Below are positions 1 through 64,000 of a stretch of 64,000 bases of DNA, one piece after another. Position numbers and translations under genes: made by a program. Under the pieces are notes generated by a model, which was not told where the DNA came from, did not search any database, and saw nothing but the letters and a program-made list of their open reading frames with translations. This stretch comes from Glutinoglossum americanum (lineage: Eukaryota > Ascomycota > Geoglossomycetes > Geoglossales > Geoglossaceae). The stretch spans positions 1 to 64,000 of the forward strand of contig JAGHQL010000125.1 in the NCBI GenBank assembly GCA_020080175.1, in the 5' to 3' direction. The stretch's first letter is position 1, and each line of letters opens with the position of its first letter.

Positions 1-227
1 AGAGGGGGGGGTCGTGGCGTCGGGGTTGAGGGGGGTTCATTGTGGGGTTGAGGTTTTGGTTTTGAGGAAGGGAGGTGGTGGTGGTAGTTGGTTGGGCTCC
101 TTTGTAAGGAAGGTTGGGTTGGGTAGGTCGGTGATAGCAGTGGAGGAAGAAGGAGAAGAAGAGAGGCAGGTGGTAGTTTGGGCTTTTTGGCTCGGGGGAT
201 GTTGGAGAGATTCGCTGGCGGAACTTC
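1..227. other. Left flank, no gene seen
   Basis: This is G-rich sequence at the window edge. Open frames cover it, but they start at non-ATG codons, are rich in Gly/Val/Arg and resemble no family I know. There are no telomeric repeats, so the window edge is not evidently a chromosome end. It forms the outer flank of the terminal repeat that begins near 228. Confidence 0.5.
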
Positions 228-339
228 GTTACCTCAGATACCTAGGCCCGCACATCCTATTGGATGGTCGCTTCGCTTACTTAAGCCGGATGTGGGAGGG
301 CCTGGGCAAAACTTTGGCGGTTTATGTGCAAGCAGCACT
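228..339 (+). repeat. Left terminal inverted repeat of the helicase-DUF6589 element
   Basis: The outer core spans 228-280, from GTTACCTCAGAT to CTTCGCTTAC, and contains CCTATTGGATGGTCGC. A second conserved block lies at 322-339. It pairs in inverted orientation with 5727-5810. It also matches a solo copy at 46827-46881, which shares the CCTATTGGAYGGTCGC and TTCGCTTACT blocks but lacks about ten bases in the middle. Confidence 0.65.
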
Positions 340-1087
340 AACTTACGTGTAAAACACACGAGTCGCTGCAATAACTCGCATGATGACCGCCAATGTGGAT
401 ACCCCGACGACCCCCTGGCCGGATTGATTAAAGTTAATGTGTAAGCGTATCTAGAGTTGTGGCACCATAATATGCGCTAATTTGTAGAGCGGTTTTTGAT
501 GTAGTTATCATGTAATTACGCGTTCCTTTCCTAATCGAACACGAGCGACAACGACACCTCCTCGTACAACCGTGAACCACAACCCCAAAACAGATAAAAC
601 CACATGTAGATGATAGAGGAATCCAAGGCGGTTACCGAAGAACTTGGTCGGTTTAATTTGGTGACGATCTCGTCGAGAAACAACGTAATACTCTCGTGAA
701 CGTAGGCCGGACCACCCCCCACCCCGTCCGATAGCAACCTAGCCGTATTGCCAATATCACGACAGGTACCGAAGCCACTACCGGAGGCCGAGTCGATCTT
801 CCAAGCACTTCTGTAGCTCAGTCGTGGCTTAAATAGCCTGTTGGACGGCGGTGACAGTATAACGTGACCGCGGCGCAGTGGTTCCGAGACTTCCCTTTGC
901 TAAAGCTCCTCCCCTTCCATTTGGGCCCGAATGGGAGGTGGATACATGCCAATATTCATTGCGGGCTCGAGTTCGACTCCAGTAGTGGTCATTTTTTTTT
1001 TTTTAGCAGAAGCCGGCAAGGTAAGCTAGGCACAGCAGGGCCGGGTTGAACATACCCATACCGCCGCCAGAGACAGGAGACGTCTAA

Positions 1088-3054
1088 ATACCAGGACGAG
1101 GTCTTTTTGAACGTCTGGCAGACACGGAGGGCGAAGAAGTAGTAGGGGCAGAGGGCGGAGAAGTAGTAGGAGGCGAAGGAGTAGTGGAGTGCGAAAAAAT
1201 AGCTCTGCTCCAACGGTTGCGGCAGCTATATGAGTATGAGCCTCGCCAAGAGCAGGTAGAGGCAATATATACCCTCGTTTATAAGCGTCGAGACCTTATC
1301 CTTAGTGCTCGAACCGGATGGGGGAAGAGTATGATTTTTCAGTCAGTTCCGGTCTTTCGGAATGGAGGCATTTGCCTCATGATCATGCCGCTTAATGCCC
1401 TTGAGGAGGATCAGGCTCGATCGATTGATCAGCTACCATGCTGCAGGTCCTGCGTATTGAACGGCGAGAGTAACAGCCCAGCTCTGCGTCAGCGTATTCA
1501 GAATGGCGAATTCACCCATGTTCTAACTAGTCCAGAAATTGTACTCGGCAAGAACTTCCTAACGGTCCTACAAGACTCTGAGTTCCAAGACCGGTTAGTT
1601 CTGGTTGCGATTGATGAACTACACGTAGTTGCTCAATGGGGGACGGTATGGCGGAAGGAATACTCACAATTACGTGAACTCCGTAGCAGGGTCGGGAGAG
1701 GCATACCTTGGTTCGGAACATCGGCAACACTAGATCCTGTGATGCTGGAAAGTGTCAAAAAGTTAGCTGGATTTGATAACCCTATGGAGATGCATACATC
1801 GTTGGATCGTTCGGACATTTTTCATAAACGTCCAGTGCCTTCAGTTTCCAGCAAACAGTCACAAAGACCTTCGTTTCCTAATACCCTCGCCTTCACCAAT
1901 TAGTCCATTGCCGAAGACCATCGTGTATGTGGAACGGATAGCAGAGCTGGTCATGGTAGTGCAGCATCTCCGGAGATGGTTGGTAGAGGCGGGCTATTCT
2001 AAAGAGCAATCAACCGTGCTCATTCGACCGTATCACGGCGAACTAGCAGAAAAAGACAAATGCCTTACCTTTACTGAATTTATTAAGCCCGACTCTGCAT
2101 GTCGAATCGTTGTAGCCACAGATGCTATGGGGATGGGCGTCAACAACCCCGATGTTCTTCGAGTCGTCCAATGGAAGCAACCGGATAGTATGTGCAGTTT
2201 ACTGCAACGAGCCGGCAGGGCTGCGAGAAAATTGGGTATCTATGACGAATTCATTTGGTTAGTAGAATCTTGGTGCTAATGGGCCACGGTTAGAGGACTT
2301 GATACGTACAAAGGCCAACAGTTTGAGACTTTCAAGCCAGCTTTCACAGTCATGGATAGAGGGTGAAATAGCATCTGGAACAGGCAACGATTCGGCGTCA
2401 GGTTCTGAAACGCCTGGAAAGGGTCGAAAGGATCCGGCAGAAAGGCGATCCAACTTACCGCGAGGCCTTTGGAAGGTAATTAACGACAGAAACAGCTGCA
2501 TTCGTCATAATATATTAGCCTTCTTCAGCACAGCCCCGCCGGAGGAAGGGGAGACTTACCCTAATGGCTGTTGTTCGAATTGCCATCCAGAACGTAATTC
2601 GATACCAAAGCGTTCTAGCTCTCCGTCCCCAAAAGTTAGTAGGATAAATGGAGGAAACTGGACTCCTGGATATAGACAGAAAGCCGTTGAAAAAGCTCTA
2701 ATGGAGTGGCGAGATCGTACAGTTCCTGCACGATTTGCATCGACGGTAGTTAGTAGAATGGAGGGGGTAGCACAATTCTTTTTGGACGATAAGACTATAA
2801 GAGAATGGTCAAAAGTCGCAGCAGGTATTAGGCATATGGACGACTTTCGGAGCATTGCTAGGGGCTGGCCGTGGGCTAAGGAGCATGAAGATGAACTTGT
2901 CGATCTAATTCGACGTACAGTCCGGTCAACGGTCAATCCTAGGCAGATTCAGCCAACACCAACAAAAAGAGGAAAGGGAAGGACTAGGCAACCCCTATCG
3001 GCCATACATTCCAATACCCAAACACCGGCTACTACAACTAGTATCCATAAGTAG
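1088..3054 (+). pseudogene. RecQ-like superfamily 2 DNA helicase, frame-broken, element-borne
   Basis: Three overlapping frames carry one helicase in order. The first (1088-1903, no ATG, first GTG at 1184) has the P-loop variant SARTGWGKS and a DELH box (DEAH-like motif II), followed by SATL (motif III). The second (to 2279) has the helicase C-terminal half, with VVATDAMGMGVNNPDV and LLQRAGRAAR (motifs V and VI). The third (2299-3054) adds a Cys-rich patch (GCCSNCHPE) and a basic, proline-rich tail. Frame changes fall near 1850 and near 2275, between segments that align co-linearly with the family; no splice sites explain them. The N-terminus is open upstream to a stop at 1085, so the start is missing or lies in an unseen exon. 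RecQ-type enzymes unwind DNA 3'-5'. The stop at 3052-3054 lies seven bases from the end of the convergent DUF6589 gene. Confidence 0.75.
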
Positions 3055-3061
3055 AAGTGTT

Positions 3062-5602
3062 TCAAGGGAGGTCAAAAACACTAACCGTATCTTCATTAAA
3101 TTGATAAAAGCTATCAATAGGCTCTTCTGTATCCGCCTCCTCTTCTGCTATGGTAGCTAGGTCACTCGCGCTACTTTCTCGAACATTAAACCTTCGAATA
3201 GCCTCTGATAATCGGGTTACACCTCGAGTGTTGAGATCTGAGGCTTCGTTGGCAGTACTTCGGCCTGGATGGAACTTCATAGAGTATTTTTGTAGTTCCG
3301 CCGCAAGCGTAACAATGTCATACTGTGAAGACTTGGTTGAATGCTTTGAATCGACATGAACACCAAAAATGTGTTCGACGTGACGCTGTAGATCCTTAAG
3401 GAATGACGAGTTCAATGAACAGTACTCAAACAAGTAATCCAGGGTAATAGAAGAGGTGTGCCGAGTCCTGAGAATATCTTTCATCTTACCATTGCGTAAC
3501 TCCACTAACCGATCGGTTTCAAACCAGCTGTTAGGTTGACCTCGAAGATTGATTAGGCTATTGGCCAATATTGCCCGCTGAAGAGGCTTCGTTGTCGCTG
3601 GTGTTGATATCAAACGTTTGAAGTACAGCATTTCGTATGCGTATTTATGCTGTTTCGAGCCATGAAAGTATATGCAACAGCAATCTATTGCATGTGTGAA
3701 ATAAGGCCGATATCCGCATGCTTAATAGCATGCTTTAGTAACAAGTAGGTTTCGGCATGCTGAAGGAATAGTATGTGGTTCCGAAGCTCATGGTCAGTGC
3801 ATTGGTAAGATGGAGTATCAATAAGCTTAAGGCGGAGGAAGTCAATCAAGATATGTAGAGATTTTGGGTCTTGCTGGCGGATTTGATTCTCTATGCTTTC
3901 TTGATTGTCCCCTTCTACTTCTAACCCAAGTTAGTACGCCGAACAAGCTGTCGCTGTACGGAGGGAACAACCTAGCTTATTGCACCTAAAATGCCTCCAC
4001 AACGCTGCTACAAATCGAGCTTGATAGTTATGAATAACAAACTCTTCCAAGGCGAAAAAGTCAGCCTTTGCGGGTCGAACTTTCCGGCGGTTCCAGAACT
4101 CTTTGCTGTGACGTAGGCTAGACTGGTCGATTACACCGTCCTCCGTTCTGTAGTGAGCTGTAATTATCATCTTTAAGTAGTTCATCTTCAAATGGAATAA
4201 AGCCGGAATAGGGAGAAGCCATTTGAAGCTATCGTATCGTGATATGGCATCCTCTCGACGCTTTTTGATTGTACGAAGACGCTGGACAGTCTTCTGGTCA
4301 CCATATATTAGAAAGAGCCGCTCTGCAAAAGCGTCGTCCTCTAGCCGATACTGCTGTTGAAAGATATTTCGCAATACATTGATTGATGTTGCCGGCATTA
4401 CTGCTCTCGTCGAATGGAATTGGCCCAAGAGAATTATGTACCGACTGTCTCTGCCCAGATAATGAAAGGACTTCAACCTGAGGCATCTGAGGACGAGGAA
4501 TGCCACAACCAGTATATACTGAGCGGATGGCATCAGGAAATGCTGTAGCGATTGACTCAAAAATGAGAAAATTAGATATCTGTATGTATTTATAAGTTAG
4601 TCATTGACTGCCGTTTAAGAAGAAGATTACCTCAGTCTGTATACCTCCCGTCAAGTTACCAGGAGCAAAAACAAGATCTGGAATCGATAGCTCCACTTCA
4701 GAGTCAATCATATCCTGATGTAAGCCGCCGTGAGGAATATCACGTCCTTGAATGACCTCGCCAGTAGTAACAGAGTTAAACTCGCTATTATCACCGATTC
4801 GCTGCTCTTTTACGCCCATCGTCTGCTCGAAGTTGTCATATGCAGTTATTGAATCCTCCGCAGAACCTGCATGAGCAATATCCTCTTTTGCCTTCTCTGA
4901 TATAGCCTTGACGGTAGTGTTGACGGCTGGATAACTGATACTAACTCCCAGGTGATTCATTAGCTCAATCAATCGTCGTCTAGCCCCATGAGAATGTAAG
5001 TGTAGGCCTAATAATGTAGGTAGATTGTTGCAGTTCTCGCGATGCCGAGAGAAGCGTATTATGGCTAGCACCATGATATATCGACTGACTGGTTCTGCTC
5101 GGCTGCTGCTAGAGGGTCCCATAAGCGCTCGAAGGAAGGAAAGGAGGCGTGGAGCATGTTGCTCGATAATGTCAAGAACAGCTGTCATATCGAGGTCAAA
5201 AAACGAGGTGACTTGGTTCAGTTTCCATTTGCCAAAATAAGACGTAGAAGCTAGCAATTCGACCTCCTTTGTTAGCTGCGTAGCGCCTCGATTTAAACGG
5301 TCCAGTACGTCGTCTTTATTGTAACTGATTAACGTATCTAACACCACCTTATTCTCATGGAGGCGACGTATGAAAAGAGACTTCGCTCGTTTTTCCGACT
5401 TCACCAATGATTCTACAAGGTCATATATGGTCCATCGGTCCCCTTTCAGTAGGAGGAGGTATTTATCCAGCTTCTGGCTATTCGTTTGACGTCGTCGACG
5501 TCGAGACCGCTGCGGGGTATGTACGGGTACATGTTCGGTGGCAGAGCATGCAGAAGGACTCGATACTATTATTTCTGACAGCTCAGATGAAGAGTCTTCC
5601 AT
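3062..5602 (-). pseudogene. DUF6589 protein, frame-broken, element-borne
   Basis: The ATG is at 5602. The first segment (5602-4631) is 324 codons with an Arg-rich stretch near residue 36 and the family's YDNFEQTMGVKEQR followed by VTTGEVIQG. An intron follows, with donor at 4630 and a TGACTAAC branch site. The next segment has IYGDQKTVQRL and WLLPIPALFHLKMNYL, then (to 3062) FHGSKQHKYAYEML, NLRGQPNSWFETDRLVE and the C-terminal helices, all in the family's order. The frame changes near 4380, where TCAA is tandemly duplicated, and again near 3700, so this copy is not functional. DUF6589 is a fungal domain of unknown function. Its convergent pairing with a helicase between inverted repeats suggests it is the element's transposase or a partner of it; that is inference. 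I am fairly sure of the family from motif memory. Confidence 0.7.
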
Positions 5603-5726
5603 ATTGATAAGGTAGGAATTGTAGTTCTAACAATATATGCGTATTTCTGATAGCTAAAGAATTCTTGAAGCCCAAGATGAGGTTATCGCGGGCGGGACTA
5701 CAATATACGCTGAGTCATATTTATAG

Positions 5727-5810
5727 TACTGCTGCTTCCACATATATCACCTCTACAGCCGCCATTATGTAAGCGAACAAAGGCTGTTCGGGCCTGGGCA
5801 TCTGAGGCAA
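5727..5810 (-). repeat. Right terminal inverted repeat of the helicase-DUF6589 element
   Basis: Read on the minus strand from 5810 inward, the order is TTGCCTCAGATGCCCAGG, CCCGAACAGCCT, then TTCGCTTAC ending at 5769, then a GTGGAAGCAGCA block at 5731-5743. The inner CCTATTGGATGGTCGC segment present in the left copy is mostly missing here, so the two ends have diverged by small deletions. It lies about 320 bp upstream of the next host-type gene. Confidence 0.6.
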
Positions 5811-6129
5811 TCACGGCAGTCAACCTCACGGATGCATGCGAGATAAACTCGTAAGACTGGTTTTCGTGCAAAAAGAAGGCTCCGTCTCATAGCACAGGCG
5901 CTCAGGCGCATTGAGCTTGTCGATATTCTCAAGCGATTGCTGAGGAAACAGAAAGAAGTTTTCTTGAGGAAATTCATGCCAGCTGGTTGGATGCGGGGAC
6001 CCGCTCTGTTGCACTGGGCTTCTATTTCGCCTTGTAAGATCACTTCTTTACCTCATCTTATGGACTCCTTGCCTCTCCTTACTGCACGCTACCAAGAGTC
6101 ACGTCGCTGCTCAGACTCGAGTTGTTCCG
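5811..6129. other. Intergenic spacer between the element's right end and the next gene
   Basis: About 320 bp. No gene is recognisable. It must contain the promoter of the plus-strand gene at 6130; I see no clear TATA or CAAT arrangement. Confidence 0.4.
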
Positions 6130-7633
6130 ATGGCAGCAGGGCTCGGCGAAGCAGCGGGTATCGCTGGTATTATCAGTCTTACTGGGCAAACCGTGAAGGC
6201 AACGTCTGCGCTTTATATCTTTTGTAAGTCCTACAAGGACGTAAACTCCGAAATCGCAAAAACGAACCAGGATCTCAAAGATTTACGAGATGTCCTCTAT
6301 CAATGCCGGCGTTTAGCTACAGGCATGGCGGATGGTGCTGCGCCTACAGATACAGTTGACCTCCTAACACAGCAGATCACAAGATGTCAAGCCGATGTGA
6401 AAGACTGGAACCAGAAGTTCGCGTCGTTAGGCTTAGAAGAGTCTAAAGGCGCGGCTAGGTTCTTGAAAAGACTGAGAGTTGCCGCGGATAGAAGCTACTT
6501 TTCGCGAATCATGGATCGCATCAGCTCTCACAAAGAGCAAATTGCTCTGTCACTTGGAGTTTTAGAGACGTAAGCACTCCTAACGAAACCTGATTCCTGA
6601 AATGGCTACTGACAGTCTTTTCTCAAGCGAAGCCGGACTATGTAGCGTGCGTCATTCAAAGGCCGCGAAAGCCGCCACCGATGCCTTACAAGTTAGCCAA
6701 AACAGTCTGCAAAACGGAACATTTCAGCGGCTTGACGCCGTCGCCAAAGACGTCTCTAAGTTACGGTCCGAACAGTCCACATCATCTGGCGTTTTGCACG
6801 ACAAACTCGAAGATATGGAATACTTGAACAGCACCAGAAATGGAACCACTCAGATGCATCTTACAGCTATCGATGCCCGATTGAAGTCAATACAAAAGCA
6901 GCTTCAGAAGTCTGTGCTCCAGGCGAGAGCGGGTGCAGAACAGCCTTATGCAAGATGTATGAGAAAGACTCCACCGAAGAGATTATTTTCAAGTCGAGCT
7001 CGCAGATTGGAATTCGCAGGCTTGGGTTCTAGTCTGACGAAAAAACCCTTGAGACATCTTGGCCTGACGCCACTACGCCTCGTAAAGCCCGGTATCTTAC
7101 TTCATGAGAAGAACGGGCAGTTGATGTCGGAACTACTTGCGCTCGACGACGAAGCGTATGCGAAGGCGGATAGAGCCCAGAAGATTGCTCTGATTGAATA
7201 TGTTGGAGGCCTACGGCTAGTCGTTTGGCTGCTTCAAAAGCAAAATTATCTGTCCTCAGTCGGAGTCGGCCTTGGAAGAAACGTGCAGTCTAATCTAACA
7301 TTAGCCGCATCGTTAACTTCACTCTGGGAGTCTAGAACGATAAGAGAAATCGCTCAAGCCGCTGTCGGAGACTCCCCTAAGCTGGCCCCAGAACTCATCC
7401 AAAACCATAGGTTCAATATGCACTTGATCTGTTCGAGGGTCATGTTGCTGGTGGAATATTCCAATATACGACTAACCTCGTTGGAAATACGGGCACTGGT
7501 GAATTATTTTCAATATGTGACCGTCTCGTTGCGGATCTTTGGCGCTGATATAAATATATGGTTAACGATCAAAGATTGGGACAATTATGGAATAGCAAGA
7601 AACATAGTGTCGACGATTCTAACATATCCGTGA
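6130..7633 (+). CDS. Stand-alone NLR-type N-terminal helical domain protein
   Basis: Two exons, 6130-6569 and 6616-7633, joined by a 46-bp GT-AG intron (GTAAGC, a CTAAC branch site, GACAG) that keeps frame, give 485 residues. The N-terminus (about residues 1-145: Gly-rich, hydrophobic start, then KTNQDLKDLRDVLYQCR) looks like the helical domain that heads many fungal NACHT proteins (PigL_N/SesA-like class). The middle is a probable coiled coil (about 160-260), followed by a helical C-terminus with WLLQKQNYLSSVG. There is no P-loop, NACHT or repeat domain. In the family this domain acts as effector or adaptor in self/non-self recognition. Here it could be a solo adaptor or the remnant of a longer gene. 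It lies 320 bp beyond the transposon end and close to three NACHT genes. Family assignment is moderate; the gene model is good. Confidence 0.6.
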
Positions 7634-8120
7634 TGTGTCCACAGCAGATAATCCACAGCAGGGAGATCCATATGATGCTCCCGAACACTTACTCCTGCTG
7701 ATCCGGCAGATGTGGTGGCCGTTACAAATTTCAAAGACATTTGCTTTGACGAGCCATATGACAGCATAATGGCATTCAGCGGAGAGCTTCCGTTATGGTC
7801 TCCATCCCCCACGAACGACACAGCCGCGATAGCCGCGGTATCTTGCTCCGGCAATGCTCGTAGGCGGGTTGGCCTCTTTTCGGAAGGCCCATGGAGGCTG
7901 CCGGCTAAGGGGTATCTGATGCGGGATCTAGCTCATCATCCACCACCTTCCACAAGAGCCACGGGTAGCCTCCCTAGAAGGAGGGGACCTCTCACACCAT
8001 CTATGCGTGCAAAGAATAAGCTTCTTTTGGCCCAATATGACATGGTCCACGTGGGCTGCAGCCCCGACCCTCCCTGATCCCCGTCACGCTGGCCGGATCA
8101 AAAATGTGCTCCTATGGTGC

Positions 8121-8200
8121 ACCAGTGGTCCTTATCTCGGAGATTATAGCTCGAGGGAGGGATCGCATATGCAGCTGGGGGCACTGATAATTTTCCGTTT
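8121..8200 (+). repeat. Dispersed repeat, copy A (partial)
   Basis: It shares CCAGTGGTCCTTATCTCGG with copies B (8467-8487) and C (50629-50648). Its following GCATATGCAGCTGGGGGCA segment matches copy C's GCATGTGCAATTGGCGATA. It contains no coding capacity; it is probably a short non-autonomous element or its fragment. Confidence 0.5.
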
Positions 8201-8393
8201 GTTGGCTCGCGCGGCATTCCAGCAAACCTTTTTGTGGTATTTCGGGAAATTATCCCTATCATATGCTGAAAGAAAGTAATCTCATCTCATTTCGGTCTCC
8301 GCGGAAACCACGTAATCGATGAGGGAATCTATTTCTGATGGCGATGGTGGCCGTTCCTTGCTGGCCGGTGGGTTGACGCCTGGCCATATAATA

Positions 8394-8495
8394 GTGGTTT
8401 TCGGAGGGTAGCCTATAGTCATGAGAGCCCTCCAATCATACATATATATACTTGATAATGCAGCAGTGATCCTTATCTTAGAGATTATGGGGGCA
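8394..8495 (+). repeat. Dispersed repeat, copy B (partial)
   Basis: It matches copy C at 50565-50650: GTGGTTTTCGGAGGG, then ATGAGAGCCCTCCAATCATA, then AGTGATCCTTATCTTAGAG. It lies about 270 bp downstream of copy A in the same orientation, so A and B may be parts of one interrupted or tandem insertion. Confidence 0.5.
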
Positions 8496-9423
8496 AGAAA
8501 AGATGGCGAGAGGGCATTAGAAGGTGATGTAGTGTCAGAGGTTAATGTGGCATCCGGACAGTGGTGGTGCGAGAGGAATAGTATATGCAAAGCTACTGAA
8601 GCATTCTTGCAGTTTGCTAGACAAACTACTAGCAGCAGTAGGGAGAATTGGTGCGATTGGGGGGCTTGCGAGGGAGGAGTATTAGTTGAAAGCCTCTCTC
8701 GCTGGGATAACTTCCTTGTGGAAACAGGAAGGAGGAGGCGGTGGAGGCGATAAAGGCGAGAGTAGAAGGAGTTGAGGCAGTGGTAGGGGGGAGAAAGAAG
8801 GGAAGGGAGTAGCCCTCCTTAGGATTTTTAAAAAATTTTTCTACTTATTCCTTAGGGATATTTACCTTGATTTAGGCGTTGTATCAGTCTCACGCAAGGG
8901 CTTCAGTTAAGACCCCTACTAGAGGTATGCTTTTGTACCACCGCTGGTGTCGCAAAAAATTGAGCAGCTACCAGCATACCTTTTCTTATACCTCTGCTTT
9001 AAGCTTCCTTTCGGCCTCACTCTATCGCAAAGCTCTAGAATTGGTCTCCAAAAATATTAGGTAGTAAGGGAAGAGCAGATGCTCAATCATCCGTAGCCAT
9101 TACAGGCAAAAGTATTGTAATCATAACCGTGGAACTATGTGAGGACAAGGCTTGAAATTTGTGCTATTCTAGTAAATATAGGGTACTACTTGAGAGCTGC
9201 CGCAGCTAAAGAGAAGATCCGTCGCCATGACGTTCTGCCCCTGGCGCTACAAGTTGGTAGATAACTTAAGCCGCCAAACCGTGGGCATATTTGCGACTAA
9301 TGCACTCCTTCACGACGTGATGGGGTGTGGATCTCATGCGCGCAAGAAGCCACACTCCCAGCTCGTTGCGATAGACTCTAGTGCTCCGTCGATAAGCTTG
9401 TATGATTAAGTCTGAATCTCCTG

Positions 9424-9429
9424 CTACCG

Positions 9430-9460
<31 letters not shown>
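9424..9460. repeat. Hexanucleotide microsatellite (GCTCCT)n
   Basis: About five GCTCCT-like units run in a row. This is simple sequence just upstream of the broken gene at 9534. Confidence 0.8.
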
Positions 9461-9461
<1 letters not shown>

Positions 9462-9533
9462 ACATCTACCAAGAGCCGCTTCGCTAACGCGGCAAGCTTG
9501 CGTCCCAAGAACTTCCATTAGCATCAAACCACG

Positions 9534-10246
9534 ATGGCGATGACTAATGACCCCGAAGCTCAACAGCATAATACGATGCAGGAAGGAGGTGAGGTTGGCA
9601 AAGACCAGGGCGGTGTGATTCAGAAAGCAGGCGGGGTTGGCGATGGAGATGCGAATCCGGCCTGTTCCACCGAGGAGCGAAAGCCCACCGCCGAAGAGAT
9701 GAGAGAAGAAATCGAGAACTTCTTTGAAACCCTCATATTCGTCATTGGCTTGCCGTTGGTCGTCGGGTGCGTCGGTGGCCTGTCGGTTAAACATGCTGCC
9801 GCATCAAACGACCAATCCCAGCTGGCCAACCAGATAGCTCTGCTGGCGTTGTGTTACAGTAACTCGGTAGGATCCCCGACTGCGGAGTAGATTATCGCTT
9901 CGTAGAGGAAGGCGAGGCTGCTAATATCACGGTAAAGTCCAGCGATTTCTGCCAGCAGCTCCTCGCGCAAGCAGATCTGTATCTCCCACAGATCGCGAAT
10001 CAGTTGTATGGTCTGGCCTCGACTTCGGGAAAAGGGAGGGAACGGCCTATTGCTTCGCTACCTCCGGAGGCTGCTGCAAATACTACATATACCGTCTTCC
10101 TAAAGAGTAGTACTAATGGGGGATCTCGGCTCTCTCCTATCGCGAAAGCATTTTCCGCTGGTGTCTTCCTCGTGATTATCTATGGACTTGTCAAGCTTTG
10201 GTTTAAGCTGCGGAAACTTTGGTTTAAGCTACGGAAGTTTCGCTGA
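9534..10246 (+). pseudogene. Unknown protein with two membrane segments, one frame break
   Basis: The ATG at 9534 opens a frame with an acidic, Gly-rich N-terminus and one hydrophobic helix (FFETLIFVIGLPLVVGCVGG). It ends at 9890. Another frame, open from 9863 to 10246, continues with DYRFVEEGEAANITV and ends in a second hydrophobic helix (SAGVFLVIIYGLVKLW) and a basic tail with a duplicated KLWFKLRK. The second frame takes over at 9863-9890 without an intron of plausible size (the only GT...AG there would be 24 bp), so a single-base loss is the simplest reading. I recognise no family. It may also be a chance pair of frames. Confidence 0.35.
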
Positions 10247-11493
10247 ACGATCCAAAAGGGTTTAAATCCTTCAGGTTAAAATATCCATCTCTACGCTCTT
10301 GGTTTCCTGTATTGTCTCATGAAAAAAAAAAACTCTCTAAACCAGTCGTGGTTGGGCTGACTAAGGGTTCTCATCAAAACGGGCTTACCTGGCGAATCGC
10401 TCACTCTCCACGACGAAGCTGAGTCTCCTTATGTGGCTTGGGCTGCACAGATTCAACCCGTTCGTTACGATTCTTTATCACCAGTAGACTAGACATTCCA
10501 GTGAAGCATGGCTTTAACAATATACCCCTACGTGAGTTCCTACGATTAAACAGACGACTTCTAGGCAAAAATGTGACACCACAGCAGAATGGCTTTGTTG
10601 ACATCTTGAAAGACGATCCCCCCCTGTAGATCCGGAGAAATCGATAGAGTGTGTACGCGGATTCTAGAGCACTCCACGTGCAATTTTAGCATCGAGAAGA
10701 AAAAACCTGTTTTTTCTCAAAGGGTGCGAGAAGGCGTGGCTTTTATAAGGGACGGGAAGGGCGCGTGGAGAGGAATGAGATGGAGGGGCCGGCTGTACGG
10801 GTAAGTAGTAAAGCATTCCAATGACGGCGGGCGGGATGGAGTATGCTAGAGAGCCTTTGTCTCTAGTACAAGTAACCCTAACTCCCGGCCAGCTTGAATA
10901 ATGATGTTTCGAGCATATTATCAAACCAGCTATTTACAACTCTCAGTTTGTCCATATCCCCATAGCTCTCCTGTTTCGGGCTATTTCAAGAGCCGTGGGA
11001 CATTCATTTTCCCATCCAAGCCACGCCCCATAGTTTCGGGACCATATATTTCGAATACTCTCAATAGTTTTTCTTTAGAAATAACTAAATGCTGGTTCCG
11101 ACATCTTTGGATAGAACGAGTCTGCAATTAGCATTCCCCCGCATTTCGGGTTCCTGAGTCGGTAGGCTAGTGGATGTAGCCAGGGGATGACCTCGTTGGG
11201 AGGACAGAGTTTCTTCCAAGCCGGGTCTGGGGAGAAGGTGGTGAGATGCTCGACCCTAAGCAGGTCGTCGAATACTGTCGTGAGGGAGGAGGAATTCAGA
11301 AGGCTTTGACTCCTTGCGAGAAGTGCATTCGGGGGTCGAAGTCGATTTGAGCTAACGGTTCGAGGAGAGATGGGAAACGTTGATATCGGCAAGCTAGGAA
11401 AGGTTCTGGGACGATTACGCCTAATGGAAGGCAACTCGAACCATACGGAGAGCCGCATCCTATGACAAGGCTGTGGGTGGCGTCTTTAACTTA

Positions 11494-11540
11494 AGCGATG
11501 TCTCTTCAGCATGAAATTCTCACTTTTCTGCACCGCATTT
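11494..11540 (+). repeat. Direct repeat, copy 1
   Basis: Starts AGCGATGTCTC and ends CTTTTCTGCACCGCATTTT. It aligns with 12608-12655 over about 47 bases with several mismatches. Function is unknown; it could be the end of an old insertion or a local duplication. Confidence 0.5.
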
Positions 11541-12384
11541 TACAAAAGAAAAGCTTCGCATCAAGCCATTGGTTCGCTACCGGACTTGGCATAAAATCTA
11601 GCCCTGGTCGAATGAGTACCCGTGTAGCTAGGTGTAGGCGAATCGGAGCTGTCGAGTGCTTGCAGTGCCCACTACCAGACTTGGCAGTCGGTCCGACGCG
11701 TTTTTTCGAATTTAGTTAGAGTCCGCACCTTACCGCTTTACTCCACTAAAACCTAGTTAAGCCTTAACTGAGGCCTAGGCACATTCTGGCGTAGTGTAGA
11801 GGGAAGTCTTCAGCCGGTGTTCCCAAAATCCCTATCGATATGGTCCCGCCAACTCCACGGTTGCGTCACCACGATTGGGATATCAAAACCAAGCCCTACT
11901 GTTGAAGTCCAGCGAGTTGTATCAATATCGAAGCGCTCTATCTTTACGAGTATATTACTCCCCTGGACGAGTTTATCCCCTGGACATTCTATCTGCATAG
12001 GTGCTTTATTCGCCTAGACGCTATGAACGCGCAGCGGGCATATAGAATAAACTTATAGACAGAGACGCCTTCGACATAAGGCAAGTATAGCAAACGGCAA
12101 TCCCAAGACCGAGGAAGCCCTTATGCACACGAATCATTCCTACAGAAGAAACATGTATACGAAGTATGACGTCAACAACTTGACCGTTGCCTCTTATCCG
12201 CAGGCGATACACCATTGAGGAGGATAAATGAGATGCCCCATAAAAGTAGAGCAAAGACATTGTATCACATGATAGGGTCTCAAATGTAGCTGGCGGCATG
12301 CGCAGAGAATATGACGGGAATATTCAGATTCGAGGGGCTCACACCATACACATTGTCGCTTAATAGTGACAAGTTTTCACTGCA

Positions 12385-12526
12385 GTCGCGGAGTGGACAG
12401 CCCAATCGAAATAACTTCGCTCAACTAAGGGCATTCTTTGAACGGTGTCTTGGGAGGGGAGTTATTTCGCTGGAGTTTAGCGGGATGCTGCTGCCTCCGT
12501 ACATTCTGTATTGTCCACTCCGCGAC
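12385..12526. repeat. MITE-like inverted-repeat unit (142 bp)
   Basis: The ends are perfect 15-bp inverted repeats, GTCGCGGAGTGGACA at 12385-12399 and its complement at 12512-12526. A second nested perfect 10-bp pair lies inside (CGAAATAACT at 12407-12416, complement at 12460-12469). The whole can fold into a long interrupted hairpin. There is no coding capacity of its own. The form fits a short non-autonomous DNA element; no target duplication is evident. Confidence 0.55.
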
Positions 12527-12607
12527 CGTAGTAACCTTATGGTTCTCGAAAAGGAAGTTACGTCGGTGGCTGAACACGGCGCATTGGGGCTCTGCCATAG
12601 GGCTCTA

Positions 12608-12655
12608 AGCGATGGCCTCCTCAGTATGAATTCTTGCTTTTCTGCACCGCATTTT
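12608..12655 (+). repeat. Direct repeat, copy 2
   Basis: Partner of 11494-11540. Starts AGCGATGGCCTC and ends GCTTTTCTGCACCGCATTTT. It lies 80 bp beyond the 12385-12526 hairpin unit. Confidence 0.5.
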
Positions 12656-13112
12656 CCTGAGCCGGACCAATCAATGCCACAGCTCTACTTCCAGAGCCTC
12701 AAACCCATTTATCGCACCTTTATCGTCACCACTTCACGTGATACTAACGCTACGCTCACCATTCCTGTTGAACGGTCTTTCCAGGCGACTCGATACCTTG
12801 TATAGAATATAGAGCAGATTTATTAATGAACCGACGACCAAAAGTCTTGAGACTTTTGATAGGTAGTCACTTAGGCTATGTCTCGCTAGATTTTATCTAA
12901 GCCCGCCTCGCGTGCTTCCAAACTTCATATTCCAGGATCACAGCCTCGTTTAGTAGCGATTTTCCTGATACAATAAATTGTAGCCCTAGATATGCTAGTG
13001 CGCTCTGTAATTCTAGCTACTGGTTACTCTCTTCTAGGAGTGTGAGGGCCTGCGCACGGATGGTTATGGGAGATGAGTAACCAGGCACTTCTATGTGACG
13101 GCGCCTTCATAC

Positions 13113-16100
13113 TTAATCACAATCGTCCTCCTTCCACCCAACTTTCGCATATTCGAGCTTCCGTATCTTCTGTGTTTGCAATTCCAGCTTTGGTTATCAG
13201 CCTCGTTGCTCAAAGCTTCACGACATGGATGTGTCTTACCTCTTCCACGGTTTCCTTTATTATATAGCATACGACCCTTACATTTCTTGTCTGGCCTATA
13301 CGGTTAACTCGCGCGATAGCTTGACTTTCAACCATTGGGTTCCACTGAGGTTCCAAGATGTAAACACAGTTTGCAACTGTTAGATTGAGGCTGGAGGTGG
13401 GATATCAGTTGCAGTCCATTCCAATATGCAGGGATACTGACCCGACTGCTCCGGTTCCGGTGGTCATGAGTAATATCTTGATCGTGGGGTCTTTCTGATA
13501 ATTCTCCAGAATCCATCTCCGCTTCCCGAAAGTGTGAGACCCATCTATCCGAACGAAGGCAATGTTACGCGATTTCAGGAAGATCCCAATAAGATCTAGT
13601 GATCTTGTCCAGCACGAGAAAACGATACTGGCGAAACAGAGAATTAGCATCACTGATAGATTTCAGGTCACGGATGGATGGACTTGCCTCTTTCCCTCTG
13701 TCTTGTGTTGCTCGATATCTGCGACTAATGCAGATACTTTGGTGGAGCAGCCACCCTTGTCGAAATATTGCCAGGTAGAGAGATGTTTGCTGCCATTTTT
13801 AGATAGCTTAGACGAAGCGTCTTCAGTAACAAGATACTCCCCGAAAATAGTCTCTGGGCATAGGGAGCACTTTAGGCAGCCATCCCTCCCATCAATCTTC
13901 TGTAACGCCTGTTTCATCTTGGGAACACATTTCGGGCAGAGCAGATGCCCGCAGGTGGTGAAACTACCACTTCGTTGTTCCTCAATACCCTGAACGCCGG
14001 TTATGTTGATACCACAGACCTCGCATCTCGCCTGTTTCTGCTTCTTCAAGAACGCTATTGCCTGTTCAGGGTCAAACTCGTCAATACCAAGCGAGTGCTT
14101 TTGAAATGTGCCGTGGTTGCACAGCCGCCGTAGCTGCAACTGGAGCTGAAAGACGCCAGAGTATCCCCTGTTCTGGGGCTGCAGGCGGTGCTGGTTTATC
14201 ATCTTGATCAACTTATCCCTTGTGTCGACATACTGCTTTTTCTCCCGTACCGAGAAGGTCAGCGATCGATCCTCGAGGATGACCTTGGGTAAATCGAGAA
14301 GCTGTTTGGTACGACGTAAGCAGACAGAATCAAGAAGTTGTCGTAGATTCTCCAAGCCGTTTACAGATCTCTTCATTAGCGGCAAAATGATGTGCTTTTT
14401 GAACGTGTGGAGATTGTCCAAAGGGGAAGACCGTGTGAAATTGACAAGTGCGGCGAGATCTTCGAGACTATTCTGAATAGGCGTGCCTGTTAAACACCAA
14501 CGGAGGGCCGTGCGAAGTCTTTTAATTGCTTTGAAAAGCTTTGTGGTCATGCGTCGGATAATGTGTGCTGTGCAGATACCTGATCAGTCTTTGACAGTGG
14601 GGTGGGAGAGAACATCCAACCTTCATCTAAGACGACTCGAAACCAGTTAATCTGCCATAAAGGGCTCGTTTTGTCCATTGTCTCGGCAGCAATGGTATGA
14701 TAGGTGCTTAAAACAATATCAGAGTCTGCAAGAGCCCTTGGATTTCCCTCCCGACCGTGGCTGTGATAGATGGTGATGTTGGAGAAGCCCGTGCAGTGCC
14801 TACTACTTATTAGCTCATGTATTCGAATGCGTAAATTAGATCTTACAGCTTTATTTCCTGTAGCCACTCATTAAGCAGTACTGCTCAGAGTTAGATATCC
14901 GCCTGCAACGTAACAGGATTTCGGTGGGGATCTTACAAGGAGAGGGTACAACCACAAGAGTAGCTCTGGAAGGAATCAAAGTGTGTTCTACGCTTAAGTG
15001 TGCGTCATCTTGAAAGCTGAATGCAAAGGCTTTTGCTTCATCTGCCGTTCTGATGATGGCTGATAACATGGTTAAGGTCTTGCCCAGGCCCATCTCATCG
15101 GCTAGAATACCACCACCAGTCTCTATTGGTATTTCATTTTCCTCGCAGCCAGTGATAACGTGCGTGTATCTAAACTTGGTCAATCAATCGGTAATGTGGA
15201 GAAAATTCTTTAGACGTACGAAGTTGAATCTTTAGGTTTCCAGAGAGAGTATTCTTCTGGAATAGGTCCAGTTTCGCGTTGCGTGATAAAATCTAATGCC
15301 TCCTCTTGATATCTTCTATACGTTAATCTCAAGTTTCTCAGGGAAGGAGTTTTACTTACGGTAGCAGGGGTGTACGGACTCTGACATCCGCTGTTATTCG
15401 CTTGAGATTTTGAGCGCGTGTCATGGCCTTGAACACAGCTGCGACCTCTTGCTTCAGAAGTGCCTGGGTCGCGACTTGTTCATCTGAAGGTTGCGGCTGA
15501 ACATCAACGTCCGTTTGCAATAGTGACGAACCCAACGGGTTTAGATCGGTATTTTCTCTAAGATGAACAGCGCTCAAATCCATGAAATGTGGATTTTGGT
15601 AGCCCAAGCTTGCGTCTCGGTGATCTGGCTCTTGCAAATATACCTTCATGGTATCTAAAATGCCACCAACCTCTTCACAGTGTTCTTGACGACCATAAAT
15701 GACCACATCAATAAGGATGCAAGTTCCCTTCCCAATCATCGTTGTTTCATTAGCAATTGAAATCCATGGTTCGACACGAGAGTAGGCTGTAAATGTACAG
15801 AGTGATGCAATGTGTGAGAGAACGCTACTAGACTCCCGATTTAACACTGCAATATTGTCGAATGGCTGAATCTCCTCGCCTACTGTTTCTGGTAGTTGTA
15901 AGAGAAACTTCTGGCCGTCTCCTTCGCAGCGAACTTCGAAGACATAGATATCTTGTTGCTCGAGTGTTTCAGAATTAGCCTGGGCTATTTGAAGACGCCC
16001 TAAGAACTCAGGCGCTTGTGGCAGTACTTTCACTCTGACTTTGTGGATCTGCCCACACCATTAGTGTGTCCCGTACTTGAAATCTAGATATGCTAGAGAA

Positions 16101-16860
16101 ACCCTCAAGCCATCTAAAACACTTACCATGCCATAACAGATTATATTTTGTCCCTCCAATCCGCCGGTGAATGATATTCCGTCCATCTCGGATTCGAAAT
16201 CTTGATTCAGCATATCCTCGGGGTCGTAAGGATACCATGGCTCATCTTCGCCATCTCCTGACCCAGGCTGCTCCTCGTCTTGGATCAATCCTTTGTAACT
16301 GTAGTGGTCCATTTCCTCCGCCCTATGCTCCAGAAACTCCGCTTCCCAGTTTGATGGAGGCAGCATCTCATCCTCGCAAAGGTATGACTCCCAATCGACT
16401 TCGGAGGCGCTCTCCGGCCTGCTGCTTGACAACTTGTTTCCAGAGTCCTCAGATATATTAGGAGTGTCGATGCCATTGTCAGAATCCCAGTCGAGAGACG
16501 GTGATTGCGAAAGAGATCTCTTTTTCCTTGATCGAGGCTCTGTGTCACTTGATTGGCGTTGACGTTTCCAGCGTTTCTGTGGAGAAATACTCTCTAAGAG
16601 GTCTTGGGGATTCTCCTCGCGACTGGAGCCTTTGTTGGCCAATATGCGGACATCTTGAAAAGCTTTAAGTTGCTCTGACCTGATAAATTATTTAGTGAAC
16701 TCTAATTACTGGAGTAATAGATTTACGGAAGGTCCAACCTTATGTCGTTGTGCTCGGTGTAGCTTGAAGAACCCGAGGCATTCTTGGCATCATCATCGCT
16801 GCTGTCAGAATTGTCGCCTACAAGGTCGAAGACCCCGCCAAGGTACGTGGCCCACGACAT
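13113..16860 (-). CDS. SNF2-family ATPase with RING finger (Rad5/Rad16/HLTF-like class)
   Basis: Eleven exons: 16860-16739, 16679-16127, 16048-15360, 15315-15220, 15169-14937, 14880-14847, 14799-14621, 14567-13688, 13627-13442, 13390-13240, 13169-13113. Together they give 1059 residues with every junction in frame. An acidic/basic N-terminus precedes the Walker A motif GGGILADEMGLGKT (about 505-518). DEAH (about 633-636) is assembled across intron 7, and LTGTPIQNSLEDL follows. An inserted RING (about 816-871: CEVC...CGHLLCPKC...CSLC) separates the two helicase lobes. The C-lobe has TTGTGAVGLNLT and PQWNPMVESQAIARVNRIGQ. RING insertion between lobes is the hallmark of Rad5/Rad16-type chromatin or damage-tolerance ATPases with E3 ligase activity. 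Intron 8 is GC-AG (GCAAGT donor at 13687); introns 1 and 7 use GTTGG donors. The gene is intact although embedded in relic DNA. It is divergent from the NACHT gene at 17184. Confidence 0.85.
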
Positions 16861-17183
16861 TCTTTAATCTTCTCGCCGATCCAGGATCGGAAACATTCAA
16901 TCATTTCGAGGTACAATATATACCTCTAAATAGTATGATATGATTCCAGGGCGGAGTCCGGTACGAGGCTCTTTCAATTCATGTCCCCTTGGCTTGCGAA
17001 AGCGGTTCGGCCCTGGTGTTCGGCCCTGGTGTTGAAAGCCTTATGCACACAGCCACGAGCCCACAGCTGCCTATAATACTTCGATGTAGCCTCGAGCATC
17101 GTATTCCCACTATTACCGAGCTTGGGATGTAGCACATCCGTTTGCTTGCAGTCTACAGAATCCGACAGCAGCAATTTTCGAGT
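16861..17183. promoter_or_regulatory. Shared divergent promoter region
   Basis: The 323 bp lie between the starts of the SNF2 ATPase (minus) and the NACHT-C2H2 gene (plus). They contain a short tandem duplication near 17002-17031 (TTCGGCCCTGGTG twice). No other regulatory motif is evident. Confidence 0.4.
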
Positions 17184-20100
17184 ATGGCGACCATCGAGGA
17201 TGGCTTCAAGCAGGTCCTAGGCGACTTCAAAAAGCGACTCAAACCAGGAGAGGAAGAAAGATTTGCCCTCACCACTCTTGCCGACCTCGAAAAGGCGGCT
17301 AGTGACCTCCAAGAAAAGCAGAGGAAGAGCAAAACTGCTCAGAATCTGAAGAGGATCGAACCTTTTCTTCAAGCAATGGCGCAATACAAAGGAATCATTG
17401 AAGTGTTCCTGAACACTTCTTCTATTCTCAGCTTTGTTTGGGGCCCGATGAAATTCATGCTTCTTGTAAGCCGACGTCATATTCGATGCCATTTTCACTC
17501 GTCATATGCCGTGCCAAATCTCCGATAGAGATCTGACCATTTTCAGATTGCGAGCAATTGGAGCAAGGCATTTGATGTTCTGCTTGATGCGTATAAGCAA
17601 ATTGCGGAAAACTTTCCGTTACTCTTTAAGTATCGTTCAATATTTGGAGAGAACGATCACATGAAGAAAGTCCTCGTATGGATATATGAAGACATCTTGA
17701 AATTCCACCTTCGTGCCTGGCGCATATTCTCGCAACCCGGTATGTCGCTCATTTGAATTTCCATGTTGCATAATTCGAGTCTAATTGGTTCTAGCATGGA
17801 GGCAACTCTTCACTGCAACATGGAAAGACTTTCACGAAAGCTTCAAGCCAATTCTGAGTGATCTCCTCCGTCATCGGGAGCTGGTTGAGAGTACCGCCAG
17901 CCTCGAGCAAATTCAAGAATCGCGTGATGCACGTCTCCAATCCCAGGCTTCATTTGCAGCGCTCGAACTGGAGCAAACCCGCACGAAAACACTTGCCGTT
18001 GCCAACTGGCTTTCTGCAGCTGACGTTGATGTCGACCAAGGCGCATTCGCTGCAACAAGACACGATATCCCCGACACTGGCCGATGGATTCTCGAGGAGC
18101 CTAAGATCAAGGACTGGTTAGACCCCAGCTCAAGTTCGGTGCCAATTGTCTGGTTAAATGGCAAACCTGGAGCGGGTCAGTTCAGTCTCCTTAATAAAAG
18201 CTTCTCTATTTATTTATCATCGTATTGCGCTCTGGTTATATGTTAACCTTTCACAGGGAAAAGCATTCTCGCTTCAGTCCTCATCGAGGAGTGCTCAAGA
18301 GTTGCTCAGTCATCAGTGGATATCTCATTGGCATTCTTCTACTGTAGGGACCGAGATGGACAGAGGAACAAATTCACTAGCGTTGCAAAGGCGATGTTGG
18401 CGCAATTGCTCCGTCAAAACCCAAGCATCCTACCATATCTCTTTGACGAGTGTCTGAAAAGCGCCAAAGTGACGCTGGCGTCCTCGCAAGATTGTATCGA
18501 GTTACTGGGTACTGTTCTGCGGGCGGTCCCTCAGACGCTCCTCGTAATTGACGGCATTGATGAATGTGAACAGAAAGAGAGAAAAGCAATACTTAATTTC
18601 TTCACTTCAGCTATCACCAGTGATGATATTAAGCCTGGAAAACTCCGGGGCTTGTTCGTCAGTCAAGAACTCAGTGACATAAAGACAACGTTGCATATAG
18701 CCGACTCCCTTCGATTGACGAAAGATCACAATAAGCTGGATATAAGGAATTTTGCTGTCAGATGGGCTGTGAGGATTCAAGAAAGGTTCAACCAGATGCC
18801 AGACCTAGCAAGAGAGCATATCGTCAAACTGGTCTGCGACGGTGCTGATGGAATGTTCCTTTTCGCGAAGCTCGTTTTAAACAATCTTTACGACCAGGGA
18901 AATTTGGAAAATGTTTACAAAGAGCTGCATCCCGACACCTTTCCTAGAGGCTTTGACCAAGCGTATGTACTCAGGGTCAACAATTGAATCTAGGTTAACC
19001 ATATGCAGATATGCTCGAATCGTTGACAGAATATTCAAAAACCCAAACCATGTCCAGCGACAGACTACACTAAAGCTTCTTGGCTGGATCACTTTTAGTA
19101 AGCGGCCGATGAAGTGGCATGAGATCCAAGGTGCCACATCTATTGATATCCAGCAACGCGTAGTCAATTTCGAGGGTCGGCAGATGCCGGACCACATACG
19201 AGATACCTGCGGATCTCTTGTGGAAATCCTACCTGGAAATAGAATGCAGCTAGTACATACAACTGCCAGACAGTAAGCACTTCTGGTTGAGCCAAATCTG
19301 CCCTACTAATAACACTTCTTAGTTACCTAATCCACGAGAAGTGCCTGGATGGTCCGAAAGAGGAGACGCAACTTGCTATCTTATGCATGCAATATCTCAC
19401 CTTTGATTGTTTTGAGGCGAATTTGTCTCACGATAGCATATTGAGGTCCATGAAAGGTGGCTATTACGCCTTCCTCGACTACGCGAGTTTGCATTGGTAC
19501 CACCACCTGGAGACTGCCCTCACATCGCTCAAGCCGGAGAATCTTGGCCATTCGACAGACCTCGGCATGGCCATCAACGAGTTCTTCGAAATGTATGAGC
19601 CGGGTCCGATGCAACAGGACAAAACACACAAGGAGTTCATGGATCGGTGCTCAGCAATCAAAGATGCAGAGTGTTACGAGCCCCTTTTGTTGCTCGTGAG
19701 CCACGCGAAAGCATGCCGAATTGCCGAAGAGAAGTTGGAAGCGCTTGGTGCGTTAGGGGAAAAGATCACGAAAATCCGCACTATCCTTGAGGAGCTGAGC
19801 GCCTGCGCGACTCTAGACGTTGCCACAAAGCAGAAACTGAAGCTATTCTATGGAGACAAGTGGCACAAATGCTCGCGACACGCATGCTACTATTTCCACG
19901 AAGGATTCGCCAACGAAAGAGGTCTCTCGCAGCATATCAACCGACACGAGAAGCCTTTTTGCTGCACCGAGATGGGCTGCACAAGGATGTACATCGGGTG
20001 GAGCACGCAGAAGGAACTGAAGAGACACATGAGCCAGTATCATCCCGATCCCGATGCCTTCTCATGGAAGTTCCCCCACGTCAAGAAACCGCCTGCAAAG

Positions 20101-20319
20101 TTCCAGTGCAATTTGTGCGAGAGGACGTATAGCAGGGCGAATTCTCTCAATACGCATCAGCTCAGGGAACATGCGAAGGAACGCCCGTTCATTTGTAAGA
20201 TTTGTGGAAAGGGATTTGTGAGGAACTATGAGTTGAACCGCCACGAGAGCACACACAAAAATAAGAGCGCGGGGAATTCACAGAGAGATACACATCTAGG
20301 AGGAAGCTGTGAAGAGTAG
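17184..20319 (+). CDS. NLR-like protein: DUF7708-type N-terminus, NACHT ATPase, four C2H2 zinc fingers
   Basis: Six exons, 17184-17465, 17547-17739, 17795-18175, 18257-18962, 19009-19272 and 19323-20319, give 940 residues with all junctions in frame. Residues about 1-200 are helical and resemble the fungal DUF7708 domain that precedes NACHT. The P-loop GKPGAGKS (about 281-288) is split by intron 3. Walker B is LLVIDGIDECE (about 380-390). A winged-helix and helical stretch follows (LLGWITFSKRPMKWHEIQ, LVHTTARHYLI). Residues about 792-925 hold four C2H2 fingers (for example FQCNLCERTY...H...H and FICKICGKGF...H...H). The usual sensor repeats (ANK, WD, TPR) are replaced by zinc fingers. In the family, nucleotide binding drives oligomerisation after ligand sensing. 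Here the sensor may bind nucleic acid or a zinc-finger partner, which is inference. The GAGKS and DGIDE motifs are intact. Confidence 0.85.
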
Positions 20320-20582
20320 CGGTGAGTTGCGGCTAGATCATGATAATGACTACCAAAAAGGGTATATCATCGGTACTTGATCACGTGAGGACATGGGCCA
20401 AACATTAAGAACGAATGCCAAGCCCACAACAATGCCATCCGCATTACACCTGGATGCCTCCCCTGACAGCATATCACTCGCATGAAGAATTCGTTGTACT
20501 AACGGTGCATCCATGGCTTGTAAAATCACCTTTTGATGAAATTAGTCCGGTGGTGACTACGGCAAGTGTCTTAACCAACCTA
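20320..20582. other. 3' flank of NACHT-C2H2 gene, possible further ARG1 relic
   Basis: No open gene is seen. On the minus strand near 20490-20515 a short SHGCT-like reading could be the argininosuccinate synthase SHGATGKGNDQ region in decayed form, which would extend the pseudogene. This is weak. Confidence 0.25.
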
Positions 20583-21090
20583 GATGATAGGATATTTACA
20601 GCCTTCTTCTTGAGTCACCCGCATCTGCGCACGAGCAATGACCGGGCGGGCCAGGCTTGTCCCTAGATAATAAGAAAGCGGTGAGCACAAGCTCCGTCGA
20701 TGGGGTGTGCAGCAGCAACGCACCAGGCGAGCTGGGCGAGCGCCAGTTAACGAAGACGGGATGAGAGCGCCAGATGCCCAATACGTACTATCTTCCTTCA
20801 TATTGTGCGTTGCATTGGATTGCACGGAAACAAAGCTGCTCGACGAACTCGCAGCGCAATCATCTCCGAGGCATCAATCATTTTCGCCTTGGCTCGGACC
20901 TCACCCCAGCCTTTCTGTTGCCCTCTATCAGCAAGGAAGCAGACGGCTTCATAGCCCTTGCCAAGGAGCCAGCGCAAAATGCAGCTGGTGTTGAGACCAC
21001 CTGTGCGACGTTAGTCGGGGTTCATGGGAACACGGTGATTGGGCAAGACTAACCAGAATAGGCTAGACAAACTCTGCCTTCATCTTCAGA
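20583..21090 (-). pseudogene. Argininosuccinate synthase fragment (N-terminal part), decayed, intron-containing
   Basis: On the minus strand the translation reads GRVCLAYSG, then a 60-bp GT-AG intron (donor GTTAGT at 21053, acceptor ACAG before 20999), then GLNTSCILRWLLGKGYEAV and CFLADRGQ. In another frame it continues EFVEQLCFRAIQCNAQYEGR. After about 100 bp of unrelated sequence it resumes YYLGTSLARPVIARAQMRV. These are the family's ATP-binding loop (SGGLDTS) and following blocks, in order. The frame changes around 20860, there is an in-frame stop after EGR near 20780, and the catalytic C-terminal half is absent. Argininosuccinate synthase makes argininosuccinate from citrulline and aspartate. 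Retention of an intron argues for a DNA-level duplication of the host gene rather than a retrocopy. Confidence 0.8.
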
Positions 21091-21472
21091 GACTATAGAG
21101 GTTGATGGTAAAAGTGTTTTATCCCTATGCTTCACAATTGATGATGGGCCGCGCTTCTTGAGAGTGATAGAAATGATATCAATGCCCCACCAAAGGGATG
21201 TGTTGCGCGTCATGGATTACCACCTGTAACATCCAACGTTGGTTCATATTAAGTGAACGGATTAGCGGCCCAACAAGTGCCCAACAGACCACCATTGTGG
21301 GTCCGGTATTAACGTCCACCATAAATCCCGTTCGCTCCTCTTCTTGTAACGTAATAATCAACCCGGGAAACTCTCATAGCCAATTATCATACGTTTCTTT
21401 CCATCTCCTTCTCTTCCGCCACTGTATACATAACCATATCTCAGCCTTCTGGTAGACGGGAACGGAGAGACG
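21091..21472. other. Upstream region of the methyltransferase gene
   Basis: Nothing coding is seen. It holds the promoter of the plus-strand gene at 21473. No clear binding site can be named. Confidence 0.4.
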
Positions 21473-22489
21473 ATGGACCCACCAAGTGAGCTGCCTATAT
21501 ATGGCCCGGCAGACGAGCTAAACCCCGACTCTGCGTTCGAGGAAGACTCGGAGAGCTTCACGAGCTCGTTGGGCCCAGAGAGCTATGACTTCCACTTTGA
21601 GAATGGCAGGAGATACCATGCACTTCACGCCGGAGAATATTGGGGACCTAATGACGAGAGACAGATTGAAGCTGAAAGGATTACCCATCGTTTATATCTC
21701 TTAACTCTTGATGGCCAGCTCTGCGCTGCTCCGCTTGCTGCTCCTCCTCATAGGGTACTTGACATTGGCACCGGAGCCGGAAGTTGGGCGATCGACTTTG
21801 CGGCAAAACATCCAAGCGCGGCCGTTCTAGGTACAGATCTATCGCCAATCCAGGATCTCTTTATCCCATCGAATCTTAGGTTCGAGATCGTCGACTTCTG
21901 CGATATGTGGTCTTATTCAGAAAACAGCTTCGACTTTGTATTTTTGCGAGGGCTGGACGGCTGTGTGCGTGATTGGCCCAGGCTCTATGCGGAGGTATAC
22001 AGGGCTCTCAAACCCGGTGCGTACATTGAGCACTCTGAAATGTGCATCGAGCTTAAGTCGGACGACGGAGCTGTCGCCCCTGAGCATATCTTTGGAAGGT
22101 GGCGCAAGATGTTGCTCGAAGCTAGCGACGCATACGGGAAACCCCTGGGCATCGCCGACCAAACCAAAGAGCTCAGCGAAGCTGCCGGGTTCGTGGAGGT
22201 GGTAGAACAGAGATTCAAATGGCCCATCGGAGGGTGGAATCAGGAAAGGAAACTCAAGGAAATTGGGAGGTTGAACAAAAAGCATTGGGAGCAAAGCATA
22301 GAGGGATGGTGCATTGCACTATTAACCAGAGCTCTAAAGTGGACGGTGCCGCAAGTAAGAGGGTTTCTGCGAGAGATGGAGGAAGGGCTTAGGGATAGCA
22401 ACATCCATGCCTACCACGAGGTCACGGTTCTATATGGCCGGAAACGCGAATCAGGATCAGAGACTAGATCCGAAGAATCTGAATTTTAG
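21473..22489 (+). CDS. SAM-dependent methyltransferase, LaeA-like class
   Basis: A single exon of 338 residues with ATG at 21473. The N-terminal half has the class signature ENGRRYHALHAGEYWGPND (about 43-61). Motif I follows as VLDIGTGAGSWAIDFA (about 95-110), then GTDLSP and DFVFLRGLDGC, and the post-motif III block LKPGAYIEHSEM (about 179-190). These place it with the large Pezizomycotina family of Rossmann-fold methyltransferases that includes the secondary-metabolism regulator LaeA. Most members have unknown substrates. No polyketide or peptide synthase lies nearby, so membership of a metabolite cluster is not supported. It ends 89 bp from the convergent ankyrin gene. The family call is firm; the substrate is unknown. 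Confidence 0.85.
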   Translation: MDPPSELPIYGPADELNPDSAFEEDSESFTSSLGPESYDFHFENGRRYHALHAGEYWGPNDERQIEAERITHRLYLLTLDGQLCAAPLAAPPHRVLDIGTGAGSWAIDFAAKHPSAAVLGTDLSPIQDLFIPSNLRFEIVDFCDMWSYSENSFDFVFLRGLDGCVRDWPRLYAEVYRALKPGAYIEHSEMCIELKSDDGAVAPEHIFGRWRKMLLEASDAYGKPLGIADQTKELSEAAGFVEVVEQRFKWPIGGWNQERKLKEIGRLNKKHWEQSIEGWCIALLTRALKWTVPQVRGFLREMEEGLRDSNIHAYHEVTVLYGRKRESGSETRSEESEF

Positions 22490-22578
22490 GATGTAATCCT
22501 CTTAACACCAGTCCAAAGCTTCCTCTTTTTCCCTGTACTAAACGTAAGCTAAATATACTCGGAGAGCAAATCAAGAGA

Positions 22579-25500
22579 TTATTCTATATGCTTCCTCTGC
22601 TGTTCCTCAAGCAGCCGGACGACGGACTCGTGTCCATTTCTGGCGGCCTGCGACAGCGACGTTCTACCACTACCATCCTTAGAATTTAGGCTGGCACCAT
22701 TTTCGAGCAATAACCGGACGATGGCCTCGTGTCCATTTCTGGCGGCCTGCGACAGCGGCGTTCTGCCGTCATCACCCCTAAAGTCTAGGTTGGCACCATT
22801 TTCGAGCAACAACCGGACGATGGCCTCGTGTCCGTTTCTGGCGGCCTCCGATAGCGGCGCTCTGCCGTTATAGTCCTTAGAGTGTAGGATAGCACCGTTC
22901 TCGAGCAACAGCCGGACGATAGCCTCATGTCCTTTACTAGCGGCCTCCGTTAGCGGTGATTCGCGGTACAACCTCTCAGGGTTTGGATCCGCGCCGCTTT
23001 TTAACAGCAGCCGGACGATGAACTCGTGTCCATTAGAGGTGGCTTGCCACAGGGGCGTTCGGCGGACCGTTGCCGCGAAGTTTGGGTCCACGCCGTTTTC
23101 TAGCAGCAGCCGGGCAATAGACTCGTGTCCCCCATAGGCAGCGCACCATAGGGGCGTTTGACCTCCCGCGCCTAGGGAGTTTGGGTCGGCACCGTTTTCG
23201 AGTAGTGTCCGGACTCTGGATTCGAGTCCGGCACTAGCAGCGCAACATAGGAGCGTTTGGCCGCCTGGTCCCGCGCAGTTTGGGTTGGCGCCTTTTTCGA
23301 GCAGCATACGGGTTATGACATCGTTCCTGATTGTCCACCATAGTGGCGTCCGGCCGGTCGTATCCTTAGAGTCCGGGTCGACCTTAGGGTTCGCAAGCAG
23401 GAGTCTTACGATGGTCTCGTGCCCGTTACGGACAGCCCACCGTAATGCCTTCTTGCCGGCCGGGTCCTTGGAGTCTGGGTCGGCACCCCTTTCGAGCAGC
23501 AATTGGACGATGACCTCATTTTCCAGCTTCGTAAATATGGATAAATAGCTGTCCAATACGTCTTGCGCAATAATTGCTTCTCCCTCCAGCAGCACCTGGA
23601 CAACCTTGTCGTGGCCTTTAATAGCGGCTGCGATGAGGGGGTGGCAATGTTCCCCTCCTGCGACGTTGACATTAGCCCCTGCGCCGATAAGAATCTGAAC
23701 AATCCTTTCATGGCCATTTACCGCAGCTGCCTGTATGGCACTGCCATATCGCTCTCCCGTGGCGTCGATATCGGCTTCGCCATCTAACAGTACCCGCACG
23801 AGATTCAATAGATTTTTTTCTGAAAGAATGTATAGCACCTTTACTTCTGGAGTATACCGACGGATATCGTACCGTTGGAAGATACTGTTGAGGTTTGCCC
23901 ATTTGTGCATTTTGGAGTTAGGGGGTTCGAATTCCCTTAAAAGTTCCTTCTGGGAAATACCCCAGCTTTGCGCAGCGTCAGCATGGATGAAAATATTGTT
24001 AACGGCATATTCAAGAAATGGGAATGCTTCGGATGCTATTTTCCGGAGATCTTTAGCCGCTTGCGAATTTGCACATGGTAGCGCATCATTGAAAAAGTCC
24101 TTGAACATGTCCGTAATAATATATTGATAACAGCATCGTTTAAGCTGCTCCTGGCTAAGCCCGGTCATATTGGCTGTAAGGTCGGGTTGAAGCTGGGCTA
24201 AGCCATTCCTCAGGAGGAAGAAGTCACGCACAGTCTCATGAATGAACTGGACGGTTTGATCTTTTGACACTTCCGCAAGTCCCTTTGAACAGCTAAGAAT
24301 AAATCTGTCAATGGTCTCGTGGCTGACTTCAGCGGGATTCCATTGCCCTAATGCCGTAGGTTCGGTTCCGGACAAAACAGCAAAATAGAGTTCCTCACGC
24401 TTGAGGGGTCTCTGCGTAAATAAAAGCCATTGTAGACAGAGTATTGACTCATCCCTTGTTTCGACATCTCGCATTAAGATGTCGGCAAATAACTCGTCCA
24501 GCTCGTCCGGAATTTCGTTAAGCCGACGTCGTAGTGTGTGTATTTGACCATGATCATATGCCTTGTTCAGCATTTGCACAACTAATACGACCCACAAAAA
24601 TACCCCCGATGCTCTACTAAGTATTTCAGCTTTGATATCATCCATCTGCTTGCTTGCTGGGGCCTTGAACTTGCTTTGGACGTATGTTGAAATGTCATTG
24701 TCGTGGCCACCCTGTCTGTCTATATCTAGCTGAATACCATTCTGGATGCTTATATGCGGATAGTGGCGACTCGATAAGCATATATTTAGAGACGTTCCCG
24801 AAGATAGAGCTGCCTCTGCTAGACTCTCGAGAAACTCAACCATTTTGCGTACCTCATTCTCTTCGCATTCGTCGAGCGCATCGATAAAGCAGACTAATCG
24901 ATGTTGTTGGAGATCCTCAATAGCGGTAATAAAAAACTCCTGAAGTTCCTCAGCGTTCCACCCGTAGATATCGTTGTGGTTTGGCTTCATCAGGAATATT
25001 GGAACAAAGAGATCTTGTAGAGCGGGAAGTGCTGTCAGGAGCTGGAACAGTAGCGAGCGGTACATTCCCAAGGTCGATTTTTCGAGGATACTGCCTCGCG
25101 CATTAAAGAAAAACGAGATAATGGTAGCGCCTCTCGATGCCTTCTTAGTTTTGAGAAGGGCGTGCTTCATCATCGTTGATTTCCCAGCTCCAGGCTTTCC
25201 TTTGATCCACAGGAAACCGTGATGTTCATAGATCAAATCCCTGTTCAGCCACTTCTGGTATTCCAGCTGCTCAAACAGCCAATTACATGTCCTCTCATGA
25301 GCTTTCTTGATATTCATAAGTCTTGCATCAATTTGCTGGAAGGACAAGGAATCAAGGCAAGCTTTTTTCTGTTCTTCAGTAGCCGCTGCAGTGAATTTCG
25401 GTTGCTCTACGGAGGATGGACTCATCTCTGAGCATAATCCTATAACTCGGGTTAAAATGCGATACCTATCAAATGAACGTCAGACTGACCTAATTGCCCC

Positions 25501-26586
25501 GCATTATCCTCAATGACCTGAGATATGCGACGGAAAGCTGCAGTAACTTTTTCATACTCTCCGTCATCAAGCCCTTTGAACCGGCACATGTCCATGTGAT
25601 TACCAGCAATATGTTGCGTAATCTCGATCGTCGAGTCTCCAAAGGCTGACGAAGTGTCCTCCACTACCTATGAACGGAGTAAATATTAGCAACGCACACT
25701 CTTGTCTACAGGGCTTAGTAATTCTAACTTTATCACCATTTAGAAATTTGAGTCCATACTGCTCTTGGAAAGAGTATAACATCCAATTCTTGGAACGTGA
25801 CATTCTACTGAACTCGTCACGGAGCTCTCTAAGTCGTTCGGAGCTTGGTAGTAAGCTGTTGACAAGCTGGTCGTTCACGACGAATCCAGCAAGCCGCACA
25901 ACTGTCTCAGCAGCGCGATAAACTACACCCCGTGGATCTGCTCCGCTATGAGGAGTGCCGAAACAAATGAGCGCAATAGTAGCATCGTAGATACTATAAA
26001 GGTGACTGTGATGCGCCTGCTGACCCTCAGATCTCCGCAACGCTTCCTTGACTATGATTCCCCCCAGACTGTGCGCGACGAATATGAGGGGTCTAGATGG
26101 CTGAGAGCTTCGTCTTGCCTCCAGACTTAGTAGGAGGTTGTGCCCTAGATCATACACTGTGCTTTTACTTGCAGGAGCTCCAAGGCGATGGCGAATGTTG
26201 CTGTCGTATCCATACGTCAAGACTCGGGCGTTCGTCAGAGTCGTAGGTAAAAGATCTTGCGGCCAGAAGACAGTCTTGTTGGCTACTGCCCTCTTAGAGT
26301 CAGAACCGATGAGGCGACGGAACTTGGAGGGACGCTCTCTACTGTCGTTGTTGTGCGTCGTTCCGTTATCCTGGGACACTTCGCCAAAGTATGTCCAAGT
26401 GCGTCGAGGGTGGCCGGTGAATCCATGCACGAAGACGACACTATTTAACGGTCAGCACTGTATACTTTACTAGAACTTAATTCCATACTCTATCGCGGCG
26501 GAAGGAGGGTCTGCTAAGACCGTAAGGCCCTCCAGGCGCACGTCAGCTTCGGTAGGTAGCTTAACTCCAACATTGCATGCATCCAT
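22579..26586 (-). CDS. NLR-like protein: SesB-type esterase, NACHT ATPase, ankyrin repeats
   Basis: Four exons, 26586-26489, 26440-25729, 25667-25490 and 25439-22579, give 1282 residues with all junctions in frame. The N-terminal alpha/beta hydrolase has VVFVHGFTGHPRRTWTYF and the nucleophile elbow FVAHSLGGIIVKEAL, then CFGTPHSGAD. This is the SesB-type putative lipase domain heading many fungal NLRs. NACHT follows with Walker A GKPGAGKS (about 410-417) and Walker B LVCFIDALDECEE (about 510-522). About twelve ankyrin repeats fill residues about 890-1270. Several C-terminal repeats are nearly identical at DNA level with a 99-bp period (22613, 22712, 22811, 22910), typical of fast-evolving recognition arrays. 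In the family, ligand binding by the repeats triggers the N-terminal effector in non-self response. The apparent start at 25425 is internal; the spliced start at 26586 restores the hydrolase. Confidence 0.88.
22611..23020 (-). repeat. High-identity 99-bp repeats in the ankyrin array
   Basis: At least four successive units (CGGACGAYGGCCTCGTGTCC-type starts at about 22613, 22712, 22811 and 22910 on plus) each encode one 33-residue ankyrin repeat. They differ by only a few bases, while upstream repeats in the same gene are much more diverged. This suggests recent unit duplication or gene conversion. Confidence 0.75.
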
Positions 26587-27744
26587 GCTAGTTATCGCAA
26601 TGCCGGAGGGTCGCGATGCGCTTCAACGAACGCTTGAGTGGTAGCCGTTTTCGGTGGCGCAATGGTCGCTGGAAACAACGATCATGTCCAGCAAAGATCG
26701 CGTCCTTCTCTCGTTGCGAGGTTCAGTCTGTCGTCAGCTGCGTTTCCTGAGCCTCAAACAAACATTTGGGTTTCGCTAGCATGATCGAAGGCATTTCTTG
26801 AGCGAGCCAGCCTATTATGTATTCATCTAAGTTGTATAGTACATTTTACTTTAATCCACTCCGCCAAAATGTAAACCCATGACACGGGGTTTAGTTGCCT
26901 GAGCACAATCCATTTCGTCCAGCCACTCCTCTCGTGAGCCCTTAGTATCAGGTATTGCAAGAAGGCCAGAGCACTGTATATGCACCTTCATGGCCCCATT
27001 TGCTGCTGCAGTCTTTGTCATGTCGAGGGACTTATACCATATTATCACTTACGTAGAAGGATGCGATTATCCGTCGTATCACCTAGACACAGCGACACCA
27101 GAATAACTAGAGCCACGAAAGCTAAAGTCGAACAGAAGTGAAGGTGGGAAAGGAACGTTATGGACAGCGCTAAAAATAGGGTGAGAAATCGCCGCAGGGC
27201 GGCGGTGTGCTCACCCGTCAAAACAGGGTGAGAGTTGGCAGCCACCTTCTGTTTTCATTGCAACTCCTTCAACATAGAATTCTTACAGCTAGCTAGAGAT
27301 GGCGTGTGGTGGAAACGTCACTCTCCCCCCAAATTCGGACTCTCCCGGTTCGGGTAGATGTCTCTCCTAGTCGGGCAGGCGCTGCGACCTACACACAGTT
27401 CCAAACCAGGAAGGATTTCAGGGTGGCTCTAACCGCTGAACTTCGCGAGTTGTTGGTGGATACAACTGCCATATCGTATGGATACATAAAACGAAAGTAG
27501 TATTTAATAATAGAAGAGAACCTATCCAATAACTCCAGTCCAGTTTCGTGATCACATTTATAACACGGAAATACCCTCCTTTAATCTCGATTCTACCCTT
27601 CATAAGGCGGCACATTGTCGGTTTTATCTGGAGCCAGGCCTTCCTTTGGGTTGATGTAGGCAAGTATACCCATAAAGTCTCAGTTTCTTTTACCACAAAA
27701 GAATCCAGTATTAAATGCCAGGGTCGCATGACTCCATCCGTCTA
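26587..27744. other. Intergenic region between the two ankyrin NLR genes
   Basis: About 1.16 kb with only short frames of no recognisable family. It contains the promoter of the 26586 gene and the 3' flank of the 31554 gene. The motif GGGTGAG recurs around 27178-27232. No transposon ends were seen. Confidence 0.4.
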
Positions 27745-30700
27745 CTAACCGTTGGAAAGTTCGTTCTCTCCCTTGGGGTCTTCCCCAATATATACGGCAT
27801 TTTCCATTTTCAGCTTTATCAGCTCAGCAATTTTCGAGTGGCTGACCCACTCCGCCATTTCCAACGCCGTTCCTCCATTCCCGTTTCTTGCCTCGATGTT
27901 GGCCCCATTGTCAAGGAGCAGCTCGACTAAGTCCAAGTCGCCTTTCGCAGTGGCCCAGTGCAACACCGTCCACCCAGCAACAGTTTCTTTTGCCTCAGTG
28001 TCGGCTCCCCTGTTGAGCAATAGTCTGACTACATCAAAATGGCCCCCTACAGCTGCATCGTAAAGCGCTGTGTGCGCATATGATCTTTCTCTAACTTCGA
28101 TGTCAGCTCCTTTGTCAAGAAGCAGCTTCGTCGCATCGAAGTGACCAAACGAGGCTGATCTATATAGTGCCGTCTTTCCATCTGCATCCTTGGCCTCGAT
28201 ATCAGCTCCCTTACTGAGAAGCAATTTGATGACATCTAGGTTGTCGCTTGAGGCTGCCATGAGCAAAGCCATCTGTCCACACTCGTCCGTAGTCTTGATA
28301 GCTTCTGTGTCTAGCAGCCGTGTGGCTAGGTCTAACCGGTCTCCAGGGGCTGCCATGAGTAGCGCTATTCCTTCAGGATTCCCTTTGGCCCCTTTGCTAA
28401 GTAGCAGCTTCACCACTTCCAAGTGACCGTTCGAGGCCGCCATGAGCAACGCCGTCCTTCCGTTATTATCCGCAGCATCAATATCAGCTCCTCTCTCAAG
28501 AAGCAGCTTAACAACTTCTAAACGACCCCCCAACGCTACCCTATGCAATGCTGTCTCCCCATATATGTTGTTAGCCTTAATGTTAGCTCCTTTGTCAAGC
28601 AGCGCCTTGACCGTCTCCAAATGACCTCCCAAGGCTGCCTTGTGTAGTGCTGTTTGTGCCCACTTATCCGTGGCTTCAACACTGACTCCCTTGTCGAGTA
28701 GTAGTTTAACCACTCCTAAGAGGCCTAGGGAAGCCGTCATGAGCAATGTCGTTGACCCATCATAATCCTTGGCCTCGGCATCGGCTCCGTTATCAAGCAG
28801 GATCTTGACTGCCTCCGGGTGATTGCAAACGGCAGCCCTGTGCAATGCAGTTTGTGTCCACAGATTCTTAACCTCCATATTTGCTCCCTTGTCGAGGAGC
28901 TGTTTAATAACGCCCAATTGGCCATATGAGGCTGCCATGTGCAGCGCAGTGAATTTCTGCGGATCAGTCGCCTCAATATCGGCACCTTTGTCTAGTAGCA
29001 GTTTGGAAACCTGCTCATGACCGTGCCAGGCCGATTGATGGAGTGCTCTCTTTCCAACATTACCCTCGGCCTCTACCTGAGCACCCCTGTCTAGCAACAA
29101 TCTCACGACCTCGACATCTCCCCTCTCCGCTGCAATGCACAGGGCTGTCTCTCCATCCTCATACTTGGCCTCTATATCGACTCCTTGGTCAAGTAGTGCT
29201 TCCACGACGCCCTTAATCCCAAAAGATGTTGCGACGTGCAAGCAAGTATATGACTTTGGGAACCTCTGGCTATATCCTTGATATAAATGGTTACCCGCAC
29301 CCATAGCCTGTACGGCACTTTCGAGGTTTGGACCCTTGCCACAAAATTCGATAGCTAAACCTTGGTAGTCATCTTCAAGGGTCTCTCGGGCGTGATCGCC
29401 CCAATGCTGCGCAGCGTATTGGAGAAATGGACTCGTATCTAAACGGGACTCGTATTCTTCATCACTGAGGCAAGGTCCGTCGCCAAATGCGTCAAAACAA
29501 AGGTAGGTCAGGCAAGCCTGCGTAATTTCTGAATTGCGTTTCGGGAAAAGCGATTGTGAATTCTTGTCGAAGTATTCCTGAAGTGTGAAATGGACAAGAC
29601 GAACAACCAAACTCGCAGGATCAATCCGTACTAGGCCCAGACAATACTCAACCAAAAGATCTTCGCAAGGAAGGTCGTCTTCGTCAAAGTCGTGCTCGCC
29701 CGAACGAACAGCAAGACCGTGGAGTAGTTCAGCGATTTTCAACGGTCTCTTAGCGTGTGCGATCCACATTAGAACCCTATGAGCCATGTCCCTTTCAGAG
29801 GGAGGTTGGACCCCAATTCTTTTGAGAATATCGCTAAAGTTGTCATCCAACTTTTTAGGTAACGTTTTTAGGCATCTTCTAATTTCGCCCTTTGTAGTCT
29901 GGTCCAAGATGGCTTGGATTTGTAGTGTAGGCAATAGGAACCTAGGATTACCACAACATCAATCCTTGAACAGGGTTCTGAAAGGTTGAACTTATAACCA
30001 CTTACATCCCGTGAGCGCCGTCGACGATTGATGTAACTATGTCTTCCTTCAATTTCTCGTCTTTACCAAGGATTTTCTTTGTTTTCCGGTTTTCGAGCTT
30101 CTTATATACGAAATCGCTGATGTCAGATTCCACTGCTTCAAGCTTGACTTGCAGAGCATGTCCCAGACTTTCGTTCAGGTCTTCCGGGTGAGGCCGGCTG
30201 GTCACCAGTAACTTCATCGAGATTTCGAATTGTTGAAGGGCGCTCAAAAGCTCGGACCGGCAGTCGCCAGCTTTACACTCATCTAGAGCATCAATAACCA
30301 GATAGACGGCATCAAATCTCTTCGCTGTGGACAGGAGAAGCTCCTGTAATTCGCTCACTTGAGGTATTTGCCCCTTCATAACGGATCGGTCAAAAAGCTG
30401 CTTGACTGGCGCCGGAAGCTCTTCCAATTGTAGCAGCAATTGCTTCAGTAAGCTTGATATAACCTGCTCCAATGTCTGCTCGTCCTCGGCGCTGAAGTCA
30501 AAGTAAAAAAACACCACGCCTGCATCTTTCCTAGTCTTTGTGATATGGTCAATTGCGAGAGACCTTCGAAAATTTAGCTATATAAACTGGGCGTGAAAAG
30601 CATACGAGACATACGCGAGAACCGTCTTACCAACTCCTGGATCTCCCTTGCACCACAGAATATTCCCAGCGTCACCTTTTAGCCACAGTTGGAATTCAGC

Positions 30701-31554
30701 TAGTTCTAGAAACCACATTCCTGTGTTTCCATGTCGCCTGCGTAGGGTATCGTTCTGCTTCTCGTTATGGGCAACGCTTGACAGCCACCCAAGTACCTCC
30801 ATGCGTTCTTCATCTGCAAGCGACTATTAGCACGAAAGCGGTGTCTGCTCGAAACATGTTCCACACACCCAATCTCCTCCGATCAAGGCTTTGCGCTATG
30901 CCATACGTTTTTTGGACACTCTCTGTGACGTCAGGTAACGACCCCACCAGATTTTGTATCTCCGAGACCCTTTCCAACATTTTTTGGATTTCCGGGTAAA
31001 AGTGACGTGTTGATTGCATTTGCTCCAGCTGAAAGTTCAGTGACTCCAATACATCGTCCCTCACTTTGGATAGAAGCCGACTAAAGAAAGAATGGTTAGC
31101 CTGCCCCGAAGTCCGGAGTTTGGCGTTCTCACCAGCCGGCCGTCTGGAGGGATAAACTATAAAGCTGCGTCCATCTGTGTATTGCATCTATAGTCTCGCG
31201 GTTTTCCTTCTCGGTGAACGGCCAACTTAACCTTTGGATGGCTCTCGAAACCCTGTCGCCTTTGCCGTATTTTTCAAGCTTCTTCTGGAGAGCATTGAGC
31301 TCCTTGTCGCAGGCGTTTGTCGCGACTAGAAGCACCGAAGTAGGTTCGAAGACAATGGGATCTGCGTCTTCGCTTTGTAGAAATTCCGAGAGTTGTTTAA
31401 GCACAGCGGAGAAAGCCTGAATTTCTCTCTCTAATTTATACGCCTCTTGTGATGCTCCTTTCACTGAACTAGTAAACTCTGCGATCGTCACGCCAACCTG
31501 TATCGCTAAGCACAGAAGGCCCGCAACTCCAGACGCCACAGACAGAGGATCCAT
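27745..31554 (-). CDS. NLR-like protein: fungal helical N-domain, NACHT ATPase, about fifteen ankyrin repeats
   Basis: Five exons, 31554-31133, 31080-30869, 30813-30615, 30563-30006 and 29941-27745, give 1195 residues with all junctions in frame. The N-terminus MDPLSVASGVAGLLCLAIQV followed by helices and a coiled coil (to about 210) is the common fungal NLR head (PF17111-like). NACHT: Walker A GDPGVGKT (about 268-275), Walker B YLVIDALDECKAGD (about 365-378), then the LKIAELLHGLAV and RLVHFTLQEYF winged-helix region. From about residue 690 the protein is ankyrin repeats almost to the end (for example GADIEAKDADGKTALYRSAS). The repeats are more diverged from each other than those of the 22579-26586 gene. 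Likely role: NTP-driven recognition protein in heterokaryon or symbiont/pathogen sensing; this is family inference. The ORF is intact. Confidence 0.88.
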
Positions 31555-32888
31555 GGTTTACCGTATTCGGTGTTCCTAGAGGTGGTGAGATAAGGATTCG
31601 TTGCGTAACAGCGATGGGGCCCTCCTTCAGAGGGTCTCGCGGTGCAATATAAAGGAACAGTCGACTCGCCGCATCTTCACAACCCAATTTGTTGGGCGTT
31701 TGCACGTTTGAGGTAGCACGATGTAGCCCTTTTGGTTGGATTATGCCGCCCCCTGTCATCCTCAAGCATGCCTGAAACTGAGAGCAATGGAAGGCCATAA
31801 GATGCTGTATGAGAGGCGGCGCCAAAGTTTCGAAAACCTCTAAAGCGGCAATCGTCCTCAGTTACTCGTTATTTCCGTGCCAATGTGAAATCCAAAGGCG
31901 CTCTGCAATATCATAGGCATAAAAGCGGCGGGTGTCTCCTCCGAACATCACCATGTCTTTCAACATCCTTCCACAAGCTCGAATAGTTTTATCCCCGTGT
32001 ACCCTGAGGTGTACACTTGGCCAACCAAAAACCACTCACCCCACACAGCACGAGAAAGCTGCCTAAAAGAGCCCAACCTAGAAAACAGAGATCTAGTTAT
32101 TCGTATTAAATAGGAACTTAGCTCCTCTCTATATATATTTACCGACACAGGCCAGTACTACCTCGAAAAAGAAAGCTCAATTTCTCCCAGACCAGAAACG
32201 AGCATAATTCCGCCGATTAAACCGGAATTTGGCCGCAAAATCCACGCAGCATTCCTACAATACCTATACGGCGCGCCGGTCAGCCAAATCCAAAGAGGGC
32301 CTGAGATCTGGTCTATATGCGCCGAGGTTAGGTAGGTGCGTGAGCCACGGTTCTATCGCCTTTTTTTTTCATAAAAAAAAAAAAAAAAGCGGGCGTGCGG
32401 GGGCGTCCGTTTCATACTCAGAATTAAAGGAGAGATAGTATGAATAAATACCCTCTATCCCAATTGCTTGCTACTGCTTCTCAACTACGTATATCTACAC
32501 CCCCCTCAACATCCAAGTGAACTGGCAACTCACGCGAAGTCCCGCGGGTATAAAAAAGAAAAGAGGGAAAAAAGATTAGAAACCATAGTAATAAACGACG
32601 CTTGCTTCAGAGGGAAAAAAAAAAGAAAAACAAATTTCCCAAAACCCCGCATTTGATATCCCCCCATGGTTTGAGTTCCCCATCCCAAAGAGAAAAGAAA
32701 AAACGTGAAGCCCGTCATGCGATGTCGTCGTGGTCCTGAGTTCGTATTCCCAGAGATGGTGGAGGGGAGGTGTGTGTGTGTGTGAGTTATTAAAAAAAAA
32801 TCAGAAAAGGGGGCATGGGAAATATGCCTTTTATGAAAAAGAGAAATCGGAAAAGAGAAGGGTTTTTTCGGCTTCTAGTCTACTTTCC
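31555..32888. other. Intergenic boundary between accessory and housekeeping parts
   Basis: About 1.3 kb. It contains the 5' region of the NLR gene at 31554, an interrupted T/A homopolymer block (32361-32389), further A-rich runs (32570-32710) and a short GT microsatellite (32772-32783). No gene is supported; short frames here are low-complexity. Confidence 0.45.
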
Positions 32889-35800
32889 CTAACCCTCCCT
32901 CTTCTCTTCACCCGCCGCCACCACTGCCGTCTCCTCAACCTTCCGCTGCTCCTCCGTCTTCGCCACCGCCGCATCTTCCTTCTCCCCAAGCACCCTCTCC
33001 TTCTCCTTCTGAGCGGCCGTCAGACAATCAATATACGTCCCAAACTTCACAATCTCCCTTAGCAAATACGAGCTTTTCCGTTCCCAATTCGTCATCGCCT
33101 TAGCCGAATTGGGGTGGCGCGAGGAGAAGGCCAGCAGCATAGCCCCGCGTAGCTCATTGTGCTTCTGAAGCTCTTCTTCAATATTCTTGACGTATGTGAG
33201 GAGGGCCTGGAATTAGATAAGATGTAAGTCATAATGCTCCTTTTTACACCCAACAGGAAGGGGATTAATTGTGAGATGCATACATGTAATTGATCCTTCT
33301 CGTGCAATTGGCTAGCCATCATGCTTTGCTGAGGAGGTGTCCAATCAGATATGTTGATCCTATCACCAGGAAGTCTCGGCCTCATTGTCCCCTGCTCCAT
33401 GGACGACCGGATAGAACTCTGTAAACTCGGCCTAGGGTTCGGTCCTGAAGACGATCTTGTCCGCGAGTGACTGTATTTTGTCGGAGTGCTGGGCTCGGTT
33501 TGCGTGAGTGCGACGTTTATAATCGTGTCGCTCCAACCGTATTCGATATTACAGATGCCTCCCATCAATGGCTCCTTGGAGAGTCTGGCACTCCAGTAGT
33601 TGGCCGTCGAGACGAACTCCTTGACGATTTCCGGGGTCCCGGCTTGGAACAGGTGCACCGCTCCAGTGGGCAGTGATAGCGCCCAGACATGTGGTCTAGC
33701 CTTGGAGTATCCAGGTGGCGGTAGAGCAGATGCTATCGTTTGTCGCAGAAGGAAAGAGCCCAACGCCTCTGCATTCTCTGTCCAGTTGCCTCCTCCCACC
33801 GCTCCCGCATTAGGGTGACGGCTCTTAGTCGACGATTTTGTTGAGAAGGAGAACAAACGCATCATCCCCCGTTCGATGACGCAGAATGATTCTGTCCAGT
33901 TTCTATTCTTAGCCTTCTTGTCGACAGATTCGAGGTGATGCTTATGCTTTAATATGCCCTCCTTGGCCCACGGCGCGCCTGCGAGTTCCAACGAGTCATT
34001 ATCGAGAAGGGTGGCACCATCATCAGCCGCGACGGGAGCGGCGGCAATGCCACCCGGAGTCTCCTCACGGATGATGGCCTGGCTAAGGGCATTCGCAAAG
34101 CCAATGGATTGTTGATAGTCGCCCTGAGGGAAATTTGACGAAAACGATTCTACGGACATCGAAGTCTGAGTCTTGTTGAGCGAATATTTACTCCAGGTGC
34201 TGGACACCGACGGGCTCCAAATAGACTGGTCATCCAAGCTAGTGCGACTAGAACCAACGGTAGAGTTAGGATATAACCTCGGTCGAGATCGATTCTTCGA
34301 ACTCCATCTCCCCGTGCTTGGCCGGTAGTTCTCCGGCCGACTTCTCGAGCTTTGCGCGAGATTCTCTGATGGTGCTTTACTGAGCACGCTCGGAGACCGC
34401 CTCAACAGGTTCTGTCCTTGCGCAAACACCGAAAGGTTATTGCTGCTAGACTGCTGATCCTGAACAGGCTCTGGTGTGGAGCCGTGAAGGGGCAGCCGTT
34501 GCTGTCTGATGGAATAGAAGAACTCCTTCAAGATAATTTCGAGTTGGGTCTCCCATTGTTTACTCGTGCCGGTGAATGGCTCTTTTACCAACAGACTGCA
34601 ATCGTTGGTGTCAAAATGTTGAGGGGTCGGAGGAGGTTCGTCATCTTGTGTGGATAATTGTGCGAGAGCAGCAGTTCGCTCAGTGTACGTCCGAGCACCC
34701 GCATCAAGATCAAGAGATGATTTCTCGGGGTTACCACGCGAAAACGTCGCAGTCATTGGCGGTGATTTGATTCCCTGATCGTAATAAGGGCTCTGCGATT
34801 TTGAATGTAGAAACGAAGAACGCTTCTGGATGAACGTCTCCGGAGCCTGCTCCGAAGCAACGCGGAGGATAGTAGGTATGGTATTCTTGATGAACTGATT
34901 CCGTGTCATCTTTTGCTCGATGTCGGCAAGGTGGAGGTCGGTATTGAGTAGGAGCAACGAGTAGCAGATAGTGTGGACAACATCTAGGTAGATGGGAAAG
35001 AAAGAAAAAAGCCGTTAGCTCCCAAACTCTTGTTTACCTTTAACAATAGATGATGATTGACCTACCTGTGTGCCTGAATCCATGATTAGGGTTGCATTCA
35101 CACCATCTGCGCGAGATTGCATCCAAGATTCGATCGACTTGTTGAGTCTCTCCTCTCAACACAAGTCTTCCACATAGAACCCTCATCGCAGCTAGAATGC
35201 TCATGTTGGTCCAGTCATATAGTTCCATGTACGCCTTCCTTGCCCTCATGCCTGCCGATCCAGATTCGCCTAGCCACGTAGCTGCCTTCGCCTTTGTAAT
35301 AATTTCCTCATTGCCGTCGAATACCTTCTTCGCCAGGGCATAATCTTCCGCTGTTGGTTCACTCTCGTCCCCATCGATTATCTCCGTGACGACAGAAGGG
35401 ATAGCATCGCCACCAGTGGCGTACTGATCATCAACCTGGACTATTGGCACGCTGGCCGCTGACTTGAAGTCACTGCTATTTGTCGACCCTGATTCTCGCT
35501 GTAGTTTTCTTGGGCCCTCTAGCGGTAATGATAATGGCGTGTTTAATTCTTCCTCTGGCGAAGCAGGGTCAAGCCATGGCCTGTCCCCACTCTCACTGGG
35601 CTCCTTCGAAGGTATCTTCTCATCCCTTGCGGCTGGCCCCTTCCCCCCGACCGTCTCATCAGTAGAAACTTCAGCCGCGGTGGTCGCCGTCTTTGTGCCC
35701 ATCGCCGCTGCGCTGCTGGCATCCCTGGGAGATTTCTGAGTACCATCTGACGTTGCTGGCATAGGAACTGTAGTCACTATGTTCTTAACAGCAGGCAGCC

Positions 35801-37985
35801 GTCTCGACTCCCTCTCCATCTCTGACTGCACTGCCATGTCCCGATATGTCGGGCTCGTCGGACTCGTTCTTGGCCGCCGCTCTTCGTCTTGGTGACTTAG
35901 TTTCGACGGTCTGCGCTGAACCCCAACGTTCTTCCTCCCACCTCTGTCCTCATTCCCACTGCTGTCTTGGAGGAAAGAATTCTCGCCGGCATCCCTTGCA
36001 TGACTGCTAACGGTAGCGGCGAGGACCCTTGCATGCGGGTTAGGATATGCAGACTCCTTCCCAGCCGAAGCGATAGCTCTGCCTTGAGACGGTAAAAAAT
36101 CTGTACCTTCCCGAGATCGAGGGACTGTCCTTATCGTCGGGTTGCTGCGCGAATGGAGGTTCTGTGGAGGCCCAGCCGTGTCGCTATTATGGTTGTCGTC
36201 GCTGTCGGCCACATATTGATGGTCTTTCCAGTAAGGCTGATACTCTTCGGATTGGCCTCCAGGACTCCTCAGGTACGGATTCATCACCTGTCGCAGGCTA
36301 CTGACTGGGCTAGGTCCCGCGTCGGTATACTGCGACTGCTGCACCTGTTGTATCTGTTGTATCTGTAGAGACGGGATGGGGACTTCATTGTGTTCCGAGA
36401 CCGATTTCTTCCTCCGACGGAAGAACGAGTGTTTCTTGTTTAGTGGGTGTGGCGGTTGTGGGGGCGTATTCTCGGTTGGCGTTGTGGGCTGCTGTCGGGA
36501 AGGAGACCACGGGCGTATCATCTGCTCTACGATGTGCTGATATTCTTTGCCCCGCGACGACGGGTGGTCCGATTGCCCCAAGGGCGACGGGTGCAGGGAT
36601 TGGCTCGGTGGCGATGCCGCCGCGGCATTCCTCGAGGATCCAAATACACGCCTAAAGAAACCTTGGCGTTCCTTCGTCGGAGCCTGTGGGGAAGGCAAGA
36701 TTGGCTTTTCATAAGGCACCGATGGGCTCGGCGCCGGTGGATTCACGAAAGCCGGTAGAGGAGGGAGTTCCCTCGGATCGCTTACGTTTCCAAAGCTGTC
36801 CACCGGGGATCTGACGCTGGAGGCTCCAAGAGTGTTCGACCTCCCCGCTCTATTATACAGGCTCTTAGGTGACTTGGAACTTTTCTTGCGCTCCAGCTTG
36901 GGTGTCTGTGGAGGTGGATGTGACGGTTGTGGAGGATACGCGCCTTGTGGCGCTGGAACCTGAGGCGGTAGCCTTCGAGGCCCGACCGGAACGGTGGGCG
37001 TCGGTGCAGCGTCGTAGCTGTTATACTCAGCGGCTGTTTGAGGCTGCTCGTCGTCCGAGAAGACGTTGTGATTGTTAGGTGCCATATTCGACTGCGAACT
37101 GTGAACCATTCGTTCAGTGGTGTAACCGTTATCCAAAGCCGACGAGTGCATGTCACCCGCCCACCGACCTCCTCCAGCGACGCCCTGTTGTCCGTATCCT
37201 AAATCGGTGCTGCTACCTTTGCTGCCTCGCGAATGCCCGTAGTGACCTTGATTCGGAGAAGGAGTCGTACGATGAGTGTCGAAAAACCTTCCTCGCCCCG
37301 ATTCCTGTCGGAGGCTCTCTATGCGTCCAATGCTTCCTTGGTTGATATTATTATTATTAATTGAGCTATTGTTACTGCGGCGGCCGCTATTGTGTCCCTG
37401 AAGTTTCGAGTATCGGCTGGAAGTGTCGTCTGCGTGGTCTATCTCAGATGAGTATGAACTGGAATAGGTGAAGTCTCTGTGGTGACGTTCGTTCTTAGCG
37501 AAGGGTGATCGTAGAGGTGATCTCGGGGAAGGACGATCGCCGTCGTATGGAGAATAGAGGTGGTCATCGTCTGCGGACGATGATCCAGGTACGAATGCTG
37601 ACAATTGGTCGAAGGAGAGTAACATATTATCCACAAGCGACTCTCTCATACCCTCCCTGGGTAAGAGCGAGAGATCATGCGAATCCCTTCTTACGCCCCC
37701 AGACTCGTCTCCTGCACGCTGCTGCCCGTTTCTAATATTATCCACCGGGGTGATATCATCGAGGAAGGTCCCGCGGGGGGGCGGAGGAGGAGAAGGCGAG
37801 CGTAGTCTAAGCGCCTGGGATGCGCCGACATAATTGCCCTTGGCGGTTCGAGGAGATTTTTTGACCGGCGTCCGAGGTGGTGAGCCGTCACGGGCCGCCC
37901 CCCTTCTAGATGAAGATTGGAGGTCTAGGGATTTTGGCGGCGCGCGCTTCGCAGAAGAGTTCGGCATGTTCTCGCAAGATTCCAT
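32889..37985 (-). CDS. SYT1: Sec7-PH domain ARF guanine nucleotide exchange factor
   Basis: Three exons, 37985-35066, 34983-33284 and 33206-32889, give 1645 residues in frame. The longer frame starts at GTG 38084, so the first in-frame ATG (37985) is chosen. Residues 1-860 are disordered and rich in Ser/Pro/Gln, with many phosphorylatable sites. The Sec7 domain (about 860-1030) has WLGESGSAGMRARKAYMELY, spans intron 1, and ends with the signature YSLLLLNTDLH. A PH domain follows (about 1310-1450: APWAKEGILKHKH, NWTESFCVIERGMMRLFSF), then a C-terminal coiled coil with LLAFSSRHPNSAKAMTNWE and an acidic/Lys tail. Sec7 domains catalyse GDP-GTP exchange on ARF GTPases; the PH domain binds phosphoinositides at Golgi or plasma membrane. 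Order and length match yeast Syt1 and its filamentous orthologues. The gene GGA (45258-42856), whose product binds ARF-GTP, is nearby. Confidence 0.85.
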
Positions 37986-40583
37986 ACGAGACACGCTGGT
38001 TGGATAGAAGCGAGCGACTTGGGGGTTTGGCAGAGCCCGGGGATTAAGGGTATAGGATAAACGTCCTAGAGGCTTGACGCGCACCCGAATTGTTACTCAA
38101 TGGCCTCGAGCGTAGATCGAAATAGCCCCTGGTGGAGATGAGGAAGTATATCGACAATCTGAGTCCCGCTCAGTTCGCGGACCACCAGCTGGCGGTTGTT
38201 GCTGGTCGGGATATTCACGATCGCCAGGAAATGAGGACGATTGTAGCGATTGCAACGATTGTTGGGCGAAACCACTCGCTTCGTCCAAGCCGCAAACACA
38301 CACTCAGACCAAGCATTTCCCTCGCTCTTCTCTTTCTCTCTCTCTCTCACTTTCGCGCAATCTCTTTTCCTCCTCAGCTGAATGAACAAAGCGTATCAGC
38401 GACAGAATCTCACACGAAAAGCGTAAAATGCAATATCGGCAGCTCTTCGGGGATCTACAAGACCTGTCCTGGACGCGAATTAAGGTACGCAGGAAAGATT
38501 CAGGGGTAAAGCTTGGCTCGCGTCCCATGGGATGAGGCGAGTTCCCAAAACAAAGAAACTCAACGGAAAGGATTTTACGAGCTGCAACCACCACCACAGC
38601 TGTGCCTGAGCGAGGTATCATGTACTATGTACGTGGTTTCCGGCCAGGAACAAGCAAGAGCTGCGCTGCCGTGGGGCCAGCCAAACAGAGCTCTGCAGCC
38701 CAGCACACACACACGCACCCACACACACTCGCAGCGAATACTCTGACGACCACGGCCACCACCTACCTACATACCTGCGACCATGGCCACCTCCAGATCC
38801 AAAAAGAAAGAATTCGAAATTGAACGGAACGACAGCGTAGAGCTATTTGCCGCATCGCACGTCGCACAGACTGGAAGACCATCGATGGCGATCCCAAAGA
38901 GATGTCTCTCCATGCCGATCCCCATCCCAACTTACGGTACATTGGATTGCATTGAATTGTATTGCGCTTGTACTCGCAAACTCCCGCTTACACGCCCCAA
39001 ACCAAAACCAAACAAGCCACGATCACCACCCCCCCGAACCCTTCTGGAACCACTTACCCTTACACCCACGACCCACCCACGACCCACCCACGACCCTCAG
39101 CTCGGCCCCCTAATTTCCTTACTTTTTCTTCCAAACTCCCACGAAACCGCTACCTCGGCACAAAAACACGTACAAGACGAGAAGTAACTGAGACAAAGTT
39201 CGTCGCTCCAAAACGGGCTTTCACTTCGGAGGGAAACCCCAGCTTTTCACAAACCCCTTCGCCACAACCCGCAAAATCCAACTCGACTCACCTCCAAAGA
39301 TAACCCCCCCCGTGCGTAGTGAGCTGGGATACCGACACCGGTTCTACGTGGCATAAAAACATCCCAAAGACAAAAAAGAGACAAAAGAGAACAAGAAAAA
39401 AATAAAAAAAAAACAAAAGGCCCCAAAAACAAGCACCCACCGCCGCCAAAACCCCAAACCCGAACCCAGAAACTCAGGCACGCACATCCACACACGCACG
39501 CAACAACCCGAACGAAACCTTCGCACCTACCTAGCTCCCCTCAGAACCTGCAATGCAATGCACCCAAGCGGGGGGGCCCACAATTCCCGACTCCCGTCAC
39601 CAACCCACAAAAAAATAAATTAAAATAAAATAATATAATAAAAAAACCAACCCAACAAGCGACCACAACCCTACCTGGCCCCACTCGGTTCCACACAATA
39701 AACCCATACAGCCTGGCTTTACCTAACCATCATCCTAGAATTCGAGCGTGTGTTATTTCATTTCGGAACGGAATGGAATCGATGATAAACGATACGCACA
39801 CTCATCTCCACGCCAAAAAAAAAATTTGAAGAAAGAAAACCTCATCCATTACTACCACCAACCCCCACGCCCCCCCCCCCCCCCCCCCCCTCCCCCCCCC
39901 CCCCCCCCCCCCCCCCCCCAGCGATATCAAACGCGGCGCAACGCAACACCCCAAGCCGGGCCACCGCATTCCCGGAAACCACCCACCCCTCCCCCAACCC
40001 AGCCGAGCTCAGCTTTGAACCCAGTCTGTCTGTCATGCACGCTTAACCACATATCATATCATAACATAGCAATGGGATCATCACTACACCCATTAACAAG
40101 ACCAAAAAAGAAAAAAAAAAAAGAAGAAAAGAAAACCCCCCCCCCCGTACACATTACGTTTTCCCCGCTCTCTTGCCTTTCCTCTCTCCCTTATAGGAGA
40201 GATAAACGTAAAATAAAGTAAAATAAAAAACCCGGTTTTTACTTGGTCGTCGGAGGCTGTGTAGACAGGGCGGCATGGGGGGTGTGCAGGTAGGCAGACG
40301 GGCAGGGCGGTTTCAAGGGCTTTTTTTTTTTTTTTTTCCCCTATGGTTTGGGGAGGAAAGGGTATGATGTGATGGCGTCATTCTTTACACATTGCGTCAA
40401 CTACTTTGGCTGGCTGGCTGGTGGCACGTGGGAGAACCGGAATTGCTAGAATCAATCTCTTCAATTTTCCTGCTTGACTCCCCTCCTGATGCCGGTGAAG
40501 GGGCATCCGCGTGTTGTTCCGCTCGCAGTGGTGAGGGGGAGGTACCTCCCCCGCCTTCCTGCAAAATATGCTCTGGACTACAT
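37986..40583. other. Long intergenic region with low-complexity tracts
   Basis: About 2.6 kb between the ARF-GEF start and the PDAP1-like stop. It probably includes the ARF-GEF promoter and a long 5' leader. It contains a CT run (38333-38349), a CA/CCA microsatellite (38703-38731), A-rich tracts (39390-39420, 39605-39650), a C tract (39870-39919) and a T run (40321-40337). Open frames through it are shadows of this simple sequence. Confidence 0.5.
39870..39919 (+). repeat. Near-pure 50-nt cytosine tract
   Basis: Twenty-one C, one T (39891), then twenty-eight C. Such a tract can form an i-motif on this strand and a G-quadruplex on the other. Its length may be imprecise because sequencers slip in homopolymers. 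Confidence 0.9.
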
Positions 40584-41490
40584 TTAGGCCTTCTCGACCT
40601 TCTTCTTCCCGGCGCCTTTCTTCAGACCTCCCATGGCGGCTTCCCTCTTCTTCTTCTCCTTCTCCTCCATCTCATTCTTCCTCTCCCGTTCTCTCTCCTC
40701 CTTCTCCTCCTTCTCCGCCTTCTTCTTAGCAGCCTCCGCCTCGCGCTTCTCTCGTATCAGCGCTAGTCGCGCTAGATCCGCTCTGGCCTCGTCGGTCTTA
40801 CCCTCCGCGTGGAGTTTCTGGTAGCGCTCTTTGGCCTGTTGGGCCTGGATTGCTTCACGCTCGCGTCGGGAGAGTTGAGATAGGGGGGTTTTGCTGTTGG
40901 GGGAGGAGGACCCCGGGGTACTGGCCTTGGGGTCATTGGGCGCGCGGGCTGCTTGGGAGCGCGCGGATGCGGTGTGGTTTGGGTTCGCTGGTGCAGGCGC
41001 GTCGGAGTCTTCGTCTTCGTCTTCGTCTTCCGAGTCAGAGGGAGGGAGGTCGCCTGGATTGGCGGCATTTGCGGCTGCGGCACGACGGGCAGCAGCGGCC
41101 TCCTTTTTGGCTTTGGCGGCTGCACGGCGTTGTTCGCGAGTCATCTCTGGCTTCTCCTCCTCTTCATCTTCTTCGGACTCTTCCTCCTCTTCAGAGGATG
41201 GAGCGATTTCAGGTGGTGGGTCGCGTGCGTCCTGGAAATGGAGATTAGCTTCTGGCGATACACATGTGAATCTTGGATATGGCTTACACCCCACATGCCT
41301 ATTGGGTTTCCATCCTCATCTAGTGGACGAAGGTTCTTGCTGAATTTCTTGCCACCTGGGCGTGGTGAAGTGTCAGCGCGAAAGCGACTCGAATTAACAG
41401 TAACATAGATTTGAATGGAACAAGAAAGAACTCACCTCCCCGTGTAGGCTTGCTGAACTTGCCTCCGCGACCTCGTCCGCCTGGCGCCAT
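40584..41490 (-). CDS. PDAP1/HASPP28-like acidic phosphoprotein
   Basis: Three exons, 41490-41436, 41355-41288 and 41231-40584, give 256 residues in frame. The N-terminus [19 protein letters not shown] is the family's Gly/Arg start, followed by [20 protein letters not shown]. The middle is very acidic (runs of E and D, about 60-75 and 110-125). The C-terminal third is the PDAP1 core: [20 protein letters not shown], then [23 protein letters not shown], and a Lys/Glu helix tail. This small family (28-kDa heat- and acid-stable phosphoprotein in animals) is conserved in eukaryotes, with no settled biochemical role; links to growth-factor signalling and translation have been proposed. An unspliced reading adds a false start (MGCKPYP...) from intron 2. 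Convergent or divergent partners are more than 1 kb away. Confidence 0.85.
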
Positions 41491-42855
41491 ATTCGCGTCG
41501 TGCTGTTACTCGGTGGTAGTGTTAAGGGCGGCCCAGCTATAGTTGAGATCTACAATTCCTGGTCAGGAATCGCAGCTAGACGAAGGCCTTTTCGCAAAAG
41601 CTGTAAGAATGCAAGAGCGGACGAGTCTGGATAACTGAAGGTCTTGTGCTGCGTTGCACAAAAGGGAAAAGAGTGGTAAAGGTAAACAACAAAAGTCCAC
41701 CCTTTATAGAAGTATCTCCCCCTCCTGCACTGCGCTGGCAAACGGAGAGTGACAATAAGCCACTCGCCCCGCCATACTAGTCTCCTTTGGGCCTAGCAGT
41801 CTTGGAGGGCTCGAACCCTTGTCAGCTGACGGTCACATGATGCCCTACGAAACACGTCCACCTCACTTGGTGAACTCTCCCTTCTTTTCTCCCCATGAAT
41901 ACGAATCACCCCTTCACATTCACTCTGGCTTTTTCCCGAATTAGCAATGGGGTAGTCTCGGAGGGGAAATTGGAGGGCAGACTGAAAGAACCTCAGAAAT
42001 GGGGACGTTTGGTGCACTATTCTCTCCCTTCGTCGAGAGTCGGAGTGGGGAATCGAGGTAGTTCAACGGGACATTTCCTTCTAGCTAGGCATTGGTTTTG
42101 GAGATTGGTCGCTGTGGTGGATGCTTTTAATGATTTGGATATGCTCAAGCACTCTTGGTCAGGGCGATGATACATGTAGATTAGCTAATACCTCAACTGT
42201 ATAGTTCCGGTACGAACCGCCTTCGTAATCTCAATATTTTCGCGTAATGGTCGGGTCTCGGTGGCCGGGCAATTGTAGAGCCCTATGATCTGCTGCCATC
42301 GGCCGTCAACCCGGTGTAGTAGTATGTATCTACCACTTCCTCTATGCCCGCACGATCTATCAACTCCACATCCTCTTTATCCCTCGCAACCTACCTACAA
42401 TGGTATACACCACTTCCCGTCTAGGAAGTAAGAGTAGGGAGAAGATCCCACCTTTCGAACCCTAGCCACGAAGGCGCATAAGTTTTTTTGTGTACAACAC
42501 AGTACAACACAATCTGATGAACTTATTCTTCACGCTATGAGATCTAATTTGGTCTTGCTATGGCGGTTGTATTCTCCCTTAAGGTACGCGATGGGTGCCC
42601 TATCGAATCGGGTGCTTCATGACTTTTGCCTTTCGTCGCGCAAAAAAGGGACCACCGTTGTTGTATCACGAAGCATATGTTCGGGAGGGACTCCCATAAC
42701 TATTGGGCATACGTGGTGGCGAAAGGGCCATCAGATTCGGGGGTGCATTCTCACCAATACATACATAGTTAATTTTCCTGCCAAGAATAGTATCCTCTGT
42801 AATACTTCTGGAGAAATAAACATAGGATAACACAATTAGGATAATGCGGTATTGG
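41491..42855. other. Intergenic region with one dispersed-repeat copy
   Basis: About 1.36 kb. It includes the promoter of the PDAP1-like gene and the 3' flank of GGA. An inverted partial copy of the dispersed repeat lies at 42651-42695. No gene is supported. Confidence 0.45.
42651..42695 (-). repeat. Dispersed repeat, copy D (inverted, partial)
   Basis: ACCACCGTTG...TATCACGAAGCATATG...TCGGGAGGGACTCCC is the reverse complement of 50528-50569, with only an extra TTG. The two copies lie 7.9 kb apart in opposite orientation, flanking GGA, TSR3 and IFM1. Confidence 0.7.
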
Positions 42856-45258
42856 TCAAGCAACACCCAACGCCGTGATCTCCCCCTGCTCTTCCCTACG
42901 CTCACTTTGTGCAACATTGTAAGATAGCTTCCAGCGCATTTTCACTGTGCTGCCCTTCCCGCGCTCAACGCCATTGACATTAATGATTTGAGTGATGCCG
43001 TCTTTCTGATTTGAAGCAAGGAAACGGCCTGACTGTGGTTCCAACCGAAGCGATATTCCCTAAACATGTGTTAGGCAGGCAACAATTAGAGCTAATCGGA
43101 AGCGTAGTACCTTGGTGACTGCGACTTGAAAAGTCATGTCTGATATTGATTGCGAAGTATTATTTGAGAATCGCGCTAGAATTTCAATTGTGGCTTCACT
43201 AGTCGGTGGCCTTTTAACTTCGAGAAGGACGTGGACGCTTGAATTGGTTACTATAATTTCGTTTGTAGAAGGAGGAGCGTTGTTTGCCACTGGAAGCGAT
43301 GACGCGAAGGTCCATTCCTCTGCGTCGGCATTCGAAATGTTTTGAGATTGTGATTGTTGCGCGAGGTCTAAGAGTGAAGGTGGGGCTGAGCTTTGTGGGT
43401 GCTGTTGAAGGAACTGGAATGGTGAGGTCTGATGTTGGGCGGGAGAAGTAAAGGCTGGGAATGCTGCTGTGGTTGGTTGTGCTTGTGCACTTTGCTGCTG
43501 GAATTGAGGTGCAGCTTGTGTACCCCTGGACGACGGCGGCCGAGAACTTGGCAAGGTAGGGAATGCGGAGTAGTCTGGCTTAGCTGATTGTGGCTGCGAT
43601 GGTCGTACAGACACTTGTGGTGAGGGAGATATACTCGGTGTGGGCGGTTTTGCGGAACTGTGTTGCAACGTTGACGACAAAAGCGGAGGTCCCGGGAGAT
43701 CTACGAATACTTTAAAATCAACCACACTCCTAATTAAGGTCTTGGGATGATGCTTACTTGTATTAGCGCCAAACCCAAGTGCAATCCCGCCGCTCTGCCC
43801 ATAGGTTGAGTCCTGAAAGGATAATCCTAACAAATCTTCCTCAAGAGACTCGATTTTTGGCCTGCCATTCGGAGCAGGCGACTTTCCAGCGCCGTTGGGA
43901 CTTGGCTCATCGCCGCCAAGGTCAATCAAGGAGAGCTCATTGTCATCTCCCTTAGTCACTCCTGTGGTAGACCCAAGCGTTCCCTTTGGGATTTTTGAGG
44001 CCCCGTCCAAGTCCCCCTTCTTGACCAACTTATATCTTTCAATAGTACGATGGATGCTATCGTTAATCTCGAAGAGCTTGGCGACTGCTTCAGAGTCATC
44101 TGATTCCTCCTCACACATTTTCTGGATTTTTGGTTGGGCACTCTGAAGGGCATTCGCGAGTTCCTATGAGTGTGTAAATGCCAGTTACGGAAATCAAGAA
44201 GAGGGCCCCAAACCTCGAATACGTCGCCCTCAGCTATTTTGTCCCCTTTCTGAAAAGTCTCCAGCATTTCTTCAAGAAGCCTGGCTTTCTGCTGTATCTT
44301 TCCGACTTCTTCTGCAGCTTTCGCCCGATAATCTGTCTTATTCTTTGTGTCGTAACCTGCCATGACCTTCATTAACCGGTTTGCTTCTTGCAGGTCTTCT
44401 GGGCTGCCGCGTCGAATAAGCTCTTGGAGCTTGGCGGATTGCGCGGCCCGCTCTTCCTCTTCCATCTCCTCTGCGGACTTGAGGTTCTATCTCCACGTCA
44501 GTATATAAGCTCCTAATTATTCGTTGGCACTTAAAACGGACATCACTTGGATTCAAAACTGCTGCATCCTCTCTCTTAACCTCCGGAAATAGATATCCTT
44601 TGTATTTCAAGAGCCGGTGCATGTCTCTGATAAAGCCAAGGTCCTCTTTGTGCCTTGAAGTCTGACATATTGTTTGCCGCCATTCTTCAATCGCTTCCAA
44701 AATCTTTAGCTGCACTCTTGTGGGTCGCAATGGAGGACGCTCTGGGAAGCGTCTAACGAGCTCGTTGAGAAATTCTTTTGTGCTAATTTGTAGATGGAAA
44801 GGGTAACCGCAGTTCTTGACACAGATATCTAGGAGCTATTCGACTCTTAGTATAGAATAATGCGTTCAGAAGGTGGGGCGCTAGATGGCTTACTGCTAAA
44901 GCCAATAAGGAAACATTTTGATTTCGATGATTGATGTAATTGACGATCGCAACGGCTGCTTCTCGAGGCCTTTAAGCATATAAGCTTGTCATCTATATAT
45001 TGAAGTCGGATATGATGCGCTTACGCGTTGCCCTTCTTTGAGTTGATCAGATCCGCGATCTCCAGATCTAACGCAAGGTTTGGCTCAAAGTTTGCAGGAT
45101 CGCAAGCACTCTCTGATTAAGTGTGTCAGCGCTCACAGAAAAAAGAAGCAATAAGACTATTTCGTAGGTCATTCTGATAGAGGAGACATACGAATGTAAC
45201 GTTGTAGCTGGGACGGTCCTGGCTCATTATGGGTACCGAAGCGGTCCCGGGCGGCCAT
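42856..45258 (-). CDS. GGA: ADP-ribosylation factor-binding clathrin adaptor GGA
   Basis: Seven exons, 45258-45192, 45112-45025, 44969-44894, 44835-44542, 44486-44214, 44163-43111 and 43059-42856, give 684 residues in frame. The VHS domain (about 1-150) has ACDPANFEPNLALDLEIADL and LALALLDICVKNCGYPFH. The GAT domain (about 170-310) has EEVGKIQQKARLLEEML and EINDSIHRTIERYKLVKKGD. A Pro/Gln/Ser hinge follows with DLLGLSF. The C-terminal gamma-ear domain is about 570-684, ending ITALGVA. GGA adaptors bind cargo signals via VHS, ARF-GTP via GAT, clathrin via the hinge and accessory proteins via the ear at the trans-Golgi network. A 48-bp GT-AG segment in exon 6 (donor near 43758) is in frame and without stop, so it could be an optional intron. 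Divergent from TSR3, 232 bp apart. Confidence 0.9.
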
Positions 45259-45490
45259 TCGTGCTGCTGCTGCCTCCAGCTTGACGAAATGTGAAATAGG
45301 TATGTGAAATTCAGGCGCCTCGACGGGGGAGAGTTAAGATTATCGCTGTACTGAGATGTAGAGTTAGCTATTTACGTTGACGGAAGCGAGCCCGCTCGTC
45401 TCATGGTGGGGCTAATGTGGTCTTTCGCCTGCGCTTCCATGATAGGGAACACCACCCACTCTGCATTGCATCGCAACACAGTGCTTCATT
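45259..45490. promoter_or_regulatory. GGA-TSR3 divergent promoter
   Basis: Only 232 bp separate the two start codons, so the genes probably share one nucleosome-depleted promoter. No named motif is identified. Confidence 0.45.
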
Positions 45491-46751
45491 ATGGTTCGGC
45501 ATAAGAAAGACGGGTTCTCGCGGGGCAAAAAACGCTCAGAAGGCCATCGGCCCAGGGCGCCCCGTGACGGGGAATCAAGCTTCCAAGGAACTTTCAATGC
45601 CGCATGCTGGGACTTGGGTCATTGCGACCCAAAACGCTGCTCTGGCAAGAAACTCATGAAGCTGGGTATCATGCGGGAGCTAAGCATTGGACAAAAATTC
45701 TCTGGCGTAGTTGTTTCGTATGTCGTGGCCAAACCACCTATTAAGCACAAGGAACACATGACCTGACCGCAGGGGAATAGACCGAACGCGAAACGAACAT
45801 TATCACCTGCTGATCGAGAGCTCGCTGAGCAGTTCGGTGTTGCAGTTGTAGAATGTTCATGGGCAAGGGTGAAGGAGGTACCTTTTGCGAGGATTGGTGG
45901 ACGGTGTGAGAGATTATGTAGGGTCAGGCAGGGACCTTCCAATCTTATGGGACTCTAACTGAAATCTAGTACCGTATCTTGTGGCAGCAAACACTGTCAA
46001 TTACGGGAGGCCATGGAGGCTGAACTGCGCAGAGGCACTCGCTGCATGCTTCTACATTTGTGGGCATCCGGAATGGGCCGAGGAGATAATCTCACATTTC
46101 CCATACGGCCAAGCATTTCTCGAGATTAATTCCTCTCTTCTGGAAAGATACGCGGCGTGTGAAAGCGAGGAAGACATTAAGAAGGCTGAGGAGGTGTGGT
46201 TAGAAAAACTGGAGCGGGAGTATGCCGAAAATAGAGCTAGCACAGAAGCCACCAGTGATGGAGGTGCGTGGAAGGGGGGCAACACGAATCGGCGACCAGT
46301 GATAGATCTGGATGAAGGAGAGGAGGACCGTGGAGAATCTGAGATTCATAGCTCAGAAGATGCAAAACGTAATGACGAGGCAGGAGATGATGAGGAAGAA
46401 GAAGAGGAAATCGACCCCTTCGAAATCTCAGACGACACTGCAGACGAGGAAGAAATGGCGGATCTCCGCCGTCGGATTCTAAATTCAAAACCTTTCACCA
46501 ATCCCACGGCCGCTAGCCACCAGAAGCCGGTGCCAGAGAAGATAGCACGGCCATATGTACCGCAACCAACCAAGCCAGGTGCCGAACCTGACTCTGACAA
46601 TGGAGAGGACGATAGTGAATTTGACAATATCATTAACGCCATGCCTTTGACGGACCACTCTGGGATACAGTCGAGACAAAGACTGAAAGGCAAAGAAAAT
46701 CCAAACGCTGTCTTCTCCAGAGCAATGGTGAATGCGCCAAAGAAATGGTAG
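45491..46751 (+). CDS. TSR3: 18S rRNA aminocarboxypropyltransferase Tsr3
   Basis: Three exons, 45491-45717, 45781-45917 and 45970-46751, give 381 residues in frame. The core has FNAACWDLGHCDPKRCSGKK (the Tsr3 N-terminal signature), FSGVVVSPNAKRTLSPADRE across intron 1, GVAVVECSWARVKEVPF, and RLLPYLVAANTVNYGRPWRL across intron 2, followed by LNCAEALAACFYICG. Tsr3 transfers the aminocarboxypropyl group of SAM to the hypermodified uridine near the decoding site of 18S rRNA during late 40S maturation. The C-terminal 170 residues are acidic and low in complexity (EEEEEIDPFEISDD), a common fungal extension. The acceptor of intron 1 is the TAG ending at 45780 rather than the earlier CAG; only this choice keeps frame. 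Confidence 0.92.
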
Positions 46752-46826
46752 AATATTTACCGTTATGTCTTCTTAGTTCTTAATTAGTTGTGTTGTTCCG
46801 AGCATAGATAGTTACCAAAGCAGTCT

Positions 46827-46881
46827 GTTACCGTAGATTCCCAGCCTATTGGACGGTCGCTTTCGCTTACTAACGGCCGGC
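46827..46881 (+). repeat. Solo copy of the helicase-element terminal repeat
   Basis: GTTACCGTAGATTCCCAG, CCTATTGGACGGTCGC, TTTCGCTTACTAACGGCCGG. This matches the left terminus of the 228-5810 element nearly block for block. It lies alone in the 232-bp gap between TSR3 and IFM1, about 100 bp upstream of the IFM1 start. No partner end or coding remnant is seen, so it is a solo end or the trace of a short deletion derivative. Confidence 0.65.
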
Positions 46882-46983
46882 TGCAAAGTCGACTACGGAG
46901 CTTTTTTTTATCGTCGGTATTCTAATTATCAAGTCCGCATTCCCGATGAGACAAAGATAACCGGTGTGGTCTCATCAATTACG

Positions 46984-49900
46984 ATGAGAGCTAGGAGGCT
47001 TTTGACGGTATTCTCACCTTGCGATATCTCTTGATTAGAAATTCTAACGGGGGAATAGAACTCTTCGAGACCGCACCTATGTGTTTTCTGTTCGAGCCTA
47101 TTCGCTGCGGAATCATCTTTTCGACAACCATTACGGGTTCAACAAAGATACCTCCAGTCATCCCGCCCAACCTCGAAACCTCCAAGTGCTGCTGAAGCGG
47201 TTCAGGAAAATGACTACCAGGCTTATGAAAACCACGGGCAAATGCAATTGGGTCAGCCGACGCCCTTCGGCTTGACACCCGAAGAAGAGCGGCAGAGACA
47301 AGTGCTAACGGAGAGAATACGTGCTACGTCAGCTCAGACGGCTATCGAACAACCAAGTAGTGGCCGACGCGAAGGCAGCAGTGCCTTTGGGCCACGGTCT
47401 TGTCTAAGGAGGGTGCAGGTCAGCGGTCCACACGTTAGCTTACAGCAGCGCCCCGCCCTAGAGCGCCAGGGCTTTGGCTTGACGCCAGAAGCAGAGCGGC
47501 AGAGACGGATGCCATCGGGGAGTGCGGATACTGCTGCATCAGCTCAAACGGCTACTAAACAACTAAACAAGCATCCACGCAAAGGTTACAGAGTTCTTAA
47601 ACCACTGCCATCTACATCAAGGGAGGTGGGCACCACTGATCCCTACCCCGCAGCAAATGGTAGGGGGAAAGAAAATACTATAAATGCAGGACGGACCAAT
47701 AATTGGACACCTAACTTTCGATTGCAAAGCTCTGGGCAGGTCGATCAGAAAGAAAGACTCGAATTTTTACGGCAAAGAGCAAAGCAACTAGGGATCGAAG
47801 ATGGGGACGACTGGAGGCCCTTAGCCGGTAAGAAACGGGACATCTGGAAAACCCCAACCTCCCAAAAGATCACAGTAGCGGTCTCAGCTAGTGACGCTAA
47901 AGAAGCAAAAGCGGATGAAGCTAGCTTGGAGAGACAGCGGCGAAGAGAGCAGAAATTTGCCCTCAAAAATAACCCAGCATCGGAGAGTACGCTAGGATCC
48001 GCCAAGTATCGGGAACGTGTCCGAGATCGTCGACGTGTGAAGGTGGCTGCTGATTTCGACGAGGAGATTAATGAGGATAACCTCAGAGTATCGAGAAGGC
48101 AAGAGCGAAAGAGAGAGAAGCTAGCCAAAAAGAGGGCTGCAAAACAGTCACAAACTCGTGCGATACCTATTCTACTTCCTGAATTCATAAGCGTTGCGAA
48201 TCTTGCTCGGGCATTGAGGGTTAGAACAGAGGACTTTATTCAGAAGCTGGAGGAACTAGGGTTCGAGAAGACTGGTTACGACCACGTCCTCAACTCTGAG
48301 ACGGCTGGGCTGGTCGCTATGGAATACAACTATGAGCCTATTGCGGACCACAGCCAGACTGAAGATCTCCACGCCCGACCACCACCAGCAGATAAGCCGC
48401 TCCTGGCTCCCCGACCACCAGTGGTAACAATTATGGGTCACGTAGACCACGGGAAAACTACACTCTTGGACTGGCTACGAAAGTCCTCAGTTGTGGCCTC
48501 GGAGCATGGTGGGATCACACAGCATATCGGTGCTTTCTCCGTTACTATGCCGTCCGGCAAGCTCATAACATTCCTCGACACTCCTGGTCACGCTGCCTTC
48601 CTAAGTATGCGTCAACGAGGTGCGAATGTCACTGATATTGTCATCTTGGTTGTCGCCGCGGATGATAGTGTCAAGCCTCAGACTATAGAAGCCATCAAGC
48701 ATGCCAAGAATGCCAAGGTCCCGATGATCGTGGCGATCAATAAAATCGACAAAGAAGAGGCCAACGTAGAGAGAGTTAAACTCGACCTGGCCAGACACGG
48801 TGTTGAAGTTGAGGACTTTGGAGGCGACACTCAGGTCGTGTGTGTGAGTGGGAAGACAGGACAAGGCATGGAAGACTTAGAGGAATCCGTCATTACTCTT
48901 TCCGAGATCCTAGATATGCGGGCTGAGACTACCGGGCCAGCCGAAGGATGGGTAATTGAGGCTGCTACTAAAAAGGAAGGGCGAGTTGCAACTGTCCTAG
49001 TTCGCCGCGGTACCCTGCGCGCGGGTGATGCGATCGTAGCCGGATCAACTTGGGCTCGTGTCCGTAGGCTTAGGAATGAGGCTGGTGTGGAGGTGGCTGA
49101 AGCTAGTCCTGGCACCCCTGTTGAGATTGATGGTTGGAAGGAGCAGCCCAACGCCGGCGACGAGGTTCTTCAAGCGCCGGATGAGGGTAAGGCAAAGAGT
49201 GTCGTCGAGTTTCGTCTCAAGCAGGCAGAACAATTCAAGCTCGCAGAGGATATGGAGGCGATCAACGAATCGAGGAAAGTGGCGCAGGAGAGGCGAGCAG
49301 ACTCTAGCAACCGGATTGACGAGAACGAGGCAGGAAGTGAGCAGCAAAGTGGAAACAAACTTAAGGAGGTTTTCTTCATCATCAAGGGTGACGTGAGCGG
49401 GTCGGTCGAAGCAGTGCTGAATAGCGTACTTGCACTGGGAAACGATGAAGTCAGGCCTCATGTTTTAAGGACCGGAGTTGGACCTGTAGGGGAGTTTGAT
49501 TTGGAGCATGCAGCTGCAGCCAAAGGTGAGGTAGAGAGTGGAAAACATTCCTGCATTGCACGGCCCGACTAACAACTACCTAGGACATGTTATATCATTC
49601 AACACTACAGTGGACCCGCACATCTCCAGGCAAGCAGAGTCGCTAGGCGTCACTATCCTCGATCACCAAATCATTTACCGGCTAGTCGATGATGTGAAAG
49701 CCAAACTCTCCGAGCATCTCAGTCCAACTGTCACTCAGCGAGTCACTGGAGAAGCCGAGGTCGCGCAGATCTTCGACATCAACATTAAAGGCCGTATGAG
49801 CAAGCCCGTTGCTGGCTGTAAAGTTCGAAACGGCCTTATTAGCCGTAACGCCAAGGTCAGGGTGCTCAGGAACAAGGGGATCATCTATAGTGGTATGTTT

Positions 49901-50151
49901 TGCTCTCATTTTTTTGGACTAATGGATCAGGGTGAATGTTAGCCTAGAAGTGCCTAGACTAGTTGGCTATAGGCTAGTTTTGGCTGACTGAAAATATAGG
50001 TGCCTTGGTTTCGCTAAAGAATGTCAAGAAGGACGTTCTTGAGATGAGGAAGGGTGGGGAGTGTGGGATGGGGTTTGAGGACTGGTGTGGGTTCAAGGTG
50101 GGGGATCAGGTGCAGTGTTATGAAGAAATCGTGGAGAAAAGATTCTTGTGA
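46984..50151 (+). CDS. IFM1: Mitochondrial translation initiation factor IF-2
   Basis: Four exons, 46984-47007, 47059-49525, 49584-49892 and 50000-50151, give 983 residues in frame. The tiny first exon (eight codons, MRARRLLT) splices to NSSRPHLCVFCSSLFAAE, giving an Arg/Ser-rich mitochondrial presequence with no acidic residue in its first twenty. Within the N-terminal linker, FGLTPEEERQRQ and FGLTPEAERQRR are a short internal duplication. An IF2 N-domain-like block (VANLARALRVRTEDFIQKLE) precedes the GTPase: G1 GHVDHGKT (about 467-474), G2 GGITQHIGA, G3 DTPGH, G4 NKID. Domains II-IV follow (EVFFIIKGDVSGSVEAVLNS, VGPVGEFDLEHAAAA, FNTTVDPHISRQAE). The protein places initiator tRNA on mitochondrial ribosomes. 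The start is chosen because the donor at 47008, branch CTAAC and acceptor at 47058 give a convincing presequence. Confidence 0.92.
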
Positions 50152-51682
50152 TTTTAATTTGTTGTAGACTCATGATATGAACCCCCCTCCTTTCCCATTC
50201 TCCCTAGACGAGGCAGGTGGGAGTGTAAGAAATACTTACTTCTTCTTATATCCCATAATTTGTATCCGAGTCCTGAGAGGGCGGGTTATACATAGAATTG
50301 GCGTTGGGGGAAAACTTTCCGCAGCACAGAGAGGCTGGAAGAGTATGTTTGTGGTCTTTTCTTCGCCAATGTTTTACTAGAAGCACTTCTCAGCACCCCT
50401 TCCTTGGATCGTTCCGGCTCTACGCTAGAAGACTATTTCGGTTTGCCCTAATACAAAAATATTTAAGCAGAGGTGCCGTTCTGGGTAGCCCATCTATTGA
50501 GCCAGGCGGAAGGTGCCCCGTAGTCACGGGAGTCCCTCCCGAACATATGCTTCGTGATACAACGGTGGTCTTCGGGAGGTGCTGTGCGGCTATGAGAGTC
50601 TTTCAATCATATACTCTATATCGCCAGTGGCCCTTATCTTGGAGGTTATAGGGGAGTTGCATGTGCAATTGGCGATACCAGTAATTTTTTGGGATGCATT
50701 TTCACTAACCACTAGCACGAAACTAGCTCCCTTACAAGCGGGATTTAGAAATCCAAAGGTTTACCATGCGGCAAGTTACGGCCGGCCAGGAGGGCTCCCT
50801 TGCTGTCCTTGCAGTGGTCATTTCACTCAAGACCCCGAACAGATCATGAACGACCTTCCTCGATTCACTACCCCTTACTCTAAGTCCAATAAAGCATATC
50901 CCACCACCATAACCGTTGAACTCACAAACCTCCTCTCTTGCCTCTAACCCTTTCCCGGCAAATCTCCTTTTCAAAACTTGTCGCCTTGTTTCGTGGGGTT
51001 GCATAAATCGTGCGGGGACTTATGATCTACATAGAACTGTATATATGTACAGTACACAAACTTTGTGTATGACCAACGGGAGGGATCGTGTGTCATCAAA
51101 CGCTCCCTTTTTCCGGACCTAACTCCATAAATTGAATCTATCGTAGCAATATGCCCTTCCGGTCTCGAGCTCAACTGCCGAGCAGATTAACGTCAGTCGG
51201 TTGTGTCATCAAAGTCGGCGAAAACTACGAATTGCCAGGCTTTGGTGGCTGTCGAGTTCCAATTCGGTATGTATCTTTCTCATTTTCCCTCGAGCGTATC
51301 AGACTGACCTCGATGACAAGCAATAGTATCCCTCACGTCCCTTGCTACCGCGGTCTTCAGTCCATCGATGAGCGCAGCACCCTCTCTAGGGCCTTCCTCG
51401 AATGATCTATTATTTTTTAGATATAACAGCTCCCGTGATAGGATTTACTAACATTGTGGTCCTTTTTGGCGTATTGATGTCACGTTGCTCCTACTTTATT
51501 CGAAATCGCTGCAACCCGTCTATACGCCAGTCATATCCTGATCCGGTATTCGTGAAATAGATCGCCGAGCACCCCTGAACGTAAACCGACAGAGGTGATA
51601 ATGCAGCAACAAGCGGTGGGAACAGAAAATTGAGAAAGCGAAAGAAACAACGGACACACTTGGGACTAACATAAGACCGTGA
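50152..51682. other. Intergenic region with dispersed repeat; possible small frames only
   Basis: About 1.5 kb. It holds dispersed-repeat copy C at 50528-50700. An ATG frame at 51151-51405 (84 codons) has no recognisable features. It is the 3' flank of both IFM1 and the convergent CorA-like gene. Confidence 0.45.
50528..50700 (+). repeat. Dispersed repeat, copy C (longest)
   Basis: It joins the modules found separately elsewhere: the 50528-50569 block (inverted match to 42651-42695), the 50565-50610 block (match to 8394-8440) and the 50629-50700 block (match to 8121-8200). Open frames across it have no family features. This copy probably best represents the repeat unit. Confidence 0.55.
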
Positions 51683-54005
51683 TCAATCCGCAAGAGATAT
51701 CAAGAAAGATCCTATCATGATGAAAAGGGAGGTAATGAATATGCTGACGCCAATCTTCGCACTTCTTGCAATAGGTGACTTGGTAACAATCGCCCAAATA
51801 ATCGCAGCAAGGATCATGATGAACAAAAGGCAGCCCATGAGTCCAAACACGACCGCATACTCATCCTCATCGGTGGCACAGCACAACGCCACTATGGAGT
51901 ACAAGCACGGTAGGATAACCGCCATGAACACCGATAGCGATACTTTCTTGCTGTGCGAAAAGTGGGGATTCCGGAAGATTCCCCAGATCCCCAGTGCCAC
52001 AATGCCGAGCAGAACCACGAAGCCAAGCAGGAGCAACGCTTTCCTCCAAGGCTTCCAACTGCCCCCCATAATCATCGCCCACGAAAGCAACACTAGCGGC
52101 AACGCAATTGCAAACCCAAACCCGACACTTGCTTTCTCGTCTTTGGATAGATGCGTCCTCGTCGCGACCGCCCAAATCCCCGCCACCATCATCGCCAACA
52201 TGCACACGCATCCGGTAGTAATCAGAATGGCCCCCCCATAAGCCCTGAAAAAATAGCGGATAAGCATAACGCGGTAGTCGATGACACGGGACGGGCTTGA
52301 AGGATCAAGATTCTGGAGGTAGGACGGCCCGTGGGAAAGAGCGGAGGTGATCTCGTTGAAGTAGAGGGTTGTGTACGTGAAGAGGGTGACAAGCACAGAA
52401 GCGAGGATCCAGTTCCAGAGTTTGAGTTTGCTATTCCATTCCTGCTTACCTCGTTAGCTGCGTATTACCTATCTCTCATCTCTCTATACACTTTTAAAAC
52501 AATCGCTAGTCGGGCGAGGGAGAAAAGGACTATTACTAACCACAATGTTCATCCCAAAAACACCTGCAGTCAGCGTCAGCGGAATGAAGAAAAATGCCAG
52601 GTTCGTCAACTTCGAGATCGTCTCCGCTTGCGCAATGGCCTTCTGACTCTCCACGATCCCCATTGTCGACATGATAGCCATGAAGGTCGAGTCGATTCGC
52701 GTTTTCATGGTATCGATGTCAATCGCTAGCCTACTGAATTCTGATTTGAAGTCTTTGCAACCATGGATACCATGTCCTCCGCTGCTGGTGGTGGTTATTT
52801 GTGATGTGTAGAGGCTGTCGTTGTTGATGATATATGCGATGGCGTTGACGTCGTGCCAAAGGAGTTTTCGCCAGAGCCCGAAGAAGACGCGCCAGTCTCC
52901 CAAGTGGCTGCGCAGAATGCCGTTGTCCGACATACTCTCGTCCACGTAGTCTAGCGCCGCTCGCAGCTTAGACAGAATCTCGTTATGGTCGTCTAATACG
53001 AATTGGAGGAGAATGTCCCTGGTGATATCTATAGGGTTTCCTGCGAAGGCCTCAACAATGTTACCGCCACTGCTTACCCGAGCTTCGAGGGCGCTGAGGA
53101 AGCGGTCACGGCATCCTTGGAAGTCTTCGAAACGGGGTTCGCGAGATGGCTTGGCGGAATCCCCGCTGGATTTGTAGATTCGGTCTTCGATTGCAAATTG
53201 GGGCGGTATGTCGAACAAGATGATTCCTAGAATTAAGGAGTATTAGAGCTGAGGGCTTCTTGCTTGGGTGCTGCTTGCAGGAAATGTCACCGATGAAGCC
53301 GCCGTCAACCTCTTTGAAATAGTAAGACACACTCTCTCCCGCGGCCTGGTTCCTGTTCGTTTCTTTAACCTTTTCGACATTCCTCCGTTTCTTTCTCTTC
53401 GCGCGGGGGTTAACCGCCTTTGGAGAGCCATTCGATTCCGCAGGTCTCGATTCCAGGGGAGCGTAGGGACGGTAAACCCGTTCGACGTCTGAGTACCGGT
53501 CATGATCCTGACGTAATTCGTGCGGATCCACGATGTTATCCAGGTCCCAAGGCCGTTTCATAGCGATTCTGGCTTCAATTTTCCATTGGCGTGGGGTTTG
53601 CTCCACACAGCGGGGCCATTTTATGAAGCATTTTCGGAACTCGAGGTGGTCGGAGGTAAAGTCGTTGAGGTCATGGAAATGGAAGAACTCTTTGCCAACG
53701 CCAATGTCCGGAACTTCCATGATCTCCTTGATGATCGGCTCCTTTGTGCCCTCCACGAGGTAAAGGCGGACTGTGACTCCGTCCTTGAGTTGGAGGGTCT
53801 CCGAACCTGGCTCGAACTTCCGTTCGGCAAACGAACCAGGCTGGAATTCCCAAACCACGACATCGGGTTTCGATTGTAGTGTACTCGCCTTTGTAGGCTT
53901 GATTAAATTCTCGGTCGATTCGTTCTTCCCTCCGAGTCGATCCCCCAGCTCGATTGATTGGAACCGTCCGCCTTCTTGACTTTCGAGGTCTCCTCGCTTA
54001 TCCAT
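51683..54005 (-). CDS. CorA-like cation transporter with extended multi-pass C-terminal region
   Basis: Three exons, 54005-53291, 53226-52541 and 52441-51683, give 719 residues in frame with ATG at 54005. Residues about 1-240 are soluble, with a basic patch RAKRKKRRNVEKVK. A helical domain follows, ending in the CorA-type signature LAFFFIPLTLTAGVFGMNIV (about 447-466), with the GMN tripeptide that forms the pore entrance of Mg2+ channels. Then WILASVLVTLFTYTTLYF is the usual second membrane helix. Unlike classical CorA, which ends here, about 200 more residues follow with roughly six further hydrophobic helices (for example ILITTGCVCMLAMMVAGIWA and LLLLGFVVLLGIVALGIW). Many fungal CorA-like proteins of this kind lack proven transport function. 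Divergent from KHA1. Confidence 0.8.
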
Positions 54006-55541
54006 TGAAAGGAGTGCGTTCGGTAGTTAGTCAGTTACTTTCAATTTCCAGTGTCGGCAGATTCTCAAAGATATTGGGTTAGAGAATGGGGGTCCGACTT
54101 CGTAGGGGTTATTCACATCCACGGCCAACAGCGGTTACGGCCTTGCCTTTATACCGGAGATCAATTGGGTCGTTATATGGTGACTTGAGCCGCAGTCTCA
54201 CCAGCCAGAATGCCATGGATCACATAGGTCAAGCGCACCATACAAATCCAAAGGAGCCAAAAAAGCAAAGTCGACGCCCTTTTTGAGCCCCGCCAAGAAC
54301 TTGCGGCTCGGGTCGTTCATTCGCCATGACTGGGTCTTAGACGCTGAAATGGCGGGTTCGCCGACGTGGTGACTTGTTCGCGGGGTTTTGACAAGGGTAT
54401 GAGCTGAAAGACGTGGGAACTATATATGCTCCGAGTATGTAGGCTCCTCGATCGGGTAAATCGCCTTGCGTGACCACCTCGCCGCTTTTCGTACCTAGTG
54501 ACCTTCGAGGATAAACCCATCCCTACCCTTCCTTCCCTTCTCTCCCATCAATTCCTACATCTGTACTACACGTAGTCCTGATCCCCGCTATCGTTCATCG
54601 CATGATAGGCCTGAGGAGAAGAATGGTAGGGATCTTATAGCGGTTCGGTTCGGACGGCCAATGTGGGAAAAAGAGAGATATATTACTCGATTGAACAAGC
54701 TCTACCGCGGACTATGCCTGCCTAGGGCGACATCGCGAAAACAGGAACCTGAAAGAATGTTTATTGAGATAAATTTCTAGAATACCACAATCTCGATATT
54801 TAACTAATTACCCTTCGAGGGTGCCCCTCTGCCTACCTTTTTTATCTTCTGATGGCATGACTAATGATTATGGGGGTCTATAGACCGCGATAACTCCATT
54901 CCTGGATGCAGATCCACCCACCCACTAGAATGTAATCATTAGTATATAGCACCTGGTACCGCCTGTTCCAGAAGTTCTAGAACCGGGTCTATTATTCTTT
55001 CCCCCTGCGTAACCCACACTTCGGTCAATATGGAAGAAACATTCAAAATATCCTGGGTGGGTTATTCAGCGCATAGTGATTATTACGGTTACCACATAGC
55101 CTGTAGCGGTTGCAACCAGGGTCCGGTTATGAAAAGTAGGAAGGCTGGATATATCCAGTAACCGCTTACTTTCGTGCACCACATTCCTCGTCCCGCGCCG
55201 CTGATGCACCATCGCATAGCGTCGTACATTCTTCCCGCACGTGTTAGAGTCATTATCGCGATCCGATTGGCGCACTATTCTTTGTTCACCGCTTTGAGTG
55301 GTGGCTTACCGGCTTTTGTTGCAGCTAGCCCGCACCAATAGGGTTAGCACTTCCCAAGACCTCCAAGACCAGCTCGCGGCTTGCTCTCGTGAGATTGATC
55401 ATGCGGGACGACGTAACGAAGCTATTAGGACGCGTGCTTATCGTAGTACACCCTATTCACTGAAACATAAATAAATACCCTTATTCTCCCCTTGCCTCTT
55501 GTTTATGAGGAAGCAGGAAGCTATCCACAACCCTCTTTGCC
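54006..55541. other. Divergent intergenic region between CorA-like gene and KHA1
   Basis: About 1.5 kb with no supported gene. Both flanking genes encode cation transport proteins and are transcribed away from it. No regulatory motif can be named with confidence. Confidence 0.4.
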
Positions 55542-58455
55542 ATGTCGTCCCTAGCTTCTAAGGTCAGCAAGACTGCGACTTCAGCAGCGAATGCTGCCAC
55601 CAGGGCCCCGCCGCAAGGTGGGATTCTGGAAGGCGCGAATCCGTCGAAGTATAATCCGTCGAGTCCACTCACTCTGTTTATTATCCAGGTACTGTGCATG
55701 CTCTCACTCGTTTTTGCATTGGAGAATACTGTTCTCTAACAGGAGCTTGCAATGCCAGGCCGCCATAATAATTATCTTCTGTCGCCTGCTCCACTACCCG
55801 CTGTCTAAAATCCGTCAACCCCGCGTGATAGCAGAGGTCATCGGTGGGATTCTGCTTGGTCCTTCAGTCATGGGCCGTATTCCTGGCTTCAAGGATGCAA
55901 TATTCCCCGCTGCCTCTATGCCGGTACTCAATATGGCCGCCAACTTGGGCTTGGTACTCTTTCTGTTTCTAGTGGGGTTGGAAGTCAACTTACGGCTTTT
56001 TGTGAATAACTGGAGAGTGGCTCTTAGCGTTGGGCTTGCGGGTATGATAGTTCCTTTTGCCTTGGGGTGTGCAATTGCGGTTGGGCTCTATCATGAGTTC
56101 TCGCATGAACCTGGAACTGTACCCGTCAGCTATGGGGTATTCATGCTCTTCGTCGGTGTAGCTATGGCTATCACTGTAAGTACCTAGTGGCAAAGGTCTT
56201 GTGGGCACGACACTAATTTCCCTAGGCTTTCCCAGTACTTTGTCGTATCCTCACAGAGCTGAAGCTACTGGGAACTGATGTCGGTGTCGTTGTCCTTGCA
56301 GCTGGAGTTGGGAATGACGTCACAGGTTGGGTTCTTTTGGCCCTTTGTGTGGCCTTGGTCAATGCAGGGTCAGGTCTTACAGCTCTCTGGGTCCTTTTGG
56401 TTTGCTCTGGCTATATCATATTCCTCGTCTATGCGATACGCCCATGTTTTCTCTGGCTGTTGAGGCGCACAGGTAGCATCCAAAACGGCCCGACACAGTC
56501 CGTAGTTGGCATAACGTTGCTGATGGTTCTTGGGTCTGCTTTCTTCACTAACGTTATTGGCGTCCATGCTATCTTTGGAGGTTTCCTAGTTGGCCTCATC
56601 TGCCCGCATGATGGAGGTTTCGCCATCAAACTAACCGAAAAGATTGAGGACTTGGTCAGTGTTCTCTTCTTGCCACTCTACTTTGCATTATCAGGCCTCA
56701 GCACAAACATTGCGTTGTTGGACACCAGTATGACATGGGCATACGTCATTGGAGTTATTGCCGTCGCGTTCGCTGGAAAGATTGTGGGCGGCACTCTGGC
56801 TGCACGGTTCAATAAGCTCGTGTGGAGAGAGAGTTTTACCATTGGAGTCTTGATGAGTTGTAAAGGCTTGGTCGAGTTGATTGTCCTGGTGGGTTAAGTG
56901 ACCCTTCGTTTGTGGTTGCGGAAGCTAATGACTGTAGAATATTGGCCTCCAAGCCAAGATCCTTAGCACTCGCACATTCACTATTTTCGTTGTCATGGCC
57001 CTGGTAACCACATTTGCAACTACTCCGCTGGTATCCGCCCTTTACCCTCCATGGTACCAAAAGAAGTTAGAGGCCTGGAAGCGTGGTGAGATCGACTGGG
57101 ATGGAAATCCTTTGGACCCACATGGCAAGGCCGATGTTTCTGGGAAGCTTCAGAGCACTCAAGTCCGAAAGCTACTAGTTTTCTTGAGACTTGATAGTCT
57201 CCCAAGTCTGTTCACGTTTATTACTCTACTAGGAGGGGATAGCTCATTGAGACTTAACAAAGTCCATCGGCTGAGATCTGAGGCTGAGACCGGGCCCATT
57301 CCCGAGGGCGATTCTGGGGAAGCATCACAAAAGTCTAGTATGGGTAATAAACCGAAGAGACCTCTTGAAGTTCACGGCGTCCGCTTAATCGAGCTTACCG
57401 AGCGTACCTCCACGGTCATGAAAGTCTCGGAGGTAGACGAATTCGCAATACGAGACCCAGTGGTCAATGCGTTCCGGACATTTGGCCAACTGAATAACGT
57501 CGCCGTTTCGGCAGGGGTTGCCGTGGTACCTGAGAGTTCCTATGCCGAGACTATCACTGGAAAAGCTTCGGATCTGTCTTCGGATCTGGTGATCATTCCC
57601 TGGAGCGAAACGGGCAGTATCTCTGATGCACTGTTGCCGGATAGCGCGGAGAATAGATACACCAGTGGGCCGCATAACCAATTCATCCTTAACACGCTGG
57701 CGAATGCTACTTCAAACATTTCGATCTTTATCAATCGAGGTTTCGGTGGGCCATCTATCGAACCAATGCCGAGGACCCTAAGTCGAACCCTAAGTGCCCG
57801 TAGTTTGAAGGGTGGACATGAAATTACGTCGGCGCCTGTGGTAGACCGTAGTCACCATATCTTTTTCCCCTACTTTGGAGGACCAGATGACAAGGTTGCT
57901 TTAAGATTCGTCCTGCAGTTGGCACAAAATGGCAATGTCACTGCGACCATCGCACATATACGCTCGCTCTCCCTGGTCTCAACCGAACCACCTCAATCTC
58001 CAGAGGTTGCTCCGGTGGCAGGAAGGAGAGGAAGTATCTCTCGCCAGGCCTCAGCGTCGCAAATACCTACGACCACAATCACCCAGGCCGGTGCAGAGCG
58101 AGACGAAGCATTCTTCAAATCCCTCGCCGACTCCCTCCCTACCACACTCCAATCACGTGTCGTCTTCGAAACCATTAATACCACCCGACCACTCCACTCT
58201 ACGCTCGACCGTGCAAAGGCCGAAGTAGGACGAACCTCTATGAATGCCGGTGACCTCGTCATCGTGGGTCGTAGAACCCCGACACAAAATATTCGCGATG
58301 AGTTGATCTCTATGCTGGGCGAGCTGGGTCAACTGCCCGGCTCTGGATCTGAGACTCGAAAGAGTCTTGGTGATGCGGCACAGGTAATGATTGTGGGGAA
58401 GGTTAAGGCTAGTGTCTTGGTTGTCCAAGCTGGACCTGGAGGCGTGGGGGATTAA
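55542..58455 (+). CDS. KHA1: K+/H+ antiporter of the CPA2 family
   Basis: Four exons, 55542-55688, 55759-56175, 56226-56888 and 56938-58455, give 914 residues in frame. After a short hydrophilic N-terminus (NPSSPLTLFIIQ) come about twelve membrane helices to about residue 430: LLHYPLSKIRQPRVIAEVIG, GILLGPSVMGRIPGF, NLGLVLFLFLVGLEVNLRL, AAGVGNDVTGWVLLAL (ND motif of the ion site), and MSCKGLVELIVLNIGLQAKI. The long cytosolic C-terminus (about 480-914) ends in a nucleotide-binding-like region with FPYFGGPDDKVALRFVLQLA and ends VLVVQAGPGGVGD. Yeast Kha1 exchanges K+ for H+ in endosomal/Golgi membranes and controls luminal pH. Length and order match filamentous orthologues. Intron 3 uses a GTGGGT donor. 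Confidence 0.9.
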
Positions 58456-59860
58456 AGTGGATTCTGGTGGGTTTAATGGGTCTCTAATTAGGATTTCGTT
58501 TTCATGGTGACGAACGGACTGGATGTTGAGATGCATTTTCGATTACGCTTCACCGGAATCTCGGGGCTGTTCGCTTGCTTGGTAATGATGTTGATGCTCT
58601 TTTGATGTTCATACCCCTCGCTCTCCGTACTTATTGATTAGCTTTCGGTACACGAGTATCAAAACCGAATACTGCGAGATCCTAATGAAATAGGACAGTT
58701 CTTGTGTACTAAATTCAGCATGACAGCTGAAAATGAATCTTAATCTAGAATCACTTGACCATTCCCCCCTTCTGAGAAAAAAAAAATAACCTTGTGACCT
58801 TGAACTGTGGGACGAGGTGATCCGAAGCTATTTATGAAAGGGTTTACTCATGGCCATAGAAATAAACATATCATGTTGCCTCACATTGCCTCCCACGGAT
58901 ATATATAGCAAGAAGGTATGTATTCATTTCATTCTCTCATGGCCTCCCAACCCACATCCACCAGCCATCTAGCCTAACCCCCAGCCTCGAACGAATACAT
59001 ACATACCCCACGACCCATACCTCCCCCCCACATCTCGCATTTCGAATCCCATCCACCCATAATCTCTAAAACAGAAGAAAAAGAGAAGGGAAGAAATGTA
59101 CATACATAAAGACACACGTTCTTTTCTTTTTTGGTTTAATAAAAAGAAGAGAAAAAAAAAGAGGTGGATTTGTTTGTTTGTTTTCTGCCGAGACAGCGAG
59201 ATAGAAAAGAGAACAAAGAGTTTAAAAAAGCCCCCCATACTGGTGGTCGGGTGGGCTAAGTACTCAAAACGATGACTCCACCACAGTTAGCTCGTTAAGA
59301 ACCGCGCATCTCCCAATGCGTACGTGCGTGTGCAAACTACAGTGAACTGAAATCCGTCCCTTGCCCTCATAATCACCATGTCAGACGGATAACGGAGGAG
59401 TAAAAACTGAACCAAATAACAGACCAGACCAGCCACCCGAGGTAATTAACGAGCCATTCATGCAATTGTGCCAACCCATAAGAAAAGCGCATGGCGGAGG
59501 AGGGAAAAATAAGGGATATAACCGCCGGGATGCAGTGGAGAGACGGAGGTATCATCTGGTAAAAACAGTTGTAGAAAAAGGAGCATAACTAAAGTATTGA
59601 GAGAAACCATGAATCGCCCATCATGCGATACCCTAAAGTAATGCAGCTTTAGGCATCCCCCTCTCCCTTGCGCATACGTACATTTGGCCCAGCAACCCCT
59701 TCCTAAACCCAACCCCCTAGACTTTGCAAACTACTGACCTAGCTGCAGCAACCGCCAGGGCGGATAAGTTGCGATCACAGTAAAATGCCAGAGGCTATTC
59801 CTGAAAGGATGCGAAAGTTTCAAATGGTTGTATGGAGAGGGTAATGATGGAGGAGGCCAG
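58456..59860. other. Convergent 3' intergenic region of KHA1 and SPT7
   Basis: About 1.4 kb, AT-rich in parts, with A runs (58779-58787, 59151-59160). It probably contains both 3' UTRs and polyadenylation regions. No gene is supported; short minus-strand frames are compositional. Confidence 0.45.
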
Positions 59861-62800
59861 CTAAGCAGCAATGCTTTCGGGACTCATCATACCTACACCG
59901 CTGGTATCATCCTTCTCTGGCTCACTGAACTTGCCTGCATCCTGGGCAGAAGGGGGTGGAAGGGTTAATTTCAGCTTCGCCGCCATCTTCCCCTCCTTAA
60001 CTCCCTCCTTTGCGTTTTCCTTATCCGCATCCCCGCCACCCTTAATGAGGTTCTCCACTTTCTTCTTCTTTTTTGCGTTACCTCCCTGTTCTTTGGCGGG
60101 GCGCTTGCGGGGACTTGTGATCTTGCCAGTGGGCGGGAGACGGGGTTTAGGGAACCGCTGTTTTTGAGGGAGATCTTCATCTTCAACGAGGGGTTCGCCG
60201 TCCTTCTGAGCGTGGATCTTGGCAAGGAAGAAGTTTTGAACGAGGCCGATTTGGTTCTTGATGTTTTGGCGAGTAAGGGGTTCAAAGGGCGGTGGGGTTG
60301 GAAAGCAAGATAGTAATGTCGGTAGGGCGCTGTTTTCATGGTTAGCATTAGAATTGTCAGGAAAAGGCTATGACGGACCTGGTGTTTTGAGCTTGGTAGT
60401 GGTTATGCATGCGACTCTGAAGCAGATGCAGCGGGACAGTGAAGGATGAAAGTCCGAATTCCTTATCAAGCCCTAGCTCCTTGAAGCCGAAGAAATCTTC
60501 GTTGATTTCATCGGCGAAGTCTCCACCCACAAACTGCTCGCTCCCATCGTTGAACGCATTTGAGCCATCGGCACCTCCATCTGCAAGCGCAGGTCTCTGA
60601 AATGCAAAATATATGTCAGCCCACAACACCGCCACCCTGAAATAATTTCACCTACCAGAAGATCCTTCAAATGCGCCGTCATCCTCTCATGCATCACCCC
60701 AAGCTTGGCCCCCAGTCTATCGACGTCATCATTCACATAACTTTCCAGACTCTCGACGTCCAGGCCGTTTTCATGCAGACAGTGTAGAATAATCTCCTCT
60801 TTTGTGAACATAGGCTTCCACTTCTTCTCCATGCCATTCATGCTAGAAGAAGTGGCGCCGGCAGCCGGGACAAGAGTGGATACCTTGGGTGCCTCGTGAT
60901 ATACTCCTAGAGTCCGGACTAGTTTTGTGAAAAAGTCGGCCGCGACGTCCGTGATAGCATCCAAGGCGGAGGGCTGGAATTCTTCAAAGCCAGCATGATA
61001 CAAGATCTTGCCAACGGATCGTTGGAGTGCTGCGCGACAGACCCAAGGGGACATGATGGGGCCATCATCAGACACCACGTGAGGTGGAATGTCAGCTTCA
61101 ACAAAAGGCTCAGGATTGTACTTTTGAAACTGATTGGTGTACATCTATAAAGACCCGTAATGTAAGCATAATTCTTCTGATTGCTGGGCTCAAGCGGATA
61201 TCCTATACCTGTGACTGAAGTTGCATTTGCTTGATAACCCCAATCTTTGAGCAAATTTTCCTCGTCTCCTGCATCTGGCGCATATTTGCCTCTATCTTCT
61301 TGGTCAAAGAACTTTGAGGGGACAAAAAGTGCCCCTTCGAGACCATCCTTAAGAACTCGCCGGAACCCTCAACGACCTGGCCATCAGTGTCCTCGATCCA
61401 TCGTAGCCGTTCGTGGAGTTCTGGGATTGCAGACAGAGGGTCGTAGTAATCCGGCAGCACCCTATCTTCCTCACCTTCCATGCCCTCGGCAAGGGTCTCG
61501 GCACCCTGTTCAGCATTATCTCCATCCTTCTGTTCACCTGAATTCTTCTCTGCCGCAGCGCCCTCAGCAACAGCCTGCCTTTGCCTGCGCATCCATCGTC
61601 TCATTCCCGCCTTGGTTCGCAATAGCGCCGGCTCGTCACCATTCAGACGGTCTCCCTTGAACAAGCGGTGCCTCTCCGCAGCAACCAATGCTCTATCCTT
61701 TTTCGTCACGGTCTTCCAGATTCGGTACTCCAGGTCTTCATGCTCGATATCTTCTTGGGAACCAGGCAGACCAAACCCTAGCACCGTGCCAAAATCAACA
61801 TCCATCACATCACTTCCAGGAGGACCGCTCCCAGGAGCGCCGTTTATGCCAGGGGTAAAAGTGCCTGTGCCGCCAGGAGGAGGGGTAGATAATCCGTTTT
61901 GACTGCCTTCGAAAGGAGGATTTGAATCTGCGCGTAGAACTTCGTTTTTCAGGTTACTTGAGCCGGAAGACCCTAGCGAATGTAACGAAGGCTTTGTTTC
62001 TGCGCCGGGCGTGCCTTCCACTATCGCCTGTTTTGCGGTGCGTGATTTACTAGCGCCCTTCTTAGCTTGCTTGCCGGGGGCTTTCCTGCCACGTGAGGAC
62101 ATTATGGGCTCTGGAGGGCGTTAATAAAGTATATCTTAAGGGTAAGGTATCCCGAATGTTCTACTGACCATCGTCACTCTCCTCTCCTCCGTCTATCTCG
62201 CCTTCTGCGTCACCAGCCTGCAATCTCCGTTCTTCAGCCTCTATTTCCGCCCGACTTCTTATAACAATGTCTGGTATCAGAGGCACAAGTTTCTCGGTCT
62301 CCTTTCTCATAGCTAAGGCATGTTTGCGCAGAAAGTGGCTGGGTTCCGCATTATACCTCAAACAATTTGCCCAGATGAGGTTGAGGTCATCGACGAACTC
62401 CTGCTTCGATTTGTATGCATGCTGCTTGAGCTTCTTCGTCATTGTACCAAGGTCCATGGGATTTTTGATAACTAGGACACCAAAACGTTAGCGAGCTGCT
62501 GATCCCTGAGCATTGTTGGGACTTATGGATAAAATCACGAACCATTGTAGTAGTCCGGAGCCTCTCTCTTGTTAACCCTACTCAGAAAAGCCGTCGAGTG
62601 CTCAGTGTGGGCTTTGAGCTCACTGAGAACCTTATCCGCCGCTTCGTATAGCTCCTCCTGACCGACTTTTTCTTCGTCCGCCCATTTACTCCGGTTTTTC
62701 CGTACCTCACTCATCAGATTCCTCAACTCCATATCTGACGCGCGCACTTTCTCTCTTTTTGCATCGATCCGCGCAATCAGATGCTTCAGCGTCAAGCTTG

Positions 62801-63659
62801 AGGCCCCTAGGTTAGCATTGCTGAGTTTGCCTTGCTGGCCATTAACCGCGGAGGTGACATGGGCATTGTTCGTGTTCGACCCGTTCCCGATCTCGGCGTC
62901 GACCTGCCGGTCCGACTCCTCAAGTTTCTGCTGCTCAAGCATAGCGTCACGGTCGTTTTCAAGTGTGTAAAAGATGGTGTTAAAGCTGCGCTTGGCGGCC
63001 TCCTCAGCAGCCTTCTTGTCTTCTTCGAGCTTCTTGCGCATCTCCTCCGATGTCTTGCCTTGGTCAGGCGGTGAGGTAGATTTTGTACTTGTAGATGACT
63101 GTTTCGATAGTGATGCAGGCCTCGCAGGCGATAGGGTGTTGGTTGCACCGGCGGGAATAGTGATGGCCTTTTTGACCACCAGGGGCCCGGGAGCTGCTTC
63201 ATCCTCTTCGTCATCATAATCATCATAATCATCCTCATCAATCGCCCTTGCCGGCTTCTTAGGCGCCACGTCTTCGCTGACAGCCTCGGCTACGCCGTTC
63301 ACGTCTTGTACTGGTTCCCCGTCCTTGACTGCGGTTGCATTCCCACCTCCTTGCCCTTCATCACCTTTAAAGAGCGCGGCAATCCTGGCCTCGCTCCTCA
63401 CGAACATCTCTCTAAACACCGCGACTTTGGCATCCTCCTCTACCCCCAACTCACCCTCCGTAGGTATACTTCCCTGCTCCGCGCCGCTCATACCCTCTGC
63501 CATTATATTGGGAGTTCTCGGCCTCGAGATATATCCATTTTGCGTGACAAGGCCGTGGTAGTGAGGCGCGTCTCCCCCATTCTCATATGGCAATCTTACA
63601 TGAGGTGGAGGCAACCAAGGTTGGTGGTTGAGGTTGTGGTTGTTGGCAAAAGGCGACAT
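59861..63659 (-). CDS. SPT7: SAGA complex subunit Spt7 (bromodomain, histone fold)
   Basis: Six exons, 63659-62543, 62471-62169, 62110-61209, 61144-60656, 60596-60379 and 60329-59861, give 1165 residues in frame. A longer frame begins at a TTG (63794); the first in-frame ATG is 63659. An acidic N-terminus ([13 protein letters not shown] near 170) and helices precede the bromodomain: [14 protein letters not shown], then [15 protein letters not shown] (about 372-386), [21 protein letters not shown] second part (about 775-880) has the histone-fold segment [20 protein letters not shown] with [29 protein letters not shown] follows. The tail is Lys-rich ([12 protein letters not shown]). Spt7 scaffolds SAGA: it binds acetylated histone tails through its bromodomain and pairs its histone fold with a TAF10-type partner. 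Confidence 0.92.
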
Positions 63660-64000
63660 GGTGCTCACTCTTTCCTTGACCGATTTTGGCGACGCCCCTC
63701 TCCTCACAGCAAAGAAACGACCGAAGGCACGACCAGCCTCAGGGCGCTGCGACGATCTCGTAACCCGGTCGCACAGGAGTGCAAGTCGGATCAAGTGAAA
63801 TCTGACATGTCGGAGAATTAAGTAAAATGGTTTTTATCACAAACGGCGATGGATTGAGTGCGGTGGAGGATGAAATAGATCACTGTTCGCACTGCGTATT
63901 TGTTTCGCGAAACAGTGCTGGAGTCTCTTCCTGTCTCTCTCACGTCCGGGTTACCACGTGACTAGAAGTCAGCAGCGCCGGGTAGTCGACCGTTGCCTTT
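63660..64000. promoter_or_regulatory. SPT7 upstream region
   Basis: It holds the SPT7 promoter. A CACGTG E-box-like site lies in ACCACGTGAC at 63953-63962. It has not been shown to be functional. Confidence 0.35.

Follow-up and report, generated by a model that had tools for sequence, protein, structure and literature searches.

We report that the earth-tongue fungus Glutinoglossum americanum (class Geoglossomycetes) carries the decayed remnant of a two-gene DNA transposon. It occupies positions 229..5810 of the window, which spans bases 1 to 64,000 of contig C30 (80,473 bases) in a 25.8-Mb genome of 317 contigs. The element consists of a RecQ-type helicase gene (+ strand) and a DUF6589 gene (− strand) that converge between inverted ends (Table 1). 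We consider it likely that this is a low-copy cut-and-paste element with TTRCCTCAGATNCCCAGG ends, best placed in the AcademH lineage, in which DUF6589 is the DDE transposase.

Gene content and layout

The initial annotation had described related inverted termini around two convergent genes with stop codons seven bases apart. This layout is confirmed by the alignment score of the ends (see below), by Pfam matches to both genes, and by the position of the stops, the helicase stop codon ending at 3054 and that of the DUF6589 gene beginning at 3062. One correction is needed, in that both genes are interrupted and neither is a single open frame; some of the apparent frame changes, or the in-frame stop, may lie in unrecognised introns.

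The helicase pieces match Pfam DEAD (3.1e-14) and Helicase_C (1.6e-13), and the closest solved structures of a helicase homologue are RecQ, RECQ5, and WRN (37 rows with E ≤1e-10). The RecQ zinc-binding model scored below cut-off in all five helicase homologues scanned. Helitrons, which combine a Rep/HUH nuclease with a PIF1-type helicase, were rejected as a candidate: the helicase here is a DEAD/Helicase_C protein of the RecQ type, and no Rep domain was found in the seven element pieces scanned.

Table 1. Features of the element, in window coordinates
Feature	Position	Strand	Remarks
Left terminal inverted repeat	229..339	+	starts TTACCTCAGATACC; motif also at other sites
Subterminal palindrome within left end	241..306	+	arms 241-257 and 288-306; DNA fold z −1.8
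RecQ-type superfamily II helicase gene, broken	1200..3054	+	start given is that of the conserved reading, near 1200
Helicase Walker A	1307..1330	+	ARTGWGKS
Helicase motif II	1607..1624	+	AIDELH
Helicase motif VI	2205..2228	+	QRAGRAAR
Frame changes in helicase gene	near 1823 and near 2277	+	
DUF6589 (PF20231) gene, probable DDE transposase, broken	3062..5602	−	
Lesions in DUF6589 gene	near 4400, near 3697, 3931-3933	−	frame changes near 4400 and 3697; in-frame stop at 3931-3933
Probable intron in DUF6589 gene	4580..4630	−	GT..AG
Candidate first catalytic Asp codon	4835..4837	−	YDNF; D277 of DUF6589 homologue P0007
Candidate second catalytic Asp codon	4297..4299	−	YGDQKT; D429 of P0007
Candidate catalytic Glu codon	3500..3502	−	DRLVE; E672 of P0007
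Right terminal inverted repeat	5727..5810	−	starts TTGCCTCAGATGCC; 18-bp stretch near 5749/5750 missing, kept in C64 copy

Terminal inverted repeats

When 229-339 was aligned with the reverse complement of 5727-5810, the local score was 32.5, against 12 in direct orientation. This score was reached by 0 of 2000 dinucleotide shuffles (maximum 19.0) and by 0 of 3000 random, equally spaced pairs from elsewhere in the window (maximum 18). BLAST aligns the two ends in two stretches, with identities of 45/63 in one (11 gap columns) and 20/25 in the other. The longer end motif TTRCCTCAGATNCCCAGGCCCG has 10 sites in the genome (≤3 mismatches) compared with none for a reversed control, and four of these sites mark both termini of the window copy and both termini of a second, shortened copy on contig C64. 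The short block CCTCAGATRCC was rejected as a specific end marker because it has 29 genome sites versus 21 for its reversed control.

Hairpin folding was strong at only two of six ends, the left end of the C64 copy (z −5.0) and the end on C10 (z −3.7). It was weak in the window copy (−1.8 on the left, and 0.1) and at the two remaining ends (−1.3 and −0.6). Since the values are so mixed, we read no mechanism from terminal hairpins.

Solitary ends are also present in the genome. A right end on C283 (72889-72951, L045) is identical over 63 bp (100%) to window 5750-5812 and stops no more than one base from the 18-bp stretch missing in the window copy; others lie at C10:82698, C21:3740, and C250:138157-138314.

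The ends bound internally deleted copies at other sites

A search of the genome with the whole element returned no second full copy. The genome does contain two internally deleted copies bounded by the element's ends, at C64:51198-51888 (691 bp) and C134:14089-14790 (702 bp). Both match the left end of the element for ~460 bp inward, while the match at the right end covers ~120 bp in the C64 copy and two shorter pieces in the C134 copy; neither matches the helicase or the DUF6589 gene. Along almost the full length the C64 and C134 copies are 71% alike, and their flanks differ, so that both represent a single internally deleted form that inserted twice. That the same ends bound deleted copies at different sites marks the element as mobile and bears out the proposal that it is a DNA transposon to which these ends belong.

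The C134 copy is flanked by CTCTTTTAC and CTCTTTTGC, a 9-bp direct repeat (8/9 alike) that abuts the TTR...YAA borders exactly. Two random 9-mers would agree to this degree roughly once in 10,000 times, a figure that takes no account of the three copies or of the several lengths and offsets examined. No comparable flanking repeat was found at the window and C64 copies, the other two of the three two-ended copies examined. The C134 copy has a G+C content of 26%, with 26% and 32% in its flanks, and this low value may be the result of repeat-induced point mutation, or the region may simply be rich in A+T. A search for empty sites with joined flanks found neither site in uninterrupted form. The left flank of the C64 copy is part of another dispersed repeat, and the similarity ends at or before the insertion point.

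Could the two genes be mere neighbours, i.e., a helicase and a DUF6589 gene without any connection that happen to lie between small dispersed repeats? Because single ends occur alone on C283, C10, C21, and C250, the ends are in part dispersed repeats, which the initial annotation had named as a possible objection; the host genome also has no other full copy, and the evidence for co-occurrence elsewhere (next section) is indirect, resting on shared contig sizes. However, the two ends are inverted matches of each other and also enclose the two deleted copies, which match both sides of the window element, and we therefore find chance neighbourhood very improbable.

Co-occurrence of the two genes in other sources

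Loci with both genes were sought in the host and elsewhere. In the host genome none was found besides the one in the window. Two other DUF6589 loci were seen in the host, on C16 (L049 4560-6086), where the frame ends early, and on C260 (L050 1043-1339); no helicase match was found on their contigs, and no convincing terminal repeats around them.

Elsewhere, 6 of 78 helicase matches have a longest-contig size exactly equal to that of one of 98 DUF6589 matches, compared with a mean of 0.62 and a maximum of 5 in a control with 120 shifted lengths. These are five short contigs (4851, 4878, 5132, 5515, and 6184) and one 3.2 Mb contig of Fusarium solani. In all five short-contig cases the helicase and DUF6589 matches share at least one source label. 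Since the sizes are identical, these five contigs probably carry both genes. In F. solani the two locus tags differ by 22 numbers, so the genes are not direct neighbours. Proteins of Geoglossum umbratile, Sclerophora amabilis, and Ilyonectria are also among the DUF6589 matches.

DUF6589 is probably the transposase

PF20231 matches the DUF6589 gene in three pieces (9.5e-21, 1.2e-6, and 2.2e-29). Modelled with AlphaFold2, a DUF6589 homologue has a predicted RNase H-like core, and in a Foldseek search with this model the 13 best rows were Hermes (hAT) and P-element transposases, none of them below E 0.001. DUF6589 homologues have conserved acidic D/D/E candidates. Since the predicted fold is RNase H-like and transposases are its best structural matches, DUF6589 is probably the transposase of the element. 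This supports the suggestion that it supplies the strand-transfer or nuclease activity, as a homologue is predicted to fold like a DDE transposase and has the corresponding acidic residues conserved.

Neither P0007 nor profile A1 found a sequence match in the PDB up to E 10, so the link at the level of fold comes from the predicted model. Among 15 Pfam families listed for 34 members (E ≤10), none is a transposase model, and only DUF6589 matches all members. A scan of viral contigs for DUF6589 relatives yielded 61 pattern matches, 0 of which were confirmed.

We infer the following mechanism, which is largely the one first guessed. After binding the element ends, the DUF6589 protein would cleave them and transfer them to a target opened with a 9-bp stagger, so that 9 bp of the target would be duplicated. 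DNA unwinding by the RecQ-type helicase may serve excision, the processing of ends, or the repair of gaps.

This assignment proposes a function for a Pfam family that has none assigned, and links the family to a transposon that encodes a helicase and has defined ends. If it is correct, such fungal DUF6589 genes could be annotated as transposon genes, and two proteins with two ends would offer a simple system in which to ask why a helicase is part of some cut-and-paste transposons.

Relationship to known transposons

AcademH elements have terminal inverted repeats, as does the window element. We know of no Academ structure in the PDB. Kojima reportedly described helicase-encoding Academ transposons as AcademH in 2020, in Mobile DNA 11:15. 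The claim in the initial annotation that this gene pair had never been described as one element was therefore overstated, helicase-encoding AcademH having been in print since that year; RecQ-encoding Kolobok lineages are in print too (PMC9587614). The interest now lies in reading DUF6589 as a transposase, and in the rather unlikely case that it forms a superfamily of its own (see below). The name DUF6589 was not found in the literature searched, so that the link to a transposase is unwritten there under that name, and nothing was found there for RecQ helicase, transposon, and Glutinoglossum together.

In the window element the helicase lies next to the transposase, as in AcademH, and the helicase of its relatives is of the RecQ type. 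According to Kojima and Bao 2023 (PMC10045372), AcademH target duplications are 9 or 10 bp versus 3 or 4 bp for AcademX, a difference related there to the encoded helicase and nuclease; here, a 9-bp repeat, 8/9 alike, is present at one of three two-ended copies. A 2024 fungal survey (PMC10799480) lists AcademH as low-copy in Basidiomycota, Ascomycota, and Mucoromycota. The present element likewise pairs a probable DDE transposase with a helicase at low copy in an ascomycete host, and it probably belongs to AcademH, a placement made by comparing descriptions and unproven at sequence level.

hAT elements (such as Hermes) and P elements make 8-bp duplications and, to our knowledge, encode no helicase. 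The catalytic core predicted for DUF6589, with a helical insertion, has its best structural matches among their transposases, at the E values given above, but identity is 8-12% with no sequence family match, and the 8-bp duplication of hAT is not seen, the only repeat being the 9-bp one at one of three copies. These best structural matches, and the lack of a demonstrated sequence link to Academ, could mean that the element represents a separate, unnamed superfamily, in which DUF6589, nearest hAT and P in predicted fold and unrelated to Academ, works with an independently acquired RecQ helicase and recognises ends with a short palindrome inside the terminus. Many fungal genes of "unknown function" would then be its transposases. 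We regard both the separate superfamily and this mode of action as rather unlikely: the helicase, the single 9-bp duplication, and the small number of copies in an ascomycete agree with AcademH as published, and a best match to hAT and P is compatible with Academ and, since we know of no solved Academ structure, does not exclude it.

Kolobok transposons duplicate TTAA, a duplication found at 0 of the 3 two-ended copies here. KolobokH is described as reported from fungi only (PMC9587614), with a RecQ helicase downstream of the transposase domain and a C/DxxH motif between the second Asp and the last Glu. A DDE transposase with a RecQ helicase in a fungus is what the present element shares with KolobokH. 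However, the C/DxxH motif is absent, as all 34 members have Ala (31) or Gly (3), instead of Cys or Asp, at the third residue ahead of the conserved His, and a KolobokH origin is hardly credible. AcademH thus remains our preferred placement.

Sequences adjoining the element and its copies

The repeat bordering the C64 copy (left flank of L043) is up to ~90 bp long, and the copies read end near TTGCCGCTT; they lie at C5:36422-36512, C124:168591-168676, C179:52388-52478, C269:111570-111647, and C254:113520-113564. In addition, ~50 bp of the deleted copy's interior recurs at C281:70331, C302:105144, C1:388641, and C64:37055 (86-91% identity). In the window, a frame with a PigL_N match (8.6e-8) and a weak SesA match adjoins the element at 5968-6570, and a frame beside the DUF6589 gene on C16 (L049:6277-7077) resembles it by eye.
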